A stretch of DNA of 44,911 nt from contig PGYU01000021.1 of the NCBI GenBank assembly GCA_002839825.1, positions 1-44,911 on the forward strand, read 5' to 3'. Source of the stretch: Ignavibacteriae bacterium HGW-Ignavibacteriae-1 (lineage in GTDB: Bacteria; Bacteroidota; Ignavibacteria; Kapaibacteriales; UBA2268). Every line of letters begins with the position of its first letter. Position 1 is the stretch's first letter. The notes below the pieces were generated by a model, which was given only the letters and a program-made list of their open reading frames with translations, was not told where the DNA came from and did no database searches. The position numbers and the translations under genes are program-made. Of this stretch, positions 1 to 44,911 are shown in pieces.

Positions 1-1
1 A

Positions 2-604
2 AAGGAAAAACCATTTATTGTTCATACCTCAAATGCAAGTATCAGGGCTTTGGGAACTGAATTTAATGTTACTGCTTATCCAAATGAAAATATTTCGGAG
101 ATGATATTGGCTGAAGGTTCAGTTGTTGTAAAACTAAATTCTGAATATACAAGCAAATCAAATATTAGCGAGGTTGTATTACAGCCTGGTCAAAAGGCAA
201 TTATTAAAAATCAGGTTGAAAAGAATAACTCTGTTTTAGTTGCTTCCTTAAGGGTTGAAAACTGTGATCCTCAAGTCGAAACTTCATGGAAAGACAAACG
301 GTGGATTATTAAAGGTACTGACCTAGACCGTTTAGCAGTATCGCTTTCCAGAAGGTATAATATAAATATTCAACTGAAGGATCCGGAATTATTAAAATAT
401 AAATTTTCCGGGATTATTGAAAATGAAACAATTATTTTTTTTATTAAACCTTTAGTATTTTTAATTTTTCTGGGAATATGTTATTGCATTATGCATTATC
501 TTATGCGCTTAAGAGCAATTGAAAGATTTATGGTTTATACTTCTCTAACCAAATATAAATTTTGGGGACGTCGCTATAAAGCTTTAACAGAAAAACTCGA
601 CTAA
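2..604 (+). pseudogene. FecR-type anti-sigma factor, 5' partial and 3' disrupted
   Basis: The reading frame is open from base 2, so the gene starts left of the window. The first residues visible (PFIVHTSNASIRALGTEFNV) are the classic FecR core. FecR proteins span the inner membrane and control ECF sigma factors, usually those driving TonB-dependent receptor genes. A second family block follows (W...RWIIKGTDLDRLAVSLSRRYNINIQL, ending FSGIIENETI near base 432). The normal continuation of the C-terminal domain is then missing. It is replaced by about 57 residues of hydrophobic, non-family sequence ending at 604. The TonB receptor gene usually found downstream is absent, and the 3' end overlaps the remnant of an unrelated gene on the other strand. 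I infer that a deletion or rearrangement broke the gene near 432. The family call is strong; the loss of function is an inference. Confidence 0.72.
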
Positions 605-700
605 AAATGGTTTTGCGTCTGCTGCTTCGTTTGAAGTGTCAGCCCATTCTTTTGAGAATTTTAAAGCTCTTTCTTTAATTTCATTCCAACTCAGTGCCAT
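584..700 (-). pseudogene. N-terminal remnant of an MmeI-type (type IIL) restriction-methylation enzyme
   Basis: Read leftward from ATG at 700, this short frame encodes 38 residues beginning MALSWNEIKERALKFSKEWA and continuing to AKPFLVEFF. It then ends in Cys and TAA at 584-586. The N-terminus of MmeI-family enzymes (fused endonuclease and N6-adenine methyltransferase, normally around 900 residues) has the same pattern, MALSWNEI...FSK.W.....AKPFL..FF, as I recall the family. Similarity stops exactly where the FecR frame of the other strand begins to lose its own homology. Only the first ~37 codons of a large gene survive, so this is a dead fragment marking a deletion junction. It lies too close to the threshold to be found by length-filtered gene callers. 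Confidence 0.7.
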
Positions 701-910
701 ATTTTTTTATCTGAAGTGCAAATTATCATTTATCTACTTATAATGATAAACAACTTTAAAACTAATGAATTTTAACCAAATAGCCAAATGAAATATTGCC
801 TCCCGAACCCAAAGCTAAATCATTTCCACGATTTTCCTCTTTTTCCTGACAATCACAAGGGCTTAAATAACGTCATTATTGTTTTTATGCGATAAAGTCA
901 GGGAATAAAA
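701..910. other. Intergenic stretch, no gene seen
   Basis: AT-rich DNA between the MmeI-type remnant and the 911 gene. I see no open frame of note and no perfect TTTG-N19-TAnnTTTG promoter. The only translation signal is CAGGGA a few bases before the ATG at 911. Confidence 0.5.
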
Positions 911-2293
911 ATGGATTCGAAAAATGCAGACCGTAAAGTTGTTGTTGAGTTAGAAAGAGTTGTCAAAAAGGCACGCGGTAAGCTCTCGCCCGAAGATGCG
1001 GCATCGGAAACGGGCTTTTCGCTCGACCAAATCAACGATGGTGTATCGCGTTTGATTGAACTTTACGAGTCTCGCGTCACCATGGACCGCGAAAGCGGCA
1101 GATTGCAATTCCTTTTCAAATATCCGCTGCACAAACGCGGCTCTAAGACTTTCAAAGAAGTCCTAATGTCGGTTCTCGATGTCATTTGGAAAGGCTTCAC
1201 TTTCGTTTACAAAGCATCAGTCGGCATTATCATGATTCTCTACACTGTGGTATTTGCAGTTATTTTGCTTGCAATTCTCTTGGCAAGCAGGGGAGACAAC
1301 GACCGCGATTCCAAATTTAATATTGGCGACATGCTTGGTGGCATTTTTCGAGGGATTTTCGATGTATTTTATCTAATGATGTGGTCGCGGGCTATAAATT
1401 ACAATACCGATGCCTACGGTTACCGATACCGCACTTATGCTCCCGAAAAAAATAAAGGGAAAAATTTTATTTTCTCGATATTTAGTTTTGTATTTGGTCC
1501 CGAGCACCCGAAATATGACCCGCTTGATGATGCCAAAGAAGCTGCAGCATTCATCCGCAAGAATAATGGCAAAATTACCGCAGGGCATATCGTTGCTTTG
1601 TCCGGTGTGACTTATGAAGATGCCGAATATCGTTTGGCAGAATATGCTTCGAGATTCAATGGCGATTTGTATATTGACAACGAAGGCTCGATTGTGGGCG
1701 ATTTTACCGGAATGATGAATAAAGTCAGCAAGGATTTGGAAGGCGGGAAAATTGTATTTTACGAAGACGAAGTTGAAGCACCATATGAAGTTACCGGAAA
1801 CACTAAAGGCAGAAATTTTGCAATTGCTGCAATGAATACATTTAATTTAATAATGTCAATTGTTGTAATTAATGTATTTAATTCTGACCAAGGATTTCAA
1901 TTTTCATACGAGGAGCAATTAGTTGTAGTTGATTCACTTAGCGAGTATTCGTGGGTTGCTTGGGTATTGGGATATTTCCCATTAGTAATTTCGTCATTAT
2001 TTTTTATTATCCCGGCTGTCCGAGTATTTATTACAAAAGCTAAAAATCAGAAACGCGAATATAATATTTTACGCAAAAAATTAATTGGGGCATTTGTCCG
2101 CAATCACGGCAAACAAGCCAAGTTAAGCGACATTCTCAGCAATGCGAATATTTCGGATAGTGCAACAATCGAAAATGCGAAAAAAGTGCTCGAAAAATTA
2201 GTAATCGAGCTGAAGGGCGAACTCAACTTTAATTCTGAAGGCGAACCGGTTTATGAATTCCCGAGATTAAACCGCGAACTTCACATCGCCTAA
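911..2293 (+). CDS. Membrane protein with three winged-helix-like repeats, unknown function
   Basis: This 460-residue protein is not one I can name. Three segments of about 60-65 residues share a pattern: residues 8-70, 205-266 and 386-451. Each has a helical stretch with basic residues, a G-K-L/I-T/S turn, a second helix starting after SG or TGF, a helix rich in L/E, and a beta-hairpin ending around D-x-E-G/S-G-x-L/I-x-x-x-F. That layout suggests wHTH-like units. Between repeats 1 and 2 lies a strong membrane segment (about 95-125). Between repeats 2 and 3 are two more (about 302-322 and 348-375). A region around FGPEHPKYDPLDDAK precedes repeat 2. Start: ATG at 911 with CAGGGA upstream. The gene converges on comM with a 4-base overlap of the 3' ends. 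Proteins with a similar FGP..PK.DPL signature occur in other bacteria as hypothetical proteins (recollection, unverified). Confidence 0.75.
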   Translation: MDSKNADRKVVVELERVVKKARGKLSPEDAASETGFSLDQINDGVSRLIELYESRVTMDRESGRLQFLFKYPLHKRGSKTFKEVLMSVLDVIWKGFTFVYKASVGIIMILYTVVFAVILLAILLASRGDNDRDSKFNIGDMLGGIFRGIFDVFYLMMWSRAINYNTDAYGYRYRTYAPEKNKGKNFIFSIFSFVFGPEHPKYDPLDDAKEAAAFIRKNNGKITAGHIVALSGVTYEDAEYRLAEYASRFNGDLYIDNEGSIVGDFTGMMNKVSKDLEGGKIVFYEDEVEAPYEVTGNTKGRNFAIAAMNTFNLIMSIVVINVFNSDQGFQFSYEEQLVVVDSLSEYSWVAWVLGYFPLVISSLFFIIPAVRVFITKAKNQKREYNILRKKLIGAFVRNHGKQAKLSDILSNANISDSATIENAKKVLEKLVIELKGELNFNSEGEPVYEFPRLNRELHIA

Positions 2294-3828
2294 CGCCAGT
2301 ATTCGCGGTCGAGACTGCGGTACTGAATTGCTTCGCTGATGTGCATTGCATGAATTGAGTCGCTATCGCTCAAATCGGCGATTGTGCGGCTTACTTTCAA
2401 AATTCGGTCGTATGCCCGTGCTGATAAGCCCAATCGAGACATTGCAATTTTGAGCAACTCTGCCGATGCCGAGTCCAAATTGCAGAATTTGCGCAGTTGC
2501 TTTGTGCCCATGTCTGCATTTTTGAATATGCCCGTGCCTTTGAATCTGTCAATTTGTATATCGCGAGCTTTAATCACTCGTGCTCGCACGTTTGCAGAGC
2601 TCTCGCCCACTCTTTCGGACGACAGCTCTTTATAATTTACGCCCGGAACTTCGACATGAATATCAATTCTGTCCAATAGCGGACCGGAAATCTTGCCCAA
2701 ATAATTTTTGATTTTCTGCGGAGTGCAAGTGCATTCTTTTGTCGGGTCGCCGAAATTACCGCATGGGCAAGGATTCATCGAGCAAATTAGCATAAAATTC
2801 GCGGGATAAACGATTGTCATTTTTGTTCGCGAAATGACAATATTTTTCTCTTCGATTGGCTGACGCAGCACTTCAAGCACATTTCGGGCAAATTCCGGCA
2901 ATTCGTCCATGAACAAAACGCCATGATGAGCCAATGAAATTTCGCCCGGACGAATCTTATTCATACCGCCTCCCACGAGAGCCGCATCGGAAATTGTATG
3001 GTGCGGCGAACGGAAGGGACGCATCGTAATCAGAGCATTTCGGTCGGCAAGCAAACCCGCAACCGAATGAATTTTCGTCGTTTCGAGCGATTCTTCAATC
3101 GAAAGCGGCGGCAAAATGGTCGTAATGCGTTTGGCGAGCATCGTTTTGCCCGAGCCCGGAGGTCCAATCATCAGCATATTATGACCACCGGCTGCCGATA
3201 CTTCGAGCGCCCTCTTAACGGCTTCTTGACCCTTGACGTCGCTCATATTGATGAATTCATCCGATTTTGCAGTACTGAATAGTTCGTCCACATTTACTTT
3301 CGTCGGCTCAATTTTGATTTCGCCATTCAGGTAGTCCACGCATTGGCGCAAATTCTTAACGGCGATGATTTCCAACCCGTCCACCAAAGCGGCTTCGGGA
3401 GCATTATCTTCGGTAATGACGAGCTTCTTGAAACCTCTTTCGCGAGCTTCAACAGCAATTGACAAAGTCCCGTGAATCGGTCTCAAAGTACCTTCGAGAG
3501 ATAATTCGCCAAGGAAAAGCATTTCGCTGAGATTATCGTATTCTAAAATTCCGGTTGAGCAAAGCACCCCGAGAGCAATCGGCAAATCGAAGGCACTGCC
3601 TTCCTTGCGGACGTCAGCCGGAGCGAGATTGACGGTAATTTTCTTATTCGGGAAAATGAAATCCGAATTTTTGATTGCGGCGGTCACTCTTTCGCGGGAT
3701 TCCTTCACCGAAGAGTCGGGAAGCCCTACCACGTTGAATGCCGGAAGCTGGTTGTCTAAATGCGTCTCAATTTCTACGACGAATCCTTTGATTCCAATCA
3801 GCGATGATGAATATAATCTCGAATACAT
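2290..3828 (-). CDS. comM: YifB/ComM family Mg-chelatase-like AAA ATPase
   Basis: A 512-residue AAA+ ATPase matching ComM/YifB, the helicase that assists branch migration when single-stranded donor DNA is integrated during natural transformation. The N-terminal ChlI-like domain covers about 1-170 (FNVVGLPDSSVKESRERV, NLAPADVRKEGSAFDLPIAL). Walker A is GPPGSGKT at 222-229 and Walker B is GVLFMDELPEF about 80 residues later. The family cysteine cluster CSMNPCPCGNFGDP...CTC and a C-terminal lid domain (RLGLSARAYDRILKVSRTIADL) follow. Length fits the usual ~500 residues. An ATG at 3981 would add 51 residues made of repeat-derived sequence, so I place the start at 3828, where family homology begins (MYSRLYSSSLIG). 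The ComEA-like gene at 42655 is another possible competence function in the window but is unlinked. Confidence 0.93.
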   Translation of the reverse strand: MYSRLYSSSLIGIKGFVVEIETHLDNQLPAFNVVGLPDSSVKESRERVTAAIKNSDFIFPNKKITVNLAPADVRKEGSAFDLPIALGVLCSTGILEYDNLSEMLFLGELSLEGTLRPIHGTLSIAVEARERGFKKLVITEDNAPEAALVDGLEIIAVKNLRQCVDYLNGEIKIEPTKVNVDELFSTAKSDEFINMSDVKGQEAVKRALEVSAAGGHNMLMIGPPGSGKTMLAKRITTILPPLSIEESLETTKIHSVAGLLADRNALITMRPFRSPHHTISDAALVGGGMNKIRPGEISLAHHGVLFMDELPEFARNVLEVLRQPIEEKNIVISRTKMTIVYPANFMLICSMNPCPCGNFGDPTKECTCTPQKIKNYLGKISGPLLDRIDIHVEVPGVNYKELSSERVGESSANVRARVIKARDIQIDRFKGTGIFKNADMGTKQLRKFCNLDSASAELLKIAMSRLGLSARAYDRILKVSRTIADLSDSDSIHAMHISEAIQYRSLDREYWR

Positions 3829-3937
3829 TTTACCCGTGCAATATTTCAAAAAATCCAAAATAGCAACATTTTCCGAAACATCATCACAAAAAGTGAAATT
3901 TAGGGCGATATTTTTTTGGATTGTAGATAGATATCGA

Positions 3938-3970
3938 AACCTTCCGAAGGTTCCGAACCTTCGGAAGGTT
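3938..3970. repeat. Nested perfect palindrome
   Basis: Two 15-base arms, AACCTTCCGAAGGTT (3938-3952) and AACCTTCGGAAGGTT (3956-3970), are exact reverse complements separated by CCG. Each arm is itself a 7-1-7 palindrome, so one long hairpin or two short ones can form. It lies about 110 bases upstream of the comM start. It could be a terminator-like or REP-like element; there is no T-tract on either side. Confidence 0.8.
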
Positions 3971-3991
3971 AAATAATGCAAAGCCCATTTT

Positions 3992-4190
3992 GAACAGGAT
4001 TATCAAGATTACAGGATTGACAGGATTAAATCAACACTAATACAATTTAACCGCAAAGATCACAAAGTAAACACAAAGAACACAAAGTTTTCAAAATACC
4101 TCAAAAGTCCTTCCCCCTCTATCAAGAGGGGGTTAGGGGGTGTGTTGTTTTTTATCCTGAAATACGTTGACAATTTTCAATTCTACTTTT
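3992..4190. repeat. Intergenic repeat cluster: AGGATTA run, module A, module B
   Basis: The interval holds short imperfect direct repeats of AGGATTA type (about 3996-4029). Next is module A at 4039-4059 (AATACAATTTAACCGCAAAG plus A), followed by CACAAAG-type repeats. Last is module B at 4101-4172, whose core is a CCCCCTC-TATCAA-GAGGGGG hairpin followed by GGTTAGGGGGTGTGTTGT and TCCTGAAATACGTTGAC. Module A recurs exactly at 15133-15153 (opposite strand). Module B recurs at 15158-15223 and 44834-44901 (opposite strand). No gene is visible in this interval. Confidence 0.75.
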
Positions 4191-4865
4191 TCAATCTCCC
4201 GGAACATAAAATTGGGTTACTAGCTCCAACCAATTCACAAAACCAATATCTAATAATTCAGAATATCTTTTATCCCATTTGCAACCTTTAAAATGAGGTA
4301 CACCCAGATGAAAAGCTTTATTCTTAGTCTTTTGTAAATCAATTCTATAATGATTTTCATGTGAAACTATATCATCAGATTTACAATGAAAGTTCCTTAA
4401 TGACCTGATAAAAGTTCCATAATCTGAATAAAACATATTAAAAAAAACTATATAAGTTGTATCCTTTATAAGAGGCTCAAAAAAATCTTTTTGCTTAATA
4501 TGAATTGTTAAATCTAATGTATCTTTGCGAAACAAGTGAACAAAATGAGGCATTTTATCAAATTTATGTTCAAATACCCCTAAGAATGGCATATGAATAC
4601 TTCCATTTTCTACAAGAAAATAGATTTCATTAGAAAAACTAAAAGAATTTCCTCTTGTGGGTGAAGGGTAATTTCCGTTATTCACTTTGACAGTCCAATC
4701 CGATAGAGCAAATATATATGATTCATCAGTCGGGTTATAAATCTTAACATTTATGATCACTTCATCATTTATGTACTGTGCTTCGATTGAACTAATCAGC
4801 TCTGTTGAAAAAATACATTGCGCATTTAGCACTAATAGTATCAAAATAATCCAAATCTTTTTCAT
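4191..4865 (-). CDS. Secreted protein of unknown function
   Basis: A 224-residue protein opening with a textbook signal peptide: Met-Lys-Lys, a hydrophobic core IWIILILLVLN, then AQC/IFS as a likely cleavage zone. A lipobox is not convincing. The mature part is rich in aromatic residues and beta-prone, with an early segment (VIINVKIYNPTDESYIFALS) that resembles the start of an Ig-like or transthyretin-like sandwich. I do not recognise the family. ATG at 4892 in the same frame would add nine residues and has GGAAA upstream, so the start is uncertain. An even earlier ATG at 4913 would lie almost on the predicted transcription start. Repeat clusters border the gene on both sides, and it has its own consensus promoter, so it is probably a single-gene accessory unit. 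Confidence 0.7.
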   Translation of the reverse strand: MKKIWIILILLVLNAQCIFSTELISSIEAQYINDEVIINVKIYNPTDESYIFALSDWTVKVNNGNYPSPTRGNSFSFSNEIYFLVENGSIHMPFLGVFEHKFDKMPHFVHLFRKDTLDLTIHIKQKDFFEPLIKDTTYIVFFNMFYSDYGTFIRSLRNFHCKSDDIVSHENHYRIDLQKTKNKAFHLGVPHFKGCKWDKRYSELLDIGFVNWLELVTQFYVPGD

Positions 4866-4922
4866 GTTTGCTTTCTTTAACAAAATTTTCATTTCTGTTT
4901 CCGTTTCCAACAATTGCTTTCA

Positions 4923-4953
4923 CAAACATATGAAAAAAACGAATAGTAGCAAA
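4923..4953 (-). promoter_or_regulatory. Consensus Bacteroidota promoter (TTTG-N19-TATGTTTG)
   Basis: Read leftward: TTTG at 4950-4953, exactly 19 bases, then TATGTTTG at 4923-4930, a perfect match to TTTG-N19-TAnnTTTG. Transcription would start near 4916 and serve the secreted protein gene. The promoter lies inside a 37-base sequence (4921-4957) repeated with one mismatch at 12396-12432. Confidence 0.82.
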
Positions 4954-4980
4954 TTTTCAGACTACATTTCCTGCTTTTCA

Positions 4981-5095
4981 GATGTGCCACACCTCGGAGG
5001 TGTGGCACATCTACGAGGTTGATATTCACCTCCCACGGTTAAAACCGTGGGCTATGTTTTTCTCCCTCTCCTTCGGAGAGGGTCGGGGTGAGGTG
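4981..5095. repeat. Array of three hairpins (REP-like)
   Basis: Three palindromes in a row: 4981-5011 (15-base arms around one base, core GTGCCACACCTC), 5032-5051 (CCCACGGTT-aa-AACCGTGGG) and 5064-5082 (CCCTCTCC-ttc-GGAGAGGG). The second and third, with the linker GCTATGTTTTT, recur in reverse orientation at 44369-44428. There the CCCACG hairpin has different inner arm bases that still pair. A short frame across the region is an artefact of the repeats. This looks like the non-coding REP/BIME-like elements mobilised by RAYT-type transposases, but no transposase gene is in the window. Confidence 0.75.
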
Positions 5096-5155
5096 GTTTT
5101 CTTTCGTCGGGGTGAGCTTCTTCAAGCTTTTTATTGTATGCACCCAAACAACAAA

Positions 5156-5190
5156 AGGCTAAACGAAATTCAATTGAATTAGTTTAGCCT
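5156..5190 (-). terminator. Terminator of rpmG
   Basis: Arms AGGCTAAAC (5156-5164) and GTTTAGCCT (5182-5190) form a 9-bp stem. The interior (ATTCAATTGAAT) is itself palindromic. On the minus strand the stem is followed by TTTTGTTGTTT. It lies about 50 bases beyond the rpmG stop. Confidence 0.7.
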
Positions 5191-5238
5191 GTTATTAGGC
5201 GTATGCGTAGTAAAAGCACTATGAGGGGCGCTGTTACT

Positions 5239-5418
5239 TTACTTTATTTCTTTGTGCAAAGTGTGTTTCTTCATGAATGGATTGTATTTCTTGAGTTCCA
5301 ATCTTGAAGGTGTGTTTTGCTTATTTTTCGTTGTAGAATAACGTGAAGTCGGCACTCCTGCCGCTTTTGCCTCGGTACATTCGACCGTGATTATTATTCT
5401 CTGCTCTTTCTTTGCCAT
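5239..5418 (-). CDS. rpmG: 50S ribosomal protein L33
   Basis: A 59-residue frame beginning [17 protein letters not shown] and ending [11 protein letters not shown]. Ribosomal protein L33 has this pattern: an N-terminal strand R.II.T.ECTE, then [19 protein letters not shown]. It is a small part of the 50S subunit near the E site. The Cys-pair zinc site of other L33 forms is absent, so this is the zinc-independent (C-minus) type. The ATG at 5418 is 39 bases from a perfect promoter, and a terminator follows, so it is a monocistronic unit. It is divergent from the RelA/SpoT gene. In many bacteria rpmG sits beside rpmB, which is not seen here. The frame is easy to miss because of its length. Confidence 0.95.
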
Positions 5419-5456
5419 TTCTATATATTCCTGAGTAATTTACTATCAAAGAACTA

Positions 5457-5487
5457 CAAATGTACGCAAGATTTTCCGAATAGCAAA
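5457..5487 (-). promoter_or_regulatory. Consensus Bacteroidota promoter of rpmG
   Basis: Read leftward: TTTG (5484-5487), exactly 19 bases, then TACATTTG (5457-5464). This fits TTTG-N19-TAnnTTTG perfectly and places the start of rpmG mRNA near 5450, giving a leader of about 30 bases. Confidence 0.82.
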
Positions 5488-5540
5488 AAAAATATTTAAC
5501 TCTTTATTTCGAGATTATAAGAAACATATTAACAGGACTT

Positions 5541-7595
5541 ATGACGCTCGATATTGAAAATCAATTAGAATCTTTTGCACAAAGTTTCATCCCAACGCTC
5601 GATTTGGTGCGTTCCAAGTCTGTTTTCGATGAAGTGAAGCAACTAAAGCTCGGCGATACGGCTCTGGCTACGGCTTTTCTCATCAACGCAGATTTGAGTG
5701 ATCCGAAGACCAAAAAGCTGGTCGCTGAGACATTCGGTCAAAAAGTTGTTGATAATATTGAACTTTTGGGACGCATTGGCAAGGTGCAATTTCTCGAAAC
5801 TACGAAGAACATCGCGGCATTGCGGAAGCATTTCATCGAATTGACTGAAGAAGTTGAAATTATTTTCATCAAACTTGCCGAGCGACTATGCAACCTGAAC
5901 TTTGCTGACAAAGAGCAGCACGAAGACATTTTGAAATTGTCCGAAGAGGCGCTATATCTGTATTCTCCGATTGCCCAACAACTCGGAATCCGAAAATTTT
6001 ATACCGAAATGGAGGATATTGCTTTCCGCAATCTGTATCCGGATGATTTCAAATATTTGGAAAAGATGATTGAAGCCAAACGCAATGTGTTCAACGCTAA
6101 ATTGAATTCGATGCGGCACGATTTGAACAAAGTTTTAGAAAAATATTCGATTAAAGCGAAATTTCAAGCGCGTGTAAAAAGACCTTACAGCATTTATCGA
6201 AAATTGAATAAGCAGAAAATTCCGCTCGATAAAATCTATGATTTGCTCGCTCTGCGAGTGATTATTGATTCGGTAGAGCATTGCTATTTGACTCTCGGGG
6301 CGGTACATAGCAATTGGATTCCAATTGACGGACGTTTCCGCGATTGGATTTCATTCCCCAAAGCAAACGGCTATCGTTCTATTCAGACGACAGTTGTGAC
6401 TCGCAACGGCGACAAATTCGAAATTCAAATCCGCACCGAAGATATGCACCAAGAAGCCGAATACGGTTCATCGGCACATTGGGCTTACAAGCAAGGCGCT
6501 CAATCAACTACAAATAGTTGGATTGTCAGATTGCGCGAATTCCTCGAAAATGAAGAATATTTCGATAATCCATATGAAGTTTTCGACAAGTTGAAATCGG
6601 AAATGAAGCGGGATTACATCAACGTACTCACACCAAAGGGCGAAATATTTTCACTACCCGAAGGCTCGACTCCTTTGGATTATTCATTTTCGGTTCATAC
6701 GGATTTGGGCTATAGAACGACAGGAGCACGCGTAAACGGGAAATTTGTTAAGCTGAACACGGAACTAAAATCCGGCGACGTAATAGATATAATTAGCTCC
6801 AAAACTTCTACTCCATCACGAGATTGGCTCAAAATTGTAAAAACAAACCGCGCCCGCTCGAAAATTTTAAGATGGTTCAAGAAAAACGAGCAGGAAGTTT
6901 TCATTTTCGAGGGGAAAGTAGCTTGGGAAAAGCTCAAGACCAAAAATGTGAAAAAGCTCAAGGGATTTGACGACGAAAATAAATTCAAGAATGGATTGAA
7001 CAAACTCGGCTATAAATCGCCCGATGAATTTTATTATGCGATTGCCAATGGCTCTGCGAAGTGCTCATTGTTCACGCTCAAAAGGATTTATCCTGATGCT
7101 TTCCGCAAGAAAGAGGATTCAGAGAGAAAATCAAGCAGTTCACACCCCAAAGATGTGATGCCGAAAATTAATGTTGAAGGTATGAGCGGAATTACAACCA
7201 TTTTGGCTAAATGCTGCAACCCGATTAAAGGCGAGCCGGTCATTGCATACATCACAAAAAGGTCTGAACTAAAGATTCATTCGGCTAATTGCCAATATCT
7301 GAAGACTCAGAATCTTGACCAAAGCAATTTCAAAAAAGCCGAATGGACTGATGGCGACTCTTATCAAGTCGTTAAATTGCGGATTTTTGGCGAATCTTAC
7401 TCGAATTTGCTTTCAATCGTTGTGGACGAAGCCGACCAATGCAAGTTGCGGATTATGGATTCCTCGCGAATTATCAATCGTGCTGCAACAACGGGCTTGT
7501 TGCTCGAAATTGAGGTGAACGACATCAATCACCTAACGAAATTTACAAATAAATTGAAAAATCATAAGGCAGTCGAAAGCGTCAAGAGCGTCTAA
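5541..7595 (+). CDS. RelA/SpoT-type (p)ppGpp synthetase with degenerate hydrolase domain
   Basis: A 684-residue RSH alarmone enzyme. Synthetase motifs are intact: RVKRPYSIYRKL (about 211-222), IYDLLALRVI (232-241), LGAVHSNWIPIDGRFRDWI (252-270) and EIQIRTEDMHQEAEYGSSAHW (294-314). It should therefore transfer pyrophosphate from ATP to GDP/GTP. A TGS domain (YINVLTPKGEIFSLP...), a Cys-rich ZFD-like segment (AKCCNPIKGEPVIAYIT...HSANC) and a C-terminal ACT/RRM domain follow, as in long ribosome-associated RSHs. The N-terminal hydrolase region has lost the HDxxED metal site; the matching stretch reads INADLSDPKT. The later LADRLHN motif reads LAERLCN. By analogy with RelA, this predicts a synthetase-only enzyme needing a separate hydrolase elsewhere. 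ATG at 5541 has CAGGA upstream. It converges with the phosphatase gene, 9 bases apart. Confidence 0.92.
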   Translation: MTLDIENQLESFAQSFIPTLDLVRSKSVFDEVKQLKLGDTALATAFLINADLSDPKTKKLVAETFGQKVVDNIELLGRIGKVQFLETTKNIAALRKHFIELTEEVEIIFIKLAERLCNLNFADKEQHEDILKLSEEALYLYSPIAQQLGIRKFYTEMEDIAFRNLYPDDFKYLEKMIEAKRNVFNAKLNSMRHDLNKVLEKYSIKAKFQARVKRPYSIYRKLNKQKIPLDKIYDLLALRVIIDSVEHCYLTLGAVHSNWIPIDGRFRDWISFPKANGYRSIQTTVVTRNGDKFEIQIRTEDMHQEAEYGSSAHWAYKQGAQSTTNSWIVRLREFLENEEYFDNPYEVFDKLKSEMKRDYINVLTPKGEIFSLPEGSTPLDYSFSVHTDLGYRTTGARVNGKFVKLNTELKSGDVIDIISSKTSTPSRDWLKIVKTNRARSKILRWFKKNEQEVFIFEGKVAWEKLKTKNVKKLKGFDDENKFKNGLNKLGYKSPDEFYYAIANGSAKCSLFTLKRIYPDAFRKKEDSERKSSSSHPKDVMPKINVEGMSGITTILAKCCNPIKGEPVIAYITKRSELKIHSANCQYLKTQNLDQSNFKKAEWTDGDSYQVVKLRIFGESYSNLLSIVVDEADQCKLRIMDSSRIINRAATTGLLLEIEVNDINHLTKFTNKLKNHKAVESVKSV

Positions 7596-7604
7596 TTGTT
7601 TCAA

Positions 7605-8336
7605 TTATTCTGTCTCGAATGCTTGTTTGCGTTTTACAATGGCAGCCCTACGTTGCTTCATTTTGACTTTTGCCAAAATCACATTTTCAAAAATATTTCG
7701 CACATCGAAAAAACTTTTGAATGGATAATGTGGCACTTTGTTGTCGTTGCAATATCGAGCAAGAAATTTCTTCGCGAAAATTATATCGCTATGCTCGGCA
7801 GCACAAAAATCCGAGTAACCGTCGCCGATATAAACGATAATCGCATCTTCGGGCGAATGTGTGAGCAATACATTCCGCTTACACGAGGCGCTCAAGCAAT
7901 TGCATGATTCATCAGCACCGTAAAATTCCGGTGAAATTTTGTCGCCAAAATTCAATTTATTGGCATACAAGGGCAATTCGGAAATACCCGCCAATTCGAG
8001 AAGTGGTTCGATGTATTCGCGATAGCCATCGCTAACAAGTGTGATTTCAATTCGACGCTCTTGGCAAAAATGGACAAAATCCACAAAATACGGGTCAATC
8101 TCAAATTCTTTAGCAAATTCGGCAATGATTGCCGGATTAAGCTTATTGTCCAAAGTTTCGGTGATGCGATACCAATAAGTCTTGATATCAATTTCACCAC
8201 TTTTGAGCATTTTGCTCAATTCATCAAATTCTCCGAAACGCTTGAAAATTTCATCTCCTAAGTCCTTGGAAGTCACCGTTCCATCAAAATCACAGAAAAT
8301 TTTTATTTCGAAATTCGTATTTTTATCTACAGCCAT
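7605..8336 (-). CDS. MtnX-like HAD-IB family phosphatase
   Basis: A 243-residue haloacid-dehalogenase phosphatase. Motif I is DFDGTVT with Asp16 (nucleophile) and Asp18. Motif II supplies the serine in LVSDGYREYIEPLL. Motif IV reads YIGDGYSDFCAAEHSDIIFAK, close to the MtnX/phosphoserine-phosphatase-like subgroup. MtnX dephosphorylates an enol intermediate in methionine salvage, but no other salvage gene is nearby, so the substrate is open. A small Cys pair (CNCLSASC) in the cap region may bind metal or be incidental. I chose ATG 8336 because homology begins ten residues later. The longer frame to 8462 runs into cdsA on the other strand. The gene is divergent from cdsA with a 71-base gap. Confidence 0.8.
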   Translation of the reverse strand: MAVDKNTNFEIKIFCDFDGTVTSKDLGDEIFKRFGEFDELSKMLKSGEIDIKTYWYRITETLDNKLNPAIIAEFAKEFEIDPYFVDFVHFCQERRIEITLVSDGYREYIEPLLELAGISELPLYANKLNFGDKISPEFYGADESCNCLSASCKRNVLLTHSPEDAIIVYIGDGYSDFCAAEHSDIIFAKKFLARYCNDNKVPHYPFKSFFDVRNIFENVILAKVKMKQRRAAIVKRKQAFETE

Positions 8337-8407
8337 AACATTTAAAAAGATTAAATTCTTATTTTGCAAAATTAATATTGGTAAAATTAAGAAAAAAGGC
8401 TGAACAA

Positions 8408-9295
8408 TTGAACGAACTATCCAAACGTAGCTTGGTAGGTGCAATCGGAATTCCGTTAGCACTTATTGTGATTTACTTCGGTTATTGGTATTTCGCCTCT
8501 GTTGTGATTTTGCTCTCCGTGTTGGCATTGTGGGAGTATTACGCATTAGCCGAAAGGAAAAACGCCCGACCTGCAAAGTATTTTGGGCTTATAATGAACG
8601 TTGCGATGTTGCTAAATTTTTATCTATTTTTCGATAAAGGATATTTCGCAATTGTTATGTTTATCCAGCTTAGTGTGTTGTTTGTTGGTTCGATGCTCAT
8701 TCAACTCTATATGCGGAACGAACAAGCGATAGTCAATTTGGCGACAACCGTTGCAGGCGTTTTGTATATGACCTTCCTTTTGGGTCCATTGCTGCTTTTG
8801 CGAGAGTTTTTTTTAGTCATCCAAATGTTTGATACTTTCGGTATGTCCGGCACGTATCTAAAAGACTCTGTCTTTTTAGAAAACAGCACTTGGGGATTTT
8901 TTGTCATAATAATTTTCTTCACCATTTGGATTTGCGATTCGGCTGCATATTTCATTGGCAAAGCATACGGGAAAAATAAACTGTTCGCTAGGGTCAGCCC
9001 GAAAAAGACTTGGGAAGGTGCAATTGCAGGATTCGTATTCGCAGTTTTGTCATTTTATACATTCAGTCTGTTCTTTTTGCCGGAACTGCCGTCCATACAT
9101 GCCATCGTACTCGGAATAATCGTCGGAACTGCCGGACAAATTGGCGACCTCGCTGAATCGCAACTTAAACGTGATGCGGAAGTTAAGGACAGCTCAGATC
9201 TCATTCCTGGACACGGTGGTGTGCTTGATAGATTTGACAGCATAATGTTTGTAAGTCCAATAATTATGATATATTTACTCCTTTCGAATATTTAA
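8408..9295 (+). CDS. cdsA: Phosphatidate cytidylyltransferase
   Basis: A 295-residue polytopic membrane protein that makes CDP-diacylglycerol from phosphatidate and CTP, the branch point of phospholipid synthesis. The diagnostic C-terminal signature is intact (KDSSDLIPGHGGVLDRFDS near the end). Upstream are VSPKKTWEGAIAGF and ICDSAAYFIGKAYGKN, also typical. About eight hydrophobic segments are visible. Start choice: TTG at 8408 (MNELSKRSLVGAIGIPLAL), because AAAAAAGG sits 8 bases before it and CdsA proteins normally begin this way. TTG at 8378 would add ten residues and has no ribosome site. Confidence 0.93.
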   Translation: MNELSKRSLVGAIGIPLALIVIYFGYWYFASVVILLSVLALWEYYALAERKNARPAKYFGLIMNVAMLLNFYLFFDKGYFAIVMFIQLSVLFVGSMLIQLYMRNEQAIVNLATTVAGVLYMTFLLGPLLLLREFFLVIQMFDTFGMSGTYLKDSVFLENSTWGFFVIIIFFTIWICDSAAYFIGKAYGKNKLFARVSPKKTWEGAIAGFVFAVLSFYTFSLFFLPELPSIHAIVLGIIVGTAGQIGDLAESQLKRDAEVKDSSDLIPGHGGVLDRFDSIMFVSPIIMIYLLLSNI

Positions 9296-9363
9296 TCAAA
9301 TACGACTAATTTAGTCCAATTTTAAATATTTTTTTACGTCATTAGATATAACAATCAAATTTT

Positions 9364-9395
9364 TTTGTTTATTTGGAATGAATAAGCTAAATTTG
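9364..9395 (+). promoter_or_regulatory. Likely promoter of nuoAB (TTTG-N20-TAAATTTG)
   Basis: TTTG at 9364-9367 and TAAATTTG at 9388-9395 are separated by 20 bases, one more than the Bacteroidota consensus. Transcription would begin near 9402, about 30 bases before the nuoA ATG. Confidence 0.65.
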
Positions 9396-9433
9396 AACTT
9401 CGTAAAGTTCGAAATTTTAGGAATTTGAATAAA

Positions 9434-9790
9434 ATGTTAGTTGATTATTTACCGGTGTTTATAATGATAGCCTTGGGTGCCATTGTCGGGGTTGCCTTTT
9501 TGTTTGGCTCAGAGTATCTCGGGGCAAGGCGTTCAACAAAAGTGAAGCAATCCACGTACGAATCGGGGATGATTCCTCGGGGTACAGCAAGAAATCGCTT
9601 CACAATTAAGTTTTACATGGTAGCTGTAAGTTTTTTGATATTCGATATCGAAGTAGTGTTCATGTATCCATGGGCAGTGCAATTAAGAGAAATCGGCTTT
9701 ACGGCTTTCTGGGCAATGTTAGTGTTCATAGTTATTCTCTTCGTAGGGTATTTCTATGAATTGAAAAAAGGAGGATTCGAATGGGATTAG
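9434..9790 (+). CDS. nuoA: NADH-quinone oxidoreductase subunit A
   Basis: A 118-residue, three-helix membrane subunit of respiratory complex I. Family marks are [41 protein letters not shown] in the middle, including the conserved acidic residues of the FDIEVVF helix near the quinone tunnel. A third helix ([16 protein letters not shown]) follows. I use ATG 9434, which has TAGGAA 10 bases upstream, rather than TTG 9425, which overlaps that site. The 3' end overlaps nuoB by 10 bases, so the two are translationally coupled. Subunits C to N are not in the window. Confidence 0.95.
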
Positions 9791-10359
9791 AAAATATATT
9801 ATCGAAAGATGGATTCCTCACCACATCGGTTGAGGCAATCGCTAAATGGGCGCAAAAGAATTCGGCATGGCCCATGCCGCTGGGAATTTCGTGTTGCGGT
9901 ATCGAGATGATGGCATTCGCTGCTGCTCGTTTCGACGTGGCGCGATTTGGCTCTGAAGTATTTCGTATGACTCCGAGACAATCAGATATTCTGCTCGTAG
10001 CCGGTACTGTAACTTACAAGATGGCTTGGGTGGTTCGTAAAATTTATGACCAAATGCCCGACCCAAAATGGGTAATGTCTATGGGCGTTTGTGCCAGTTC
10101 CGGCGGTATGTTCAGAAGCTATTCTGTGGTACAAGGGATTGACCTGTTTTTACCTGTTGATGTTTACATCTCGGGATGCCCGCCAAGACCCGAAGCTGTT
10201 ATTCAAGGATTGATGACAATTCAGGAAAAAATCCAAAAGGCGCACCGACCGGATTTGATTAATTTGGGCAAAAATGTGTCTATGACTCCTACCGGAGAAA
10301 AATTTGATTCCGATTTGGTTTTCGACCCCTTGAAATCGAAAAAATTAGTATTGAAATAA
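9781..10359 (+). CDS. nuoB: NADH-quinone oxidoreductase subunit B
   Basis: A 192-residue peripheral-arm subunit of complex I that holds the terminal Fe-S cluster N2. The four ligand cysteines are present: the tandem pair in [12 protein letters not shown], one in [12 protein letters not shown] and one in [33 protein letters not shown], also typical, lines the quinone site. Length is normal or slightly long; the C-terminal ~35 residues are lineage-variable. The gene starts inside nuoA and is followed at once by a strong terminator, so the transcript carries only A and B. In most genomes nuoC follows directly, so the rest of complex I must be encoded elsewhere. Confidence 0.96.
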
Positions 10360-10379
10360 CCGACAAAATTTTTAACTGA

Positions 10380-10402
10380 GGGCTTGATTATCAAGCCCTT
10401 CT
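10380..10402 (+). terminator. Rho-independent terminator after nuoAB
   Basis: GGGCTTGA and TCAAGCCC form an 8-bp stem (10380-10398) around TTA, followed by TTCTTTTATTT. It sits 21 bases after the nuoB stop and ends the nuoAB transcript. Confidence 0.85.
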
Positions 10403-10500
10403 TTTATTTGTATCTACTGCCGCCATCAAAAGAAAAAGAGCCATTAATGCCGTGTTGCAGACAATGGGCAAATTTTATATTGATAAAATAAAACGCGCGT

Positions 10501-11940
10501 ATGAAGGAAAACAATTTTGAGCATTTAATCATAGATGAGAAGGCGCCCAAGCCGAACGATTCGATTTGGCAACAACTCAAAGACGCTATCAGAGGCACTG
10601 AAGCGGATTATACACAAATCACCATCAAAAAAGCTATATTCTTATTGTCGGTGCCGATGATATTAGAATTAGTGATGGAATCCACCTTTGCCGTTGTAGA
10701 TATTTACTTCGTCGGCAAGATTAACCCTTCAGCTGTTGCAACCGTAGGGCTGACAGAAACTTACTTGTTCTTCCTCTATTCAATCGCTATGGGGCTTTCG
10801 ATGGCTGTCACGGCAATCGTCGCTCGGCGCATTGGCGAAAAAAGCAAGGAAGGTGCAAGCAAAGCCGCTGTTCAATCAATCATAGTCGGACTCGTTGCAT
10901 CCTTGCCATTTATGGTAGCCGGACTTTTCTACGCAAAAGACTTACTTGCCTTGATGGGTGCCGATGCGTGGGCATTGGAGCATGGTTATCGCTATACGCA
11001 ATGGATGCTCGGCGGCAATGCCGTGATTATGTTGCTCTTTATCATCAATGCTATATTCAGAGGTGCCGGAGACGCTGCAATTGCAATGAGAGTGCTTTGG
11101 ATTTCAAACGGAATCAATTTAATTTTAGACCCGATTTTGATTTTCGGGTGGGGACCAATGCCGGCTTATGGCATCGAAGGTGCTGCAATTGCCACAAACA
11201 TCGGGCGCGGAACCGCTGTTTTAGTTCAACTTTTCGTTCTTTTCCAAGGTGGCAAGCATATCAAAGTCTTAGTTTCGCACCTTCGCCTGGATGCAAAAGT
11301 CATGCTTAACATTTTGAAAACCTCAATCGGAGGAATCGGACAAATGTTGGTCGCGATGTCTGCATGGGTGTTTTTGATGCGTATATTGTCCGACGTTGGG
11401 AGCGAAGCCGTCGCCGGTGCAACAATTGCAATTCGCATTATGATGTTCATGATGATGCCTGCATGGGGGCTTTCCAATGCCGCAGCAACATTAGTCGGGC
11501 AAAACTTGGGCGCCGGAAGCCCCGAAAGAGCTGAACAAGCCGTTTGGCGTGCAGGATTCTACAATATGTCATATTTAGTGTTGGTATCGGTAATATTTTT
11601 TGCCTTCAACGAAGAGCTGATGAGGATTTTCACTGACGACGCCAAAGTAATTGCTATTGGTTCCGAATGGCTGCAAATTCTGTCCTTCTCATTTTTTGTT
11701 TACGGATGGTGGATGGTCACCGTTCAAGCATTCAACGGCGCCGGAGACACGCGCACACCGACTTTGATCAACATCGTATTTTTCTGGTTGATTCAAATTC
11801 CGCTTGCATATTATTTGGCGATACATTTGGATTACCAACAATCAGGCGTATTTTGGGCGGTTTTCGTCTCAGAAACATCAGTAGGACTGTTCACTCTTTG
11901 GATTTTCACCAAAGGACGATGGAAAACGATGCAAGTTTGA
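10501..11940 (+). CDS. MATE family multidrug/cation efflux protein
   Basis: A 479-residue inner-membrane transporter with about 12 hydrophobic segments in two homologous halves, as in MATE (NorM/DinF-like) antiporters. These export cationic drugs or metabolites using Na+ or H+. Typical elements are SVPMILELVMESTFAVVDIYFVG at the first helix, FRGAGDAAIAMRVLWISNGINLILDPILIFG in the N half, and GLSNAAATLVGQNLGAGSPERAEQAVWRAG and FNGAGDTRTPTLIN in the C half. A ~50-residue hydrophilic N-terminal tail precedes helix 1. No clear Shine-Dalgarno is visible before ATG 10501. The RidA gene follows 55 bases later on the same strand and could be co-transcribed. Confidence 0.93.
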   Translation: MKENNFEHLIIDEKAPKPNDSIWQQLKDAIRGTEADYTQITIKKAIFLLSVPMILELVMESTFAVVDIYFVGKINPSAVATVGLTETYLFFLYSIAMGLSMAVTAIVARRIGEKSKEGASKAAVQSIIVGLVASLPFMVAGLFYAKDLLALMGADAWALEHGYRYTQWMLGGNAVIMLLFIINAIFRGAGDAAIAMRVLWISNGINLILDPILIFGWGPMPAYGIEGAAIATNIGRGTAVLVQLFVLFQGGKHIKVLVSHLRLDAKVMLNILKTSIGGIGQMLVAMSAWVFLMRILSDVGSEAVAGATIAIRIMMFMMMPAWGLSNAAATLVGQNLGAGSPERAEQAVWRAGFYNMSYLVLVSVIFFAFNEELMRIFTDDAKVIAIGSEWLQILSFSFFVYGWWMVTVQAFNGAGDTRTPTLINIVFFWLIQIPLAYYLAIHLDYQQSGVFWAVFVSETSVGLFTLWIFTKGRWKTMQV

Positions 11941-11995
11941 TATTTCATAGCCGAATCCCTATATTTGAATTTTGAATATACGGATTTTGCTAATT

Positions 11996-12373
11996 ATGAA
12001 AACAATCTCAATTCCGAACGCATCGTCACCAGCCGGACATTACAGCCCCGCAAAAGTCTCCGGCGGCTTAATTTTTGTTTCGGGCATCTTACCAATTGAC
12101 CCTTTTGACGGCACAAAATCTAGCGATAAAGATTTTGCAATGCAAGCCGAACTTGTTCTCTCAACTTTGGAATTAATTCTGAACGAAGCCGGGAGCGACT
12201 TGTCAAAACTGCTCAAAGTAACAGTCTATGTCACCAATATCAACGATTGGGACGAATTCAACCGCATTTACGCCGCCAAATTGGGCGCCCATAAACCCGC
12301 TCGTACCGTCGTTCCCGTCAAAGAGCTCCACTTCGGACTCAAATTAGAGCTCGATGCAATAGCGAAGGAGTGA
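11996..12373 (+). CDS. RidA family (enamine/imine deaminase-like) protein
   Basis: A 125-residue Rid/YjgF/YER057c protein. RidA trimers hydrolyse reactive enamine or imine intermediates such as 2-aminoacrylate. Motifs seen: the N-terminal SSPAGHYSPAKVSGGLIFVSGILPIDP, the central VTVYVTNINDWDEFNRIYA, and the C-terminal HKPARTVVPVKEL...LELDAIAKE. The last includes the arginine that binds the substrate carboxylate and the acidic residue used in deamination, so it is likely active, though it may belong to a Rid subgroup. I start at ATG 11996 because family sequence begins there; TTG-type starts upstream have no support. The accessory island begins right after its stop. Confidence 0.9.
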   Translation: MKTISIPNASSPAGHYSPAKVSGGLIFVSGILPIDPFDGTKSSDKDFAMQAELVLSTLELILNEAGSDLSKLLKVTVYVTNINDWDEFNRIYAAKLGAHKPARTVVPVKELHFGLKLELDAIAKE

Positions 12374-12399
12374 GAGGTGATAATAACATAATTTCAAAA

Positions 12400-12430
12400 T
12401 TTGCTACTATTCGATTTTTTCATATGTTTG
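12400..12430 (+). promoter_or_regulatory. Consensus Bacteroidota promoter before the RHS fragment
   Basis: TTTG (12400-12403), exactly 19 bases, TATGTTTG (12423-12430). It is embedded in a 37-base sequence (12396-12432) identical but for one base to the minus-strand sequence at 4921-4957. Transcription would start near 12437, upstream of the ATG at 12475. Confidence 0.8.
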
Positions 12431-12474
12431 TGGAAGAATTGAATTCTGTTTTCAAATTAATTCATAATATCGCG

Positions 12475-14001
12475 ATGTGGAACAACTCGCATAGAGAATA
12501 CGCCAGCCCCGATGCAATAAGTTACGACCCACAAAAGTGGCTCTGGCAGTATCGCAAGGGTGCATTCGATACTCGTGAACAAAAGCGATTGCTGATTTCG
12601 CCACATGGTGACGGCACGGACGACAACGGCGATGATTACGCTCACTTGTGGGAATACTCGCTCTCGGGAGTTGCTGGCGAACTTTACGTGCTTTACAAGG
12701 GATTGCAGACGGCGACAACGACAGTGCCGAACGAAAACAAGACTGATGCCGGGCGACGGGTATATATTTCTCCGTTCAAATATTATGCTGCCGGTGGTGA
12801 ATTGCAGTTCCAAGCGGACGGCACGACGAAGGAGGTTCATATCACCGACAATCTCGGCTCGGTGCGGAGTATAGTGATTTGGGATAATGTCGGTTTGAAG
12901 GACATCAAAAGCTTTGATTACAAGCCCTTCGGTGAGTTGGACGGTGGTGACGAACCGACGAAACACGGATTTGCTACGGCAGAATACGACGGCGAATCGA
13001 GTTGCTTTGCAATGGGAATGCGAATGTATTCGGCAGAGCTCGGGCGATTCCTGAGTGTTGACCCGCTGTTCGAGGCGATGCCACGCCACACCCCCTATCA
13101 TTATTCCTTCAATTCCCCACTTGTTTGGCGAGACCCCTCAGGGTTAATTCCAGAGAATGAAAAAGACCAGGACAGGTTGATGGATTTGTCTAGAATCTTT
13201 GGTCAAACAGAAGGAAGTGAAGAAAATTATATACAATGTGTCACTGAAGTCGATTTCGCTGGTAACGAAGTAAGAGCCTTTAATAAAGAAATGGATGAAA
13301 GGGTAAGTGAAATGCAGAATGCTCGTGAAAGAGGAGGACGTTTAGGAGCTGAGGGAAAAGGGGATAATGGAGCTTGGGAAATTAAAAATGAATGGACCGA
13401 AGAAATGATTGAAAAATATAGAATATTCTCAGACAAGCAAGCAAAATTGTATCAAGATATGGGAAAAGAGTTTACATGCGAAGATTTTGCTTTACAAATA
13501 ATGATTGATTTTGCCTCTGAAAATCACTTACCATTTTCTATTAAAACCGAATCTGGTGTTTTCGATGCATCTGACTCTCAGTGGGGAGGTGATATAATGG
13601 AATTCCGAAATGCTGTACTGGATGCAACCGGAGCTAATGACCTTATTTCTTTTGGGAATACAATTAAAGTTGATTTAAACAGCTTACAATCAGGCGATTT
13701 ATTAATTGAACGAAAAGATGGGAAAAGGGGCAATCATGTTCAAATAGTAGAATTTGCTACAAAGTCAAGCATATATATATTGCAGGGAGACTCTAATTGG
13801 CTAAATGGGGTGCGGGGAGCAAGCAAGTATTTAAATGCTTCACACCCAAATTCACTCTTATATATTGGCAAAACAATATCTTCTGGTTCGTACTATCGTG
13901 AAACAGGTAATTACATAAATTTTAACTCTGGAAGGTTCTATTGGAATCTTATTAAAACTTCAAATATTATAGGTGTACAATGGAATTTCAAAAAATGGTG
14001 A
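12475..14001 (+). CDS. RHS-repeat core fragment with C-terminal papain-like candidate toxin tip
   Basis: A 508-residue product. Residues about 15-224 are the end of an RHS/YD-repeat protein: WQYRKGAFDTREQKRLLISP, then TDNLGSVRSIV, then the RHS core signature GMRMYSAELGRFLSVDPL...YHYSFNSPLVWRDPSGL. Full RHS proteins exceed 1000 residues and carry a secretion signal; neither is present, so this is a 5'-truncated or cassette copy. After the core (DNA near 13146) the sequence becomes much more AT-rich and unrelated. The tip contains FTCEDFALQIMIDFA (Cys335) and SLQSGDLLIERKDGKRGNHVQIVEF (His421). This Cys...GD...His order is that of NlpC/P60, CHAP and related papain-like hydrolases. RHS tips are usually toxins. 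I start at ATG 12475, since earlier starts lie inside or before the promoter. Its 3' end overlaps the next gene. RHS call strong; catalytic call tentative. Confidence 0.78.
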   Translation: MWNNSHREYASPDAISYDPQKWLWQYRKGAFDTREQKRLLISPHGDGTDDNGDDYAHLWEYSLSGVAGELYVLYKGLQTATTTVPNENKTDAGRRVYISPFKYYAAGGELQFQADGTTKEVHITDNLGSVRSIVIWDNVGLKDIKSFDYKPFGELDGGDEPTKHGFATAEYDGESSCFAMGMRMYSAELGRFLSVDPLFEAMPRHTPYHYSFNSPLVWRDPSGLIPENEKDQDRLMDLSRIFGQTEGSEENYIQCVTEVDFAGNEVRAFNKEMDERVSEMQNARERGGRLGAEGKGDNGAWEIKNEWTEEMIEKYRIFSDKQAKLYQDMGKEFTCEDFALQIMIDFASENHLPFSIKTESGVFDASDSQWGGDIMEFRNAVLDATGANDLISFGNTIKVDLNSLQSGDLLIERKDGKRGNHVQIVEFATKSSIYILQGDSNWLNGVRGASKYLNASHPNSLLYIGKTISSGSYYRETGNYINFNSGRFYWNLIKTSNIIGVQWNFKKW

Positions 14002-14279
14002 AAGTGATTAAATGGTTAAATGTCGTAATAGCCATTCTATCTGTAATGTTTATTACATTCGCTCTACTTTACGATAACATAATCATGAGACGAGAGGTCA
14101 CTGCGATAACATATTTCATATGGGGAAATATTGGTAATGTTTTTTTATTGAATATAATTAATATCATTATTACAATAATATTTTTAAAAAAGGTAAAATA
14201 TCCAAAATCTACACTTTTATTAAGTTTGATATCTATTATAATCATTATACTTATAGGTAACTCATTTGATCCACACTGA
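13980..14279 (+). CDS. Small 3-TM protein, candidate immunity protein
   Basis: A 99-residue, very hydrophobic protein with three membrane segments (about 12-32, 42-68 and 78-94) and short polar loops. ATG 13980 follows AGGTG by 4 bases and lies 22 bases inside the RHS frame, so its translation is coupled to the toxin-like gene. An alternative start at 13995 would shorten it by five residues. I recognise no family. A small gene overlapping the end of an RHS tip is where cognate immunity genes usually sit, and membrane location would suit a toxin acting in the envelope. That role is inferred from position only. Base composition is as AT-rich as the RHS tip. Confidence 0.65.
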   Translation: MEFQKMVKVIKWLNVVIAILSVMFITFALLYDNIIMRREVTAITYFIWGNIGNVFLLNIINIIITIIFLKKVKYPKSTLLLSLISIIIIILIGNSFDPH

Positions 14280-14339
14280 TAGTAACAAAATTTCTTTTAT
14301 AGGGAATTTTAACAATTTTAATAGAACTAGGAGATAACC

Positions 14340-14675
14340 ATGAAGAATGTTCAAATGATTTTGATTACTATACTAAAATATTTACCTCTAATACTGACTA
14401 TAGCTCCTATCGTTTCAATTATTATTTTTATAAATTTGCCTTCAAATTATGGTGATTATTCAATACCAATTTTAAATATCACCAGAATTCAAGTTAAAGA
14501 TTTTGTGTATGATTACAATTGGATTATTGGTTTAAATTTTGTAATAAATATTGTCATAATCATCTTCTTAAGACTTTTTAAGCAAAAAATCTTTGCTGAA
14601 GAAATATGCCTAATTTTCGGTTTATTCCCTGCAATGTTATATTCGATTTATTTATTTGAATTTTTACCATATTAA
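14340..14675 (+). CDS. Small 3-TM protein, unknown
   Basis: A 111-residue membrane protein with hydrophobic stretches at about 10-32, 59-78 and 87-107 and a polar loop (SNYGDYSIPILNITRIQVKDF) between the first two. It has the best ribosome site of the island (TAGGAGATAACC before ATG). It lies 60 bases after the preceding 3-TM gene and 13 bases before the next, in one transcription direction. I see no sequence similarity to its two small neighbours beyond hydrophobicity. It may be a second immunity-type or accessory protein of the RHS tip; no family is recognised. Confidence 0.6.
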   Translation: MKNVQMILITILKYLPLILTIAPIVSIIIFINLPSNYGDYSIPILNITRIQVKDFVYDYNWIIGLNFVINIVIIIFLRLFKQKIFAEEICLIFGLFPAMLYSIYLFEFLPY

Positions 14676-14688
14676 AGGATAGCCATAA

Positions 14689-14913
14689 ATGAAAATTATA
14701 AAAAATAATAAAAATCTTTTATACTTAGCATGTATTATTGTAGTCATTCTATTCAATTTATTATTTGTAGAATTTGGCTTTATAGTCCTAATTGTTATAG
14801 TATCGCTTATAATAGTAGCTACTACGATTACCTTAAAAGATGAGAAAAAGCAATTGATTTTATTAGCTTTTCTTCTAGTTTTCCATATTTATGTATGGTT
14901 CATATTTACTTAA
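14689..14913 (+). CDS. Small 3-TM protein, unknown
   Basis: A 74-residue protein that is almost entirely membrane-embedded, with segments near 9-26, 29-48 and 54-73 joined by a short charged loop (TLKDEKKQ). ATG 14689 is preceded by AAGGATAGCC. It ends the row of AT-rich genes behind the RHS tip, and a repeat cluster begins about 60 bases later. No family is recognised. Being so short and hydrophobic it could be non-functional, but the ribosome site and tight spacing after the 14340 gene argue for a real gene. Confidence 0.5.
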   Translation: MKIIKNNKNLLYLACIIVVILFNLLFVEFGFIVLIVIVSLIIVATTITLKDEKKQLILLAFLLVFHIYVWFIFT

Positions 14914-14973
14914 ATTCAATTTTTTAGAGGAAAGTAAATCTTCATCTACCCATACCCATATCTCCCCTCACGT

Positions 14974-15286
14974 CAGCCCCGCCACGAGAGCGGGGCTGTG
15001 GGGTGGTTTTGTCTGTCAAGGAGAGGTGAGCTGTTCCGTTCTGTCTTTGTAGCAAAAGCGAGAAGAGGCGACGGTTTGTCATTCTTTAAAAATGACGATT
15101 CAGAAAATGCATCCGGATGTTTCTCTTTGCGTTCTTTGCGGTTAAATTGTATTGTTCGTCCTGAAATAAGTTTACAACACACCCCCTAACCCCCTCTTGA
15201 TAGTGGGGGAACGGGTTTTGGGGTGTTTATTGTCAGTTGTAACAACTGATAGGACAAATACAAGTAGAGACACGGCGCGCCGTGTC
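14974..15286. repeat. Intergenic repeat cluster: hairpins plus modules A and B
   Basis: The 410-base gap 14914-15323 has no convincing gene. It contains a hairpin at 14974-14998 (CAGCCCCGC/GCGGGGCTG), module A on the minus strand at 15133-15153 and module B at 15158-15223. Two further palindromes are TCAGTTGT-a-ACAACTGA (15233-15249) and the perfect GACACGGCG/CGCCGTGTC (15269-15286). Relative to the copy at 4039-4172 the A and B modules are in the same mutual strand but swapped order. Short frames here on both strands are repeat artefacts. Confidence 0.7.
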
Positions 15287-15323
15287 CCTACAAAAACTAA
15301 AAGGACAGAACGCTGTTCTATAC

Positions 15324-15614
15324 CTACATAACACCAGTTGCAAGATTATACAAATTCCCAAAACCTTGGCGCTCGAGATAGCTGCATAACATTGAGCTGC
15401 GGCTACCACTCGCACAATACACAAAATAAGGTTTACTTTTGTCAAGTTCATTCACTTGGTTCAAAAATCCCGGATTTGACACATCGAGGTGAATGTCGTA
15501 TTTCAAGCTTCTGAATTTCAGCTCGCCAAAAGTACGGCAATCAATCACTTTCGCATCGGGTAAAGATTGGGCTAAATTCGTAAATTCTTCTAAATTCAAA
15601 TTCTTATAAGACAT
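15324..15614 (-). CDS. Single-domain rhodanese-like protein
   Basis: A 96-residue rhodanese fold protein. The active loop is YCASGSRS with the persulfide-carrying Cys67. DCRTFGELKFRSL earlier matches the D.R...E...... start of the domain, although the usual HI/G.I is changed to YDIHLDV. Such GlpE/PspE-like proteins move sulfane sulfur to thiophilic acceptors. I chose ATG 15614 (TGGTGGAC upstream) over the longer 15653 frame, which overlaps the arsR gene. It begins 10 bases after arsR, so the pair form one operon. With the DUF2892 gene divergent from it, the context suggests sulfide, persulfide or thiol-stress handling; this is an inference. Confidence 0.85.
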   Translation of the reverse strand: MSYKNLNLEEFTNLAQSLPDAKVIDCRTFGELKFRSLKYDIHLDVSNPGFLNQVNELDKSKPYFVYCASGSRSSMLCSYLERQGFGNLYNLATGVM

Positions 15615-15624
15615 TTGTCCACCA

Positions 15625-15924
15625 TTAAATTTTACAACGTTCCATACAATCAAAAATACTTGGTATATTTGTCATCGAAATGGAATAGAAAATGTGCTTG
15701 CCTTCGCGTTTGGAACTCAGTATGCCACGGTCCTTCATCTTTGTCAGATGGTGCGACAGCAGCGATTGCTCGATTTTAGTATGCTCCACGATGTCGTTCA
15801 CGCAAAGTTTGTCATGCTTTTCGAGCAATTTGATAATATCGAGCCTTACAGGATGTGCGATTGTCTTCAGCACATCTGCTATCTTAACGAGTTGATCTAC
15901 ACTCAATTCCCTAAATTTTTCCAT
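15625..15924 (-). CDS. ArsR/SmtB family winged-helix regulator
   Basis: A 99-residue HTH repressor. Family features are DVLKTIAHPVRLDIIKLL at the start, the recognition helix QSLLSHHLTKMKDRGIL and the wing SSKREGKHIFYSI. Cys41 lies in KLCVND, the place of the first metal-site Cys of classic ArsR (ELCVCDL). Two more cysteines, 93 and 97, are near the C-terminus. The CxC pair itself is absent, so sensing might be by thiol chemistry or an altered metal site. The upstream region carries an inverted repeat, so autorepression is likely. It is the first gene of an operon with the rhodanese. Confidence 0.9.
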   Translation of the reverse strand: MEKFRELSVDQLVKIADVLKTIAHPVRLDIIKLLEKHDKLCVNDIVEHTKIEQSLLSHHLTKMKDRGILSSKREGKHIFYSISMTNIPSIFDCMERCKI

Positions 15925-15935
15925 TTCATTTTCTC

Positions 15936-15974
15936 CAAATATATCTAACTAATAAACGAATGAACATTAGTTCA
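15936..15974 (-). promoter_or_regulatory. arsR promoter -7 element and candidate ArsR operator
   Basis: Leftward reading gives TATATTTG (15936-15943), a good -7 box, although the -33 TTTG is not matched. An inverted repeat TGAAC-att-a-GTTCA (15961-15974, arms TGAAC/GTTCA) covers the -33 position, as expected for an ArsR operator. A partly overlapping AACTAAT...ATTAGTT pair lies between them. Binding by this ArsR is inferred. Confidence 0.45.
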
Positions 15975-16091
15975 AGTGTAATTGAAAATCAGCGAATATT
16001 TGAAAATATGTTTGTAAGATAATATTTGGCAAAACGTCTATATGAACAAATGGCAATATATATTATTATTATTCATATTTCGGAGTATTTT

Positions 16092-16292
16092 ATGCAAGCA
16101 AACGTCGGCAATACAGACAGAATCATCAGATTTGGCATCGCAATCTTATTAGCGGTTTTGTATTTTACAAATGTAGTCACAGGCACATTAGGCATAATAC
16201 TATTGGTTGGAGCCATTGTATTAGCACTTACTGCAGCATTCAAATTTTGCGGAGTTTACGCCATTTTGGGAATGAATAGCTGCGAAAAGTAA
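16092..16292 (+). CDS. DUF2892 (YgaP-like) inner membrane protein
   Basis: A 66-residue protein with the DUF2892 pattern: QANVGNTDRIIRFGIAILL..., a two-helix hairpin, then FKFCGVYAILGMNSCEK. In E. coli YgaP this membrane module is fused to a rhodanese; here the rhodanese is a separate, divergently transcribed gene next door. That supports a shared sulfur-transfer role. ATG 16092 follows CGGAG by 6 bases. The longer frame to 16026 has no ribosome site. Two cysteines near the C-terminus are family-typical. A -7-like TATGTTTG lies at 16007-16014. Confidence 0.85.
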   Translation: MQANVGNTDRIIRFGIAILLAVLYFTNVVTGTLGIILLVGAIVLALTAAFKFCGVYAILGMNSCEK

Positions 16293-16311
16293 GCCCGCTA
16301 TTATACTAATT

Positions 16312-16683
16312 TTATCTGTGCTGGTCAAGCAAAACCACATTACCGTCGGGGTCAAGCAATACTACGCTTGCAGGTCCCGTAGTGCTTTCATCCGCTTCGG
16401 ATTCGAGTTTGATGCCATGGCTTTTCAGATGCTTTTGAATTAGGCGAACATCATCGAAAGCTTCCAAATTGTTGGCATGCTCGTCCCAACCCGGGTTGAA
16501 AGTGATTATATTATTCTCGAACATTCCTTGGAACAGCCCAATCATTGCGTTTCCATTCTTCATTATCAGCCAATTTTGCTCGATATCGCCACCAAAATCA
16601 ATAAATCCCAGCGTGTGGTAAAACTCTTGCGATGCCCGAATATCCTTGACACTCAAGCTAATTGAAAATGCTCCTAATTTCAT
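16312..16683 (-). CDS. VOC superfamily (glyoxalase/bleomycin-resistance-like) protein
   Basis: A 123-residue single-module VOC protein. It opens with SISLSVKDIRASQEFYHTLGF and closes with GPASVVLLDPDGNVVLLDQHR, the paired beta-alpha-beta-beta-beta units of the fold. Acidic and His metal ligands are not all evident, so the enzymatic role cannot be assigned; many such proteins bind small molecules or metals. ATG 16683 is preceded by GGGAG. The gene converges on the DUF2892 gene, with 19 bases between stops. Confidence 0.85.
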   Translation of the reverse strand: MKLGAFSISLSVKDIRASQEFYHTLGFIDFGGDIEQNWLIMKNGNAMIGLFQGMFENNIITFNPGWDEHANNLEAFDDVRLIQKHLKSHGIKLESEADESTTGPASVVLLDPDGNVVLLDQHR

Positions 16684-16817
16684 ATGGTTCTCCCTTCAAA
16701 AATGAAAAAATTAGGGACGAAGTAGGGAAAAGTAGAGTGTGTGGAGTGGGATTTTGTCATGTCAGATGGTAAAGAAGATGCGAAAGGGAAAACCTGTTTC
16801 ATCTATAAAATTTTTCT

Positions 16818-16847
16818 TTTGTTATTCTGCGCAAAAACTTATATTTG
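16818..16847 (+). promoter_or_regulatory. Probable promoter of the esterase gene
   Basis: TTTG (16818-16821), 18 bases, TATATTTG (16840-16847). Spacing is one short of consensus. The predicted start near 16854 leaves a leader of about 90 bases, AT-rich and without obvious structure. The stretch 16684-16817 holds nothing else I can identify. Confidence 0.55.
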
Positions 16848-16943
16848 TATGTGCTAATTATAACATTAATCTGAACTAAAATTGTATTAAATAATTATCT
16901 TGCATATTAGAAATGTAGTGTCCCATTAATATTTGAGGTTTTT

Positions 16944-18116
16944 ATGAGAATTTTTATTTACATCATCGTATTAGTATTAACAAGCTATGACATTTTTGCT
17001 TTTACCAAGGTAAACGGAAAAATGACTATAGACGGCTACGAACGCGAGTTCATCGTCACCAAGCCCGACGGAACACCTCCTGCAGGAGGTTATCCTGTGG
17101 TATTTATGTTCCACGGTACAAGCGGCGATGGTGAAAAATTCTTCAATGTTTCCGGCTGGAAAGAGAAGGGCGATAAGGAAAATTTTGTTTGCGTTTTTCC
17201 ATCCTCGCTCCGCTGGTGCTTTATTGATGACGGCGTAGAAAAGAATAATACGAAATGGATATGTGGCGATCTCGTTGATAGCCTTTGCCCTCAGGAAGAA
17301 ATTGTTGATGATATAAAATTTGTCCGTGCAATGATTGATACACTTGTAAATAATTATCCTATTGATAGAAGCAGGATTTACGGAACAGGCTTTTCAAATG
17401 GTGGTTGCTTCACCAGCAAAATGGCAGTAGAAGCAAGCGAACTTTTTGCCGCTCTACATGCTGCAGGCGGTGGATTACACAGGCTTGATTCAGGCGATGC
17501 CGTTAAAAATCTTCCCGTATGGTTCAGCTTTGGCACTAAAGACGACCGTTTCTATAATGCTGTTGGTTTGCCTGAATTGCCCTTCAATGATACTACTTTT
17601 GCTTTGTTTGGAGGCCTTCTCAGGCGTTATTGCCATTCACTCGGGTTGACATATACTTCTTATGAAAGGGAAGAAACGCCAATCACGATTACTTTGATAT
17701 TCAAAACTCCGGGTCCCGTTGACGTCAATAATCCGACACAGACTGAGACTACGGAGTTCAGAGCTACTTTAATGAAAGACCTGGCGCACGAATACCCGAA
17801 TGGGAACAACTATCCCTTTGCAGCAGCAGATGTCTTATGGGAATTTTTCAAGCAATACACCCTTACTACCGATGTTCAGGATAACACTTTATCGGACAAT
17901 ATCATCATATCGCCAATTCCCGCAGATGATTTTATTGAAATCAGAGGAATAGAAAGTGCCGATATTAAGATTTATGACCTAATCGGGAATATGCTTCTGA
18001 CAGGAAACCATAGAATAAGCAGTAAAATTGATGTCGGAAGTCTCAGCAGTGGAGTGTATTTACTTGAGATTAAAAGCGGCAATGAGAGCGTTTTCAAGAG
18101 GATTATAATTAAGTAA
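16944..18116 (+). CDS. Secreted PHB-depolymerase/feruloyl-esterase-like hydrolase with T9SS sorting domain
   Basis: A 390-residue secreted alpha/beta hydrolase. A signal peptide (MRIFIYIIVLVLTSYDIFAF) is followed by the LpqC-type domain: YPVVFMFHGTSGDGEKF, the nucleophile elbow GTGFSNGGCF with Ser151, the acid around Asp200-201 (FGTKDD) and His282 (LAHEYPNG). Family members cleave ester bonds in polyhydroxybutyrate or in feruloyl and acetyl side chains of plant polysaccharide; I cannot choose between them. Residues about 315-390 (NIIISPIPADDFIEI..., KIDVGSLSSGVYLLEI, FKRIIIK) form a type A T9SS C-terminal sorting domain, so the enzyme should be exported to the cell surface. The gene stands alone; its 3' neighbour is convergent. 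Confidence 0.85.
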   Translation: MRIFIYIIVLVLTSYDIFAFTKVNGKMTIDGYEREFIVTKPDGTPPAGGYPVVFMFHGTSGDGEKFFNVSGWKEKGDKENFVCVFPSSLRWCFIDDGVEKNNTKWICGDLVDSLCPQEEIVDDIKFVRAMIDTLVNNYPIDRSRIYGTGFSNGGCFTSKMAVEASELFAALHAAGGGLHRLDSGDAVKNLPVWFSFGTKDDRFYNAVGLPELPFNDTTFALFGGLLRRYCHSLGLTYTSYEREETPITITLIFKTPGPVDVNNPTQTETTEFRATLMKDLAHEYPNGNNYPFAAADVLWEFFKQYTLTTDVQDNTLSDNIIISPIPADDFIEIRGIESADIKIYDLIGNMLLTGNHRISSKIDVGSLSSGVYLLEIKSGNESVFKRIIIK

Positions 18117-18176
18117 ATGTGTTGAGGATTTGAAACAAAGGGGAAGAGCAAGCTGGAGTTAGAAAATATTGAAGTT

Positions 18177-18794
18177 CTAAATTAGGGACCCTTTTCTTTC
18201 AACTTTATCTTGTATTCTTGTAAAATGAATTGAAAGTTTAAGTACAAACAAATAAGCACCATAATCACTTAGAGTAAACAATCTTAAGTTCTTAACATTG
18301 TCTCTGACAATAAGATCATTTGGCATATTATTGAGTCTATCAAGAAAAACTATTGACTCATCTAAACGACCTTGATTGCCGGGAAGATAGAATACTTGAG
18401 TAATTTCTTGCTTTCTTATAGACGAAATGTGGCTGGATATTTGTTCCTCTGACTTTTGGGAATTCGATATAAGATTCTTTTTATATTTATCTAAATTAAA
18501 TATAGGAGCGTAAACTACTCGAGAATTGAAAAATCTCTTATTATGGATATCTATATCACATGTATTTGATAATATGATACCTGGTGCAGCTCCAATTTCT
18601 TTCTCTGGTAGGTTAACAACTAATAGATCCTTAAGACCATCACCTTGATAAATTAATTCAGAATCCTTAAGATAATGTGTGTACAATCTTTCGTCAATAT
18701 TGTGAGGAAAATCTTTTAAGCCATTAAATAGTTCTCGTTCGGATTCAACGGAAAGATACTTGGGAAGATAAACTTTTAAATCGTCAAGATTCAT
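18177..18794 (-). CDS. Third gene of the TIGR04255-type operon, unknown
   Basis: A 205-residue soluble protein of no family I can name with confidence. It contains GIILSNTCDIDIHNKR at about 73-88. A Ser-x-x-Cys-Asp motif after a hydrophobic strand is known to me from uncharacterised proteins of accessory regions (recollection). The second half has a charged, Lys/Ser/Glu-rich helix (YKKNLISNSQKSEEQISSHISSIRKQEI) and a C-terminal hydrophobic strand (YGAYLFVLKLSIHFTRI). No membrane segment or signal peptide is seen. Its ATG overlaps the stop of the preceding gene as ATGA (18791-18794), so the start is firm and translation is coupled. The gene is AT-rich like its partners, which suggests one acquired unit. 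Confidence 0.72.
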   Translation of the reverse strand: MNLDDLKVYLPKYLSVESERELFNGLKDFPHNIDERLYTHYLKDSELIYQGDGLKDLLVVNLPEKEIGAAPGIILSNTCDIDIHNKRFFNSRVVYAPIFNLDKYKKNLISNSQKSEEQISSHISSIRKQEITQVFYLPGNQGRLDESIVFLDRLNNMPNDLIVRDNVKNLRLFTLSDYGAYLFVLKLSIHFTRIQDKVERKGSLI

Positions 18795-19099
18795 ATCAGG
18801 TCCCAAAAATTTTCATCAACAATTTTAACAAACTCAGGGTCAATATCTATTGAGTTCCCAATCAATTTCTTTGTAAACTCTAATATCGTTTGAATTCTAA
18901 TGATATTTTCATCTTGTAATGTATAATCTGGTGATTGATTAAATGCATTATCTTTCCAGTCAGAAACGATGCTGTGATGTTTCAACTCATAATTTCTATC
19001 TGGATTTAAATGTTCAAAATCAAAATTTGGACTTGCTAAACTTGAACTGATTATAGTTGCAAATGCAAAAAGGTCCACTAATGAAGTATTTGTTCCCAT
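18791..19099 (-). CDS. Second gene of the TIGR04255-type operon, unknown
   Basis: A 102-residue, acidic, mostly helical protein (MGTNTSLVDLFAFATIISSS, then DRNYELKHHSIVSDWKDNAF and a C-terminal half rich in Ile, Asp and Glu). No family is recognised. The stop of the TIGR04255-like gene is 2 bases before its ATG at 19099, and its own stop overlaps the next ATG. Three genes therefore run without gaps, which is strong evidence for a functional set. The N-terminal ~20 residues are hydrophobic-ish but interrupted by Asp and Thr, so a membrane anchor is unlikely. Confidence 0.7.
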   Translation of the reverse strand: MGTNTSLVDLFAFATIISSSLASPNFDFEHLNPDRNYELKHHSIVSDWKDNAFNQSPDYTLQDENIIRIQTILEFTKKLIGNSIDIDPEFVKIVDENFWDLI

Positions 19100-19101
19100 A
19101 A

Positions 19102-19806
19102 TTAATAGATTGGATTAAGAGTTTTCAAAAAATCATCTGTTATTAAACTGAAGAATAGTTCCTTTTCATATGCATGACCTTTATTGATTATTATTTCTTT
19201 GTTGATAAAAAATTTATCTAATTCCATTGAAGTGAAAGCATCAATATCGATGATGGAACCCAATCTGTTATTGTTAATGCCATTGTTAGCAATTTGTAAA
19301 GTACTATTGAAATCACCATGTTCAATTTCTGTTCGAACTACAGTATTCTTGTTAAGAATAACTTGGGAGCCTAATCTAACCTTAAGATGAATATTGTCAA
19401 ATATATTATCTTCAAAGAAATTTATATAGCGTAAACCAAGCCTCTCTATCCTATCAATTATATCAATTGTTTCAACTTTATGTAAAATCTCAAATATTTT
19501 TTTTGAAAACTTGTCCCATCCTACATAATTTGGAAAAGAACTTATTGTCAGAACGTTTGGACCTATTTGAACCACATAGTCATTATTTGAAGTTTTATAT
19601 AATGGTTTGAATTTGAAATTTGGATCACTTGACCTTACAATTTCTGGAAGTTGTAAGATTGGTAAACTCTCCACTGTTGCAAATTCATCCTGTAAAACTT
19701 GGTATATAAGCCCAAAAACAGCATTTTGATTGATTTTGGGTATAAACCTAATTTCAACTGATGCATCTATGATTGGACACGGCTTTATTGTCTTAGGAAG
19801 GTTCAT
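19102..19806 (-). CDS. TIGR04255 family protein (first gene of operon)
   Basis: A 234-residue protein matching the sporadically distributed TIGR04255 family. The mark is an N-terminal LPKTIKPCPIIDASVEIRF...NAVFGLIYQVL, followed by alternating strands (VVQIGPNVLTISSFPNYVGW), a helix DKFSKKIFEILHKV and RIERLGLRYINFF. The molecular function of the family is not known. I start at ATG 19806 because family sequence begins there; ATG 19851 would add 15 residues. It leads an operon of three tightly packed genes. Patchy distribution and AT-rich composition fit horizontal transfer, and such families often turn up near defence or mobile loci, but no defence domain is visible here. Confidence 0.75.
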   Translation of the reverse strand: MNLPKTIKPCPIIDASVEIRFIPKINQNAVFGLIYQVLQDEFATVESLPILQLPEIVRSSDPNFKFKPLYKTSNNDYVVQIGPNVLTISSFPNYVGWDKFSKKIFEILHKVETIDIIDRIERLGLRYINFFEDNIFDNIHLKVRLGSQVILNKNTVVRTEIEHGDFNSTLQIANNGINNNRLGSIIDIDAFTSMELDKFFINKEIIINKGHAYEKELFFSLITDDFLKTLNPIY

Positions 19807-19939
19807 ATCATATTTCTTTGTATATAAAACATTAAAATCTCTCACAATCATTGTTCATTTTCCATTTACATTTATGTAAACGTTTGATAGCCTTTGAAAT
19901 TATTTTAAAACAACTACATACTATCCTTCCAACTTTAAA

Positions 19940-19971
19940 CAAAAATAATGATTGAAAATCAGAAATGCAAG
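19940..19971 (-). promoter_or_regulatory. Candidate promoter of the TIGR04255-type operon
   Basis: Leftward: CTTG (19968-19971), 20 bases, TATTTTTG (19940-19947). The -7 box is perfect, the -33 box has one mismatch and spacing is one long. It would give a leader of about 125 bases to ATG 19806. Confidence 0.4.
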
Positions 19972-20022
19972 TTTTTTTTAATACTTCTACAAGCTCAACT
20001 TATCAATTAACATGACCACATA

Positions 20023-20054
20023 CAAAAAAGCCTCGACACTGATGTGCCGAAGCT
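20023..20054 (-). terminator. Terminator after tRNA-Gln and the aspS cluster
   Basis: On the minus strand AGCTTCGGCAC-ATCA-GTGTCGAGGCT forms an 11-bp stem with two G-U pairs, followed by TTTTTT (20023-20028). It lies 17 bases beyond the tRNA 3' end and is the strongest terminator in the window. Confidence 0.9.
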
Positions 20055-20071
20055 TTTTCACTTCCTCGAAG

Positions 20072-20144
20072 CTGCCCCGTCAGGACTCGAACCTGAACTC
20101 TTCTGATCCAGAATCAGACGTGTTGCCGGTTACACTACAGGGCA
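20072..20144 (-). tRNA. tRNA-Gln (anticodon CTG)
   Basis: Read leftward from 20144. The 7-bp acceptor stem (TGCCCTG with CGGGGCA, one G-T pair) has a T first base. The anticodon arm is TCTGA-TTCTGGA-TCAGA with CTG at positions 34-36, and the T arm contains GGTTCGAGTCC. Discriminator is G and CCA is not encoded. It reads CAG codons. It lies 93 bases after the aspS stop and directly before a strong terminator, so it may share the aspS transcript. Confidence 0.95.
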
Positions 20145-20237
20145 ATTGCGTTACAAAAATAGCGAATATTTCGCATATGCAAAAACTTTTTTGTCCGAAA
20201 AGTCACAAAAAAGCGATTTTTCTTAATATTTTTTCAT

Positions 20238-22022
20238 TTAGTCCGGATTTTGCTTCTCGGACAGCAATTTCAAGCCCAATTCTTTGAGTTGCTCTTCGAC
20301 CACGTATGATGGCGAACCGTCCATGAGAGATAGTCCACTGGTGGTTTTGGGGAATGCGATTACGTCGCGAATGTTGTCTGTTCCGGCTAATGTCATCACG
20401 ATGCGGTCTAATCCGAGTGCTATCCCGCCGTGTGGAGGTGTGCCGTATTTGAGCGCCTTGATGAAGAAGCCGAATTTGTCCTCGATTTCCTTGTCGCCCA
20501 ATCCCAACTTGTTGAACATTTTTTGTTGTAAGTCGCTGCTAAAGATTCGGATGCTGCCACCGCCAAGTTCGGCGCCGTTGACTACTAAGTCATAGGCTTT
20601 GGCTCGGACGCTACCCGGGTCTGTGTCTAATAGTGCGATGTCCTCGTCCATTGGCGATGTAAACGGATGGTGCATTGCCACCCAGCGCTCGTTGTCTTCG
20701 TCGTACTCGAATAGCGGGAAATCTATCACCCAATGGAATGAGAATTTGTCCTTGACGGCGTCCATGATGCCCAATCTTTTGGCACATTCGAGCCTCAAAG
20801 CGCCCAAAATTGTTTGAGCACGTCGCTTTTTGTCGGAGGAAATGAGGATTAAATCGCCGTCTTGGGCATTAAGTTGGCTTTTTAATTTGCTGATAACGGC
20901 TTCGTCCAAAAATTTCGCAATGGGGGAATTCACTTCTCCATTTGCAAATTTCATCCACGCTAAGCCTTTTGCGCCGTACTTTTTGGCAAATTCCGTTAAT
21001 TCGTCAATATTTTTGCGGGACATTTCGCTGCCACCTTTGACGTTGATTGCCGCTATGATTCCGCCTTCGCCGATTGTGTCGTTGAATACTTTGAATTCTG
21101 TGCTGCGTACTGCATCTGTGATGTCGGATATTTCCATTCCGAATCGCAAATCGGGTTTGTCGCTGCCGAATCTGTTCATTGCTTCGTCGTAGCTCATTCG
21201 CATAAATGGAGCCGCAACGTCGTAATCAAGCACTTCTTTCCATAATTCAATAATGAAGCCTTCAATCAAATTCAAGATGTCGTCGCGGTCAATGAATGAC
21301 ATTTCGACGTCAATTTGGGTGAATTCGGGTTGGCGGTCGGAACGTAAGTCTTCATCACGGAAGCACTTAACTATTTGCATGTAGCGCTCAAATCCCGATA
21401 GCATCAGTATTTGCTTGAATATTTGTGGTGATTGGGGCAATGCGTAAAATTTGCCCTTGCTGATACGGCTTGGCACAAGGAAATCTCGTGCTCCTTCGGG
21501 CGTCGATTTCATTAGCACGGGTGTTTCTACTTCGATGAAATCATTTTTCTCGAAATATCTATGACATACTTGGTATGTTTTGTTTCTGATTGCGAAATAA
21601 TTTTGCATTATCGGGCGACGCAAATCCAAATAGCGGTAACGTAATTTAGTTTCCTCGCCGGTTTCGATGTTGTCATCAACCGGGAATGGAGGCAATTCGC
21701 TTTTGTTTATGATGTCGAAATCTTCGACCACGACTTCAATCAATCCGGTAGGGATTTTTGTATTCGGGTTGGAGCGGCTTCGGACAGTACCTTCAGCCCA
21801 TAGCACAAATTCATCACGAATGTCTTTAGCTTTTTCAGCCAAATCGGGGCGATTTTCCGGTTCGATAACAATTTGAACCAATCCCCATCTATCTCGCAAA
21901 TCTATAAATATCAATCCGCCTAAATCTCGTCTCGATGCTACCCAACCGTTTAAAACTATTTTTTTGCCTTCATCTTCCTGACGTAAAATACCACAATTAG
22001 TATTTCTTTTTTTAAATAACAT
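20238..22022 (-). CDS. aspS: Aspartyl-tRNA synthetase
   Basis: A 594-residue class II synthetase that charges tRNA-Asp. In order: an OB-fold anticodon domain (LNGWVASRRDLGGLIFIDLRDRWG), motif 2 area (CFRDEDLRSDRQPEFTQIDVEMSF) preceded by KFYALPQSPQIFKQ, the bacterial GAD insertion (about 290-420), and motif 3 near the end (GIALGLDRIVMTLAGTDNIRDVIAFPK). Length is standard for the bacterial type. The true start is ATG 22022 with GGAG 6 bases upstream; the TTG at 22034 overlaps that site. It is followed by tRNA-Gln and preceded by the PP2C gene 41 bases away. Confidence 0.97.
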   Translation of the reverse strand: MLFKKRNTNCGILRQEDEGKKIVLNGWVASRRDLGGLIFIDLRDRWGLVQIVIEPENRPDLAEKAKDIRDEFVLWAEGTVRSRSNPNTKIPTGLIEVVVEDFDIINKSELPPFPVDDNIETGEETKLRYRYLDLRRPIMQNYFAIRNKTYQVCHRYFEKNDFIEVETPVLMKSTPEGARDFLVPSRISKGKFYALPQSPQIFKQILMLSGFERYMQIVKCFRDEDLRSDRQPEFTQIDVEMSFIDRDDILNLIEGFIIELWKEVLDYDVAAPFMRMSYDEAMNRFGSDKPDLRFGMEISDITDAVRSTEFKVFNDTIGEGGIIAAINVKGGSEMSRKNIDELTEFAKKYGAKGLAWMKFANGEVNSPIAKFLDEAVISKLKSQLNAQDGDLILISSDKKRRAQTILGALRLECAKRLGIMDAVKDKFSFHWVIDFPLFEYDEDNERWVAMHHPFTSPMDEDIALLDTDPGSVRAKAYDLVVNGAELGGGSIRIFSSDLQQKMFNKLGLGDKEIEDKFGFFIKALKYGTPPHGGIALGLDRIVMTLAGTDNIRDVIAFPKTTSGLSLMDGSPSYVVEEQLKELGLKLLSEKQNPD

Positions 22023-22063
22023 TAATTTCTCCAAATAATTAATTATCGTGTGATAATTATTAA

Positions 22064-23320
22064 TTAATTCATATCTCTTTTAATTATAACTAAAGTACGG
22101 TCATCGGTATAATCATTTCCGGTGGCGAATTTCTGAACATTTTCGATAATATGTAAAGTCATTTCTTTTGGCGGCAAATCTTTATATTTTTTAACTAATT
22201 CGACTAATCTTTCTTCGCCAAAAAAATCGCCCTCTTTATTAGAGGCTTCGGTAATTCCGTCTGTGTAAATTGCCAAAATATCGCCGGGGCGCATGATTAT
22301 ATTTTCTACATTAAATTTCTGATGTTTTACAATGCCGAGCAAACCGCCTGTTGGTTGCAAAAACTCATGTGTGTCTTTGTCGCGACGGTAATAAATTGGT
22401 GCACAGTGACCTGCATTAGCGTACAAAACGAGGCGATTGCTCGTAAGAGTCAATTCGCAATAAAACAATGTCACAAATCTTTCATATGGAAATGTTTCGT
22501 AAATCAATGTGTTAAGCCGCGAAAACAAGGTGGAAATCTTGGGAGTAAATGCTTGTGCCATTCGCATCGCACCGGAAACGAATAGTGCTTGAATTGCAGC
22601 CGGAAGCCCTTTGCTAGCCGCATCGCTAATTACGATTCCGATTCGTTCTTCCTCGTCGTCATTGTTTTTGAGATAATCGAAATAATCTCCCCCGACATCA
22701 CTATCGGGAATGCAGACTCCGTAAATTTTATAATCTTGAAATTCGAGATAATGCTCCGGCAATAAATTGCGTTGTATTTCCGAAGCTTTGTTTATATCTT
22801 TTTGATATTTTTCTTGCTGTTGGCGCGAATTCAATCCTTGGATTGTAATCGTAGCAAAGCTGGAAATGACAGAAAGAGTTTCGTAAAATGACTGCAAAAT
22901 TTCGTTTGCATTAAATCCAAGTACATATTTAAAAAATTTGCCTTTCCCTGTTTTTATTATTTCACCAACACCTGTAACCGAATATATCACAATACCCTTT
23001 TCAATTAGAAGTGGGTCAACTTCGCGGTTTAACGTTGTTCGTTTTTCGACCAACTCATCTAAAATTGGTTGTTCGGAAATTTTGACTTCGTAATTTTCGG
23101 GAATTGTTTGCACATTGCCGTGCTGATAACGCAGAACATAAGTACCGTTGGGAATATTTGCTTCCCAAACTCTACCACCAATGATTTCAAATTGGTCGTT
23201 ACTAACAATTTCGGAAACTAAATGCTTCAAAAATTCAAGTTCATTCTTAAAGTTGCCGGTAGTTATCCGTTCAACTAATTTGTAAACATCTCTTTGGTTT
23301 ACTATTTCACCGTATTGCAT
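22064..23320 (-). CDS. SpoIIE/RsbU-type PP2C serine phosphatase with N-terminal sensor region
   Basis: A 418-residue protein. The C-terminal ~240 residues are a PPM/PP2C domain of the RsbU/SpoIIE group. Seen are SEIQRNLLPEHYLEF, then VCIPDSDVGGDYFDY (metal Asp), ISDAASKGLPAA (metal Asp), LYANAGHCAPIYY, LAIYTDGITEASN and NDYTDDRTLVIIKR. The first ~170 residues look like a GAF-type sensor (VVEKR..., VIYSVTGVGEIIKTGKGKFFKYVLGF). Such enzymes dephosphorylate anti-anti-sigma (STAS) proteins in partner-switching pathways; no STAS or HATPase partner is in the window. It sits 15 bases after dapA and upstream of aspS, so it is transcribed within the synthetase cluster. Confidence 0.9.
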   Translation of the reverse strand: MQYGEIVNQRDVYKLVERITTGNFKNELEFLKHLVSEIVSNDQFEIIGGRVWEANIPNGTYVLRYQHGNVQTIPENYEVKISEQPILDELVEKRTTLNREVDPLLIEKGIVIYSVTGVGEIIKTGKGKFFKYVLGFNANEILQSFYETLSVISSFATITIQGLNSRQQQEKYQKDINKASEIQRNLLPEHYLEFQDYKIYGVCIPDSDVGGDYFDYLKNNDDEEERIGIVISDAASKGLPAAIQALFVSGAMRMAQAFTPKISTLFSRLNTLIYETFPYERFVTLFYCELTLTSNRLVLYANAGHCAPIYYRRDKDTHEFLQPTGGLLGIVKHQKFNVENIIMRPGDILAIYTDGITEASNKEGDFFGEERLVELVKKYKDLPPKEMTLHIIENVQKFATGNDYTDDRTLVIIKRDMN

Positions 23321-23335
23321 TAAAATCCAAAATAA

Positions 23336-24229
23336 TTAATTCAACAATCCTACTTCTTGAAGAGCAGTTTTGATTAGTTTTTTGTTTGGTTCAGTTATCG
23401 GTACTAATGGTAGTCTTAAATGTTCTTTAATCATTCCCATCAATGCCAAAGCTGCTTTTGCCGGAGTAGGATTGGATTCGGAAAAATTCAGAATCATCAA
23501 ATCCAGCAGTTTGTAATGTAGCTCGCGAGCCTTGTCCCATTTTCCATCCAATGCCATTCTTGTCATTTCGGAAAATTCAGCCGGAGCGTAATTCGATATT
23601 ACCGAGATGACACCCTTGCCACCTAATGCGACAATGGGTAAAGTCAGCACATCATCGCCCGAGAAAAGGTTGAATCCTTCGGGAGCATATTTCATAATTT
23701 GCGACATTTGCTCCAAATCCGCAGATGCTTCTTTTGTTGCGATTACATTTGAGCATTCTTCGGCTAATCGTAATTGTGTTTCAGCCGTAATATTGATTCC
23801 TGAACGCCCCGGGACGTTGTAGATAATAATCGGAATATCTACTTTTTCGGCAATTGCCATGTAATGATGATACAAACCTTCCTGTGTGGGCTTATTATAG
23901 TAAGGAGCCACGAGCAATACACCATTTGCACCTTGTTCCTTTGCCAAAATTGTCAGGTCAATGGTCTCCAAAGTGTTGTTGCTACCCGTGCCGGCGATAA
24001 TTGGAATTTTGCCGTCAGCAATTTCGAGTGCTTTTACTATCAAAGCAATTTTTTCGGTTTTAGATAATGTAGCGCTTTCGCCGGTTGACCCGCAAATCAC
24101 CAATCCTTCTACTTTTGATTCAATCTGATGTTTGACTAAACGCTCGAAAGCATCAAAATCAATGGATAAATCTTTGTTAAAAGGTGTTACCAAAGCCGTA
24201 ATTGTGCCGCTAAGTTTATAATTAATCAT
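23336..24229 (-). CDS. dapA: 4-hydroxy-tetrahydrodipicolinate synthase
   Basis: A 297-residue TIM-barrel lyase that condenses pyruvate with aspartate semialdehyde, the first committed step to lysine and diaminopimelate. Tyr137 (YNVPGRSG) and the Schiff-base Lys166 (ATKEASADL) are present, as are GSTGESATLS and VAPYYNKPTQEGLYHHY. Length is typical. ATG 24229 has CGGGAG upstream. The class I aminotransferase lies 113 bases upstream and the PP2C gene 15 bases downstream. Confidence 0.97.
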   Translation of the reverse strand: MINYKLSGTITALVTPFNKDLSIDFDAFERLVKHQIESKVEGLVICGSTGESATLSKTEKIALIVKALEIADGKIPIIAGTGSNNTLETIDLTILAKEQGANGVLLVAPYYNKPTQEGLYHHYMAIAEKVDIPIIIYNVPGRSGINITAETQLRLAEECSNVIATKEASADLEQMSQIMKYAPEGFNLFSGDDVLTLPIVALGGKGVISVISNYAPAEFSEMTRMALDGKWDKARELHYKLLDLMILNFSESNPTPAKAALALMGMIKEHLRLPLVPITEPNKKLIKTALQEVGLLN

Positions 24230-24342
24230 TATTATTCTCCCGTAATCGTTTTATAATCATGTTATTAAAATTAAATTATTCTATTTGGGTTGATTTAATT
24301 TTACAAGATAACATTTTCTTACCTACAAAAAAAGTCATTATT

Positions 24343-25644
24343 TTACAAATCTCCTAACCATTGCTCAAGTTTTTCAAATGCTACAGAAATATTTCCGCAA
24401 TGATTTCGGACAAAATCGCCATCTAATAGACGTGTTCCATTGTTTTTTCGTGATGCTTCTAATGTCTCGGCACCATTAAAATCAACAAAAGCAATTCGTG
24501 AAGTCAGTTCTTCGGGTTGACGACCGAAATCTGTACCGGGCAACATCGCAAATCCTGTATCCTCGAGCAATCTTTCGCAAAGCTCTACTGAAGTGTAAAT
24601 ATCTTTGGATTTCAGTTTTTCTCTGTAAAATTCAAAATCAGGGAAAATGTAGAAAGCTCCATGAACTGTTGGGTAGGTAATATTCAATTTATCGAATTTG
24701 TGGGAAATGAATTTGTAAATTTCTCGCAAAACTCGTCGCGCATGATGGAGATAGTCGTCCATCCAAGTTCCGCCATTGAATGCCGTGACTGCGGCATATT
24801 GAATTGGTGCGCTTGTAGAAGTAAACGTTTCGCTTGCTACTGTAGAAATCGCATCACGCAACCAATAGAGATTTTCCGGAAATGAAAATGCTCCCAATCT
24901 CCAACCGCCTGCTCCGCACCATTTGCTAAGCCCTGTGCTGATAATTGTGCCTTCGGGATAATACCTTGCTATCGAAACATGTTGATTATTGTAATGCAAT
25001 AGTCCGTAAATTTCATCCGAAACTAAAATCACCTTATATTTTCGGGCGACTTCTGCCAATTCCTTCAATCTTTCGATAGAATATGTGCTTCCGGTAGGAT
25101 TTGCAGGGTAATTCAGTATCACAACACGCGGTTTGTTCGGGTCTGTCCTGCAAATCATATCTAATTTTTCGGGAGATAGTCTGTAATTTTCTTCTTTTTT
25201 CGTGGGAACCCAATACACATGGCGTCCGATAATTCGAGCTTGAGGAGAATATGACACCCAACTTGGAGTCGGGATTATCAAATCTCCGTAATAGACTAAT
25301 TGGAGCAAAAAGATTAGCTCCTTAGAGCCGGGACCGATTATTATATTTCGAGGTGATGAATCCACTTTTTGTGTTTCGGTCAGAAAATTCGCGACTGCTT
25401 CCCTCAAAGGATAAAAACCTCTGACGGGTTGGTAGTCCTTTTGAAAAGCATTGTCCTTGAGAGTTTGGATTACTTCGTCCGGCACAGGGAAAGGAGATTG
25501 CCCGAGTCCGAACCTGTAAACAGGTTTGCCATCGGATTTGAGTTTGGCGCATTTTTCGTTAATAGCTAAAGTAGCAGATGTAACCAAACCTCTGACGTTT
25601 AGATTCAAATTGATTTGCAGCTCGTCTATTCTACTTTTTGACAT
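24343..25644 (-). CDS. Class I/II PLP-dependent aminotransferase
   Basis: A 433-residue fold-type I aminotransferase. The PLP lysine is K241 in STGLSKWCGAGGWRLG. Other cofactor motifs are NYPANPTGSTYS (Asn contacting the PLP O3'), SDEIYGLLHY and the N-terminal RFGLGQSPFPVPDEV. It is slightly longer than aspartate aminotransferases (about 400), with an insertion near the C-terminus (DFNGAETLEASRKNNGTRLLDGDFV). Substrate cannot be read from sequence. Position next to dapA makes an amino-acid (aspartate or lysine route) role attractive but unproven. It starts 15 bases after the M50 protease gene. Confidence 0.88.
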   Translation of the reverse strand: MSKSRIDELQINLNLNVRGLVTSATLAINEKCAKLKSDGKPVYRFGLGQSPFPVPDEVIQTLKDNAFQKDYQPVRGFYPLREAVANFLTETQKVDSSPRNIIIGPGSKELIFLLQLVYYGDLIIPTPSWVSYSPQARIIGRHVYWVPTKKEENYRLSPEKLDMICRTDPNKPRVVILNYPANPTGSTYSIERLKELAEVARKYKVILVSDEIYGLLHYNNQHVSIARYYPEGTIISTGLSKWCGAGGWRLGAFSFPENLYWLRDAISTVASETFTSTSAPIQYAAVTAFNGGTWMDDYLHHARRVLREIYKFISHKFDKLNITYPTVHGAFYIFPDFEFYREKLKSKDIYTSVELCERLLEDTGFAMLPGTDFGRQPEELTSRIAFVDFNGAETLEASRKNNGTRLLDGDFVRNHCGNISVAFEKLEQWLGDL

Positions 25645-25659
25645 TTTAAAATTCCTGAA

Positions 25660-26688
25660 TTATTCAATAATATAAATTCCTGAGTATGAAAAACTCAAAA
25701 ACAGTATGACGAATGAAATCCAACCGATTATCATCCTTTTGGTTCCGATTGGCGATTCATCTTCTACTCGTGGGTGTCTCAGCTTGATAAAGAACTTGGC
25801 AATCAATCCCCAAATCAACCACCCACCCCAACCTTGGAATGCAATTGGAAATAGATTATACAAGAAATTAAGAGGCATCAAGAAAATATCTTTCAAAAAT
25901 ATTACAAATTTAATATCGGATTGTAAGCTCAAAAATTCCCGAACAAATGATAAGATAGCGAAAAAGCCTATTGTCATCAAAATCCACCAAGTGATTTTGG
26001 CAATTTTGAATTGCATTTTCCTGCCAAACATCGCATACGAAATATGACCGCCATCAAGTTGACCTATCGGCATCATGTTCAAAGTAGTCACAAACAGCCC
26101 AAACCAACCCACATTCAGGAATGGATAATGATAAATCTCATTCATCGGAGGCAGAAATCCATTACCCGTAGAAATCAAATTGCTCAGATATGAATATAGC
26201 ATTGTATTGCCAAAATGCAATCCATGAGTAGGAATAATACCATTGTGTTCGAGCAAATATTCCGGATGGATAGCGTATATAAAATCAATCGGCGGGAGAT
26301 TGTTCAATCCATAAATAAGATAAATCACACAAACCACAAATCCGGCTAAGGGTCCGGCAACGCCAATATCAAATAAAGCTTTTCGGCTTAAAATTGGTGT
26401 ACGAGTCTTGATGACTGCACCAAAAGTGCCGAAATTGATTGTAAAAGTAAAGGGAAATGGGATGTAATAAGGCAATGTGACATCTACGCCATGTAAGCGT
26501 GCTGCGAAATAATGCCCAAACTCATGGAATGATAAGAATATCATCACCAAAGCAGCATATTCGATACCATATATCCAATTCGTGATTTCCCAAAAGTCTT
26601 TGAACGCCCATTGAGCACCTGCCATCATGCAAGTAGCGAAAGTTGCTATAAAAAGCAACGAATGAATTACAATCGTGCGAGCTTTCAT
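25660..26688 (-). CDS. Site-2-protease-like M50 membrane metalloprotease
   Basis: A 342-residue polytopic protein. The zinc site HEFGH is at 55-59 inside a membrane helix. The second motif, NMMPIGQLDGGH, supplies the third ligand Asp212. Seven or so hydrophobic segments surround them. M50 proteases cut transmembrane substrates such as anti-sigma factors; there is no PDZ domain, so it belongs to the simpler PDZ-less group. ATG 26688 overlaps the mscS stop as TAATG. Whether it acts on a partner of the cluster is unknown. Confidence 0.9.
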   Translation of the reverse strand: MKARTIVIHSLLFIATFATCMMAGAQWAFKDFWEITNWIYGIEYAALVMIFLSFHEFGHYFAARLHGVDVTLPYYIPFPFTFTINFGTFGAVIKTRTPILSRKALFDIGVAGPLAGFVVCVIYLIYGLNNLPPIDFIYAIHPEYLLEHNGIIPTHGLHFGNTMLYSYLSNLISTGNGFLPPMNEIYHYPFLNVGWFGLFVTTLNMMPIGQLDGGHISYAMFGRKMQFKIAKITWWILMTIGFFAILSFVREFLSLQSDIKFVIFLKDIFLMPLNFLYNLFPIAFQGWGGWLIWGLIAKFFIKLRHPRVEDESPIGTKRMIIGWISFVILFLSFSYSGIYIIE

Positions 26689-27590
26689 TATTTTTCGTCG
26701 GGGTTATCGGATTTAATTTGCAATATTGTCTCAGAAAGCTGCTTGCCACCCTTAATTCCAAAATCAAGAGTACGTATTGGGAACGGAATCGTAATATCAT
26801 TTTCATTGAAGGCAGCTTTGATTTTCATGATTGCTTCGCTCAAGGAATGCTTGTAATCCGGTTCACGGTCATATTTTATCCAATAACGGCACATTAAATT
26901 AATTGAACTTTCGCCAAATTCGGTAAAGAAAAATTCAATAGGTTTGTCTTTCAATCTGTCTTCTACGGAACTAACTGCCTCGAGAACTACTTTTTGGACT
27001 TTTTCCAAATCTTCACCGTATGATATGCCAACTTTGACTACCACGCGTCTCGTTCCGGTTGTGGAATAATTTGTAAGTGGATGTTGCAATATCAAACGGC
27101 TTGGAATCAGGACTTCTTGACCGTCCAAATTATTGATGGCAATCGAACGAAGTTTGATTCCTTTTACCGAACCAAAAATGCCATTCGATTCGATATAATC
27201 ACCCACTCGGAAGACCTGCTTCATAGTAATATAAGCGCCCGAGAAGATATTTGCGATAATATCTTGGAAAGCGAATGAAATACCAAGCCCAATTATACCG
27301 GCACCGGCAAGTAATTTATTGACAGTACCGTCTAATTTCAAAATTCCCAGAGCTATAAGCAAGCCAATAGTGATAATAGTCACATAACTTATATTAACTA
27401 TCAGCTTGTAAACAGGGTTGTAATCAATAGTTTTTTCGAGAAGCCGAACCAAAGCACGTTTGAACCATCTGAAGAATAGAATATACACGAGTAAAAACAG
27501 AATGGCAGCTATCAAATTTGGAAATGTGCTCCAAAAATTTATATACCAAGTGTGAAGTTGCTCTAATATTAAATCTATAGCACTATCCAT
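26688..27590 (-). CDS. MscS-type small-conductance mechanosensitive channel
   Basis: A 300-residue channel. It has an N-terminal helix pair ([19 protein letters not shown] and [15 protein letters not shown]) and the pore-lining TM3 [26 protein letters not shown], with the Gly/Ala packing pattern of MscS. The cytoplasmic beta domain follows ([36 protein letters not shown]), then an alpha/beta cage ending in [12 protein letters not shown]. It releases solutes on osmotic downshock. Start: ATG 27590 (a GTG lies two codons earlier); it overlaps the end of lysS by 8 bases, so the two are coupled. Confidence 0.93.
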
Positions 27591-29115
27591 TTTCACTTTG
27601 CTCGGCTTTTTTTACTTTTTCGGGTCGCATTTGCGGGAAAAACAAGACGTCACGAATAGAAGTTTCACCAGTCATCAACATTACCAATCTATCAATGCCT
27701 ACTCCCAATCCGGCAGTAGGAGGCATTCCGATTTCCAAAGCATTGAGGAAATCTTCATCTACGACCATTGCTTCATCGTCACCGTCGGCTCTGATTCGGG
27801 ATTGTTCTTCGAGGCGCGCTCTTTGGTCGCGAGGGTCATTCAATTCCGAGAAGCAATTCGCGATTTCGCTACCGTTTACAAATAGTTCAAAACGCTCTAC
27901 CAATCCGTCTTCTGTGCGATGCTTTTTGGCTAATGGCGACATTTCAATCGGATAATCAACCACGAATGTAGGCTCGATTAGGCGATGTTCGACTTTTTCA
28001 CCGAAAATCAAATCGAGAATTTTCATCGAACTCATAGTTTTGTCAGTTTCTATTCCCATTTCTTTGGCGGCAGATGCAAGCTCATCACGCGACAAACCTT
28101 TCAAATCTTTGCCTGTGTATTCCTTGTACAAATCAAACATCTTGGCGCGTCGGAATGGCAGCGCAAAGCTTATATTATTATCGCCGAGAGTGACATTTTC
28201 GCTACCGTTGACTTCTTTGCAAATTTTGTTGATTAATTCCTCAGTCAGTTGCATCATCCAATTATAATCCTTGTAGGCAACATAGATTTCCATTGCCGTG
28301 AACTCAGGATTGTGCATCTTATCCATGCCTTCGTTTCTGAAGTTTTTGCTAATTTCGTAAACGCCTTCAAATCCGCCAACAATCAATCTTTTGAGGTATA
28401 GTTCATCTGCGATACGCAAATAAAGCGGAATATCGAGTGCATTGTGGTGGCTCACAAATGGGCGAGCCGTAGCACCGCCATAAATGGGTTGCAAGATTGG
28501 AGTTTCTACTTCCAGCCAACCGCGACTATCGAAGAAATTTCGCATTGTGCTGATGATTTTTGCACGCTTGATAAAAGTATCGCGAATTTCGCTATTGACA
28601 ATCAAGTCAATATAGCGCTTACGATAGCGAGATTCTTTATCGGTAAAAGCATCGTGGACAATTTTGTTGCCGGCTTCATCAACTTCTTCTTTCGCAACCG
28701 GAAGTGGTTTGAGAGATTTAGAAAGCAATTCTTGAGTTTGAACATGAACGGATATTTCGCCCATTTTCGTCCTGAACACGTAGCCATGCACTCCGATGAT
28801 ATCGCCAATATCGTAAAGTTTTAAATTATCATAATTCTCACCTATTTCGTCTTTCTTAAAGTATAGTTGAATTTTACCGCTTTGGTCTAAGATGTGGCAA
28901 AAAGTAGCTTTGCCCATTCGGCGGAAACTCATGATTCTCCCTGCGATACTAACTGATGCGAAGTTCGCAGGATTTTCATCGTCAAAATTATTCATTATTT
29001 CCGATGAATTGTGAGTTTTCTCGAAAGAATATGGATACGGGTTGATTCCTTTGGACTCTAAAAGTTCAATCTCTTCAAGCCTTCTTAATTCGGGGTCTAT
29101 GTGTTGTTCTGTCAT
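27583..29115 (-). CDS. lysS: Lysyl-tRNA synthetase, class II
   Basis: A 510-residue class II LysRS. The N-terminal OB fold ([32 protein letters not shown]) is followed by motif 1 ([25 protein letters not shown]), motif 2 ([23 protein letters not shown]) and motif 3 ([30 protein letters not shown]). Length is standard. It is the first gene of the leftward cluster (lysS, mscS, M50, aminotransferase, dapA, PP2C, aspS, tRNA-Gln). No perfect promoter box is visible before ATG 29115. infC is divergent, 158 bases away. Confidence 0.97.
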
Positions 29116-29273
29116 ATTTTGAAAAATAATTTTCGTTTAAGTTGAAAATAAACATGCAAATTAACAAAATTTTGAGGTAAAATAGCACTATGTGGTTTTT
29201 TTTTATTATTTTTAACAAATAGAAATACTGTATTTAGCACAATTTTGTATTATTAACATTCTTGAGGAACTGA

Positions 29274-29855
29274 TTGAAGTCAATTTATTTCGCGCATTTT
29301 GTAGCCCCAAGGGGTATGAAAGAACCACAAAAATCTCACAGGACTAACAACGAAATTAAAGTACCCGAAGTACGTGTCATTGATGCCGAAGGCGAAATGC
29401 TTGGTGTTATGAAAACTCGTGACGCTATTAAACTTGCTGAACAAAAAGAGCTTGATTTGGTAGAAGTTGCTCCAAAAGCCGAACCACCGGTTTGTAAAAT
29501 CATTGATTTCGGTAAATTTGCTTATGAATTGCAGAAAAAAGACAAGATTCAAAAACGCAACCAAGTTCAGCAGCAAATGAAAGAAGTCAGATTCAAATGG
29601 AGAACTGACACTCACGACTTTAATTTCAAAGCTCGACACGCCCGTGCTTTCCTCGAAGAAGGCAACAAGGTGAAAGCTTCCGTTATGTTCCGTGGTCGCG
29701 AAATTACTCACCAAGAAATCGGCAAAGAACTCTTAATGCGATTCATCGAAGCCTTGCAAGACATTGCCAAAGTTGACGTATTACCCAAAATGGAAGGCAG
29801 AAATCTATCTGTTATCCTATCTCCGGACCCAACTAAAGTCAAAAAAGCGAAATAA
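29274..29855 (+). CDS. infC: Translation initiation factor IF-3
   Basis: A 193-residue IF-3, which prevents premature 50S joining and rejects wrong initiator codons. The N domain (HRTNNEIKVPEVRVIDAEGEMLGVM...AIKLAEQKELDLVEVAP) and C domain (RFKWRTDTHDFNFKARHARAFLEEGNKVKASVMFRGREITH...) are complete. The likely start is TTG 29274, 5 bases after GAGGA. The in-frame ATG 29316 has its purine run (AAGGGG) just one base away, too close. A non-ATG start is the classic device for infC self-regulation. The usual followers rpmI and rplT are missing; a convergent gene ends 6 bases past its stop. Confidence 0.95.
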   Translation: MKSIYFAHFVAPRGMKEPQKSHRTNNEIKVPEVRVIDAEGEMLGVMKTRDAIKLAEQKELDLVEVAPKAEPPVCKIIDFGKFAYELQKKDKIQKRNQVQQQMKEVRFKWRTDTHDFNFKARHARAFLEEGNKVKASVMFRGREITHQEIGKELLMRFIEALQDIAKVDVLPKMEGRNLSVILSPDPTKVKKAK

Positions 29856-29861
29856 AATTAC

Positions 29862-32234
29862 CTATTGCAGATTAATTTTTTCTACTAAGAAATTTTGACC
29901 ATCGGTGACATGTATGAAATACATTCCCGATGGTAATTTTTTATCGGCTAAATTAATCTGGACTGAACTTACTTCCGATTCTAACTCAATCCGATAGACT
30001 TCTTGCCCCATAAGATTGCGAATTGTAATCGTTCGCGGCGAAAAATCCGCACAGTGAACCGTTAGCAAATCTTTAGCGGGATTTGGGAATATAAACATCT
30101 GCGGAATAGTCAAATCCGATACAGAAGATATGTAATCATCATCTCCGCCGGGCTTCACTTCGCCCGAAGGCTTATAGTTTGTGTTTATAATTTCAAACGG
30201 TTCAGACCATACTTCGCCACATTCATTCCAGAATTTATATTTGTAAATGCCGGATTGTAGATTGGTATTATAGCCACCAATGTAGTAAGCATGCGATTTT
30301 TCGACCAAACTAGTGATTTTGCGTTCATCAACTTTTCCCAAGGGTTCATCTTCATAATACAGTTGGGCATAGAGTATAGGTCCATGTGAATAGACAGTGC
30401 AATTCTTCTTTGGTATGAAGTTATCTTCATTCACCATCAATACAGGAAATTGCTTTGTTATTTCCGGCGGACCTTTGACTTGGAGATATATTTTGCCCAA
30501 ATATTCGAGCTCTCCGCTTTCTTTATGTTGTCGCCAAGCTTCGTAAGCACCACTATCATCCACTATTAGCCAGGAAAAATCAAGTTTGTATGAGTCGTTG
30601 CCTTTGATTCGAAAATTGGGAACAAAGGGCTTTTTGTCTTTGTGCCAAATGTAATTGTAATTTTCTTCACCGTCTTCTGCTTTTTCAAATTCGATGGACC
30701 CTTTATCAAAAATGCAATAAATAAGATCTTCATTTCCCCAATATACATTTACTGTTTTAGTTACCAATGTTGTACAAGGATGTGTGATAACGCAATAATA
30801 TTTGCCAACGTCACTTGGCACAGCCATACGTGGATAGCCTCTTTCTCCCAAATTATAAATCGCACCTGACATATTAGTATCAGAATGGATTAGACTGTCA
30901 TCTTGGAACCAGTCAAATATACACATTTTATTGCTGTTGATATAAGTCCTGAGTTCGAGTTGCCCGTCGTAAAAATTATCTTTATCAAGAACAACAAAAT
31001 CCTCAAGATCTCTCGTAATAAAAGGTAAAAAAGCGGGGTCAATTGTGAAAATTTGCGAATTTTGAGAAATATCAAATTCCGGCATCGTTACCCTGCAATA
31101 ATAAGCAATTGCGTCTTTATTTTGGACATCGTTTATTGTAAGTCTTTTGGTTTTGGTCCCTACATATTTATCAGATTCTTTAATCAGTCTGAGTCCGGTG
31201 TTGTACCATTGATATTCTATTTTGGAATCAACCAAAGTTTCTACTTCGACTTCGAGAAATGCAGTGCCGCCCTCGCAATCTTCGTAATCAAAGCCATTAT
31301 TATGAATTTTCATAAAAGAACTTTCCCCAATAAAAGTGTAAATTGTATCTTTTCCGCAGCGTCCCTCAGCAATGCAAAAGTATCTGCCTTTGTCGGAATA
31401 AATCATATCCTTGACTATCAAATGGTCAGACCAAGCACCGCTGATTCTGCCACCATCTTTGAGAGCTATGATTTCAGGCTTTTTTGTAAAAACATTTAAA
31501 GTATCGCGATACCACCGAAATTTAGTATTTCTCGATTCTTCCAAATCCAAGGAATGAATTCCCACTTTGAATTCTGCCGTAGCAAGATATGTCCATTGTT
31601 TACTGAGCGGAGCAACTGTAAATTGAGTTTTTGTTGATACAAATACGCTGATAGGACTGCTCATCACAGGCAGACACGAATATTCGGAGGAAACGACACA
31701 TTGGTAAGTGCCATTTAATTCATACTCTGCATTCTCGAAAATTAGTGCTGTTTTGTTCGCTCCGTGGATTAGTTCGCCGTCTTTGTACCATTGATATTTT
31801 AGTCCGCTGCCATCAGCATCTACTTGCAACACGATTGTTTCGCCTTGGCATACAATTGCAGATTCAGTTTGGGAAGTTATTTTCGGAGTGATGGCAATTC
31901 GAATATTGTCAACTCTTGCTATTTGGTCGCTTAATTCGCCGGTATCTACAATGATGCTGAAATCTCTGTCAAACCAAGCAGGGTCATCAACTATCCAAGT
32001 AAATTCATTACCGCTAAAAATATTGGTCAATATTTTTGATTCGCCAAATTGATATTCCGTCAAGCTAATTCTTAGGTTTTCAATATTATCATTAAATTTG
32101 ATAATTAATGGTGATTCCGAGCAAACCACTGAATACGGCTCCGGACTTACAATCTCGATTTCCGATTGAGCAAACGCCAATTGAAAATGAAAAAGCCCGA
32201 TTATGACCAATTTTATAATATAATTTCGCGACAT
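29862..32234 (-). CDS. Large secreted Ig-like-domain protein with T9SS sorting domain (paralog 2)
   Basis: A 790-residue exported protein. A signal peptide (MSRNYIIKLVIIGLFHFQLAFAQ) precedes several Ig/PKD-like domains. One is clear: TSQTESAIVCQGETIVLQVD...YQWYKDGELIHGANKTAL...GTYQCVVSSEYSC, with the Cys-Trp-Cys pattern. At least two more carry the YQWYN...YYCRV or YYCVITHPC pattern. The last ~75 residues (PQMFIFPNPAKDLLTVH...LPSGMYFIHVTDGQNFLVEKINL) form a type A T9SS sorting signal, so the protein should end on the surface or outside. GGAG lies 5 bases before ATG 32234; an earlier in-frame start at 32255 is less likely. It is a tandem paralog of the next gene with almost identical length. 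The function may be adhesion; unproven. Confidence 0.85.
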   Translation of the reverse strand: MSRNYIIKLVIIGLFHFQLAFAQSEIEIVSPEPYSVVCSESPLIIKFNDNIENLRISLTEYQFGESKILTNIFSGNEFTWIVDDPAWFDRDFSIIVDTGELSDQIARVDNIRIAITPKITSQTESAIVCQGETIVLQVDADGSGLKYQWYKDGELIHGANKTALIFENAEYELNGTYQCVVSSEYSCLPVMSSPISVFVSTKTQFTVAPLSKQWTYLATAEFKVGIHSLDLEESRNTKFRWYRDTLNVFTKKPEIIALKDGGRISGAWSDHLIVKDMIYSDKGRYFCIAEGRCGKDTIYTFIGESSFMKIHNNGFDYEDCEGGTAFLEVEVETLVDSKIEYQWYNTGLRLIKESDKYVGTKTKRLTINDVQNKDAIAYYCRVTMPEFDISQNSQIFTIDPAFLPFITRDLEDFVVLDKDNFYDGQLELRTYINSNKMCIFDWFQDDSLIHSDTNMSGAIYNLGERGYPRMAVPSDVGKYYCVITHPCTTLVTKTVNVYWGNEDLIYCIFDKGSIEFEKAEDGEENYNYIWHKDKKPFVPNFRIKGNDSYKLDFSWLIVDDSGAYEAWRQHKESGELEYLGKIYLQVKGPPEITKQFPVLMVNEDNFIPKKNCTVYSHGPILYAQLYYEDEPLGKVDERKITSLVEKSHAYYIGGYNTNLQSGIYKYKFWNECGEVWSEPFEIINTNYKPSGEVKPGGDDDYISSVSDLTIPQMFIFPNPAKDLLTVHCADFSPRTITIRNLMGQEVYRIELESEVSSVQINLADKKLPSGMYFIHVTDGQNFLVEKINLQ

Positions 32235-32345
32235 AAAGACTCCGATTGAATTCATTAAGCATTGTACTTTTTAGGCAAAGAAGCTCTATTCAAATATTTT
32301 TAAGATATCCTACTTCACACAAAAATCACAGAAAAATATGTAACG

Positions 32346-34721
32346 CTATTCGACTATAAATCTATCGTAAACTATTCGTGAACCATCTGTGGCATGAATG
32401 AAATACGTACCTTTAGGCAAATTATATCCGGATAAATCTATCATCACCGAGTTAGAGTGGTTTTCGATTTCGATTCTATCTATTTCGACGCCCAATAAAT
32501 CTCTAATAGTTATAACTGAAGCGTTTAAATCCGCAAAATGTACGGTCAGATAATCATTTGCAGGATTCGGGTATATAAACATCTGCGGAATAGTCAAATC
32601 CGATACAGAAGATATGTAATCATCGTCTCCACCGGGTTTTACTTCGCCCGAAGGCTTATAGTTTGTGTTTATAATTTCGAATGGTTCTGACCAAGATTCG
32701 CCACATTCATTCCAGAATTTGTATTTGTAAATGCCGGATTGTAGATTGGTATTATAGCCACCAAGATAGTAAGCATGGAATTTTTCGTTGATATTGATAA
32801 TTTCACGAACTTCAACTTCACCAAAAGGGGAATCTTCATAATATAGTTGGGCATATAGTGTAGGTCCATGCGAATAGACTGCACAATTCTTCTTTGGCAA
32901 GTAGTTTTCTTCATTGACTATCAAAGCGGGGAATTGCTTTCTAACTTCAGGCGGTCCTTTGACTTCGAGATAAATTTTGCCCAAATATTCGAGCTCTCCG
33001 CTTTCTTTATGTTGACGCCAGACTTCGTACGAACCGCTATCATCAACTATTACCCAAGAAAATTCGAGTTTATGAGTTCCATTGCCTTTAATTCGGAAAT
33101 TAGGTACAAAGGGTTTCTTATCCTTGTACCAAATGTAATTGTAGTTTTCTTCACCATCTTTAGCTTTATCAACTTCGAGGACACCTTTTTCGAAATTGCA
33201 ATGAATGACATCGTCATAACCCCAAACTACATAAGCTGATTTAGTTGTCAATGTAGTACAAGGATGTGTGATAACGCAATGATACCTGCCTACGTCAGTA
33301 AGTTTAGCCATACGAGGAGCCCAAGGCGGTCCGAGCAAATAAGTAGAACCTCCGGTACTATATTCTTTGAAAACGGAGGTATCATTCCGGAACCACTCGA
33401 ACAAACAATTCCTATTGCTTCCAATCACTGTGCGTAAGAAAATTTGATTAGCGTAAAAATTTTCGCGGTCACGTACAACATAGTCTTTGGGTTGTTGATA
33501 TATTTCCGGGAGGTAGGCAGGGTCAATTGTGAATACTTCCGAATTTTGGAATAAATCATATTTCGGCATCGTAACCCTACAATAATATGCAATTGCATCA
33601 GCTTTCTGCACATCATTAATTTGTAGCTTTGATGTTTTTGTTCCTACAAATTTTTCGGATTCTTCAATCAACCTCAGCCCTGTATTGTACCATTGGTATT
33701 CAATTTCGGCATCTACCAAAGTTTTAACTTCGACTTCGAGAAACGCAGTGCCGCCTTCACAATCGTTATAATCATATCCTAAGTTGAAAATTTCCATGAA
33801 TAAGTCATCACCAATAAAGGTGTAAATTGTATCTTTTCCGCAGCGTCCCTCAGCAATGCAAAAATATCTGCCTCTATCCGAATATATCATATCTTTGATT
33901 ATCAAATGGTCTGACCAAGCACCGCTAATTCTACCACTATCTTTGAGTGCGATGATTTCAGACGACATCGTAAATACATTTAAAGTATCTCGATACCACC
34001 GAAATTTGGTATTTCTGGCTTCCTCCAAATCCAAAGAGTGGATTCCAACTTTGAATTGAACTGTAGCGAGATAAGTCCACTGAATATTGAGCGGTGTCAC
34101 TGTAAATTCAGTTTTCGTTGATACAAATACGCTGATAGGACTGCTCATAACAGGAAGACACGAATATTCGGAGCTGACGACGCATTGATAAATTCCAATC
34201 AAATCATGCTCTGCATTCTCGAAAATCAATGCAGTTTTATTCGCTCCGGGGATTAATTCACTATCTTTGTACCATTGATATTTAAGTCCGCTGCCATCGG
34301 CATCTACTTGCAATACGATTAGTTCGCCTTGGCACACAATTGCAGATTCAGTTTGGGAAGTGATTTTCGGTGATATGGCAATTTTTAGTGGGGCTATTTG
34401 AATTAATAATTCTTGTGTTTGAGAATTTTCGATGACGAGCCCTATCTCTTTATCAAACCAAGCAGGGTCGTTAATTTCCCAAATAAAAGTTGAACCAATG
34501 AATGATTTTGCCAATAGCTTCCTTTCATTGAATTGGAAATCAATGAGGGAAATATTGACAGCTTGCGTCATGATTTCTTGGAATTGCACGACTAATGCAT
34601 CGTCGGAGCAAATGACAGTTCCTGCAACCGGACTTACGAGCGTAATTTCTTCACTATGCAAATCTGCATAAAAGAACACTAACACCAACAAAATTGAATA
34701 ATGTAAACTTAAATTTTTCAT
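32346..34721 (-). CDS. Large secreted Ig-like-domain protein with T9SS sorting domain (paralog 1)
   Basis: A 791-residue partner of the previous gene with the same plan: signal peptide (MKNLSLHYSILLVLVFFYADLHS), several Ig-like domains with WYKD...YQC and YYC patterns, and a C-terminal sorting domain (PQMFIYPNPANDYLTVHF...). The first ~110 residues and the final ~60 residues differ clearly from its paralog. The middle is nearly identical, including DNA runs of about 45 bases without change near the start of the sorting domain. ATG 34721 is preceded by CAGGAAA; a start at 34760 would put extra residues before the signal peptide. Ninety-odd bases separate the paralogs, so they may be one transcript. 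Confidence 0.85.
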   Translation of the reverse strand: MKNLSLHYSILLVLVFFYADLHSEEITLVSPVAGTVICSDDALVVQFQEIMTQAVNISLIDFQFNERKLLAKSFIGSTFIWEINDPAWFDKEIGLVIENSQTQELLIQIAPLKIAISPKITSQTESAIVCQGELIVLQVDADGSGLKYQWYKDSELIPGANKTALIFENAEHDLIGIYQCVVSSEYSCLPVMSSPISVFVSTKTEFTVTPLNIQWTYLATVQFKVGIHSLDLEEARNTKFRWYRDTLNVFTMSSEIIALKDSGRISGAWSDHLIIKDMIYSDRGRYFCIAEGRCGKDTIYTFIGDDLFMEIFNLGYDYNDCEGGTAFLEVEVKTLVDAEIEYQWYNTGLRLIEESEKFVGTKTSKLQINDVQKADAIAYYCRVTMPKYDLFQNSEVFTIDPAYLPEIYQQPKDYVVRDRENFYANQIFLRTVIGSNRNCLFEWFRNDTSVFKEYSTGGSTYLLGPPWAPRMAKLTDVGRYHCVITHPCTTLTTKSAYVVWGYDDVIHCNFEKGVLEVDKAKDGEENYNYIWYKDKKPFVPNFRIKGNGTHKLEFSWVIVDDSGSYEVWRQHKESGELEYLGKIYLEVKGPPEVRKQFPALIVNEENYLPKKNCAVYSHGPTLYAQLYYEDSPFGEVEVREIININEKFHAYYLGGYNTNLQSGIYKYKFWNECGESWSEPFEIINTNYKPSGEVKPGGDDDYISSVSDLTIPQMFIYPNPANDYLTVHFADLNASVITIRDLLGVEIDRIEIENHSNSVMIDLSGYNLPKGTYFIHATDGSRIVYDRFIVE

Positions 34722-34881
34722 GTTTTTTATTTCCTGAATTCTCCATACTGTAAAAAACAAGTGAAACTTCGATTTGTTACATTTGAAATCAATTTTTTTT
34801 CAATTTCGAAAAGAAATAAATTAGGTCAATCGCCATAAATTTGATATTTTTATATCAATTAGAATTAATAAATTGAAAATA

Positions 34882-35613
34882 ATGAACGAATATATAGTTT
34901 TTGATATCGAAACATCGTCTGTCAATTGGGATGAACTAAGCAACTCACAGCAAGAATACTTGATTCGGAGGGCAGATACACCTGACGAAATCGAAAAAAC
35001 CAAATTTGAAATGTCCCTATCGCCTTTCACTGCTCAAGTGGTTTGTATCGGGCTAATCTTTGCACAAAAAAATGAGTTGGGCGAATTGGAAATAAAAGCC
35101 AAATCTTCTTTTTCGGCAAGTAACTCATTTGGCGAAGATTCACCATTGGAAAAAACGGAACTTGCCGATGGCACGATAAATTTAACAGGTAGTGAGAAAG
35201 TCATTCTCGAAAAATTTTGGAAAACGCTCGAAGGACATCCTAGGGCAATTTTGCTATCGTTCAACGGCAGAAATTTCGATTGTCCTTTTTTAATGTTGCG
35301 CTCGGCATTATTGCGTGTGAAAGCATCGCGGAATCTGATGCAAGGCACAAAATTCAATTATGATAAGCACATTGATTTGGCAGACCAGTTGACTTTCTTT
35401 TCAGGCTCATTTTATGGTCCTACTCGGCGATACAATTTCGATTTCTACTCTCAAGCTTTTGGCATAGTATCTCCGAAATCGGCAGGAGTTGACGGTTCGA
35501 TGGTGCCGCAGCTTTTCCGCGATGGCAAAACCGATATTATAGCCGAATACTGCATGAGAGATGTGGTCGCTACGTGGGAATTATATTTAATTTTGCGTGA
35601 ATACTTGATGTAA
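34882..35613 (+). CDS. PolB-like 3'-5' exonuclease
   Basis: A 243-residue DnaQ/RNase H-fold exonuclease of the predicted PolB-exonuclease-like type. Exo I is VFDIETSS (Asp8, Glu10), Exo II is LLSFNGRNFDCPFLMLRS, and Exo III is AEYCMRDVVATWELY, giving the DEDDy-like acid set. The DKHIDLADQLTFF segment also fits this family. It would degrade DNA 3' to 5', probably in repair. ATG 34882 has no clear ribosome site; a -7-like TAAATTTG lies near 34836. It stands alone between the paralogous surface proteins and the lipoprotein gene. Confidence 0.85.
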   Translation: MNEYIVFDIETSSVNWDELSNSQQEYLIRRADTPDEIEKTKFEMSLSPFTAQVVCIGLIFAQKNELGELEIKAKSSFSASNSFGEDSPLEKTELADGTINLTGSEKVILEKFWKTLEGHPRAILLSFNGRNFDCPFLMLRSALLRVKASRNLMQGTKFNYDKHIDLADQLTFFSGSFYGPTRRYNFDFYSQAFGIVSPKSAGVDGSMVPQLFRDGKTDIIAEYCMRDVVATWELYLILREYLM

Positions 35614-35620
35614 AAAAATA

Positions 35621-35651
35621 TTTAAATTAAAGTGAAAATTTTGTAACTTTG
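35621..35651 (+). promoter_or_regulatory. Promoter of the lipoprotein-murQ unit
   Basis: TTTA (35621-35624), 19 bases, TAACTTTG (35644-35651). One mismatch in the -33 box, exact spacing. Start near 35658, about 37 bases before the lipoprotein ATG. Confidence 0.62.
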
Positions 35652-35694
35652 TATCGCTTTCTACGGTCTTTTGAATATTGTACATGGAGAAAAA

Positions 35695-36147
35695 ATGAAA
35701 ATATTTTTAAAAATTACGATTTTATTGATGTTGATGATGTCTATAAGTGGATGCTTTGAAGAAAATCCGACTTATAACGAATATTATGAAATCAATATGC
35801 AAACCGAATATTTCACGCTACAGCCGAGTTCATGGGTGCAAGACGAAACTACAAGTTTCCAATGGTTCCAAAAACATCGTGTGCCGGTAGATAGAATATA
35901 TGACCCGCAAAATATGTCTGTAATGTGCTATTACAAGAATCGTTATGGCTCTTGGGAGGCACTGCCTTCAACCAGAATATTCTGGACTGACGAAGGAGTG
36001 ATTTATTCCGATGAGCTTTGGTTCTCCCATGATGCAGAATTCCTTTATATTGATTACCGAAATACGATTCCTGTAAATCCATTACCACCACAAGACCCAT
36101 TAAATATGAAAGTCGTATTTATTGACAAGGGCGTAATCAAACAATAA
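35695..36147 (+). CDS. Lipoprotein of unknown function
   Basis: A 150-residue protein with a lipoprotein signal: MKIFLKITILLMLMMSISGC, whose final Cys would be lipidated. The mature part is rich in Tyr, Trp and Phe (FQWFQKHRVPVDRIYDP, CYYKNRYGSWEALPS, WTDEGVIYSDELWFSHD), a beta-rich look, and ends without a recognised domain. ATG 35695 has TGGAG 5 bases upstream, which fixes the start. It lies 12 bases before murQ, so the two are probably transcribed together; whether it serves cell-wall recycling is unknown. Confidence 0.78.
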   Translation: MKIFLKITILLMLMMSISGCFEENPTYNEYYEINMQTEYFTLQPSSWVQDETTSFQWFQKHRVPVDRIYDPQNMSVMCYYKNRYGSWEALPSTRIFWTDEGVIYSDELWFSHDAEFLYIDYRNTIPVNPLPPQDPLNMKVVFIDKGVIKQ

Positions 36148-36159
36148 ATCAACCCAAGA

Positions 36160-37107
36160 ATGCATCCGAGCGACTTATTTAACGAAATATCATCACTGCG
36201 AACCGAGCAAATCAATCCTCGTTCAGTCACAATTGACGAAATGACGACAGCTGAAATATTGGCTCTCATCAACGATGAGGACAAGACTGTGGCTGCTGCC
36301 GTTCAGCTTGAATTGGAGCATATCGAAAAAGCCATAGAAATGATTGTAGATGCTTTCCGAAACGGCGGGCATTTGATTTACGTTGGTGCAGGAACAAGCG
36401 GCAGGCTCGGAGTAGTTGATGCTTCGGAGTGTCCTCCTACTTTCGGAGCTGCCCCGGAAATGGTTCGCGGAATAATTGCAGGCGGCAAAGAAGCAGTTTT
36501 TCGCTCTCAAGAGGGAGCTGAAGATTCGGAAGAATCCGGCAAACAGGCTTTGATTGAAGCAAATATTAGCAATAATGATATTGTTTGTGGGATCGCAGCA
36601 TCAGGAAGGACTCCATTCGTAATCGGCGCTCTGAAGTATGCTGAATCAATCCAAGCGGCGACAATTTATATTTCTACATCTTCAAAAGAGAGCATCACTA
36701 AATATGGTGTCACACCCGATGTGATAATTGCGCCAAATGTAGGTCCCGAGGTCATTGCCGGAAGCACGAGAATGAAATCCGGAACAGCCCAAAAGTTGAT
36801 TTTGAATATGCTCACAACTACTGCTTTTATTAAAATCGGCAAAACTTACGGCAATGTGATGGTAGATTTGCAACTCACAAATCAAAAACTTCGCGAAAGA
36901 GCCAAACGAATTCTCATTGATATTGCCGGAATTGAATATTCCGCAGCGGAAATTTTGCTTGATAATGCAAAAGGGCATGTAAAAACTGCATTATTAATGA
37001 AATTAAGTGATTCAGATTATGATACTGCCCAAAAATTTCTTAATTTCGCCGATGGAAAAATTAAAATTGCGTTAAAAATGATTAAAGATAAGGATTTGAA
37101 TTTATGA
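36160..37107 (+). CDS. murQ: N-acetylmuramic acid 6-phosphate etherase
   Basis: A 315-residue SIS-domain enzyme that splits the lactyl ether of MurNAc-6-phosphate to give GlcNAc-6-phosphate and lactate in peptidoglycan recycling. Diagnostic stretches are SLRTEQINPRS at the start, YVGAGTSGRLGVVDASECPPTFG, IAGGKEAVFRSQEGAED with the catalytic Glu region, GIAASGRTPFV and GPEVIAGSTRMKSGTAQK. Length is normal (about 300). No recycling kinase or permease is visible beside it. Its last four bases overlap the TPR gene start as ATGA. Confidence 0.95.
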   Translation: MHPSDLFNEISSLRTEQINPRSVTIDEMTTAEILALINDEDKTVAAAVQLELEHIEKAIEMIVDAFRNGGHLIYVGAGTSGRLGVVDASECPPTFGAAPEMVRGIIAGGKEAVFRSQEGAEDSEESGKQALIEANISNNDIVCGIAASGRTPFVIGALKYAESIQAATIYISTSSKESITKYGVTPDVIIAPNVGPEVIAGSTRMKSGTAQKLILNMLTTTAFIKIGKTYGNVMVDLQLTNQKLRERAKRILIDIAGIEYSAAEILLDNAKGHVKTALLMKLSDSDYDTAQKFLNFADGKIKIALKMIKDKDLNL

Positions 37108-37730
37108 AAAAAATATTGATTATTCTCATCATATTTTTTGGCTTTGTGAGTGTTCATGCTCAACAGCAGAGCATTCTTCAAACTGCATATAATGCACTGA
37201 AAAGCAAAAATTATGATGTATCAATCCAGAATTATACAAAAGCCATAGAAATAAACGACCATTATGCACCGAGTTACTACGGGCGCGGTTTGGCTTATTA
37301 TTATACAGGGAGCTACAGGCAGGCGCTGCTTGATTTGACCAAAGCTATCGAATTGGATAACACAATGAAAGATGCTTACTTTGCAAGAGCCCTATGCAAC
37401 ACCCAAACATCGGATTATAACAGAGCTATCGAAGATTTGACAAAATTAATCCAGATGAACCCAAATGATGCAGCTGCGTATTATGCTCGCGGCAATGCTT
37501 ATTATTATTTGGAAAACGACTTATTTGCGATGCAAGATTACAGCAAATCAATCGAAAATGACCCTAGTTACGGGAAAGCTTATTACGGCAGGGCTGTAGT
37601 CAGAAAATATCTGAAGCAATATGATTCCGCTTTGAAAGATTTTGACCAATACCTCGAATTAAATGGCAATTCCGACGGATTGCAAGAAGAAGTTAACCGA
37701 TTGATAGAAGAAATTTTAGCTCAAAACTAA
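37104..37730 (+). CDS. Exported TPR-repeat protein
   Basis: A 208-residue protein: signal peptide (MKKILIILIIFFGFVSVHAQ) and five tandem TPR units of 34 residues. The consensus is visible as YAPSYYGRGLAYYYTGSYRQAL, MKDAYFARALCNTQTSDYNRAI, DAAAYYARGNAYYYLENDLFAM and SYGKAYYGRAVVRKYLKQYDSAL. TPR stacks bind partner proteins, here in the periplasm. It overlaps murQ by 4 bases and is followed 14 bases later by the outer-membrane barrel gene, so it belongs to a rightward transcription unit. Confidence 0.9.
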   Translation: MKKILIILIIFFGFVSVHAQQQSILQTAYNALKSKNYDVSIQNYTKAIEINDHYAPSYYGRGLAYYYTGSYRQALLDLTKAIELDNTMKDAYFARALCNTQTSDYNRAIEDLTKLIQMNPNDAAAYYARGNAYYYLENDLFAMQDYSKSIENDPSYGKAYYGRAVVRKYLKQYDSALKDFDQYLELNGNSDGLQEEVNRLIEEILAQN

Positions 37731-37744
37731 ACAAAGGACTAATT

Positions 37745-39403
37745 ATGAAATTAATATATACTGCTCTATTCGTATTTTTGTTTATTGGAACTTGCAATGC
37801 CATAAGCCAAGGATTTGGTGATGGCGGCACATTGAGTGGCAATTTCCAAATTGACGCTCAGACATATAACGCTGATTCAGTAATCGGCGCTCCCAAAGTT
37901 GACGAACAAATTCTGAGCAATGCCTATTTGAATTTGATTTACCGAAATTCAGATATCGAAATTGGTTTCCGTTACGAGAATTATATGAATCCTTTGTTAG
38001 GATATGACCCAAGATTTCAAGGGCAAGGCATCGCTTCTCGCTATATTCGATACAATACGGAAATGCTGGACATCACCGCAGGTGATTTTTACGAACAATT
38101 CGGAAGCGGACTAATTTTCCGTGCTTACGAAGAGCGTTCGCTCGGATTTGACAATGCCGTTGACGGTATCAGAGTCAAATTTCGCCCTATTGCCGGAATC
38201 GAATTGACGGGTTTGCTCGGCAAACAACGTCTATTTTGGGACAAAGGTGCCGGAATTGTGAGAGGTGCAAATCTTAATATTGATATTAATGAATTAGCAG
38301 AAGAAGTTCTGCCTGATGATTTGAGCGTTCGCCTTGGTGGCAGCCTTGTGAGCAGATTCCAAAATGATGGCGATCCATTTCTCAGATTGCCCGAAAATGT
38401 GCTTGCTTACTCGGGACGATTGTCCCTTTCGTCAATGTCCTTCATGTTCGATGCCGAATATTCCTATAAATATAATGACCCAAACAGTACGAATAAGCTG
38501 AACTACAATCCCGGACAAGGGCTACTGCTAACAGGCTCCGTCTTTGGTGATGGATTTGGCTTTTCGCTCAACACGCATTGGGTGGATAACATGGATTTCC
38601 GAGGCGACAGAACAGCAAGGTCGAATGAATTGTTAATCAATTTCATTCCACCGCTCACTAAGCAGCACGCATACGCTCTATCGGCATTCTACCCTTACGC
38701 ATCTCAACCAAATGGCGAAGCAGGTGTGCAAGCCGAGTTTACATATAAAATCCCCAGGAATACATTCTTGGGTGGAAAGTACGGTACTACCTTTGATGTC
38801 AATTTTTCATTGGTCAATTCTATTGATTCTACCCAAATAGACAAATACACCTATGATGCTCCATTTTTGGGAATTGGCGACAGAACATTCTTCCGCGATA
38901 TAAATTTCGATATTGCTCATCGTTGGTCTGAAAATTTCAAAACAAATCTCAATGTCGTAAGTCTTATTTATGATAAGGATGTAATGGAAAATGAAGGAGC
39001 ACCGAAATACGGCAAAGTCAATGCAAACATTATAATACTTGATATGACTTACAATACAAGCGAAACAAATGCAATTCGCATGGAATTGCAGCATATGACA
39101 TCGTCGCAAGATTCGGCTTTCTTTGAGCCGGATAACGTTAACGGAGATTGGGCTCACGTTTTGGTGGAATTTACTGTGGCGCCAAATTGGTTCTTTACGG
39201 TTTATGATCAATACAATTACGGAAACGAATACGAAGACAAACGCGTTCATTATTTAAATGGCTCGGTTGCATATCTGACAGGTGCTACTCGCATTCAAGT
39301 CGGGTTTGGCAGACAACGCGGCGGCATCATTTGCGTAGGCGGCGTTTGCCGTGCAGTACCGGCTTCTAACGGATTATTTTTATCATTAGCTACATCATTT
39401 TAG
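37745..39403 (+). CDS. DUF6029-like outer-membrane beta-barrel protein
   Basis: A 552-residue exported protein with a signal peptide (MKLIYTALFVFLFIGTCNAISQ). Amphipathic strands with aromatic girdles run to a C-terminal Phe (FLSLATSF), the usual end of an outer-membrane barrel. GFGDGGTLSGNFQIDAQTYNADS and NAYLNLIYRNSDIEIGFRYENYMNPLLGYDPRF near the start match what I recall of the DUF6029 family of Bacteroidota, whose role is unknown. It is followed 23 bases later by an Omp28-like lipoprotein gene; this pairing suggests a joint envelope function. A Cys pair (ICVGGVCRA) near the last hairpin is unusual for a barrel. Confidence 0.8.
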   Translation: MKLIYTALFVFLFIGTCNAISQGFGDGGTLSGNFQIDAQTYNADSVIGAPKVDEQILSNAYLNLIYRNSDIEIGFRYENYMNPLLGYDPRFQGQGIASRYIRYNTEMLDITAGDFYEQFGSGLIFRAYEERSLGFDNAVDGIRVKFRPIAGIELTGLLGKQRLFWDKGAGIVRGANLNIDINELAEEVLPDDLSVRLGGSLVSRFQNDGDPFLRLPENVLAYSGRLSLSSMSFMFDAEYSYKYNDPNSTNKLNYNPGQGLLLTGSVFGDGFGFSLNTHWVDNMDFRGDRTARSNELLINFIPPLTKQHAYALSAFYPYASQPNGEAGVQAEFTYKIPRNTFLGGKYGTTFDVNFSLVNSIDSTQIDKYTYDAPFLGIGDRTFFRDINFDIAHRWSENFKTNLNVVSLIYDKDVMENEGAPKYGKVNANIIILDMTYNTSETNAIRMELQHMTSSQDSAFFEPDNVNGDWAHVLVEFTVAPNWFFTVYDQYNYGNEYEDKRVHYLNGSVAYLTGATRIQVGFGRQRGGIICVGGVCRAVPASNGLFLSLATSF

Positions 39404-39426
39404 ATTGATTTTTTGGAGAATAAAAA

Positions 39427-40269
39427 ATGAAAACATTTAAATATATAATTCCTTCGCTAATATTAGTTTCCATGCTGTTCTATTCATGCGATATAATAGA
39501 AGCGCCATACGAAGAAAATTTCACTCCTGTTGAAATTGATTCGACTAAGAAAAAAGTGCTTATCGAGGATATAACCGGATTTCGCTGTGGCAATTGCCCC
39601 AAAGCAGCCGCAGTAGCTCACGAAATTGCACAATTATATCCTGACAATGTCATTGTAATTGCAGTTCATGCAGGTGCTTTGGCTAAACCTTCACCAACAA
39701 GGAAGTATAATTTCCTTACTTTTGTTGGGCAGGATATAGAAAAAAAATTCAATCTGCCCGCTACTCCGTATGGATTGATTAACAGAAAAGCTGTTGATGG
39801 ACAATTTCTTCTCGCACCGGAATCTTGGGCAACTGCAGCTACGGCTCAAATCCAACTTGATGCAGTATATAAGTTAGAATTAGCTGCAGAATTTGAAAGT
39901 TCGAGCAAAACGATTAATCTCGAAGCGAACGTCAAGGCGCTAGCAATGGGAGCTAACAATCATTTTATCTCGGCATATATTATCGAAGATAGCGTGATTC
40001 AATATCAACAAGACGATAGGCTATATCCCAATATCCATGTCGAAGATTACAACCATATGCACGTTTTGAGAGGCGGCATGAATGGTTCGTGGGGAACTGA
40101 ACTTAGCGATGAACCTTTGCTAATCAACCAAAGCATCAAGAAGAATTTATCCTTCGTCATCCCTGAAGAAAAAGACTGGGTGCCTAAGAATCTTTCGCTC
40201 GTAGTTATGATTCGGGACAACGATACAGAGGAAATCTTGCAGGTTGAAAAAGTGAAATTGATAAAATAA
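39427..40269 (+). CDS. Omp28-related thioredoxin-fold lipoprotein
   Basis: A 280-residue protein with a lipobox (MLFYSC, Cys21). An N-terminal thioredoxin-like domain follows, with CxxC in GFRCGNCPKAA (Cys54, Cys57) and VLIEDITGFRCGNCP...ELYP-type context. The C-terminal half (about 150-280) is beta-rich and includes HMHVLRGGMNGSWG. This is the Omp28/Omp34-type family of Bacteroidota surface lipoproteins. It may act as a disulfide or folding factor for surface proteins, but the biochemical role is not settled. Its last base is shared with the ATG of the DUF2007 gene. Confidence 0.87.
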   Translation: MKTFKYIIPSLILVSMLFYSCDIIEAPYEENFTPVEIDSTKKKVLIEDITGFRCGNCPKAAAVAHEIAQLYPDNVIVIAVHAGALAKPSPTRKYNFLTFVGQDIEKKFNLPATPYGLINRKAVDGQFLLAPESWATAATAQIQLDAVYKLELAAEFESSSKTINLEANVKALAMGANNHFISAYIIEDSVIQYQQDDRLYPNIHVEDYNHMHVLRGGMNGSWGTELSDEPLLINQSIKKNLSFVIPEEKDWVPKNLSLVVMIRDNDTEEILQVEKVKLIK

Positions 40270-40598
40270 TGCGACAAAAAATTAAATGCACAAATTGTTT
40301 GAACGAAATTGAAATGAGTTCGATTTGCCCTATTTGCGATTCGGAAAATGAAGTCACATACGATAAGGACAAGGAATGGGAAGTAGTTTACACTACAAAT
40401 AATGTGATAGAAGCCGAGATGTTTGCTGCAAATATCGAAAGCGCCGAAATTCCTGTTCATGTGATGTCTCAGATTGATTCCACAAGAATGTTCAATGTTG
40501 GCGACCTTGCAATTGTCAAAATATTTGTGCCCTATCCATTCCTTATTGCAGCTTCTCGGATAATTAAATCAATTGAAGACACTGATATAGAAGGCTGA
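40269..40598 (+). CDS. Zinc-ribbon plus DUF2007 protein
   Basis: A 109-residue protein with an N-terminal zinc ribbon (CTNCLNEI...CPICDSEN, four Cys) and a C-terminal DUF2007-like domain (VVYTTNNVIEAEMFAANIESAEIPVHVMSQ, then IFVPYPFLIAASRII). DUF2007 domains resemble PII-like or signal-transducing folds of unknown role. The ATG overlaps the Omp28-like stop (TAATG), so translation is coupled. The NFU gene follows after 3 bases. Confidence 0.82.
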   Translation: MRQKIKCTNCLNEIEMSSICPICDSENEVTYDKDKEWEVVYTTNNVIEAEMFAANIESAEIPVHVMSQIDSTRMFNVGDLAIVKIFVPYPFLIAASRIIKSIEDTDIEG

Positions 40599-40601
40599 GA
40601 A

Positions 40602-40835
40602 ATGGATAATGATATAAAGCGGCGAATTCAAGATGTGATTGAAAAAGACATCAAAGGATTTATCGAAAGCGACGGCGGTAAAATCAAATTTATGGGCTAC
40701 GAGAACGGAATCGTCAAAGTGCGACTCTCCGGAGCTTGTGCTCATTGCTCGGCTATAGATTATACATTAAAAGGTGGAATCGAGAAGATTTTGCAACTTC
40801 AACTGCCCGAAGTCAAATCTGTAGAATTGGTCTAA
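40602..40835 (+). CDS. NFU-type Fe-S cluster scaffold protein (NifU C-terminal domain)
   Basis: A 77-residue single NFU domain: RRIQDVIEKDIKGFIESDGGKIKF..., then GACAHCSAIDYTLKGGIEKIL with the cluster-binding Cys46 and Cys49. NFU proteins carry a 4Fe-4S cluster to client enzymes. It ends the rightward gene row; its stop is 1 base from the convergent Omp85-type gene. The link to the two upstream genes is only positional. Confidence 0.93.
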   Translation: MDNDIKRRIQDVIEKDIKGFIESDGGKIKFMGYENGIVKVRLSGACAHCSAIDYTLKGGIEKILQLQLPEVKSVELV

Positions 40836-40836
40836 A

Positions 40837-42444
40837 TTATTCTAAGTCAATGTCTCTGCCGAATACTGTAGGCAATTTATAGTCATGATTGCCAAATGCC
40901 GAAAATAATTGGCGAGTGGAAAATATTATGCCTCCAAATCTCTTTTCGTCCATATTATATGCGAAATCAACTCTAAAGGTATGACTTGGTGACGCGGATT
41001 TTGTAAAATGGATACGAAAGCCTGCACCAATCGAGCTATGAAATTTCGAATCCGTAATCTTAGTTTCCCGCTTCCAAACCGAACCAATATCGTAAAAAAT
41101 GGCTCCCGAAAAATTGAATATCCAAACAGGCAAATCGGGGAACCACCGTAGTTCGGTATTCGATAACAATCTGTTGTCGCCGACTAATTCATTAGCTCTG
41201 TAGCCGCGCAAACCACGCAAATCATCCAGAATCAATTGCCTGAATGCAAACCAATTCCATGTGGTTTGTTGCCAAACTCTCGAAGTCAATATCAAACCAT
41301 CGACAATTTTATAAAATGCTGTCCCAAGGAAGTCCTGATAAGTATATTTTGCGATGTTGCCCTTGAATGAAGTAGCTCCTGTCATCTGGGCAAACATGTA
41401 CAAATTATTTTTATATCGCGAAATTTCCCCTTGTGCCCCAACATAGAAGAGGTTTTCGCCATTTCTTCCCAAAGAGAAAATCTTACCCAAAGTTGCTGAG
41501 CCATAGCCACCAACAGGCATATCTTCGAGATTGTAATAATTTATTTTCCGGACAGTATAAAAATCTTGCGAAACCGAAGAAAATTGTAAGAGAAATTTCC
41601 CTGAATTATCGTATGCTTGCCTTACTCCGAGCAATCCTCGGTCAGTTTTGTCCAATTCGATTCCAATTGCTGCAAAAATCCTGTCGTGCCGCATCCAAGC
41701 TCGTGATATTTGAAATTTACCCACTTGAATATGAAAGGGGTCGAGTATTCTATCTTCAGTACTATTAAAAATAAAATTACTACCGAATGAATTGGCAAAT
41801 GAAACGCCATAAGATAATCTGGTATCTAAGGTTCTGAATGGTTTCCCCACTGACGCAAATTGGTCTGTGCGGTATTGATTAGCAGTCAATGAAAAATTCC
41901 CGCCAATTTCACTTCGGAACAAACGCCTTTGCGACAAACTCAAATTGCCCTGCCAGCCAATGTCATTCACCGAGCGGTACAATGCTTCGGCACCTAAGTA
42001 TGTACCTGTACCTGCAAAATTATGCTCTTCGAGCCGCGCACCATAATTAACTTCACCGCCACCCGTTCCAAAAAGCAGCGCAGGATAAGTTGACCAACGG
42101 TCTTTAGTAGTAATGAATACGTCGTAGGAATTAAATCCGATGGAATCAACTTCCAAGACTACATCTGTGAATAATCCAATCGCCCGAATATTTCTCTCGG
42201 TTTCCATCAAATAGTCATAGTCCGTCATTTCGTTCTCGGAAAATAACAATTCGTCGCGTATGATATATTCATAAGTCCTTGTGTGAAGCGTATTCATCAA
42301 CGGAGAAAGGAAGAACCAATCAGGGTCGTTTGGCTCGAACACTTCACGTCTTTCGATGTATATATTACCGACTCTAATTTCCGATGCCGGTAATTCGAGA
42401 GTGAGAATAATAATCAATGACAACAAAATAAAAATTTTAATCAT
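40837..42444 (-). CDS. Omp85/BamA superfamily outer-membrane protein
   Basis: A 535-residue exported protein with a signal peptide (MIKIFILLSLIIILTLELPAS), one or two POTRA-like units (about 20-115, ending IGLFTDVVLEVDSIGFNSYDVFITTKDRWS), and a long beta-barrel. The conserved loop-6 motif appears as LRGYRANELVGDNRLLSNTELRWF; the Arg-Gly-Tyr is the family hallmark. With few POTRA units it is smaller than BamA (about 800), closer to TamA or single-POTRA surface antigens. The barrel seems to end near FSTRQLFSAF, with a further ~19-residue tail (HDYKLPTVFGRDIDLE). Its exact substrate cannot be inferred. Confidence 0.85.
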   Translation of the reverse strand: MIKIFILLSLIIILTLELPASEIRVGNIYIERREVFEPNDPDWFFLSPLMNTLHTRTYEYIIRDELLFSENEMTDYDYLMETERNIRAIGLFTDVVLEVDSIGFNSYDVFITTKDRWSTYPALLFGTGGGEVNYGARLEEHNFAGTGTYLGAEALYRSVNDIGWQGNLSLSQRRLFRSEIGGNFSLTANQYRTDQFASVGKPFRTLDTRLSYGVSFANSFGSNFIFNSTEDRILDPFHIQVGKFQISRAWMRHDRIFAAIGIELDKTDRGLLGVRQAYDNSGKFLLQFSSVSQDFYTVRKINYYNLEDMPVGGYGSATLGKIFSLGRNGENLFYVGAQGEISRYKNNLYMFAQMTGATSFKGNIAKYTYQDFLGTAFYKIVDGLILTSRVWQQTTWNWFAFRQLILDDLRGLRGYRANELVGDNRLLSNTELRWFPDLPVWIFNFSGAIFYDIGSVWKRETKITDSKFHSSIGAGFRIHFTKSASPSHTFRVDFAYNMDEKRFGGIIFSTRQLFSAFGNHDYKLPTVFGRDIDLE

Positions 42445-42654
42445 ATTTTTCCGAATTCATATACCAAATAAACGATATTGTATCAATATTAATGGACAAA
42501 CAAAAGAATTCAAAAATACAAATCATTAGTGTTTGTGCTATAATCAAAAAATGAAAAATTTTATCAAAAGTAGAATTTTTTATTTGCATAAATGGTGTCC
42601 GACCATTAATTTAGTAATACAGTAAACGATGTTCCGATAAAATCATTCTGCAAA
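42445..42654. other. Divergent intergenic stretch, nothing firm seen
   Basis: AT-rich interval between the Omp85-type gene and comEA-like gene. A -7-like TATTTTTG exists on the minus strand about 70 bases upstream of the barrel gene, but its -33 box is missing. I see no RNA gene. Confidence 0.4.
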
Positions 42655-43188
42655 ATGAATATATTGGATATAAAGAGCAAAATCAAAAGCCTCACAATGA
42701 TGACAGGTGCGGAGCTTACAGCTGTGTTTATTCTCCTATCGGGAATTGCTGTCGGGTTAATTTTTAACGCAGCATCCGACAATTCGAGGCACAAAACCAA
42801 CAATATTGATTCGCTGCAAAAGCAATTAATCAGCTCCGCCACAGAGCAGTTTCGCGATTCAGCAGTTGGAATCGAAGTAAAGGAAATGACGATAGTAAAC
42901 GAAATCGCTCCCGATAGCGATTTGCGTGCAGAGGCACAAGAAGAAACCTTAGCCAAATCTGACGATACGCCGGTGCCGACTCCTAAAGCAATCGCCAAAG
43001 TGATTGACATTAACAAAGCATCGAGAGTGCAACTAATGCGATTGCCGGGCGTTGGCGAGAAAACTGCCGAAAAAATCATCGCTCACCGAAAATCAAACCC
43101 ATTCTCCAAACCCGAAGATATTATGGACGTGAGAGGAATAGGAGCAAAGAAATTCGAGAAAATGAAAGACATGATTGAAGTTAGGTAA
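42655..43188 (+). CDS. ComEA-like helix-hairpin-helix protein
   Basis: A 177-residue protein with one N-terminal membrane helix (ELTAVFILLSGIAVGLIFNAA, about 19-40). A low-complexity linker follows, then a ComEA-type double HhH domain (IDINKASRVQLMRLPGVGEKTAEKIIAHRKSNPFSKPEDIMDVRGIGAKKFEKMKDMI). ComEA binds incoming double-stranded DNA at the cell surface during transformation. The anchor and linker fit that role, but related domains also occur in other proteins. gcvT follows 67 bases later. Confidence 0.88.
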   Translation: MNILDIKSKIKSLTMMTGAELTAVFILLSGIAVGLIFNAASDNSRHKTNNIDSLQKQLISSATEQFRDSAVGIEVKEMTIVNEIAPDSDLRAEAQEETLAKSDDTPVPTPKAIAKVIDINKASRVQLMRLPGVGEKTAEKIIAHRKSNPFSKPEDIMDVRGIGAKKFEKMKDMIEVR

Positions 43189-43202
43189 AAATTCCTTAAT
43201 TT

Positions 43203-43210
43203 TATGTTTG
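43203..43210 (+). promoter_or_regulatory. Possible -7 box for gcvT
   Basis: TATGTTTG fits TAnnTTTG, 46 bases before the gcvT ATG, but the -33 position reads GTTA. Weak on its own. Confidence 0.3.
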
Positions 43211-43255
43211 GAAATTGTACAAATTGAAAGAAAATTAATTCGAGGTAACAAAACA

Positions 43256-44353
43256 ATGATTAAAACTACAAAATTTACAGAAATTCACAAGTCGCTCAAT
43301 GCCAAGATGGTAGAATTCGCGGGCTTTACAATGCCTATCCAATACCCGGGCGGTATCATTCACGAACATAATATTATCCGCGAAAAAGTCGGCATATTTG
43401 ATGTTTCGCATATGGGCGAATTTGAAGTAAAAGGACCACAGGCATTAGACTACGTTCAGAAAATCACTACAAATGACGCTTCCAAGCTTACTATCGGCGC
43501 TGTGCAATACTCGGCGATGTGCTATCAAGACGGCGGTATCGTTGATGATTTGCTCGTTTACAAAATTGCCGATGATGAATTCATGCTCGTCGTCAATGGC
43601 GCCAATATTGACAAAGATTGGCAATGGTGCGTGGACAACAAAGCAGGTTTCGATATAACATTGAAAAATTCATCCGACGTAATCAGCCTTTTGGCGCTCC
43701 AAGGACCATTTTCACGCGATACTTTGTCAAAATTGACTGATTCGGACATTAGCGAAGAAAACCAAAAGTTCTACAGTTATCAAATGGGCAAAGTCGCCGG
43801 TGTTGATATGATTATTTCCCGTACAGGTTATACAGGTGAACTCGGCTTCGAGCTTTATTTCGGTGGTGATGAAAACACAGCCAAAAAGGTTTGGGATGCA
43901 CTAATGGACGCCGGAAAAGAATACGGAATAGAAGCTGTCGGGTTGGGCTGCAGAGACACGCTGAGACTCGAAAAAGGTTACTGCCTCTATGGCAACGATA
44001 TTGACAACACAACAAATACCATCGAAGCAGGTTTGGGTTGGATAACCAAGATTAATAAAGGTGATTTCAACGGCAAAGAAGTGATTTTGAAAGTAAAAGA
44101 GAACAAGCCAAGCCGTCATTTGGTCGGATTTGTGGTAGCTGCCGATAAATTCATACCACGTCACGGTTACGAAATATTTTCCGGTGATACGCAAATTGGG
44201 CACGTTACAAGTGGCAATCTTTCTCCAACACTAAATAAGCCAATCGGTATGGGCTATGTATCTCCCGAATTCCGCGAAGCAGGCTCAAGCATAGAAATTG
44301 CGGCTCGCGGCAAAAGATTCCCCGCAGAAGTCATTAAAATGCCATTTTTGTAG
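43256..44353 (+). CDS. gcvT: Aminomethyltransferase (glycine cleavage T protein)
   Basis: A 365-residue folate enzyme that takes the methylamine-derived C1 unit from the H protein onto tetrahydrofolate, releasing ammonia. Family marks are VEFAGFTMPIQYPGGIIHEHNIIREKVGIFDVSHMGE at the start (with the catalytic Asp region), QYSAMCYQDGGIVDDLLVYK, SRTGYTGELGFELYF and GCRDTLRLEKGYCLYGNDID. I start at ATG 43256, preceded by GAGGT; the upstream extension to 43175 overlaps comEA and has no homology. gcvH and gcvP are not in the window. Repeats begin 20 bases after its stop. Confidence 0.96.
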   Translation: MIKTTKFTEIHKSLNAKMVEFAGFTMPIQYPGGIIHEHNIIREKVGIFDVSHMGEFEVKGPQALDYVQKITTNDASKLTIGAVQYSAMCYQDGGIVDDLLVYKIADDEFMLVVNGANIDKDWQWCVDNKAGFDITLKNSSDVISLLALQGPFSRDTLSKLTDSDISEENQKFYSYQMGKVAGVDMIISRTGYTGELGFELYFGGDENTAKKVWDALMDAGKEYGIEAVGLGCRDTLRLEKGYCLYGNDIDNTTNTIEAGLGWITKINKGDFNGKEVILKVKENKPSRHLVGFVVAADKFIPRHGYEIFSGDTQIGHVTSGNLSPTLNKPIGMGYVSPEFREAGSSIEIAARGKRFPAEVIKMPFL

Positions 44354-44368
44354 GAGTACACCTAAACC

Positions 44369-44428
44369 CGACCCTCTCCGAAAGAGAGGGAGAAAGAAAA
44401 AAACATAGCCCACGAATTTATTCGTGGG
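44369..44428. repeat. Reverse copy of the 5032-5082 hairpin pair
   Basis: CCCTCTC-cgaaa-GAGAGGG (44372-44390) and CCCACGAA-ttta-TTCGTGGG (44409-44428), joined by AAAAAACATAG. This is the 5032-5082 pair in the opposite orientation. The inner arm bases of the CCCACG hairpin differ on both sides but still pair. Confidence 0.75.
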
Positions 44429-44519
44429 TTTGTTTTTGATGGATACCTTTTCAATTTTAGGTGGCATAATCCCAACGGGATTATATGTTTATAGAAAATC
44501 ATTTTGTAGGTTGTTGCGG

Positions 44520-44540
44520 TGCGACCTCGTAGAGGTCGCA
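44520..44540. repeat. Palindrome TGCGACCTC-gta-GAGGTCGCA
   Basis: A 9-bp perfect stem with loop GTA. It resembles the palindrome at 4981-5011 in style (ACCTC / GAGGT core) but not in the outer bases. Confidence 0.7.
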
Positions 44541-44561
44541 TTTATATCATCAACATTTTTG

Positions 44562-44813
44562 CTATAAACATATGACTCCTTCGGAGTCAAGAGGGATTCA
44601 TAAACCATTTTTCCTATAAACATGTGACTCCTTCGGTGTTAAGAAGGATTCCATTAACAAATTTCTGCTATAAACATGTGACTCCTTCGGAGTCAAGAAG
44701 GATTCCATCAACAATTTTTTGCTATAAACATATGACTCCTTCGGAGTCAAGATGGATTCAATTAACAAATTTTTGCTATAACCATGTGACTCCTTCGGAG
44801 TCAAGAGGGATTC
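44562..44813. repeat. Five-unit tandem repeat with a GACTCC/GGAGTC hairpin
   Basis: Units begin at 44562, 44614, 44668, 44722 and 44776: spacing 52, 54, 54, 54. Each reads about CTATAAACATRTGACTCCTTCGGAGTCAAGA..GGATTCA, followed by a variable AT-rich stretch. The core GACTCC-ttc-GGAGTC is palindromic; in unit 2 it is mutated (CGGTGTT). Long frames on both strands arise only because 54 is a multiple of three. Confidence 0.85.
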
Positions 44814-44833
44814 AGTGTCACTTATTTGGTTAT

Positions 44834-44901
44834 CGTCCTAAAATAAGTTTACAACACACCCCCTAACCCTGCTCTTGATAGAGCAGGAACGACTTTTGGG
44901 G
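44834..44901 (+). repeat. Third copy of module B
   Basis: GTCCTAAAATAAGTTTACAAC...ACCCCCTAACCC, then GCTCTTGATAGAGC and CGACTTTTGGGG. It is the same element as 15158-15223 and the reverse of 4101-4172, but the hairpin arms read CTGCTC/GAGCAG instead of CCCCCTC/GAGGGGG. The window ends 10 bases later. Confidence 0.75.
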
Positions 44902-44911
44902 TTTCTTTGTG

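Follow-up and report, generated by a model that had tools for sequence, protein, structure and literature searches.

The window, that is, the whole 44,911-nt stretch of contig PGYU01000021.1 from Ignavibacteriae bacterium HGW-Ignavibacteriae-1, carries a truncated RHS gene that is probably an expressed orphan toxin–immunity cassette, retained to provide immunity and to donate its tip. The gene encodes a C-terminal RHS fragment of 508 aa (12475..14001, + strand) and is followed by three small genes in the same direction, the first overlapping the RHS stop by 22 nt. This arrangement, described in a first-pass annotation of the DNA, is confirmed; the interpretation given there holds in part. The promoter ahead of the cassette is a copied one, which suggests that the cassette serves the cell mainly as a guard against its neighbours rather than for attacking them.

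The RHS core occupies 12519..13186 (+). As the earlier annotation had claimed, it is recognisable as such: TIGR03696 (Rhs_assc_core) matches at 54.7 bits (cut-off 32.5), at aa 184-259 if the ORF is counted from GTG 12370. The likely start is ATG 12475, giving 508 aa; it is preferred because frame-breaking indels separate the leader copies upstream of RHS cassettes. Positions 12519-12881 are 95% DNA-identical to the core of a contig-cut RHS gene (2096 aa) in a sister genome, G001; at the protein level, the match to this gene is 90% aa identity over 138 residues. The stretch up to 13182-13186 matches other orphan cassettes at about 90% DNA identity or more. Identity ends at 13182-13186 against four sister cassettes and at 13370 against a fifth. 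The reported shift to AT-rich sequence is real (GC 0.518 at 12500-12999, 0.246 at 14000-14499), but the boundary, formerly put at about 13146, is better placed where DNA identity ends, at 13182-13186. A variable linker follows (13187..13362, +), and the Gly-rich block at its end recurs ahead of other tips. The tips differ among sister cassettes. The locus is built as an orphan cassette, in which a core homologous to that of a full RHS gene runs into an unrelated tip with a small gene adjoining it. A long RHS shell and an export signal or delivery domain are absent from the 508-aa fragment (signal peptide judged by reading), in agreement with the earlier description of a cassette lacking an export signal.

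The core is under purifying selection. Between the window and the cassette of genome G002, which has the same leader–core joint, dN is 0.019 and dS 0.214 over 138 codons (dN/dS ~0.09), and the core is therefore not decaying. Dispersed repeats lie near the RHS fragment. A decaying pseudogene left after an RHS deletion would show the 5' truncation and might be flanked by such repeats, yet the frame is intact, the leader is conserved and the comparison of two cassettes that have this joint in common gives dN/dS near 0.09, so that this reading is very improbable. Such strong conservation of the core would be odd if immunity were its sole use; either the RHS fragment has a use of its own or gene conversion is at work, as the conservation suggests.

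A full-length RHS gene is found in a sister species. The assembly of the cassette's own genome yielded none; outside the window, TIGR03696 gave two matches, both under the cut-off, to a 28-aa frame on contig C36 (16.7 bits) and a 2681-aa frame on contig C14 (13.8 bits). In the latter, the portion read resembles a surface protein of large size, and inspection by eye revealed no RHS motif there. Recombination with a full-length partner, as proposed in the first-pass annotation, is therefore not possible within this genome as far as the assembly shows, although the sister species (G001) has an RHS gene with the same core. The intact tip most likely remains available for donation, by recombination, to the full-length RHS genes of relatives. 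As read, the fragment is not exportable in its own genome, and the leader therefore most likely keeps the immunity expressed.

This leader is a repeat of about 110 bp (12390..12496, +), shared by four RHS orphan cassettes that are distributed over three genomes of the genus. It contains TTTG (12400-12403), 19 nt, TATGTTTG (12423-12430) and a start reading MWNNSHR; the motif was read against the consensus TTTG / TAnnTTTG, as given in the available part of PMC7366714. A scan for consensus sigma-70 sites, which does not model a Bacteroides-type promoter, found 23 against 10.5 expected by shuffling in this AT-rich DNA. A 33-bp promoter core of the leader has 10 copies in three genomes of the genus (reversed-pattern control, 0) and none in 51 other genomes of the family. 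Four copies precede RHS orphan cassettes, and the other six precede lone secreted proteins. A pattern search places one of these in the window, inverted, at 4921..4953 (−); behind it lies a lone 240-aa protein (4191..4913, −) with a signal-peptide-like start, a candidate orphan immunity protein related to the gene directly behind an RHS cassette in genome G042. Relatives near RHS cassettes exist for 5 of the 6 lone leader genes, with E-values that refer to a small local ORF set from the studied loci rather than to a public database; for the 283-aa leader gene in G002, that set contains no RHS-linked relative. The promoter-like leader with its start codon, recurring at other loci, supports the view that the fragment is promoter-driven.

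In one genome pair, a relA-ridA block is inverted between two leader copies, suggesting gene movement by leader recombination. On the ridA side in G002, the next leader comes only after about 4.4 kb of other sequence, and a simple inversion therefore explains the change only in part. The leader may be a copy-and-paste expression module spread in the genus, placing orphan cassettes and lone immunity genes under common control while recombination between its copies moves genes; this broader proposal is tentative and, on present evidence, somewhat doubtful.

Purely silent storage, in which the unexpressed tip would act only as a donor for recombination like the Salmonella orphan rhs, appears unlikely. 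Homology for exchange is available, since core DNA identity of about 90% or more is combined with a linker block common with other tips, and G002 has a different tip at the same place beside a rhodanese-like gene. However, the leader is conserved, promoter-like motif and start codon included; the search of the same genome turned up no full-length RHS gene; and the Salmonella orphan is without initiation signals in the available text of PMC3967940, unlike the window cassette. With the leader conserved and the core under purifying selection, the earlier suggestion of a silent copy fits poorly.

The toxin tip (13363..13998, +) has a predicted papain-like fold of the NlpC/P60-CHAP type. The best of five AlphaFold2 models reaches pLDDT 80.8 and pTM 0.81, with 26 residues under pLDDT 50; the other four are less confident (66.7 to 61.2). 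In VIA-align, the best match of this model is 2evr (Z 12.0, 134 residues, rmsd 2.7), and the top six matches (Z 12.0 to 10.1) are all cell-wall peptidases or hydrolases, several of which carry NlpC/P60 in their titles. In an alignment of the window tip with four relatives, a Cys (FTCEDF), a His (GNHVQ) and one Gln are invariant across all five; the distant tip L043 has Ser in the Gln column. A profile of the tip weakly reaches two CHAP-domain proteins (E 2.2e-4 and 2.6e-4, one genome each), non-RHS matches that Pfam CHAP identifies as CHAP proteins (L044/L048, one place in G256, and L049 in G358). A single hhalign comparison of the tip with the two gives P 76% and E 2.3e-5 over 41 columns; the alignment spans GD..H..GN, with the His, GD and GN motifs aligned and the tip Gln facing a Glu. 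Model, structural matches, hhalign and the invariant Cys and His together support the NlpC/CHAP-like tip that had been read from the sequence.

Family libraries are silent on the tip: no family in Pfam, NCBIfam or PHROGs matches it. Pfam on seven tips gives just two weak matches, to other families, and two weak PADLOC matches in the RHS fragment (E 0.013 and 0.02) both lie outside the tip. A PDB sequence search returned two chance-level matches (E 1.3 and 2). Foldseek with the tip model found nothing at E 0.001 or better among PDB and viral models; from E 0.0055 on, its viral list is rich in endolysins and CHAP proteins. Herpes gB, the first of the PDB Foldseek matches, was rejected as spurious. 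By its predicted fold, the tip is most likely a peptidoglycan peptidase or amidase.

Directly behind the tip lies a gene for a 99-aa protein with three predicted TM segments (13980..14279, +), probably its cognate immunity gene. A clear relative of this protein stands directly behind the tip in L035, and weaker ones do so in L042 and L038 (relatedness z to the window protein 17.6, 3.8 and 1.0, respectively). More generally, of the 9 RHS tip loci read, 7 have a small membrane-protein gene directly 3' of the tip, a count that leaves out the non-RHS tip-profile matches L044/L048 and L049; in the other two (distant L043 and L046) the protein of the following gene has a signal-peptide-like start. 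This recurrence favours the toxin and membrane-immunity arrangement proposed earlier. By sequence comparison, the small membrane genes are not clearly all one family, and those of L036/L037 form a separate one. The small proteins have no match above cut-off in Pfam, NCBIfam or PADLOC; the 99-aa protein has one Pfam match under it (DUF7670, E 0.15). In genome G020, a clear immunity homolog (42.4 bits) follows about 10 recognisable tip-end codons, with the contig beginning 351 nt upstream, an apparent case of toxin lost and immunity kept.

The same pairing bears on a cytoplasmic module resembling a toxin–antitoxin system, in which the fragment would be made inside the cell and regulate growth, as Salmonella Rhs toxins are reported to do in the available part of PMC7043789. 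The fragment's own start codon, purifying selection on the translated core and the overlap of toxin and immunity genes would suit it. The tip fold is that of wall hydrolases, however, with a substrate outside the cytoplasm, and the genes behind 9 of 9 tips encode membrane or (by reading) secreted proteins; such a role is accordingly judged quite improbable.

The second small gene (14340..14675, +; 111 aa) probably encodes a divergent relative of the immunity family, and the third (14689..14913, +; 74 aa) a small membrane protein with no relative found. Hydropathy predicts three TM segments in each of the three small proteins, one segment of the third being borderline. Against the immunity family profile, the 111-aa protein scores 12.6 bits (E 0.0084, Z=1000), below another weak match, L108 (17.3 bits), and its reversed control scores −6.6; residue shuffles exaggerate significance for membrane proteins. 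Its best five non-self matches among 36 membrane ORFs (copies and junk frames included) are tip-associated genes, and its C-terminus, F-x-P-Y, is that of the immunity family. These features are suggestive of a diverged relative of the 99-aa family. The spacer before it (14277..14339, +) can be read as NFNNFNRTR and then R-stop, with modest support for a remnant of a lost tip end: 16 of 2000 shuffles resemble a tip end at least as well, as do 23 of 2000 real AT-rich 63-mers, which came from loci where true tips are also present.

One multi-part immunity unit formed by all three proteins would account for their common direction, their close spacing (60 and 13 nt) and their three-TM pattern. Relatives of the second and third genes are nevertheless seen in 0 of 8 other tip loci whose flanks were read, although a small membrane gene follows most tips; each protein alone has no match under E 1e-3 in 99 relatives (best 0.0059 for the 111-aa and 0.0024 for the 74-aa protein), and G042 has a single immunity gene and then another RHS cassette. 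A joint unit is thus a poor candidate. The older picture of three unrelated partners for one tip is doubtful as well, since the second gene resembles the first, and no relative of the second or third was seen beside another tip in the flanks read.

The preferred explanation, an expressed orphan cassette, holds that the 3' part of an RHS gene (end of the core, tip and immunity) became detached from the half needed for export and came to lie behind a copied leader providing promoter and start. As part of an exported RHS protein of full length, the tip would cut peptidoglycan in a rival's envelope. The 99-aa protein would counter it at the membrane, and the 111-aa protein is probably a further, diverged immunity protein that remains although its own toxin is gone. 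RHS orphans are commonly viewed as spare parts dependent on a main gene. Cassettes that bear a promoter-like leader with a start codon, together with lone immunity-like genes behind that leader and no main RHS gene found in the genome, would show how a weaponless bacterium organises its protection, and would make the idea of an "immunity memory" directly testable.

The T6SS amidase effectors Tae1/Tse1 are papain-like wall hydrolases delivered into rivals, and their immunity proteins are periplasmic. They are not RHS tips, and they are structurally less similar to the window tip (VIA-align Z ~7.3 to the tip model) than NlpC/P60-type peptidases are. The Tox-NLPC/P60 polymorphic toxins catalogued by Zhang et al. 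2012 (PMC3482391) have a papain-like toxin domain of the NlpC/P60 type, and their table entry, in the accessible part of the catalogue, names Bacteroidetes and RHS repeats. Their signature is C, H, D, whereas the window tip has C and H with Gln as the third residue and matches no library profile. Their immunity column is empty in that table, whereas the window tip pairs with a small membrane protein; only a minority of the immunity proteins in the same catalogue are TM proteins, though secreted or TM ones are given there for an L,D-peptidase toxin (PMC3482391).

Extra immunity genes without a toxin are also described, in the available text, for V. cholerae arrays (PMC5361080), the Serratia Rhs1 locus (PMC10539506) and Bacteroidales rAID systems (PMC12247911). 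In the present case, by contrast, an RHS orphan is followed by small 3-TM proteins, and single genes at scattered loci have one leader in common; no recombinase gene, an rAID-type trait, was noticed when the ORFs of at least 150 aa in the window were read. A literature search, with subscription journals mostly outside its scope, found no published account of orphan RHS cassettes sharing a leader. There is also a likeness to the orphan rhs-CT/rhsI of Salmonella LT2 (PMC3967940) and to CDI orphans (PMC3150448): as far as the available portions describe them, these have a core-homologous 3' fragment, a variable tip and an immunity gene behind it, and no export part. Expression from promoters within the rhs ORF is reported for Salmonella Rhs as a toxin-antitoxin in the accessible part of PMC7043789. 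The Salmonella orphan is described as lying downstream of its main gene and lacking initiation signals (PMC3967940), whereas no main gene was found in the genome of the window cassette. Most CDI orphans, in the text available, likewise lack initiation signals (PMC3150448), whereas the window cassette has a leader and a start codon, and both are repeated elsewhere.

The open reading frame at 12370–14001 (forward strand) overlaps the stop codon of a RidA-like gene. That name, like the others used here for housekeeping genes (relA, rhodanese/ArsR/glyoxalase-like), was given by reading, not by profile. Because frame-breaking indels between cassette copies fall in the first 35 codons, the most likely protein start is the ATG at 12475 (MWNNSHR..., 508 aa). 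The protein carries an RHS core (NCBIfam TIGR03696, 54.7 bits against a cut-off of 32.5), part of which (138 residues) shares 90% identity with the end of an RHS protein of 2096 aa in G001, a sister genome of the same genus. The G001 protein has a signal-peptide-like N-terminus and runs off its contig. DNA identity with sister cassettes ends at 13182–13186 (four cassettes) or 13370 (a fifth), a Gly-rich linker block recurs ahead of several different tips, and GC content drops over the tip and small genes (0.518 to 0.246). In the window's own genome, no other RHS-core-like sequence scored above the cut-off, and the G001 protein as query matched the window alone.

Against the cassette with the same leader–core joint in the second sister genome, G002, dN is 0.019 and dS 0.214 over 138 codons; further on, the values are 0.012 against 0.288 (89 codons, of which a few overlap the end of the 138-codon stretch). 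With dN well under dS, these comparisons indicate that the fragment is conserved as a protein. Gene conversion with full-length RHS genes is a possible alternative account of this conservation.

The tip, the variable C-terminal predicted toxin domain (13363–13998), belongs to a rare family. Searching first with the entire ORF, then with alignments of the tip, yielded eight further RHS tip loci: L035 (G042), L038 (G017), L036, L037, L042 (partial; G019), L043 (G026), L046 (G329) and L047 (G465). Alignment A1 matches 6 of 295 relatives, own genome counted, one match (G256) being a CHAP protein rather than an RHS tip; alignment A4 has matches in 6 of 395 phylum genomes, with CHAP proteins accounting for two of them (G256, G358). 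An alignment of five tips (the window and four relatives) shows no variation at a Cys, a His, a Gln and a GD pair, and adding the distant L043 leaves His and GD, not Gln. AlphaFold2 on the five-tip alignment gave a best model with pLDDT 80.8 and pTM 0.81, in which 26 residues, mostly in loop 145–168, fall below 50; the other four models were clearly worse. Foldseek returned no significant match for the best model. In VIA-align, applied as a second look at the Foldseek candidates, the top rows are NlpC/P60-type wall peptidases (2evr, Z 12.0, rmsd 2.7, 134 aligned; 2hbw, 11.8; 3h41, 10.4), followed lower down by CHAP endolysins and Tse1. The tip profile also matched two CHAP-domain proteins weakly, and hhalign placed 41 columns round GD..H..(Q/E)GN against these two (P 76%, E 2.3e-5). 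On this basis the tip is likely a hydrolase of the NlpC/P60–CHAP superfamily, in support of the NlpC/CHAP-like reading in the first-pass annotation, whose observation of an RHS fragment, a tip and three small membrane-protein genes was also sound. The matched families and the location of the partner proteins suggest the wall as substrate.

Directly behind the tip, seven of the nine tip loci (window, L035, L036, L037, L038, L042, L047) encode a small membrane protein, its hydropathy segments numbering two to four; the other two (L043, L046) encode a protein with a signal-peptide-like start. The window, L035, L038 and L042 proteins were aligned as a single family. In pairwise shuffle tests, window–L035 (z 17.6) and L038–L042 (z 9.5) are clearly related, and the link between the pairs is weak (window–L042 z 3.8, L035–L042 z 2.8, window–L038 z 1.0, L035–L038 z 0.3). 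L036 and L037 form a separate family (z 31). In the window the start of the first small gene (13980–14279) and the stop of the RHS gene overlap by 22 nt, as they do in L035. In G042 the tip lies within a row of three pairs of RHS fragment and immunity-like gene, with four of five junctions overlapping; a single immunity gene follows the tip, and then a different RHS cassette. One tip of this row (L075, 2224–6959, reverse strand) contains HELFIHALMH, by eye a metallopeptidase-like motif. The first small gene is probably the cognate immunity gene, and the second (14340–14675) probably a divergent member of the same family, perhaps preceded, on modest support, by a remnant of a lost tip end. No relative was found for the third (14689–14913). 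The three genes are better described as a probable cognate immunity gene, a probable diverged relative of it and an unknown than as the three unrelated partners proposed earlier. In G020, MEFQKM...GQSFNPY is a clear member of the family (42.4 bits) on a contig that starts 351 nt upstream of it; ahead of the gene only about 10 tip-end codons are recognisable, in frames with stops. Here the toxin looks to have been lost and the immunity gene retained.

The part of the cassette that a specialist would not expect is the shared leader of about 110 bp (12390–12496). Four orphan RHS cassettes, distributed over three genomes, have it at 90–93% identity, although two different joints to the RHS core occur among them. 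The promoter core within the leader, TTTG-N19-TAnnTTTG, matches the Bacteroides sigma-ABfr consensus quoted in PMC7366714, and that consensus may be in use in this lineage. The 33-mer, at up to three mismatches, has 10 copies in three genus genomes (reversed-pattern control, 0); a pattern with one fewer N has 0 copies in 51 further family genomes. RHS cassettes follow four of the 10 copies, and lone proteins with signal-peptide-like starts follow six; the full-length G001 RHS gene is not among the sites. Four of the lone proteins form one family, a relative of which is encoded right behind an RHS cassette in G042 (E-values in a small local set, 1.2e-5 to 8e-10). A fifth has 74% identity to a gene that lies two ORFs upstream of a G001 RHS cassette, and for the sixth no relative was found. 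Within 4191–4953 of the window (reverse strand), a lone 240-aa protein with a signal-peptide-like start lies behind an inverted leader copy; it has a paralog on contig C30 of its own genome and relatives in G002, G001 and, directly behind an RHS cassette, G042.

The window and G002 agree in the side of the rhodanese/ArsR/glyoxalase-like genes on which the cassette lies, but their tips differ, as do the genes that follow. Relative to this flank, the relA–ridA block between the oppositely oriented window leaders (4911–4957 and about 12390–12442) is inverted in G002, a single case consistent with recombination between leaders. Short dispersed intergenic repeats (14954–15027, 15173–15224, 44850–44910) also occur near the sister genomes' RHS cassettes. 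Elsewhere, two similar adjacent secreted-looking proteins of 797 and 804 aa (29862–34760, reverse strand) have C-termini that read like type IX secretion sorting domains. A 299-aa protein with a sorting-domain-like end lies just upstream of the full-length G001 RHS gene (L081, 6300–7199, reverse strand), by reading a hint at that gene's export partner.

As read, the RHS fragment could not be exported, and a wall-hydrolase tip confined to the cytoplasm should do no harm. In the most likely reading, the downstream membrane immunity proteins are of use against rivals delivering related tips. The role of the leader would then be to keep immunity on, and the tip, being intact, could still recombine with a full RHS gene. 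Core conservation is not fully explained by this immunity and tip-donor reading and is its main loose end. The pattern in G020 is that of the orphan immunity genes described for V. cholerae (PMC5361080) and Serratia (PMC10539506), and the tip-donor role proposed for the window cassette would be as in Salmonella, where tip recombination with a full RHS gene has been shown (PMC3967940).
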